Part shown: positions 1 through 20,398 of the stretch, piece by piece
Layout: each line of letters begins with the position of its first letter
How positions within the stretch are numbered: the first letter of the stretch is position 1
From: a virus
Virus record (IMG/VR): IMGVR_UViG_3300033146_000553
Coordinates: 1-20,398 of that record
Direction: 5' to 3' (one strand)
DNA: 20,398 nt
Made by a program: the position numbers and the translations under genes
Notes under the pieces: model-generated
Told to the model about the DNA's origin: nothing
Databases searched by the model: none
Seen by the model: the letters and a program-made list of their open reading frames with translations, nothing else

Positions 1-831
1 AACGTATAGAGCTACGACTTGTGCCAACTCCTCATCGAAGGGTGTCGAATCGCTATCTTGGAAATTAAGTTTAACACCATCCCACACTAGGAGCAATGAA
101 GTCTCTGTCGTGACTCGTCTCCAAGTAGGAGTTCCTGTTGCAGGGGTTACTGGTGAAGTTGAAAGTGGGTAAGTAAATACTGTAGGACTAACTCTGGTGA
201 TGATGTGCTCACCGATGTATTCAGGTTGGACTGTATCTAAGATCTCCACTACGTCGTGGCTTTCCAATCCATGCTCTATACCAGTGTCTACAGTAACCAC
301 ACCTGCAGCATACGTCATAGATACTACAGGCAGAGCGTGACCATCTATTCTAGGAGAGATGTAGAACTCAGTAGCCTTAGGAGATACCGCTATGTAAGCA
401 GCTTTCTTTGGGTGCGGTATGATAGGCTCGTCGTAAAGGAAAGGGGATGATCCGTTATTGATGTCAGACTTATCTGGGAACCTGCGTTTATCTCCGTAGA
501 TAATCGCATCACGGTCAACCCAATCTAAGAAACGTAAGGGTATCTTTCTCGAAACTTGATGATCATCCCTGATATCTTCTTCAAGGATCCACGCTTCCAT
601 TAAGTCAGCCCCCACTGGAAGATTACCCTTATGGGCATTTCCCTCCATGCCGAGATCTGATGGAATGTAAAGCGTCTCATGCCCAAGCCTATAGTATTTA
701 ATGAGTCGCTGCACATTTATAACACCTGCACGAAGAGCTTGATCTTTATACTTTTGCAGAGACCTCCCTTTACGGAGAGCATCTACAGGCATATTCTCAT
801 CGACAGTGTCCTTGAATTCTAAGAAAGTCAT
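1..831 (-). CDS. Phage structural protein, N-terminal 277 residues (runs off left edge)
   Basis: An open frame starts at ATG 831 (MTFLEFKDTVDENMPVDALR) and has no stop before position 1, so the gene is truncated by the window edge. Residues about 178-237 have the pattern VTVDTGIEHGLESHDVVEI followed by YIGEHIITRV and FTYPL. This is the alternating small beta-fold (HGL..D.V.I ... Y.G...I..V ... FTY) common in phage baseplate, fibre and tail proteins. No signal peptide or membrane segment is visible. It diverges from the plus-strand kinase gene across a 68-base gap. The precise role is not recognised; a virion or tail component is an inference from this module and the late-gene setting. Translation stays in frame across the whole 831 bases, with no frameshift. 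Confidence 0.75.
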   Translation of the reverse strand, partial: MTFLEFKDTVDENMPVDALRKGRSLQKYKDQALRAGVINVQRLIKYYRLGHETLYIPSDLGMEGNAHKGNLPVGADLMEAWILEEDIRDDHQVSRKIPLRFLDWVDRDAIIYGDKRRFPDKSDINNGSSPFLYDEPIIPHPKKAAYIAVSPKATEFYISPRIDGHALPVVSMTYAAGVVTVDTGIEHGLESHDVVEILDTVQPEYIGEHIITRVSPTVFTYPLSTSPVTPATGTPTWRRVTTETSLLLVWDGVKLNFQDSDSTPFDEELAQVVALYV

Positions 832-857
832 GTCAAGAAATTTACTCTATTATTTTA

Positions 858-885
858 TTGAAGGCAAGTCGAATATAGCAATAAT
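858..885 (+). promoter_or_regulatory. Candidate sigma70-type promoter for the kinase gene
   Basis: In the 68-base divergent gap, TTGAAG (858-863) and AATAAT (880-885) lie 16 bases apart, matching the -35 and -10 consensus at 4/6 and 5/6 positions. The predicted transcript would start about 8 bases before ATG 900, giving a nearly leaderless mRNA. No Shine-Dalgarno sequence precedes that ATG. The match is modest and the region is A/T-rich, so it may be chance. Confidence 0.3.
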
Positions 886-899
886 GACTCACCACGATT

Positions 900-1487
900 A
901 TGAGATTAGTATACATCATTGGTAACAAGGAATCCGGCAAATCAACGCATGCTGATTGGTTGGTAGAAAAGCACGGCTTTGTCCGTATGAGTCTGGCATC
1001 CCCTATAAGGAGGATCGCTGCTCATATTATTAGCAAATACTGCGGTATGTCCGTAGAGAAGATTGAAGACTACCTGTTTACTGGAGACTTATATAGCCAC
1101 TTTAAGACAGCTAAGGTTGAGTGTGATGGTATCACGCTGGACGGTCTGAGGAGATTGCTCGAAGGCTTAGGCGAGGGTGTCTGCGAGGAGCTGGAAGAAT
1201 TAGCATTTGTAAATAAATTTATAAAAGACTTCAAAGCTCTGGATCCTTCAGCTCGGGTGGTATTAGATGATGCAAGGAAACCTTTCGAGGCTTCCGCTCT
1301 TGAAGAACTCGGAGGCGTAGGTATCTTTCTAAACAAGCCCGGTTCTGACAAGCCAGACGTAGTGACAGAGCGGTGTCAGCATAACGTCGATACTGGATTA
1401 ATCGTGCCATCGTTCACGATCGATTACGATCTAGGAATTGAAGGAAGTCAGGCGAGGCTAACCGAGGTGCTTAACTTAAGGATCTAA
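900..1487 (+). CDS. Deoxynucleoside monophosphate kinase-like P-loop protein
   Basis: This 195-residue protein opens with a beta-strand and Walker A loop (MRLVYIIGNKESGKSTHADW; GNKESGKST at residues 8-16). It then has LASPIRRIA, a helical LRRLLEGLGEGV segment, and a second conserved block with VVLDDARKPFEA and GVGIFLNKPG. This order (P-loop, R-R-L-x-x-L-G, DD-x-R-x-x-x-E-A, G-G...I..L..PG) is that of phage T4 gp1-type dNMP kinases, which phosphorylate dNMPs with ATP to feed phage DNA synthesis. The assignment rests on motifs only; a different small-molecule kinase of the same fold is possible. It is the only plus-strand gene here. Its stop (1485-1487) interlocks with the stop of the opposing holin-like gene (1484-1486), a fully convergent arrangement. 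No SD site precedes the ATG. Confidence 0.75.
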   Translation: MRLVYIIGNKESGKSTHADWLVEKHGFVRMSLASPIRRIAAHIISKYCGMSVEKIEDYLFTGDLYSHFKTAKVECDGITLDGLRRLLEGLGEGVCEELEELAFVNKFIKDFKALDPSARVVLDDARKPFEASALEELGGVGIFLNKPGSDKPDVVTERCQHNVDTGLIVPSFTIDYDLGIEGSQARLTEVLNLRI

Positions 1488-1750
1488 TCGTCCTTACGAC
1501 GATTACCTTTCTTGGCTAAAAGCCTACCTCTTACTATAAGGTATAGGGAAACACAGGCGGAAAGTCCGCCACCGACAGCTGCAAGCCAGCTCCCTAAAGC
1601 TTGAGTCCACTCCATCCACGCAGGAAGGGTGACGACAGCTAAGGCCTCGGCGTGTTTCGAGAACCATGATAATCCCATGGCTCCGATCCCAACAAAGAAA
1701 GTGATTACAGGATTAGTCATATTATCTACTCTGTCTATCATAGTGGTCAT
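1484..1750 (-). CDS. Holin-like small membrane protein
   Basis: This 88-residue protein has two hydrophobic segments: about 13-30 (NPVITFFVGIGAMGLSWF) and 50-75 (ALGSWLAAVGGGLSACVSLYLIV). A short, strongly basic and charged tail follows (KKGNRRKDD). Size, two membrane spans and charged C-terminus fit class II holins, which form inner-membrane lesions that trigger lysis. No sequence family is recognised, so the function is inferred from architecture and from its place downstream of the fibre-to-lysis part of the late series. The N-terminus offers Met at positions 1, 4 and 11; alternative starts occur in some holins, but neither has a convincing SD. Its stop overlaps the stop of the convergent kinase gene. 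Confidence 0.5.
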   Translation of the reverse strand: MTTMIDRVDNMTNPVITFFVGIGAMGLSWFSKHAEALAVVTLPAWMEWTQALGSWLAAVGGGLSACVSLYLIVRGRLLAKKGNRRKDD

Positions 1751-1775
1751 TAGCTGTCAATCTACATCATTATCC

Positions 1776-1787
1776 TTGACAAGTCAA
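1776..1787. other. Short inverted repeat in the 107-base gap 1751-1857
   Basis: TTGAC and GTCAA are separated by two bases, 26 bases upstream of the holin-like start. It could be an operator half-site pair or chance. The rest of the gap holds no ORF, no strong hairpin and no convincing promoter. Confidence 0.2.
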
Positions 1788-1857
1788 ATTAAGCGATACC
1801 CCAATTTTTAGTAAGGACGATCGATAGTTTGATGTAGGGTATAAGCACATTTAATGT

Positions 1858-2433
1858 TTACAGTGATCTTTGGTTAATGTGGTTGAAGGGTGTTTTCATG
1901 ATAATGTAGAACACTACCATAAGAATAGGTTGGCACATCCCGTAAGCTATTCCTTGGTTTGAAAGATCTGCCAAATATTGGGTAATTGTGGTGGAACTGA
2001 ATCCGAGGAATTCCCTCTTGGACTCTCCGGCACTGGGGAGGAGGGTAGTTGCTTTAATGTGGGGTTGTCCTGCAAATAGCTGGACGACGTAACAATACGT
2101 GTATGCGAGCAGCCCCACAACAGCCCACTTAACAGTAGTAGCCAGAGAAGTAACGACATCACGCTCCTTCTCTTTGAGGTAGATGCCGTATTCTTTGCCA
2201 TGTAATTTGAACCCATAAAACTTCTCACTTTCTGTTTCTTCGATTTGAACTTCATGGTCACGGACATCCTGACCTTCACCTCGTAAAGCATGGATCTTAC
2301 GTTCCTCTGCTTCACTCTCGGCTTTCATAAATCTCAAACGCATCTTAGCTTCCATGCTACCTTGCAGAATGCCAACAGCCCCACCAGCAAAAGATGAGGC
2401 TAAAGGTATTACGTCTGAAATTAATTCTAACAT
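1858..2433 (-). CDS. Phage membrane protein, possible lysis-region gene
   Basis: From ATG 2433 this is 191 residues. A GTG five codons upstream (2448) is also in frame but lies inside a stable hairpin, and the ATG has the same CTAAA-ATG context as the gene starting at 2787, so the ATG is preferred. Visible parts are a short Gly/Ala-rich hydrophobic N-terminus (SSFAGGAVGILQG), a charged helical region rich in Glu, Arg and Lys (residues ~28-95), a membrane span near residues 100-122 (VKWAVVGLLAYTYCYVVQLF) and another near the C-terminus (GMCQPILMVVFYIIM). No family is recognised. The amphipathic helix plus membrane spans, next to a holin-like gene, makes a lysis or envelope role plausible. A second hydrophobic ORF is nested out of frame within it. 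Confidence 0.6.
   Translation of the reverse strand: MLELISDVIPLASSFAGGAVGILQGSMEAKMRLRFMKAESEAEERKIHALRGEGQDVRDHEVQIEETESEKFYGFKLHGKEYGIYLKEKERDVVTSLATTVKWAVVGLLAYTYCYVVQLFAGQPHIKATTLLPSAGESKREFLGFSSTTITQYLADLSNQGIAYGMCQPILMVVFYIIMKTPFNHINQRSL
1947..2159 (-). CDS. Candidate nested outer-membrane spanin-like lipoprotein (Rz1-like)
   Basis: This 70-codon ORF lies wholly inside the membrane-protein gene in another frame. It starts at ATG 2159, preceded by AAGGAG four bases upstream, one of the best Shine-Dalgarno matches in the window. The product begins MSLLLWLLLLSGLLWGC: a Leu-rich signal-like stretch ending in a lipobox-like L-W-G-C. The remaining 54 residues are rich in proline (8) and serine, with segments such as LPSSPVPESP and SVPPQLPNIW. 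A short lipoprotein with a Pro-rich mature part, embedded out of frame in another gene, is the hallmark of Rz1 o-spanins. Against it: Trp at -2 of the lipobox is unusual, no Lys or Arg lies before the hydrophobic core, the enclosing gene does not look like a classical Rz, and Leu-rich shadows can arise by chance opposite Ala/Thr/Val codons. Confidence 0.35.
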   Translation of the reverse strand: MSLLLWLLLLSGLLWGCSHTRIVTSSSYLQDNPTLKQLPSSPVPESPRGNSSDSVPPQLPNIWQIFQTKE

Positions 2434-2443
2434 TTTAGAGGAT

Positions 2444-2467
2444 GCCACCAGCCCGAAGACTGGTGGC
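2444..2467 (-). terminator. Very stable UUCG-capped stem-loop after the gene ending at 2476
   Basis: Read on the minus strand, a 10-bp stem (GCCACCAGUC paired with GGCUGGUGGC, one G-U pair) closes a UUCG tetraloop. It begins 8 bases after the stop of the upstream gene and ends 10 bases before ATG 2433. No U-tract follows, so it may be an mRNA-stability or processing element rather than a complete intrinsic terminator. Confidence 0.5.
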
Positions 2468-2475
2468 TTTAAAGA

Positions 2476-2787
2476 TTACTCTAATGTCCATCCTTCGTTG
2501 AAGGCTGGTAACCCTTGTGCTCCTTCAAAAGCGAGAAGAGCAGCGAAAGCTACCGAATCGATGTTCTCCTGAACCGTTTTACTACCATCAGCAGAACCAG
2601 TGAAGTCCATCGCTAACCGAATACGGTAAGCCTGACACATGAAATTTGCGTCAATAGGATCTGTTTCCTGCGTTGGTGGATTGTCGGCACAAGCTTGGTC
2701 TTTGTGAACCAATACTATAACCTCACCTCTTTTAGTGTCTACATTTTCAATCAATGCGACTTTGCCTGATGTGTGTGTTAATTGCAT
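2476..2787 (-). CDS. Hypothetical phage protein, 103 residues
   Basis: The ORF starts at ATG 2787 behind an A-rich leader (AATAAAAACTAAA) with no SD. The product is mildly acidic and soluble, with no membrane segment or signal peptide. Its N-terminal half looks beta-rich (MQLTHTSGKVALIENVDTKR, then EVIVLVHKDQ) and its C-terminal half helical (IDSVAFAALLAFEGAQGLP). Two cysteines are present (DQACADN, NFMCQAY). No family is recognised. It lies 8 bases downstream of the DUF1353-like gene and is followed by the UUCG hairpin, so it is probably the last gene of a transcription segment. A small virion or tail-associated protein is possible, but nothing in the sequence proves it. Confidence 0.65.
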   Translation of the reverse strand: MQLTHTSGKVALIENVDTKRGEVIVLVHKDQACADNPPTQETDPIDANFMCQAYRIRLAMDFTGSADGSKTVQENIDSVAFAALLAFEGAQGLPAFNEGWTLE

Positions 2788-2795
2788 TTTAGTTT

Positions 2796-3152
2796 TTATT
2801 TAGTGTTTGCTTTGTTCCATCTGAACCACCCAAAGAGGGCGACCCCGATGAAGAATAAAGTTCTAGTAAAAAGATTAACTCCGCTTTCTTTCATAGCTTG
2901 GTAGAAAATAGCGTCGGCCATCAACTTACTGTAGTCTTTCGTAGCATATAATCTATCATGAACAGCCGAAGGTAAAGCATAATCTTCACGATCGCTAGGG
3001 TAAATGAGACATACTGGAAAAGGGATCGTAGCAAAGTCAGTGACGAAACCCTCGTCGATCTCAGCTTTTAGAGAGTCGTTCTTCCCGTAGAAGAACTCCA
3101 TATCCCGAGTGGCTTCCCACCGTTTCTCTCCGATTTTCTCAAACCCATCCAT
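2796..3152 (-). CDS. DUF1353-like phage protein
   Basis: This 118-residue protein matches the layout of the DUF1353 family as I remember it: a core EGFVTDFATIPFPV (residues 34-47, the G-F-x-T-D-[FL]-A-S/T-[VI]-P signature), then AVHDRLYAT (63-71, the A-x-x-H-D-x-L-Y motif), an acidic D near 80 in LMADAIFYQAM, and a hydrophobic C-terminal helix (FFIGVALFGWFRW). The family is common in late regions of tailed phages, often near tail or lysis genes; the conserved His and Asp suggest metal binding, but its function is unknown. The start is ATG 3152, which shares its A with the TAA of the preceding gene (TAATG), so the two are probably translationally coupled. Confidence 0.7.
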   Translation of the reverse strand: MDGFEKIGEKRWEATRDMEFFYGKNDSLKAEIDEGFVTDFATIPFPVCLIYPSDREDYALPSAVHDRLYATKDYSKLMADAIFYQAMKESGVNLFTRTLFFIGVALFGWFRWNKANTK

Positions 3153-3712
3153 TACCTGTTATCAGTTACAGCATCGATAGCCTCTTTTGTTTGTGCGTCA
3201 AAGATTTGTTTCTTAAGCCCACGTCCAGTTCCCCAATGAGTTGCGACTGTGCCTACGGCTGTATTCCAGAAGGAGTCGACATCGACTTCATTAAGATCGT
3301 AGATGTCGTTATCCTTAGTTGTAATCTCAAATGGGAAAGTGAAGTCTGCTTTATTGTCATGGATGGTATTCCAGTTGTTCTGTGCGTAGATAGAAAGACT
3401 AAAAGTCTTACCATCAAACATGAACCCATTAGAGATAAGTTCAGCAGTCCTCTTATCAACCTTACCGTAGCACTCTTCTTTATGCTTCGCCATGTCATAG
3501 GGATCGTGTACTTTAACCAAAGCGTTAAGAGCTGCCATGTTTTCAGATGGTATCTCTGCTGAACCTAAGAGTTCTACCGAATCTCCTTTTTCAGAGATAC
3601 TGCCATAAGCCGGGAACAGACCACTGTCTATAATCTCCTGTTGAAGTTTAAGACGATTCACCCCTTTAAGGTCTATATCGTCGTTCTTACTATATGTTTT
3701 TCTTACTTCCAT
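3152..3712 (-). CDS. DUF4376-like tail fibre-associated protein
   Basis: ATG 3712 is chosen over the GTG one codon earlier because it forms a TGATG overlap with the preceding gene. The 186-residue product has a C-terminal part (about 80-186) with the pattern K-R-T-A-E-L-I-S-N-G-F-M-F-D-G-K-T-F, then SLSIYAQNNW, PFEITTKDNDIYDL and SFWNTAVGTVATHW. An R..E...GF.F.G..F block followed by a sensor-like beta segment resembles the DUF4376 domain found at the ends of phage tail fibre and fibre-assembly proteins. The N-terminal ~80 residues are not recognised. Its position just downstream of the fibre and tip genes agrees with a role in fibre structure or assembly. The family call is from memory of the motif and is tentative. 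Confidence 0.5.
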   Translation of the reverse strand: MEVRKTYSKNDDIDLKGVNRLKLQQEIIDSGLFPAYGSISEKGDSVELLGSAEIPSENMAALNALVKVHDPYDMAKHKEECYGKVDKRTAELISNGFMFDGKTFSLSIYAQNNWNTIHDNKADFTFPFEITTKDNDIYDLNEVDVDSFWNTAVGTVATHWGTGRGLKKQIFDAQTKEAIDAVTDNR

Positions 3713-4062
3713 CACGCTAAATTTTTTGAGTTAACTTCTACAATTTCTACACCTTGTTGTCTAATGAAATTGATTTGGTCGAGGATTGCTTGTTTAATCT
3801 TATCTTTAAATTGAATTGCTTGGAATCTTTTATTAATAGCGTCCCAACTTATTATAACACCTGATTTATCAGGTCTAAGTAATTCGTTCTTCCAACCTCC
3901 TCTTATAAATTCACATTCAAATTGTTTACACTCATCTGGGTGTTTACCGTGGATACCACAACCTTCACCTGTGCAATTAGAGCAAAGAGTGTTAACTGGT
4001 TTAGATAACTCTTTTATCTCGAATACTTCACAGCAAGCTGTGCATGTGCCACACTTACTCAC
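3712..4062 (-). CDS. YkgJ-family cysteine-cluster protein
   Basis: This 116-residue protein has the CxxCxxCC signature at residues 4-11 (CGTCTACC), further cysteines at 27, 30, 35, 45 and 50, and the H-P-D-E-C-K-Q-F-E-C block. This is the zinc/iron-chelating domain of the YkgJ (UPF0153) family, which is common in bacteria and occasional in phages; its biochemical role is unsettled. The C-terminal half is helical and not diagnostic. The only reasonable start is GTG 4062, which overlaps the end of the preceding gene by 8 bases, with GGAGATAGAG upstream as a weak ribosome site. Being inside a tail-fibre cassette is unusual: a metal-binding assembly factor or modifier of the virion is possible, but this is inference. 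Confidence 0.75.
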   Translation of the reverse strand: MSKCGTCTACCEVFEIKELSKPVNTLCSNCTGEGCGIHGKHPDECKQFECEFIRGGWKNELLRPDKSGVIISWDAINKRFQAIQFKDKIKQAILDQINFIRQQGVEIVEVNSKNLA

Positions 4063-4522
4063 CCGGCTCTATCTCCCTTACTATTATTCCCCGGAGATCC
4101 CCGATAGCTTCGCAATCGTCGGTTCCCCAGAATATGATACTTAATGTATTGACTCCAGCAGTAGGCTTACCTCTCCAGAATGTCGTTAAGAACCCTTGGT
4201 ATTCAGGGTCGTCGATAGTATAGACTCTACGCTCAGTCTTAGGTTGAGGAGTTCCATTGTGAGATACAGCGACACGTGCTCCATTGTCACCCTTACCTGT
4301 AGTTTGGAAAGCACCGCCAAATACAATTTCTATATCGTGGTCTAAACTTTTAGGCGTAAATGAGAAAGTCATCTCTGCTAAAACAGGAGCAGAATTTATA
4401 TCGGTCGCTGTCGTAGCCGGGTCTAAGGTCACACCCTCAACGAATTGCTCAAAGACGAGAGCTTTGAACTTCCCACCTAAAGCACTTATAAAACTTTTCG
4501 CATCTCTTACTGTGAAACCCAT
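4055..4522 (-). CDS. Fibre-tip-like beta protein with MGFTV leader (second copy)
   Basis: This 155-residue protein begins MGFTVRDAKSF. Its first 8 codons are nearly identical in DNA to the start of the neighbouring gene at 5115. The rest looks like an all-beta sandwich: alternating strands such as AEMTFSFTPKSLDHDIEIVF, ARVAVSHNG, RRVYTIDDP and NTLSIIFWG, with no membrane segment or signal. It starts 3 bases after the stop of the preceding gene. No family is recognised. Position just after the giant fibre and beta-rich content suggest a small receptor-binding or tip protein docking through the shared leader peptide. It overlaps the YkgJ gene by 8 bases. Confidence 0.65.
   Translation of the reverse strand: MGFTVRDAKSFISALGGKFKALVFEQFVEGVTLDPATTATDINSAPVLAEMTFSFTPKSLDHDIEIVFGGAFQTTGKGDNGARVAVSHNGTPQPKTERRVYTIDDPEYQGFLTTFWRGKPTAGVNTLSIIFWGTDDCEAIGDLRGIIVREIEPGE
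4500..4522 (-). repeat. Direct repeat copy 2: gene-start leader (MGFTVRDA)
   Basis: These 23 bases match positions 5093-5115 at 21 of 23 positions, in the same orientation. Both copies begin exactly at an ATG and end 8 codons in. Sequence outside the block is unrelated. Confidence 0.85.
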
Positions 4523-4524
4523 GA

Positions 4525-5115
4525 CTATACTAGTATTGAAGCTGTTTTAAGATTGTTATCGTTTACGAAAACCTCGTTCTCCTGCACGTCGTAACTAGCA
4601 CCGCCGACATTTTCAAGATAATAGAAAGGGATGTTACCAAGGTTTAACTGGCAACCATATATGTGAAACCCAGTATTAACTGAAGAATTTGGACAGTTAA
4701 AGTCCAACCAGTCAGACCCACCATGCACTACAGGGACAACGTAAGGATACCAAAGTCCAGTAGTCGGTCTTAAGATATGAGATCCTTGACCGTCTCCGTA
4801 ATCAACCCGGAAGTTACCGTCACCTATAACACGCTTGATCCAGCATGAAAAAGTGTAAGGCTCCCCAGCAGACGGAACGGTGATGAGTTGCTGCCTCATC
4901 ACTAAAGTAGAAGTCCCGAACAAAATATTGTTAGCGTTGTTAGCTCTACCTAGAGGATCAGCAACGTCCTTAGTGCAAGAGATAACGTCATCGTAATCCC
5001 ACCGACCGACACCAGTCCCGGTAACGGTCATGTCGTTGTTATTACCGATAATGTTCTGTTGAGTTACTGAAACTTTTCTTAACTTACTAGAAGCATCTGA
5101 TACTGTGAAACCCAT
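4525..5115 (-). CDS. Fibre-tip-like lectin-type protein with MGFTV leader (first copy)
   Basis: This 196-residue protein begins MGFTVSDASSK. Its ATG overlaps the stop of the 1462-residue fibre gene (TAATG), with GGAAG upstream, so translation is probably coupled. The body has features of a jelly-roll carbohydrate-binding module: a long strand-rich N-terminus, then EPYTFSCWIKR, GNFRVDYGDG, FHIYGCQLNLG and PFYYLENVGG. The W-I-K and I-Y-G-C-Q-L patterns are typical of phage-encoded laminin-G or concanavalin-like folds. Function as a receptor-binding tip is inferred from fold-like patterns and location; no enzyme motif is visible. The MGFTV(S/R)DA leader is shared with the next gene downstream, while the rest of the two proteins shows no obvious similarity. 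Confidence 0.65.
   Translation of the reverse strand: MGFTVSDASSKLRKVSVTQQNIIGNNNDMTVTGTGVGRWDYDDVISCTKDVADPLGRANNANNILFGTSTLVMRQQLITVPSAGEPYTFSCWIKRVIGDGNFRVDYGDGQGSHILRPTTGLWYPYVVPVVHGGSDWLDFNCPNSSVNTGFHIYGCQLNLGNIPFYYLENVGGASYDVQENEVFVNDNNLKTASILV
5093..5115 (-). repeat. Direct repeat copy 1: gene-start leader (MGFTVSDA)
   Basis: This is the partner of 4500-4522, 593 bases apart. The two mismatches are adjacent and fall in the Ser/Arg codon region. Recombination between the copies would remove one tip gene and join the other, in frame, to the fibre gene's TAATG. Confidence 0.85.
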
Positions 5116-8100
5116 TATTCATCTTCCATTTCCTCACCATCAGCCCAAGATCTTAACTGACCACCCCCAGCACCAGATCCTTGAGTAATAGTGATTATTA
5201 TATCTGTGATTGCGTCTGCATTAGGGGTTTCAATTTTAGCTATGAAACCAGCAGCAGACCCGGAAGGTATCGTAACGCCCGTTGCAAACTTAGTTAGATT
5301 ACCTGTCACACCAACGTTGAAGATTAAGTCTTGTGCGAAAGACCCGGACATTCTCCTAACTTTAACGAAGTTAGGGCTGAATGTATGACCAGTAGGGGCA
5401 GAGTAAATTGTTTCACCTGCACCGTTTGCATCAATCAACAAGGTAGCTTCGACAGCTTTAACATACTTCTTAACAGTTTGTTTAGTAGTGTTGTCGATTG
5501 TCGAGCTTAACGCTAGGTCTGTTCTTGGGTTTGAGATCTGCTCAGAGTCTCTAACGATAACGTGAGACCTTGTTGAGGCAGAACCCATCTGGAAGACTAA
5601 GTTGTCAACCTGACCAGCACTATCGATGATGAAGTCATCTTTGCGTCTTAACCAGTAAGAGTCTCCGACGTTGATGAAAGCATCGCCTGAAAGTGTAAGT
5701 TGAGTTTCAGAATCTACACTACTAACAGTGTATTCTTTATACCCGTTAACTTGGAAAGAACCTGTGTAGTTAAAGCTACCCCCGGTGCTCACAACTGTAT
5801 CTCCTACCTGAACACCATCGGTGATGAATGTGGCAGCAGCATCGATGAGCAATCCTGTTGAGAGACTTGTGATAGTTCCATTCACTCCGAAGTTAGGTTG
5901 AACGCCTATTCGGATGTTTCTGCTTCTATCTAGTGTATCTTCACAAAGGTGAATGTGACCGATAGCATAACGGCTGACTGGAAGACCGAGTTTAGCATTT
6001 GAGTAAGAGTTCGGGTGTGAACCTCCTCGTAAAGTAATACCAGAAGCACCACCAAAATATTCAGTGATGATATGCTTTGTTGGGTCTGGGTCGAAATTAC
6101 CACCTGCTGCAGAACCTCCAAACTGGATCGCTCCGATGTTAAGCATCTGAGTTCCTTCAGTATTCTGAGCTACCGGACCGCCTAGAGAAAGATTAGTAAC
6201 TCGGGCAGACCATTGACGGACTTCATATGCCACACCATTTGAACTATAGTTATTTTCTAAACTCAACTGGGTCTCAGAGTCAACAGCAGTTACACGTGTG
6301 TTAGAACCGTTAACGAATACTCTGTCTCCTACGATTACGCCGTCTGTAATAAACGTCGCAGTAGAATCATTCAATTTATTCGCAACAAAACTATCTGTGG
6401 TTCCTGAAGACTTAATACCACCACCTGTTTTACCAGAATAAGAAAGTGACATTAGACTTACTTTATTATTCTCAAAATCGTTAGTAGACCAACCGAAGCT
6501 GCCTACGTTTGACGCAGTAGAATAGAAGTCAACGCCATGCCCAGACTGCAACCTCATGAACAGGTTGTCATCTGATCTGAACTGGATAGAAGGATTAAAA
6601 GTCAATGACGGTATAATGTCTAGACCGTTGTCATGCTGTGGTTGCATATACCAAGCACCGTTATTCCGTGGCTGAACTCTTAAACTACCGAGTGTGTCCC
6701 AGAACCAATAAGTTCCAGTTCCACTAAACCCTGCTCTAAACTCAAGGTCACCGAACTGAACGTTGTTCTGCAGACTGGTTAAAATGTTTGTATCATCGTG
6801 ATCGATTTTGAAAATCTCACGCATAGTTCCATCATCACCAGATCCGTCGTCACTTCTTCGAATAGTTAACTCTGGTGTAGAAGAACTATAATCCATCTGG
6901 ATCCTAGACATTCCAGTTCTACCATCAAATATAACACTTGATGCGTTTGACTGTTGTGGTTGGATACCGAAGTATTTACCACCTGCGTTGTCTTGGCTAA
7001 ACCTTACCTGACTATTATACTGATTGGTTACAGAATGAACTCGAAGGTTCATATGACCAGTTGCCTTAAGAGTCATTACATCTTCTTCGATACGGTAATT
7101 CTGACCAGAAGAGAAAATATTATCTTGAACAGACAGTTGAGTCTCAGAATCGATCGCATCAATACGAGTGCTACTACCTGTAGTCTCGTTAAATACAATA
7201 TCTCCTACGTTAAACAAATCACTTGTGATAAATGTGGCAGTGGAATCGATAAGCTTATTTGAAGCTGCCCCATCTGTAACTCCAGTATCACGTTGAAGCT
7301 CTTGACTACCTATAGCTAATTGTTGATAACCTTCGGTTGGTCTAACTGCTAGAATACCAGATGAACCTAAAAAGTCAGCGTTACCAGTCCTAACGTAAAC
7401 AATCGCATTATCATTTCTGTTATCAATGAAAGTAAGGTTAGAAGTAGTTGTCTCAAAAATTCTTGAGTAGACTCTTCCCCAATTGAATGACGAGTTACCG
7501 TTATTACGTGCTGCATCAACGTCAGGTCTGTTACTTTGGTAGAAGGTAAATCCTGAAGGTGATGTTCCGAACAATGGCGAACCATTAGATCTCCATTGAT
7601 AAGAACCCCCAAGACCCGGAAGATAACCATCCCAGATAGCACCCTGATTGCTTACGTCCATCTTAACACCTCGTTCATACCCACCATTTGTGTATGAATC
7701 TAAGAAAACGTAGTCGCCTCTGTTGCCGATTGCAGATTCGTTACCTGCTCTGAAGATGATGTTAGACTGATCGCCTTTAGCCTGAATCAACAGATCTTCC
7801 TCTGAGCAAAGGTCTAGCTGACCACCTGCATTGAAGGCGATATTGTTGTCGTTGCCGTTAGTCCCGAACTCCCAAGTGTTAGTTCCCACGGAGTAGAGTT
7901 CACCAGTAGTAAAGATGTTTGCATCAACAGTAAGTTCAGTTTCAGAATCAATCGATGTAATGATTGCTGAAGTATGGTCTGTCCAGTTGAACGCTCTGTC
8001 ACCTACTTGAACAAGACCTGTGCTGATAAATGTCTGAGTAGAGTCTACGAGTTTATTTGTTAATGTGAGGTCAGTTGTGCCTGACTCTTTTGCTGTCCCA

Positions 8101-9503
8101 CCAAACTTAAGACGTAACTGCTGGCTGTAATCGATGTGGTTCTGGAAAGCGAGGTCAGACATGTTATGCCTGTCACCACCCATGTTCAGCTTGATACCAA
8201 CTAAAGGTGCTCCACCGTTTGTCGAAGACGGTGATGCGTGAATTAAGAGAGGGTTGTTTATCCTGCCTCTTAAGGTAGTGTCAGTTGTTCCGTCAGTTTG
8301 GTATGCTCCTGTTGTTACAGGGATCCCATTCATCTCGAGATTACCAAGACCTGTCATCTGAACCCCTTGAGCATTCCCAAAGAACCTAAATGCAGTGTCT
8401 GCGTTGGTTCTGTAAAAGTCTCCTAAGTCTTGAGTGCCTTGTCTCCAAGTGTAACCCGGAACATTGGTAGCTGAAACTCTATACTGGATCGCACCAGCAA
8501 TATCGTTGATAATATAATTATTATTATTTACTGTAGAGTATTCTAAGTAAGGAGAGTAGTCAGAGTTAGGCTTGATCCTTACCCTAGTATTCTCGTCACC
8601 TTGTCCTTCGATCTGCCAAACGTTATCGTTAACTTTCCCTAAAACTAAGTCTATACCTGAACCAGATGCCTGAGTGTCTCTGAACCAGATATTACCACGA
8701 CCTATATTATTACCAACATCAAAGTATAAGTTTGCGTTAGTTCGTGTAGCTTGGAATGTTTGATCACCGTCTACTGCTAAGAAAGTCTGATCATGATACC
8801 CACCTGCGTTGTTTGTCTGAGTTTGGAAAATAACCCTAGCACCAGTAGACTGAGCTATAGTAGTTATAGCTTCAGTGCCACCACCAAATGTGTAAGGAGT
8901 TCTCGCTGTTAAATTAACTTTCTGAACAAGAAGTGTTCCTGTGCTGAAGCCGTCTACATAAAATCTATGACCAGAGTTTCCTGCTGCTCTATACTCCCAA
9001 GTGCCATTCCCTCTAGAGATTGAAAGATCTCCGATCTGTCCTATCGTCTCAGCATCGTGGATGATGATAGAACCACCTTGATTACCATTACCTGCTTGGA
9101 AAGTTATGTCACCTCCGTCTACAGTATTAGTATAACGTAAAGATTGGATCTCACGAATCCTCTGGAACTGTCCACCGATTTGATGAGCATTATCAGCATT
9201 CGGGTAAAGGCTACCGTAGTGGGTGATAGAAGAACTCTCGAATCTTAGTATGTTATTTCCATCATACTTTAAAGCCCAACGTGAAGTCTGTTGAGGCTCG
9301 AAGCTCATGTCTCTAGATCCAGTTCTCGGATCTTTAATTAAGAACTCTCCCGGCGAAGCATCAGTCCCTGCGAGAACACATACCCTACCACCTGCAGAAG
9401 TATTCTCTATGCAATCTGCATTTTGGACTAAAGGTGGTAGAAGACCTCCACCTCCAGTGTTACTTCTTCCGCCTAAATCGTCTAGTGTAGTTCTCTCACT
9501 CAT
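5115..9503 (-). CDS. Giant tail fibre / appendage protein with four repeated modules
   Basis: This 1462-residue protein starts MSERTTLDDLGGRSNTGGGG, with a Gly/Pro-rich linker up to about residue 30. It consists of long beta-rich stretches rich in Asn, Gly, Thr and Ser (GGDITFQAGNG, GNIWFRDTQASG, NIIFRAGNES, RNIRIGVQPNFG) that look like repeated fibre strands. Four copies of a ~65-residue module interrupt them at about 474-539, 740-806, 1033-1095 and 1209-1286. Each has NKL-x-DSTATFIT, VGD-x-V, then SETQL. The C-terminal ~110 residues, including SAPTGHTFSPNFVKVRRMSG, form a distinct end domain. Composition, length and place after the capsid genes fit a trimeric fibre or surface appendage. No enzymatic motif is seen. 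It starts 6 bases after the stop of the 257-residue gene and is coupled to the tip gene by TAATG. Confidence 0.8.
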   Translation of the reverse strand: MSERTTLDDLGGRSNTGGGGLLPPLVQNADCIENTSAGGRVCVLAGTDASPGEFLIKDPRTGSRDMSFEPQQTSRWALKYDGNNILRFESSSITHYGSLYPNADNAHQIGGQFQRIREIQSLRYTNTVDGGDITFQAGNGNQGGSIIIHDAETIGQIGDLSISRGNGTWEYRAAGNSGHRFYVDGFSTGTLLVQKVNLTARTPYTFGGGTEAITTIAQSTGARVIFQTQTNNAGGYHDQTFLAVDGDQTFQATRTNANLYFDVGNNIGRGNIWFRDTQASGSGIDLVLGKVNDNVWQIEGQGDENTRVRIKPNSDYSPYLEYSTVNNNNYIINDIAGAIQYRVSATNVPGYTWRQGTQDLGDFYRTNADTAFRFFGNAQGVQMTGLGNLEMNGIPVTTGAYQTDGTTDTTLRGRINNPLLIHASPSSTNGGAPLVGIKLNMGGDRHNMSDLAFQNHIDYSQQLRLKFGGTAKESGTTDLTLTNKLVDSTQTFISTGLVQVGDRAFNWTDHTSAIITSIDSETELTVDANIFTTGELYSVGTNTWEFGTNGNDNNIAFNAGGQLDLCSEEDLLIQAKGDQSNIIFRAGNESAIGNRGDYVFLDSYTNGGYERGVKMDVSNQGAIWDGYLPGLGGSYQWRSNGSPLFGTSPSGFTFYQSNRPDVDAARNNGNSSFNWGRVYSRIFETTTSNLTFIDNRNDNAIVYVRTGNADFLGSSGILAVRPTEGYQQLAIGSQELQRDTGVTDGAASNKLIDSTATFITSDLFNVGDIVFNETTGSSTRIDAIDSETQLSVQDNIFSSGQNYRIEEDVMTLKATGHMNLRVHSVTNQYNSQVRFSQDNAGGKYFGIQPQQSNASSVIFDGRTGMSRIQMDYSSSTPELTIRRSDDGSGDDGTMREIFKIDHDDTNILTSLQNNVQFGDLEFRAGFSGTGTYWFWDTLGSLRVQPRNNGAWYMQPQHDNGLDIIPSLTFNPSIQFRSDDNLFMRLQSGHGVDFYSTASNVGSFGWSTNDFENNKVSLMSLSYSGKTGGGIKSSGTTDSFVANKLNDSTATFITDGVIVGDRVFVNGSNTRVTAVDSETQLSLENNYSSNGVAYEVRQWSARVTNLSLGGPVAQNTEGTQMLNIGAIQFGGSAAGGNFDPDPTKHIITEYFGGASGITLRGGSHPNSYSNAKLGLPVSRYAIGHIHLCEDTLDRSRNIRIGVQPNFGVNGTITSLSTGLLIDAAATFITDGVQVGDTVVSTGGSFNYTGSFQVNGYKEYTVSSVDSETQLTLSGDAFINVGDSYWLRRKDDFIIDSAGQVDNLVFQMGSASTRSHVIVRDSEQISNPRTDLALSSTIDNTTKQTVKKYVKAVEATLLIDANGAGETIYSAPTGHTFSPNFVKVRRMSGSFAQDLIFNVGVTGNLTKFATGVTIPSGSAAGFIAKIETPNADAITDIIITITQGSGAGGGQLRSWADGEEMEDE
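5646..5879 (-). repeat. Fibre module, copy 4
   Basis: Residues about 1209-1286. It has LLIDAAATFITDGVQVGDTV and SSVDSETQLTLSGDAFINVG. It is longer than the other copies because of an insertion (GSFNYTGSFQVNGYKEY) between the VGD strand and SETQL. Confidence 0.75.
6219..6407 (-). repeat. Fibre module, copy 3
   Basis: Residues about 1033-1095: SGTTDSF, NKLNDSTATFITDGVIVGD, then TAVDSETQLSLENNYSSNG. Its SGTTD opening matches copy 1. Confidence 0.8.
7086..7286 (-). repeat. Fibre module, copy 2
   Basis: Residues about 740-806: TGVTDG, NKLIDSTATFITSDLFNVGD, then DAIDSETQLSVQDNIFSSG and NYRIEE. Confidence 0.8.
7887..8084 (-). repeat. Fibre module, copy 1
   Basis: Residues about 474-539: SGTTDLT, NKLVDSTQTFISTGLVQVGD, then TSIDSETELTVDANIFTTG and LYSV. 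Confidence 0.8.
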
Positions 9504-9509
9504 GAGTTT

Positions 9510-10283
9510 TTAGTTTCCAGTATAGTAAGGTGTAGCAATATTGCCTCCAGTCCCATCTTCAGAAACAAAGGTGATACGGACTTGAGCCACAGAAAAATTC
9601 ATTTTGTTAAGCATCTTCCTACCAGTAGTAGTATAAACGCTGTCTTCGCCTAAGGCGTCTAAGTTAAACCAAGAAGTTCCACCATCGTTAGAGCCTTCAA
9701 CACGAACTACGATTTCTGTAGATGTGCCAAGAGTTGTGATGTCGAAATCAAATGTATGGTTTAAATTTTGTGAAGAATCGAATACATCTGAAGATTCACC
9801 CGGGTTAGCCATGCCATCCACAGACGCTTGAGGAGCTGATCCTACTTTACCTGTGTTGACTGCTTCGAGTATACCTCTTAGCAAAGAAGCTAGACTCGCT
9901 GCTGCTGCGTCTGGGTCTGTAATCTTCGTTGACCCAAGAACACCTTGGGCTTCGAACATACCTCTAATAAAATCGTTTAACGCACCTGATGCTGCGTCTG
10001 GATCCTGCTCTTTGTTATTAGCGTTTACATCACCGAGGTTGTCCTCGATTTGCTGTGTGTTAACTACGAGCTCGGAATTGGAAAGGTCGATGCTATCGAC
10101 ATCGATTTCCATATTCAAGAGAGCTTGAAGCATCGCTTGGAATAGAGCGATTGTCTGAGGGTCGGAAGCTGCAATCAGGTGTCCCAACGAGTTAACCCCA
10201 ACGTGGCGAACAGTATCTTCACCTATGAGAGCTTCGTAAGGAACTCTCCCTTCATCGTTTACTTTATATCCTTGTAAAGACAT
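9510..10283 (-). CDS. Virion protein with N-terminal helical repeats and C-terminal beta domain
   Basis: This 257-residue protein has three parts. Residues 1-40 carry YKVNDEGRVPYEAL, similar to the start of the neighbouring triplet-repeat protein (INEEGRI). Residues ~41-150 hold helical segments that begin with Asp-Pro: DPQTIALFQAMLQALLN (41), DPDAASGALNDFIRGMFEAQ (94) and DPDAAAASLASLLRGILEAV (123). The last two form a 29-residue tandem. Residues ~165-257 form a beta-rich domain (HTFDFDITTLG, EIVVRVEGSNDGGTSWFNL, SVAQVRITFVSEDG) like those of phage decoration and fibre-joining proteins. The start ATG 10283 has GAGAGGA upstream, a good SD for this genome. Function is unassigned; it may connect capsid or neck to the following giant fibre. 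Confidence 0.65.
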   Translation of the reverse strand: MSLQGYKVNDEGRVPYEALIGEDTVRHVGVNSLGHLIAASDPQTIALFQAMLQALLNMEIDVDSIDLSNSELVVNTQQIEDNLGDVNANNKEQDPDAASGALNDFIRGMFEAQGVLGSTKITDPDAAAASLASLLRGILEAVNTGKVGSAPQASVDGMANPGESSDVFDSSQNLNHTFDFDITTLGTSTEIVVRVEGSNDGGTSWFNLDALGEDSVYTTTGRKMLNKMNFSVAQVRITFVSEDGTGGNIATPYYTGN

Positions 10284-10307
10284 TTATTTAATCCTCTCTT
10301 GAAAGTT

Positions 10308-10336
10308 CCCCGAGGAAGGGATTCACCTTCCCCGGG
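10308..10336 (-). terminator. Stem-loop between the triplet-repeat gene and the 257-residue gene
   Basis: An 11-bp stem (minus strand CCCGGGGAAGG paired with CCTTCCTCGGG, one G-U pair) closes a 6-base loop, starting about 10 bases after the stop of the upstream gene. Only a short U-run follows, so read-through is likely; it could be an attenuator or an mRNA-stability element. Confidence 0.5.
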
Positions 10337-10345
10337 AAGTTTAAA

Positions 10346-10996
10346 TTAGCTATCGAAAGATAAACCATCTTCCGCATAAACTGCAACAGTAGAAACTTCG
10401 CCATGACCAACTATTTCTGGTTGGGCTGCTTGAGCTGCTACCGCTGGTTGTTCAGCGTATTCAGGCAATCCAGATACTGAAGCGATTGACGCTGCAGACG
10501 CAACAGCTGCTGCGGTTGCAGTCACTGCTACAGATGCAACTGACGCAAGCGAACCTTGAGAAGCTACTGCTGCTCTTGAAGCTCGGCCTGCTCGAGACGG
10601 ACGTGAAGCCCTGCTCGCTACAGATGCGTAGGACGCATGAGATGGGTAAAGGTTAGCGATCGCCCCGACTGAGCCTACAGAACCTTGAGAGGCCTGAGAT
10701 GCCACCGATGCTATAGGAGCAATAGATGACACAGCACCAGCAGAAGCTAAGGATGCTCTCGACGCAACAGAAGATCTCGAAGCAAGAGAACCGACGCTCG
10801 CTTGTGAAGCACGGCCTTCTAAACCTTTGAGAGGAGCTGTAGCACCTTGAGAAGCAACAGAGGCTGCGGAAGCCACAGAAGCGACAGAAGCACGAGATGC
10901 TTCAGCTGCTCCGATAGGAGTCTTAACTCGGTGGTCAACACTTTGGTTAATGCGACCTTCCTCGTTAATAGAAACTACTTTGTTTTTCTCTGACAT
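10346..10996 (-). CDS. (X-Ala-Ser)n triplet-repeat protein beside the capsid genes
   Basis: This 216-residue protein has a short charged N-terminus (MSEKNKVVSINEEGRINQSV), then a period-3 tract from residue 32 to 176 and a non-repetitive tail (LPEYAEQPAVAAQAAQPEI to the end). The tract is built of about 48 triplets of the form X-[Ala/Gly]-Ser; 29 fit exactly. X is usually Val, Arg, Gln, Leu, Ile or Ala. One extra residue near 119-122 shifts the register once, by the LYPSHAS segment. There is no signal peptide. Strict period 3 with small residues at two of three positions recalls collagen or polyglycine-II fibres, but Gly is not obligatory, so neither fold can be claimed. Position between small virion genes suggests a head or neck fibre; this is inference. 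The ATG follows an A/T-rich leader without an SD. Confidence 0.7.
   Translation of the reverse strand: MSEKNKVVSINEEGRINQSVDHRVKTPIGAAEASRASVASVASAASVASQGATAPLKGLEGRASQASVGSLASRSSVASRASLASAGAVSSIAPIASVASQASQGSVGSVGAIANLYPSHASYASVASRASRPSRAGRASRAAVASQGSLASVASVAVTATAAAVASAASIASVSGLPEYAEQPAVAAQAAQPEIVGHGEVSTVAVYAEDGLSFDS
10469..10903 (-). repeat. Coding triplet (9-bp) repeat tract, X-Ala-Ser
   Basis: About 145 codons of degenerate 9-bp repeats. Codons for Ala and Ser vary between copies, so the repetition is kept at the protein level rather than as a recent DNA expansion. Runs include RASVASVASAASVAS, IASVASQASQGSVGS and VASQGSLASVAS. Confidence 0.85.
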
Positions 10997-11008
10997 TGTA
11001 TTTTAAAT

Positions 11009-11353
11009 TTAAGATTTATCTTCAATTGAATCACGATAAGTTGCTTTCCCTACTGATATTTCATCACTAAGAACGGTTACAGCATCTTTTTCCTGATTTT
11101 TTTCTTTGGGTTTCGGAGCCAGTTGCTGGGCCGTAGAGCTCAGATCTTTTTTTTTAAGGTCGTCGAACTCGGCCTTATCAATCTCTGTGATCGCTTTTCC
11201 GTAACTGGAAAGAAGAGCAGCGTCTTCTTCGCTTTCAGTTTCGTAAACACCGATCCAAGAACTTGACTTCAGCACGCATGACTCGAACTTGAAAGACTTG
11301 TTACCAATCCGGTAGAGTCTTGTAGCGTTCGTTGTTCTGAAATATTTTTTCAT
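11009..11353 (-). CDS. Small capsid-region protein, 114 residues
   Basis: ATG 11353 (MKKYFRTTNATRLYRIGNKS) is chosen because an upstream TTG start would lie within the hairpin after the capsid gene. The N-terminal ~60 residues look like a compact beta domain (FRTTNATRLYRIG, FKFESCVLKSSSWIGVYET) followed by ALLSSYGKAITEIDKAEFDDL. The C-terminal third is charged and probably disordered (LAPKPKEKNQEKDA, VGKATYRDSIEDKS). No named family. Small proteins placed directly after the major capsid gene in tailed phages are often decoration, head-completion or head-tail joining proteins; the sequence alone does not decide. Confidence 0.65.
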   Translation of the reverse strand: MKKYFRTTNATRLYRIGNKSFKFESCVLKSSSWIGVYETESEEDAALLSSYGKAITEIDKAEFDDLKKKDLSSTAQQLAPKPKEKNQEKDAVTVLSDEISVGKATYRDSIEDKS

Positions 11354-11374
11354 AGTTAAAGGGAAAGTAAAGGA

Positions 11375-11393
11375 AAGGGAGCTAAGCTCCCTT
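11375..11393 (-). terminator. Intrinsic terminator-like hairpin after the capsid gene
   Basis: A perfect 8-bp stem (AAGGGAGC with GCTCCCTT) closes a 3-base loop, 18 bases after the capsid stop. On the minus strand it is followed by a pyrimidine/T-rich run (TTTCCTTTACTTTCC). Partial termination here would make capsid mRNA more abundant than the genes beyond. Confidence 0.6.
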
Positions 11394-11410
11394 CCCAAAT
11401 TCCATCACGA

Positions 11411-13084
11411 TTATGGACATCCCACCGCAGTAGTTGCTGGGCAAGAAAGGTTGAAGTTGTGTATGATCAGGTGACGCTCTGGTCGGTCAACCATAGTAGT
11501 CCACTTCGTAGAACGAAGATTATACTCATGGATGTTCGCCTTCATACGACACTTGTAGAGTTCCTGAACTTCAGGAGCTGGAGACTTGCGAGTAACACTC
11601 TCAGTTCCACCGATACCAACCTTAACGTCAGACCAGTCTAGGAACCAAAGGTTACGGCCACGTGACTGGAAGTCACCTCCGCCCTTGGAGTTGTCGAACG
11701 CATCTACGAAATCGTCGAAGAATGGCTCACGGAATACCGCCCACTGAACTGAACTGTCAGGGATATCATACAGATCGAAGTCGAAACTTACGATACCGTT
11801 GAAGTCTACCTTCTGTCCAACTTGTGCGTTACGCTGAGTAGCAACACCGTAGCGGTTTTGGTAATAACGGCTCATAGCATCGAAGATGTTATTTGCAGTC
11901 TTACGGTCAGTGAAACAGTCAATTGTAGAAACTGACTCGCCCATTGAACTACGGTTACGCTTTAGCAAGTAAAGCTCGTTGAAGATCACGTCTAGATCAA
12001 GGTTGTTACCACCAAGGTCAAGAACACGGCCAGACTCGTTTAGGATCGTGAAGATACCTAGAGCGTTAGCTTTGTATTCAAGTGTGCAACTTGGGTCTTC
12101 TGGATCTGTGATCTTAGGTAGGTCAGCGTATCCTTCTACAGTTTGCTTACTGTTGATGTAATCATTGTAGAATGTTGAACGCAACCAAGCTTCCTCGCTC
12201 ATCGCAGATGCCATCTTATTCTGGTCGGCGATGTTCTGATACTCGAAAGTTTGATCCCACGCATTTACCTTACCGTCTAAGATTCTCTGAAGAGTATCTC
12301 TGTAGACGTCGTTCACACAACGAGACTCACGTGAAGTCTGGAACCAGTTAACCAACAGACCCATTGGGTTATCTGTAGGCTGATTCTCACACCAGTCTTC
12401 CCAATCGCTCACGTTGTTCGCCATGATTTGGATCATGCCGTAATCAGGGATGAGCTCAGTAGTCAAATCGTCGTCCACTGGGAAGTCTGACTTACCCAAT
12501 GGGAAAGCTGTAACTGTCGCAGTTGTTGGATCAACGTTTGCACTACCAGTGATTTGATACTGGATTGTCTTCGCGTTTTTAGAAGCGTCCCATGTAAGAA
12601 CTGAAAGAGTCATTCCCGGTAGGAAGTAACGCTCAAGGTTCTTTAACGCAGTTGTCGCAAAAGCAGAAGTATCAACAGTCACCGTAAACGTAACACCGAA
12701 AGTGGTGTTGTCGCCTGCTGTTGCAGAACGGCCTGCTTCAGGAACCGCAGCATTGATGCTGAAATACTGAGCGTTGATGATAGACTTCTGTCTACGCTGA
12801 ATATAAGGGAGAATAATAGACTGCTCTTCAAATGTAATCTTATTCATTTGAGGCTTCATATTTCTCACACTACTTTTTAGAAGCATTGCGAGACCTTTTT
12901 GAGGCACCCCCAATGCAGCAGCTTCAGCGGAACTAGCTATAACTCGGGCTAACTCAGGTTCTTTACCAGACAACGCTTCAAAACGAGCAGGTGTTAAACC
13001 TTCGATACTAGCTTTAGTTAATGTGCATCCGCATGAGTCATCTACCTTTACAATTCTAGGTAGGAATTCTGGTGCTAATGGCAT
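11411..13084 (-). CDS. Major capsid protein
   Basis: This 557-residue protein lies directly after the scaffold gene and is preceded by its own promoter, as expected of a major capsid gene. Its N-terminus has a two-Cys element (SCGC, residues 17-20) and a helical region (GLTPARFEALSGKEPELARV), which may act in assembly. The middle carries a long beta insertion (TTFGVTFTVTVDTSAF, TIQYQITGSANVD) and then helices around WEDWCENQPTDN and GLLVNWFQTSRES. The C-terminal part includes VQWAVFREPFFDDFVDAF and HEYNLRSTKWTTMVDRPERH. An HK97-type fold is expected but cannot be read directly. Nine cysteines are present, with pairs at both ends (18/20 and 548/556). The ATG follows an A/T-rich leader (TAAAAAAATATT) without an SD. 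Confidence 0.85.
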   Translation of the reverse strand: MPLAPEFLPRIVKVDDSCGCTLTKASIEGLTPARFEALSGKEPELARVIASSAEAAALGVPQKGLAMLLKSSVRNMKPQMNKITFEEQSIILPYIQRRQKSIINAQYFSINAAVPEAGRSATAGDNTTFGVTFTVTVDTSAFATTALKNLERYFLPGMTLSVLTWDASKNAKTIQYQITGSANVDPTTATVTAFPLGKSDFPVDDDLTTELIPDYGMIQIMANNVSDWEDWCENQPTDNPMGLLVNWFQTSRESRCVNDVYRDTLQRILDGKVNAWDQTFEYQNIADQNKMASAMSEEAWLRSTFYNDYINSKQTVEGYADLPKITDPEDPSCTLEYKANALGIFTILNESGRVLDLGGNNLDLDVIFNELYLLKRNRSSMGESVSTIDCFTDRKTANNIFDAMSRYYQNRYGVATQRNAQVGQKVDFNGIVSFDFDLYDIPDSSVQWAVFREPFFDDFVDAFDNSKGGGDFQSRGRNLWFLDWSDVKVGIGGTESVTRKSPAPEVQELYKCRMKANIHEYNLRSTKWTTMVDRPERHLIIHNFNLSCPATTAVGCP

Positions 13085-13118
13085 AATATTTTTTTAGTTA
13101 GTATTTATGTTTAGTTTA

Positions 13119-13139
13119 CAACTCAGAAGGAGTTGCTCC
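13119..13139 (-). promoter_or_regulatory. Competing hairpins in the capsid mRNA leader
   Basis: On the minus strand, GGAG-CAA-CTCC (13129-13139) and CAACTC-(5 bases)-GAGTTG (13119-13135) share bases and cannot form together. They lie in the ~80-base leader between the promoter and ATG 13084. Possible roles are RNA stability or regulated initiation. Both stems are short. Confidence 0.3.
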
Positions 13140-13169
13140 CCGAGTTTGTTTTTCGATTGCGAAAATCCT

Positions 13170-13178
13170 ATTATACCA
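13170..13178 (-). promoter_or_regulatory. Extended -10 promoter for the major capsid gene
   Basis: The minus strand reads TGGTATAAT: a perfect TATAAT with the extended TGn. No good -35 lies 17 bases upstream; TTGACG (13181-13186) is only 5 bases away, too close to act as one. Transcription would start near 13163. It follows the scaffold-gene terminator directly, which supports a dedicated capsid promoter. Confidence 0.55.
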
Positions 13179-13196
13179 TGCGTCAAGTAAATAAAT

Positions 13197-13225
13197 AGAA
13201 AAAACCACTTTTTGAAGTGGTTTTT
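13197..13225 (-). terminator. Strong intrinsic terminator after the scaffold gene (bidirectional)
   Basis: An 11-bp perfect stem (AAAAACCACTT with AAGTGGTTTTT) closes a 4-base loop. A run of six T follows on the minus strand and a shorter one on the plus strand. It sits 50 bases after the scaffold stop. A 10-base palindrome, AGAGGCCTCT, lies nearby at 13242-13251. Confidence 0.85.
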
Positions 13226-13274
13226 CCTGATTTGGCCAAAAGAGGCCTCTAGTGTTAAGTTTTAAAACTAAGCT

Positions 13275-14726
13275 CTACGAACTGTGGTAACCGAGCAAAT
13301 TAGTAGCTGTATTACCTTCTGGAGCCTTGCCCTCTGGTATGTCACCGTGTTGGCTTGAACGAGGTGGGGGAGTCGTTGCCTTCGATGCAGGGGGATCTCC
13401 TGCTGGTGGAGTAACCGGAGCAGCAGAATTTTCTGGACGCTTCCACCCATACGATTCTAGCCTCTTATACTCTGAGTCGATTTGCTGATTGACAGACCTC
13501 TGGATCGAGATCTTCAGCATAGACAAGATGTGCTCTGAGTCGAACGACCAATACTTTTCACCCTGACCTGCAGCCACAGCTTCATTGTATTTCTTGATCG
13601 GTAAGAACTGCTTGCCATCTACGACTCGATCAGCACCGCCAGTTTCCCAGAATGCTTGACCCTGTGCATCAACGAATTTTTCCAGTGCAGCATGCACAGG
13701 ATTGTTCGCACTATCCATAGGCTTAGCACCTTTAGTGATAGCGACGAGTTCGTCGGCATACTGTTTACCTCGTGCCAGACCTTGTTGAATGATGCCATAC
13801 TCAAGACCGAAAGCTTTTTGTGCTCCCTCATCTCCGTCTTTAGCGATAGCATCTTTAACGTGTTGAGGAACTACGTCATCGTAGAGTTCGCCTTGATACT
13901 CTTTAACACGTTGTTCAATCTGAGGTTTAAGGTGTAATTGTTTATTCTCAGCCTTTAGCTTTTCAGTTTCCTTATTCGCTTCAGCTGACGCTCTAACAGT
14001 AGCCTCATGAATATTACGCCTGTCACGCATCTCAAGCAATTCAACGTCTGAGATGTTAGGACGCTCACGGTCTAAGAAAGCTTTATACTCATAGTCGTTT
14101 GCGTTCGGCTCAAATGTAGGATCCTTCTCACGTGCCTGCTTTACGTAATCACGATGTGCTTTAAAGAACTTGAGCATCTTTTCGTCGAGTCCTTTATGCT
14201 GGTCTCCCATCTGCTCAGAAGCAAACTTAGCAAGCTCATACTCATACTTCTCTTGTGGGAGCAAATCGTCGAGTAGTTCTTGGTCTGGGTTACCTGCTGG
14301 TGGATCTCCGGCTGGAGGATCTTTAGAAGGTTCAAAAGTCGGTAGCTCGTCGGCTGGGCCGGACGGCTTCTTATACTTAACAACAGGTTCTTTTTTAGCA
14401 GGAGGTGTTTCTCCGGCAGGTGGGTCGCCAGCTGGAGGATCCCCTGCTGGTGGGTCACCTGCTGGTGGATCTCCACCATCTTCAGGAATGTCAGCTAAAA
14501 TATCGGACAGACTCGCTGCTGGTCTGTTAGGTTTAGACTCCTCTGGTGGGTCTCCTTCTGGAGGATCTCCACTCGGTGGATCACCTGCTGGTGGATCTCC
14601 GGCAGGCGGATCGCCAGCTGGAGGCTCGTTCTTGTCAGTATCGCTCGTTAGTTGGAATAACGAATCGACTACATTCTCCCCGGTTATTTCTGGTTCCGGG
14701 GGTGTATCTTTATTCTCATCGCCCAT
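13275..14726 (-). CDS. Capsid scaffolding protein with PPAGD pentapeptide repeats
   Basis: This 483-residue acidic protein lies between portal and major capsid genes, the standard place for a scaffold. The first ~150 residues are disordered and built on Pro-Pro-Ala-Gly-Asp repeats: array one at residues 35-62, array two at 87-106, a short one at 137-146, and another fragment near the C-terminus (440-447). Residues ~150-430 are helical and charged, with a coiled-coil-like core (EATVRASAEANKETEKLKAE) and long hydrophilic helices, typical of scaffolds that copolymerise with capsid and leave or are cleaved. No protease triad is visible. It begins ATGGGCGAT at 14726, 14 bases after the portal stop, and ends before a strong terminator. 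Confidence 0.75.
   Translation of the reverse strand: MGDENKDTPPEPEITGENVVDSLFQLTSDTDKNEPPAGDPPAGDPPAGDPPSGDPPEGDPPEESKPNRPAASLSDILADIPEDGGDPPAGDPPAGDPPAGDPPAGETPPAKKEPVVKYKKPSGPADELPTFEPSKDPPAGDPPAGNPDQELLDDLLPQEKYEYELAKFASEQMGDQHKGLDEKMLKFFKAHRDYVKQAREKDPTFEPNANDYEYKAFLDRERPNISDVELLEMRDRRNIHEATVRASAEANKETEKLKAENKQLHLKPQIEQRVKEYQGELYDDVVPQHVKDAIAKDGDEGAQKAFGLEYGIIQQGLARGKQYADELVAITKGAKPMDSANNPVHAALEKFVDAQGQAFWETGGADRVVDGKQFLPIKKYNEAVAAGQGEKYWSFDSEHILSMLKISIQRSVNQQIDSEYKRLESYGWKRPENSAAPVTPPAGDPPASKATTPPPRSSQHGDIPEGKAPEGNTATNLLGYHSS
14409..14468 (-). repeat. PPAGD repeat array 2 (15-bp units)
   Basis: Four pentapeptide units: PPAGD three times, then PPAGE. A further pair lies at 14289-14318 and one and a half units at 13386-13409. 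Confidence 0.85.
14541..14624 (-). repeat. PPAGD repeat array 1 (15-bp units)
   Basis: Five full pentapeptides (PPAGD x3, PPSGD, PPEGD) plus a partial one. Synonymous codon differences between units indicate an older expansion. Confidence 0.85.
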
Positions 14727-14740
14727 TATCGTGATTTAGG

Positions 14741-16405
14741 TTATGCAGGACTCCCGGCCGGAGGTGCTGCTGGAGGTGCTCCACCTGCAGGGGCTCCACC
14801 TTGTCCTTCTGGACTTGGGATTCCTGCAGCTGCCTCAACCGTAGCGAGCCTCTGAGTAAGAGCTGCGATTGCTTCTTGTAACTGTTGGTTAAGATCAGGA
14901 GTTATATCCTCATCAGATTCGAGATTCAAATCAGATCCAGTAAGTCTGAACACTTCATTGACCATCTCAAAAAGTTTTGCGTCGCCCATCTTCTCCATCA
15001 CTGGAGGCAACTGAACTACTTGTGCGATCAGTTGAGTAAGCGTCTGGGCAGCTTGCGTGTTGGAAAATCTTTCAGCACCGTCACGAGAAGTAAATAGCAC
15101 ATCATGACGAAGGTCTTGGACAGACCCAAGAATCGTTCTACGGATAACATCTTTCTCTCCAGTAGTCTTATCCTCAACGATCTTAAAGCCTGCAGCTTCA
15201 ACCACTGACTCAGGATATCGTTCGAGTGTCGGCACCTCTACCTTATCGGAAGAGCAGCACAGCAAAGACTCGTATAACAATTTCTTCAGACCTTCACGTT
15301 GGTAATCAACGTCGTCAGAAATTGAAGTGAATATTGAATTAGTGGTATTGGAAATTTCTTGAACCTCACGTGCAGATATTTCACGTGGTGCAGGTTGACC
15401 CAGTTCTTGAGGCGAGAATACAAGCAGACGTTCTGCCAGTCCCATCAACTCAGACATCGCACGAATTGAGTCAGAGATGTTATGTGAGATGCTTGACTCT
15501 ATAACTTCAACAGCAGACTTAACATCGATACCTACATCAGCAAGTTCCGTCCTTGAAACAAATAACGCTTGAGGATTCGCATAGTAGTTCTCGTTCTTAA
15601 GGATATTCTTCAACGCCTCCTGAGTTTCACTATCGATTACATCTTTGTTGAAGATGTAAAGTTTCATCAAGCCTGCTTTCATGTTGAGAAGCATTTGGCT
15701 AACGATGTTTGAAAGTTGATCTTGGTAAGGTATGATGTCGTGTGCCATCGAGTTGTTTAACACACGGTCATCTTTCTGGTTTATGCCACCGTATACCGCT
15801 GGGATCGAAGGGAGGAACTCACCTTTAACTACTGTGTTATCAGATGCGATCGTGAGCTTGACCCATACGCTGTAAGGGTAATCGCAGATACCGAGATCCT
15901 TAGGGATAACCTTTTCAAAATACTCAGTTAAGAATACTGGTTTGTCAGCGTCTTCTGTAGAGTATCTGTTAAGGTTAGACTTCTCGTCATTCTCAGAACT
16001 AACGTCATTTTTTGTATAGTTCGGGAACTTAATCTGACAAGGGTTGAAGTAGTAATCAAAAAATGTTTTATACTTTTCTACGTGAGTGGCTGAGCTAGAA
16101 GAGTAATCAATCGCATCTCTGTTGAAGAATCCTGATGCTGTCTTAACTTGACCGTAGAGAACAATATCCCAGTGCAATAACCAGTTAGGCCCGAGATCGT
16201 CGTTCTTCTTTCTCAATCTTCGCTTCCCCTTTATCACCTTTAGTATCTTCCCCTGACGTAGGGATCGAAGTAGGAGTGTCAGCGTTATTACGGGTAGGGA
16301 CGAGGTGTTTCTCCTCAGTCCAACGACACGTTGGGAAAGTAAGAGAGTATCCGTAGAGGAACATGTCACGCACTGCTTGCTGCGAGAAAAATCTACGGTA
16401 ACCAA
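14741..16405 (-). CDS. Portal protein, C-terminal reading frame (gene broken by frameshift)
   Basis: This frame stays open from 16405 to the stop at 14741, but only the part from about 16210 on reads as portal. The first ~65 codons are the out-of-frame shadow of the N-terminal fragment. Recognisable portal-like parts include LGPNWLLHWDIVLYGQ, then AHDIIPYQDQLSNIVSQMLL and the helical LSNIVSQMLLNMKAGLMKL, IRAMSELMGLAERLLVFSPQ and PREISAREVQEISNTTNSI. The portal ring of 12 subunits is the DNA gateway and head-tail connector. The last ~25 residues are Gly/Pro/Ala-rich (GGAPAGGAPPAAPPAG), probably a disordered tail. Joined with the N-terminal fragment, the protein would be about 733 residues, long for a portal. 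Confidence 0.7.
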   Translation of the reverse strand: MVTVDFSRSKQCVTCSSTDTLLLSQRVVGLRRNTSSLPVITLTLLLRSLRQGKILKVIKGKRRLRKKNDDLGPNWLLHWDIVLYGQVKTASGFFNRDAIDYSSSSATHVEKYKTFFDYYFNPCQIKFPNYTKNDVSSENDEKSNLNRYSTEDADKPVFLTEYFEKVIPKDLGICDYPYSVWVKLTIASDNTVVKGEFLPSIPAVYGGINQKDDRVLNNSMAHDIIPYQDQLSNIVSQMLLNMKAGLMKLYIFNKDVIDSETQEALKNILKNENYYANPQALFVSRTELADVGIDVKSAVEVIESSISHNISDSIRAMSELMGLAERLLVFSPQELGQPAPREISAREVQEISNTTNSIFTSISDDVDYQREGLKKLLYESLLCCSSDKVEVPTLERYPESVVEAAGFKIVEDKTTGEKDVIRRTILGSVQDLRHDVLFTSRDGAERFSNTQAAQTLTQLIAQVVQLPPVMEKMGDAKLFEMVNEVFRLTGSDLNLESDEDITPDLNQQLQEAIAALTQRLATVEAAAGIPSPEGQGGAPAGGAPPAAPPAGSPA

Positions 16406-16943
16406 ACTGGTCAGTCATGATCTCAACACGCTGTGATAAAACGTCAGACTTAAGTTTAGCAGTAACTGAAGTCCCTCTTGCATCATACTTGAAGTATGGG
16501 TAAAGATTATGGAACCTTGCCGACTGTGCTGAAGCACGACGAGTAATAAATGAACGGACTAGGTTAACAGCAGTCTCGTGTAAACGAGGGATGTCGATCT
16601 CGATTACCTCATCCTTATCGTCCTTAACTAAAAATTCATCGGAACATTCAAGATCTTTTAGATACTTAGCACACTGCTTAACATCTACTTTACCTTGAGC
16701 ATAAAGTTGTAAAGGGATATTTTGTTTATTAATCGGCGTAGAGTCCCAAGCTAAGTCCACCGCTTGATAATGCCGTGCATTACGACATGACATCCCAATC
16801 CCATTACTCACACGAGACTCAATGAGTTTCTCCCATTGTGACCGAATCTTAGTATCTTTTGACTCAGCATCCGTCGACGTGAAAATTTCCTGCAATCTCT
16901 CAGATGTGCAGCCCCAAGATTCTAAAATGTCGATGTCTCTCAT
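16185..16943 (-). CDS. Portal protein, N-terminal fragment (gene broken by frameshift)
   Basis: This 252-residue frame starts at ATG 16943, forming TAATG with the stop of the preceding gene. It carries the portal wing start: LVRSFITRRASAQSARFHNL, then YPYFKYDARGTSVTAKLKS and RRFFSQQAVRDMFLYGYS, leading to TFPTCRWTEEKH. From about residue 215 it is a charged linker (PTSGEDTKGDKGEAKIEKEE). The frame then ends at TAA 16187-16185 while the continuation lies in the +1 frame (KNDDLGPNW). Removing one base in the AGAAGAACGACG region would give IEKEDDDLGPNW. The order of motifs suggests the strand before the conserved D-G-P block may also be missing; a small deletion is therefore possible. Confidence 0.75.
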   Translation of the reverse strand: MRDIDILESWGCTSERLQEIFTSTDAESKDTKIRSQWEKLIESRVSNGIGMSCRNARHYQAVDLAWDSTPINKQNIPLQLYAQGKVDVKQCAKYLKDLECSDEFLVKDDKDEVIEIDIPRLHETAVNLVRSFITRRASAQSARFHNLYPYFKYDARGTSVTAKLKSDVLSQRVEIMTDQFGYRRFFSQQAVRDMFLYGYSLTFPTCRWTEEKHLVPTRNNADTPTSIPTSGEDTKGDKGEAKIEKEERRSRA

Positions 16944-17326
16944 TAATTCTTAACGGTCGGTATGAATGTTTCACCGGGTGAAAGAGGGTAATCTTTCAAC
17001 ACGTTAGGCATCAAGCACACCTCTATAAAGGTCAAACTCCAGCATACTGTATCAGGGAAAGTTCCTTTTGCAAGGTATTTCTTCATGTCCGTATGGGGCA
17101 AATTAATCATACTACTGAGCTCGTATACCGTCCAACGTAAGTATCCGCACATGCGGTTAACTCGTTCAGGAGTCCAGAGGGTCTTTAGATTCAGCCTCAA
17201 ATAGTGGTTATCCACTATACGGGACAGAAGCGTAGAGGTCTCCTCACCGTTTATCTTAGGTGGGGAAACTAGAGGGAGGTCTCTAAATTTTTTAGGCCTC
17301 GGTTTAGGATTCTTCGCTGCTGCCAT
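16943..17326 (-). CDS. Unknown basic protein upstream of the portal, helix-turn-helix-like
   Basis: This 127-residue protein starts with a basic, Pro-rich tail (MAAAKNPKPRPKKFRDLPLV). A helical core follows, and residues ~54-85 (VNRMCGYLRWTVYELSSMIN, then LPHTDMKKYL) read like a helix-turn-helix unit: helix, short turn, recognition-type helix. The rest is hydrophobic (SLTFIEVCLMPNVL). No family is recognised. Its position between TerL and portal, and the basic N-terminus, would suit a DNA-associated packaging or head protein; a regulator is equally possible. ATG 17326 overlaps the preceding gene by 23 bases, and its stop forms TAATG with the portal start. Confidence 0.55.
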   Translation of the reverse strand: MAAAKNPKPRPKKFRDLPLVSPPKINGEETSTLLSRIVDNHYLRLNLKTLWTPERVNRMCGYLRWTVYELSSMINLPHTDMKKYLAKGTFPDTVCWSLTFIEVCLMPNVLKDYPLSPGETFIPTVKN

Positions 17327-17588
17327 TACCTCTCGCTAAAACCACTAGAGAAGGAGGAGGCAGATCGTCAGCAGCGTCGCCGTCACCGAAGAACTCGTCT
17401 TCACCTTCAGCTTCAGAAGCTGAGATATCGGAGGCAGACTTAACAGAAGCTGCGAAGACAGCGTCAGAAGACTCAGTAACCACATAACCAATTGTCATGG
17501 TTCCTTCTGTTCCCGGCGTTTGCTGGGCTAGTTGGTCACGGATTTCTGGATCAAGATCCTCTACATTTAACTGAATGTCGTTTGCCAT
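17304..17588 (-). CDS. Small acidic protein following TerL
   Basis: This 94-residue protein (MANDIQLNVEDLDPEIRDQL...) has an acidic and Ser-rich centre (SASDISASEAEGEDEFFGDG) and a Pro-rich end (DDLPPPSLVVLARG). No domain, membrane segment or signal is visible, and most of it is probably disordered. It starts at ATG 17588, 12 bases after the TerL stop, without an SD. Its 3' end overlaps the start of the next gene by 23 bases. No family recognised; only its location ties it to packaging or head assembly. Confidence 0.55.
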   Translation of the reverse strand: MANDIQLNVEDLDPEIRDQLAQQTPGTEGTMTIGYVVTESSDAVFAASVKSASDISASEAEGEDEFFGDGDAADDLPPPSLVVLARGNGSSEES

Positions 17589-17600
17589 AATATCTGCAAT

Positions 17601-18836
17601 CTACCTGTTGCCTATCCCGATGTCAAGTAATTCTGACTTGGTCTCGTCAGCCTTACGGACGTTATTACCGCTTAGCTCGTGGTGAAGCATAGGGTAAGTC
17701 ATCGCATCGAATGTGTGGATATAGATTGAACGTTTAGGTTTGAAAGCTGCTGAAGGGTCGTATTTACCCTCTTTCACCTTCTCACACTGTAAATTAAGGA
17801 ACATCTGCTTCACCTTTGTGCAAGATGATGAAACGATCAACCGCTCAGTATTGAGCAAATTGTTTACGATACGCACACGAGCCTCGACTGAACCGCCGAA
17901 CTTAGGGGCTGCTTTCATCTTGATCGGCTTCAGATCTTTGAAGGAAGTCTTGATCAGCTCTTTACTCTCCCTCTCGTAGTCCAGCACGTCATAGCTCCCA
18001 TCAGAGCCGGGACGGAACTGGTTAAATGCTGAGTCGTCCGAGATATCTTCGTAGTTGTAGTGCATCTTTCGGATGCGGTTCCAGAACATCATACGCCTCA
18101 TCTGTTCACGCACAAGGACTCTGGTCTTCAATTTTTGGTTGATATATACCATTTCATCGAAGACTACCCACACGATACCCCTGTCTTTAGTAGGTATCAT
18201 CTGCATCCATATGATAGCATTATTCGCTGAACCGAGGTCATAGCCGAATGTGATCGGGTAGTTCATAGAAGGTAGGACTCGCTTCTTAGCGTTACCCATG
18301 ACGTGAACCTCTGGGAAGAAAGAGTTAGCGAAGATGCCGTCACCAACTGGACGGTCAACCCACTTACCTTCAACCATCCGTTCGATTTCAATAGGATCGT
18401 CACGTGTCGCCTCAATAACCGATTCGTAGTAGGAATCGTTCAGATACGTGTTATCCTTTGAGGTCATCTCTATCTGGATATAGCGTTTATCCCACTCACC
18501 TTCTGGGGATATTATATCGCCTTGACGGTTCTTAGATTCTTTTAAAGGTATCTCAAAGAAGCGTTTATACACCCAGTGACTCGGTCCGTCAGGATTCGTA
18601 GCCATGAGGTATTGCTGGAGTGGCACACCGGGACGACGACCTATCTGTTGGACAACCGCAGTGAAATACCCCGGCCCACCGAGAGTAGTTCCCTCATCCA
18701 CAAACACAAAGGATGGCTCGAAACCACGGATACGGTTCTTCAAGATATCCTCGTGCGGTGCTGAGATAAGGAGCAACTTTGACCAGCCACCCCAAGCATT
18801 CTGCACCATACGGTAACGATACCTCATTTCGTCCAT
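17601..18836 (-). CDS. terL: Terminase large subunit, main fragment (lacks Walker A; frame broken)
   Basis: This 411-residue frame opens at ATG 18836; the same frame is open further upstream to 18944, including GVRSQATQGGIWEKLENEI, so the start given is not the true one. Motifs in order: Walker B and catalytic Glu VFVDEGT (44-50), coupling motif YLMATNPDGP (76-85), and the RNase H-like nuclease centre with Asp in GYDLGSANNA (200), VVFDEMVY (227) and HTFDAMTYP (377). Together these show a headful- or site-cutting TerL ATPase-nuclease. Its Walker A lies in the other frame, on the adjacent upstream fragment. The reconstructed gene would give about 510 residues. Confidence 0.9.
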   Translation of the reverse strand: MDEMRYRYRMVQNAWGGWSKLLLISAPHEDILKNRIRGFEPSFVFVDEGTTLGGPGYFTAVVQQIGRRPGVPLQQYLMATNPDGPSHWVYKRFFEIPLKESKNRQGDIISPEGEWDKRYIQIEMTSKDNTYLNDSYYESVIEATRDDPIEIERMVEGKWVDRPVGDGIFANSFFPEVHVMGNAKKRVLPSMNYPITFGYDLGSANNAIIWMQMIPTKDRGIVWVVFDEMVYINQKLKTRVLVREQMRRMMFWNRIRKMHYNYEDISDDSAFNQFRPGSDGSYDVLDYERESKELIKTSFKDLKPIKMKAAPKFGGSVEARVRIVNNLLNTERLIVSSSCTKVKQMFLNLQCEKVKEGKYDPSAAFKPKRSIYIHTFDAMTYPMLHHELSGNNVRKADETKSELLDIGIGNR

Positions 18837-18940
18837 ACGTGGCTCTTTGTAGACCAGACCGAGGTTATCCCTCCAGTCGGGGAGGATCTCGTTTTCTAGC
18901 TTCTCCCAGATACCACCTTGAGTCGCCTGAGAACGGACAC

Positions 18941-19132
18941 CTAAGTCTTACCACCGCCTCTGTCGCCCCACATGAGGCCGAAGCGAGCTGTCATGTCAAA
19001 TACCCTTTGTTGATCCGCCGTAAGCGTAGGAGCCCACGTTAACGGCTCCTCAGGAGGGCCGTCGACTATCGGCTCGTTACCGAGGAGTTCTCTCAGCTCC
19101 TCGAAAGCATCATCGTCAAAATCAAGTGCCAC
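18941..19132 (-). CDS. terL: Terminase large subunit, N-terminal fragment with Walker A
   Basis: This 63-residue frame starts at GTG 19132, overlapping the TerS stop by 11 bases. It ends FGLMWGDRGGGKT followed at once by TAG (18943-18941). GDRGGGKT is the terminase Walker A (P-loop). In the frame used by the rest of TerL the sequence then reads LGVRSQATQGG. The two frames overlap by only about 7 bases (a TAA closes the second frame at 18948-18950), so the change of frame must lie within GACTTAG. In related terminases about 20 residues (a helix and a strand) separate the P-loop from a VR-S/T-x-x motif; here there is almost nothing, so a deletion is suspected. Confidence 0.85.
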   Translation of the reverse strand: MALDFDDDAFEELRELLGNEPIVDGPPEEPLTWAPTLTADQQRVFDMTARFGLMWGDRGGGKT

Positions 19133-19772
19133 TACTACTATCTGGTTTTAACTGTTGGAATGCTGGTAACACTGGCTTGTCATCGTTGCCTTTCTTCTTC
19201 GAGATCTTCGCCATGGCGAGTGTGCCGGACTGGACGTCACGGTTTGCCTTGAGCAATTGGTCATACGTTAAATTATAGGCTCGCTGCCACATCAACCTCT
19301 CACGTATCGATAAGTTCTCGTTTCGCAGTTCCTCACGGATCCGGTCAAGATCCTCGACCAGTTCCATTCCGCAGTAAGTTATAAGTCTGTGAAACAGGGT
19401 CATCGACCCTACTAAAAATTTACCAGCTACTGGTTCAAACTTCCCAAGAGTTTCGAGCTTAGTGATAGTCTCTTGTGGGATCCCAGCTTCCTTGAAGCCC
19501 TGCATGGTTAGCGTCATACTCTCTTGGTTAAGCAGTGCCATGACGTTCTCGTCGGCGTCTTTCTCAGGGTCCGGCTCTCGAACCACGACAGGGTTAACTC
19601 TTGGGACAGTATCCTCAGGACTGGTCCCATACACTGAAGCTAACCTCACATCGTTGGAAATTGCCTTACGAAGTTTTTCAACTGAACATTCTAAGAGTTC
19701 AGCTGCAGTTTCGACATGGCCACCAGCAGTTTGCATTGCTTCAATGATAGCCTCCCTCTCTTCAGTATTCAT
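19122..19772 (-). CDS. terS: Terminase small subunit
   Basis: This 216-residue protein has an N-terminal helix-turn-helix (AIIEAMQTAGGHVETAAELL, then CSVEKLRKAISND; residues ~8-41), the DNA-binding unit of phage small terminases that recognises the packaging site. The centre is helical (ETITKLETLGKF, FHRLITYCGMELVEDLDRIR) and suits oligomerisation. The C-terminus is basic, with KISKKKG. It lies directly upstream of TerL, overlapping its GTG start by 11 bases. ATG 19772 is preceded by GGAACTAAGAG. The family assignment rests on HTH, length and gene order. Confidence 0.8.
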   Translation of the reverse strand: MNTEEREAIIEAMQTAGGHVETAAELLECSVEKLRKAISNDVRLASVYGTSPEDTVPRVNPVVVREPDPEKDADENVMALLNQESMTLTMQGFKEAGIPQETITKLETLGKFEPVAGKFLVGSMTLFHRLITYCGMELVEDLDRIREELRNENLSIRERLMWQRAYNLTYDQLLKANRDVQSGTLAMAKISKKKGNDDKPVLPAFQQLKPDSSSGT

Positions 19773-20208
19773 CTCTTAGTTCCTTTCTTCGTTTAGCCAA
19801 AATTTTCTTATATAAAGTTTTCGAGTATCTATCCATCTTCAAAAGAAGCTGATTAGTTTTCGACTGTGATTCTTTTATCTTATCGTTAATCTCTGTAGTC
19901 GCAAGTTTCTTCTGAGCCCTCAACTCACTACGCTCCATACGAGCGAGCTTAGCTTCTTTGGCATGCTTCATCTTCAACTCATCGACCTTATTCAGCAAAT
20001 TATCCAATGACGCTTTATAATAATTGCGTCGCTTCTCTGATCTCAAGAGACGTGGAGGTGGCCTGTTAGCTTTAGTGTAGTCTTTACACAGCTGGACAGT
20101 CTCCTCCTCGCTCTTGTGGAGATCCTGAACTAGTTGAAGATACTCCTCGTCCTGCCCGAGGATCTCCTCAAACTCAGCTCGCTTACAGATGGAGAGATAC
20201 TTTATCAC
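19762..20208 (-). CDS. Lysine-rich coiled-coil protein upstream of TerS
   Basis: This 148-residue protein is almost wholly helical and rich in Lys, Glu and Arg, with a coiled-coil run (SLDNLLNKVDELKMKHAKEA, then LARMERSELRAQKKL) and a short Pro turn (NRPPPRLL). No family recognised. It could be a DNA-binding, packaging-associated or scaffold-like factor. The start is GTG 20208, overlapping the preceding gene by 26 bases. Fusing the two frames by a +1 shift would also give a smooth protein (SLHL to KRAEFEEIL), so a third frameshift cannot be excluded. Its stop overlaps the TerS start by 11 bases. Confidence 0.6.
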   Translation of the reverse strand: MIKYLSICKRAEFEEILGQDEEYLQLVQDLHKSEEETVQLCKDYTKANRPPPRLLRSEKRRNYYKASLDNLLNKVDELKMKHAKEAKLARMERSELRAQKKLATTEINDKIKESQSKTNQLLLKMDRYSKTLYKKILAKRRKELRDEY

Positions 20209-20398
20209 GTTCCATTTTCATGATTATAGGTTTGAAGGTAGATTCAAACCAAGGTGAGTCTTTTAGGTATTTAAACTTCCGGCCAAAGTCTCTACGGAAG
20301 TAGGCATTGGCACGGTTACGGTCAGAAGAGTTGAAAGGGTCAAAACCACAGCCTTTAATAAAAGCCCTCATCTCTTTGACGATGATGTTATCCCAACG
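20183..20398 (-). CDS. Unknown protein, C-terminal part (runs off right edge)
   Basis: The frame is open from the right edge (RWDNIIVKEMRAF) to the stop at 20183; any true start lies outside the window. The 71 visible residues are basic and aromatic, with NRANAYFRRDFGRKF and SPWFESTFKPIIM, and show no known motif. It immediately precedes and overlaps the coiled-coil gene, suggesting one transcription unit or one broken gene. Confidence 0.55.
   Translation of the reverse strand, partial: RWDNIIVKEMRAFIKGCGFDPFNSSDRNRANAYFRRDFGRKFKYLKDSPWFESTFKPIIMKMERDKVSLHL

Follow-up and report, generated by a model that had tools for sequence, protein, structure and literature searches.

The X-Ala-Ser gene and its neighbourhood

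The window analysed here, a stretch of 20,398 bases, is contig C246 of the MAG G000 (3.07 Mb, 85% complete). Two other loci of this MAG have a similar GC content (44.9 and 45.0%, against 44.5% in the window), and the uncultured tailed phage that it encodes may consequently be one of the G000 host, with a binning error also possible. On the minus strand, the window carries a structural gene cluster in the order terminase, portal, scaffold-like gene, major capsid protein (MCP), small accessory gene, X-Ala-Ser gene, genes for a 257-residue protein and a 1462-residue fibre-like protein, further small genes, and a probable adaptor. The features relevant to the X-Ala-Ser gene are as follows.

13275–14726, minus strand: conserved scaffold-like gene upstream of the MCP gene, its putative function assigned by position
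11411–13084, minus strand: MCP gene, predicted HK97 fold, 557 residues (AlphaFold and Foldseek)
11009–11398, minus strand: small conserved accessory gene between the MCP and X-Ala-Ser genes, with a homologue after the MCP gene in relatives
10346–10996, minus strand: X-Ala-Ser protein gene, one open reading frame with an ATG start (216 residues plus stop codon)
10904–10996, minus strand: N-terminal non-repeat segment (residues 1–31), which resembles the N-terminus of the X-Ala-Ser protein of the relative L002 and may be a virion anchor
10463–10903, minus strand: X-Ala-Ser tract (residues 32–178, ~147 residues)
10349–10462, minus strand: C-terminal non-repeat segment (residues 179–216, 38 residues)
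9510–10283, minus strand: 257-residue protein downstream of the X-Ala-Ser gene, without known family
5115–9503, minus strand: 1462-residue putative fibre-like protein, without known family

By its predicted structure, the 557-residue neighbour is an HK97-fold MCP, since an AlphaFold model computed with 20 relatives (mean pLDDT 75) matched the capsid proteins of phages VP1 (E = 6.6e-15) and phicrAss001 (2.2e-14) in a Foldseek search against the PDB. The X-Ala-Ser gene is indeed located next to the major capsid genes, as reported, separated from the MCP gene by the one small conserved gene. Within the same cluster, the N-terminal third of the scaffold-like protein contains numerous PPAGD repeats. 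The portal and terminase genes are each split between two frames (16185–16405 and 18836–18941), unlike their intact homologues in relatives such as L002; assembly errors, decay or unusual expression may account for this.

Residues 32–180 of the X-Ala-Ser protein contain 30 X-[Ala/Gly]-Ser triplets, 26 of them X-Ala-Ser, and 22 of the 30 are spaced exactly three residues from the preceding one. By comparison, composition-preserving shuffles of the same residues gave 13.3 ± 2.6 triplets and 1.2 ± 1.1 three-residue spacings, and none of 20,000 reached the observed values. The triplet repeat of the preliminary description, which had counted 29 copies, is thus real, and so is its single register slip: two registers (18 and 12 triplets) are joined at ..LYPSHASYAS... 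The X position is occupied mainly by V, R, Q, L and I.

Codon evidence and charge of the tract

At the DNA level, all 30 nine-base units differ while the coded pattern stays constant. The third position of the codons comes close to random (about 1.8 bits), whereas the two Ala-determining bases have an entropy of zero and the Ser bases one of 0.39 bits. Tandem Repeats Finder showed just short weak arrays, so the pattern sits at the protein level. Nearly random third positions beside fixed or nearly fixed Ala and Ser coding bases suggest that purifying selection maintains the pattern in the protein, in line with what had been proposed from the differing codons. Ser codons, in turn, are nearly all of one type (28 TCN vs 2 AGY), which suggests that the units descend from one old amplified TCN unit, followed by synonymous saturation.

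Such a bias, as would follow one-unit amplification, also fits a tract that is a disordered low-complexity linker or bristle, kept for length and solubility, its grammar being a slippage relic of the nine-base unit. The composition is in keeping with this (Ala/Ser-rich, few large hydrophobics), and so is the very low confidence of AlphaFold, which when run on two sequences returned no confident fold (pLDDT 34)—an outcome that in itself favours no reading and rules out none. However, a free linker would need neither fixed Ala and Ser positions nor a held register; here, the synonymous sites are saturated, yet the Ala and Ser positions are fixed, and the tract of L002 holds its register over about 57 triplets. 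We therefore consider a mere linker a doubtful explanation.

The tract has a net charge of +8, including the Arg-rich stretch RASRPSRAGRASRAA, and Arg fills five successive X positions. Together with a gene that adjoins the MCP region, this charge would suit a protein that acts inside the head or in its assembly, such as one that contacts DNA or is related to the scaffold. A separate, conserved scaffold-like gene already precedes the MCP gene, however, the L002 tract reaches a net charge of only +4, and the full 216-residue protein of our phage is near neutral (15 K/R, 13 D/E), all of which makes an internal role clearly unlikely.

Related phages and X-Ala-Ser flagellins

In IMG/VR, at least 130 stretches encode relatives of the MCP, 80 of which we fetched, and seven contigs of GTDB genomes carry such relatives as well. 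Of the 97 fetched loci (some of which are one contig repeated), 73 encode a homologue of the small accessory gene no more than 300 bp past the MCP gene, while the region beyond this homologue differs greatly in length and content between relatives. Only one of these loci harbors an X-Ala-Ser gene (L002:17482–18156), namely that of the closest relative, the IMG/VR phage IMGVR_UViG_3300010234_000008 (L002; 63% identity in the MCP, 56% in the terminase). The gene lies between the MCP gene and the homologous small accessory gene, i.e., beside the MCP gene as in our phage, but with the order relative to the accessory gene swapped. The two proteins have the same grammar and X alphabet, 40% aligned identity, and similar N-termini (ungapped BLOSUM62 score 24, shuffle p = 0.0005); that of L002 is higher in Pro and lower in Arg, has no database name, and keeps 30 of its 31 triplets in one register. 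A pattern-less orthologue in the same position, named beforehand as counter-evidence, did not turn up: the sole recognisable relative retains the pattern, and the other phages carry unrelated genes.

Between the MCP and adaptor genes, the relatives are variable, and some genomes contain fibre-like genes in this stretch. The fibre-like protein of L019 contains phage tail repeats along with BspA-type LRR, and L012 and L014 encode a 141-residue protein directly after the MCP that includes a short Ala/Ser-rich stretch. Past its structural genes, the L002 phage also encodes a giant protein of more than 4,100 residues (L251:7502–19999), whose frame is still open where that stretch ends.

We found no family for the X-Ala-Ser protein in Pfam, PHROGs, the PDB or, by tblastn, INPHARED, in agreement with the initial view that no described phage family follows this rule; BLAST masks such low-complexity sequence, which also weakens the searches that revealed no phage relatives outside the clade. 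Nothing meaningful resembled the protein among solved structures in the PDB, and no known capsid-binding domain was matched in Pfam or PHROGs. A profile built from five proteins in search of a shared N-terminal virion motif recovered nothing beyond its training sequences. In INPHARED, tblastn gave no match for the MCP and the portal protein, and remote matches only for the terminase.

In DNA-pattern searches of IMG/VR (4- and 5-unit), whose census is a minimum, many of the long matches, among those listed, were antisense frames of (D-A-R/W)n repeat proteins or apparently recent slippage tracts. Long D-A-R/D-A-W triplet repeats, another period-3 grammar whose antisense frames mimic X-A-S, occur in a series of phage proteins (L105, L108, L144, L163, L171, L182, L244–L247). 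Three phage fibre-like proteins (L359, L355 and L293), the first with a YadA_head repeat, do contain X-A-S triplets, but as short F/Y-A-S-T-A-S hexads within large proteins, in which an aromatic X alternates with Thr.

A profile built from the two phage X-Ala-Ser proteins was run on 395 genomes of the host's phylum and matched, besides this stretch, only one protein each in G214 (L230) and G305 (L238), both of family f82 and both flagellins. In the G305 flagellin, the tract lies between Flagellin_N (residues 5–141) and Flagellin_C (364–449). Like the phage proteins, these bacterial flagellins have a long X-Ala-Ser tract with a similar set of X residues (V/I/L/M or Q/R). Unlike them, they embed it between the two flagellin domains, and their X residues strictly alternate between hydrophobic and Q/R. 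The phage protein itself has no Pfam match, and hence neither Flagellin_N nor Flagellin_C, so we rejected its classification as a flagellin. The alternation of hydrophobic with Arg/Gln residues that had been ascribed to the phage tract was absent there: 12 pairs of neighbouring X residues matched in class and 11 were opposite (p = 0.66), and class periodicity at lag 6 was not detected. As far as the sequences tell, phage and flagellin tracts thus have their alphabet in common but not the hexad, because the X period of 6 occurs in the flagellins and is absent from the phages; homology and convergence cannot be told apart.

This difference bears on whether the phage tract might form a left-handed beta-helix (hexapeptide) or another beta-solenoid shaft. 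The X-Ala-Ser flagellins, with their period-6 alternation and hydrophobicity power at periods 2 and 6, would be compatible with such a fold, and the same periods appear in a flagellin with hexapeptide-looking repeats (G038). The phage tracts, however, show neither period, ours places Arg at five X positions in a row, and AlphaFold offered no confident beta model. The hexapeptide beta-helix, which calls for period 6 with an aliphatic residue at position i, was accordingly dropped for the phage tract, which lacks the period 6 of the two flagellins, and we deem a solenoid shaft of any kind very unlikely.

Both X-Ala-Ser flagellin loci (L249:7095–13557 and L250:9406–18432) are situated near a conserved cluster of genes for DUF3880/Glyco_trans_1_2, TPR + Glyco_transf_41 (GT41) and FkbM methyltransferase proteins. 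In our sample, GT41 (E ≤ 1e-20) was present in 6 of 148 genomes, and near a flagellin gene in just one (G038) of 65 flagellin-bearing genomes, as compared to two of two X-Ala-Ser flagellin genomes—which amount to one evolutionary observation, G214 and G305 being one family. The G038 flagellin (L259, G038:C3) is an 825-residue frame whose repeats are central, with the GT41 gene ~1.4 kb away. Flagellins are usually glycosylated in their surface-exposed central domains (PMC7591256). It is plausible that the X-Ala-Ser flagellins, with glycosyltransferase-type genes next to their own, are glycan carriers. In the host MAG G000 (85% complete), we found no GT41, and its flagellin is short (272 residues) and without an X-Ala-Ser tract. 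An apparent fit of S-X-A to an O-GlcNAc transferase acceptor consensus was discarded, since O-GlcNAc sites have no consensus according to a review (PMC12645433).

Proposed role and comparison with known fibres

Our preferred reading, to which we assign a probability of 0.45, is that the X-Ala-Ser protein is an accessory component exposed on the virion, be it a head fibre, a neck-associated fibre or a decoration stalk, and that it is built as an extended small-residue stalk. Its short N-terminal segment would anchor it to the head or neck, from which the ~147-residue tract would reach outward to meet the host or the environment, presenting in every triplet a Ser and a variable side chain (V/I/L/Y or Q/R). 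Virion location, outward orientation and extended conformation are what we infer. For an accessory part of the virion speaks a pattern far beyond chance beside an HK97-fold MCP, together with the L002 relative in the same neighbourhood; in both phages, the gene is part of the head cluster and close to the MCP gene, as is expected of a head fibre or decoration protein. For exposure speaks that the cellular X-Ala-Ser tracts in the 395 phylum genomes are found in flagellins only, in a central, surface-exposed position. The head fibre or neck whisker of the preliminary description hence gains from the capsid-side location, the L002 protein of the same grammar and the fibre-like genes nearby in relatives, with presence in the virion itself still conjectural.

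With lesser confidence, we add that the regularly spaced Ser residues may carry glycans, a feature likewise inferred, and by analogy with the X-Ala-Ser flagellin genes, which adjoin genes of the protein-glycosyltransferase type. Against this addition speaks that the host MAG yielded no GT41, unless the enzyme is supplied by another family or by the missing part of the MAG; the contig covers the phage genome in part. Since the only non-phage proteins with such a tract in the 395 genomes are the two flagellins, the phage protein might even echo the exposed centre of flagellin, as a virion fibre with the X-Ala-Ser grammar of flagellins that binds flagella (by packing like with like, or via a glycan coat common to both) or that passes as host surface; we regard this as highly improbable.

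Functionally, the exposed accessory protein that we propose would most resemble the head fibres and decoration stalks of phages, by analogy; membership in any described family is unsupported. Phi29 gp8.5, SPP1 gp12, T4 Hoc and the capsid fibres of phages 7-7-1 and phiCbK are likewise head accessories thought to aid adsorption (PMC7602432, PMC12796354), and the fibres of the latter two contact host flagella (PMC12796354). We saw no sequence relation to any of these proteins. Phi29 gp8.5 differs in being a coiled coil, whereas SPP1 gp12 has a period-3 (collagen-like) repeat as well, but with Gly at every third residue.

Collagen-like and polyglycine II fibres do have an exact three-residue period and small residues in common with the X-Ala-Ser protein. 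Still, the likeness to them that had been suggested was not supported: a collagen-like protein requires Gly at each third position, and a polyglycine II or PPII bundle consists of Gly-rich strands, whereas Gly accounts for 11 of 149 residues (~7%) of our tract. The flagellin likeness raises the question of whether X-Ala-Ser is a surface or glycan-carrier module common to bacteria and their phages. If the protein is indeed on the virion, its design belongs to uncultured phages for whose capsid and portal proteins tblastn against INPHARED gave no match, and would represent a stalk that employs Ala and Ser where collagen-like fibres use Gly.
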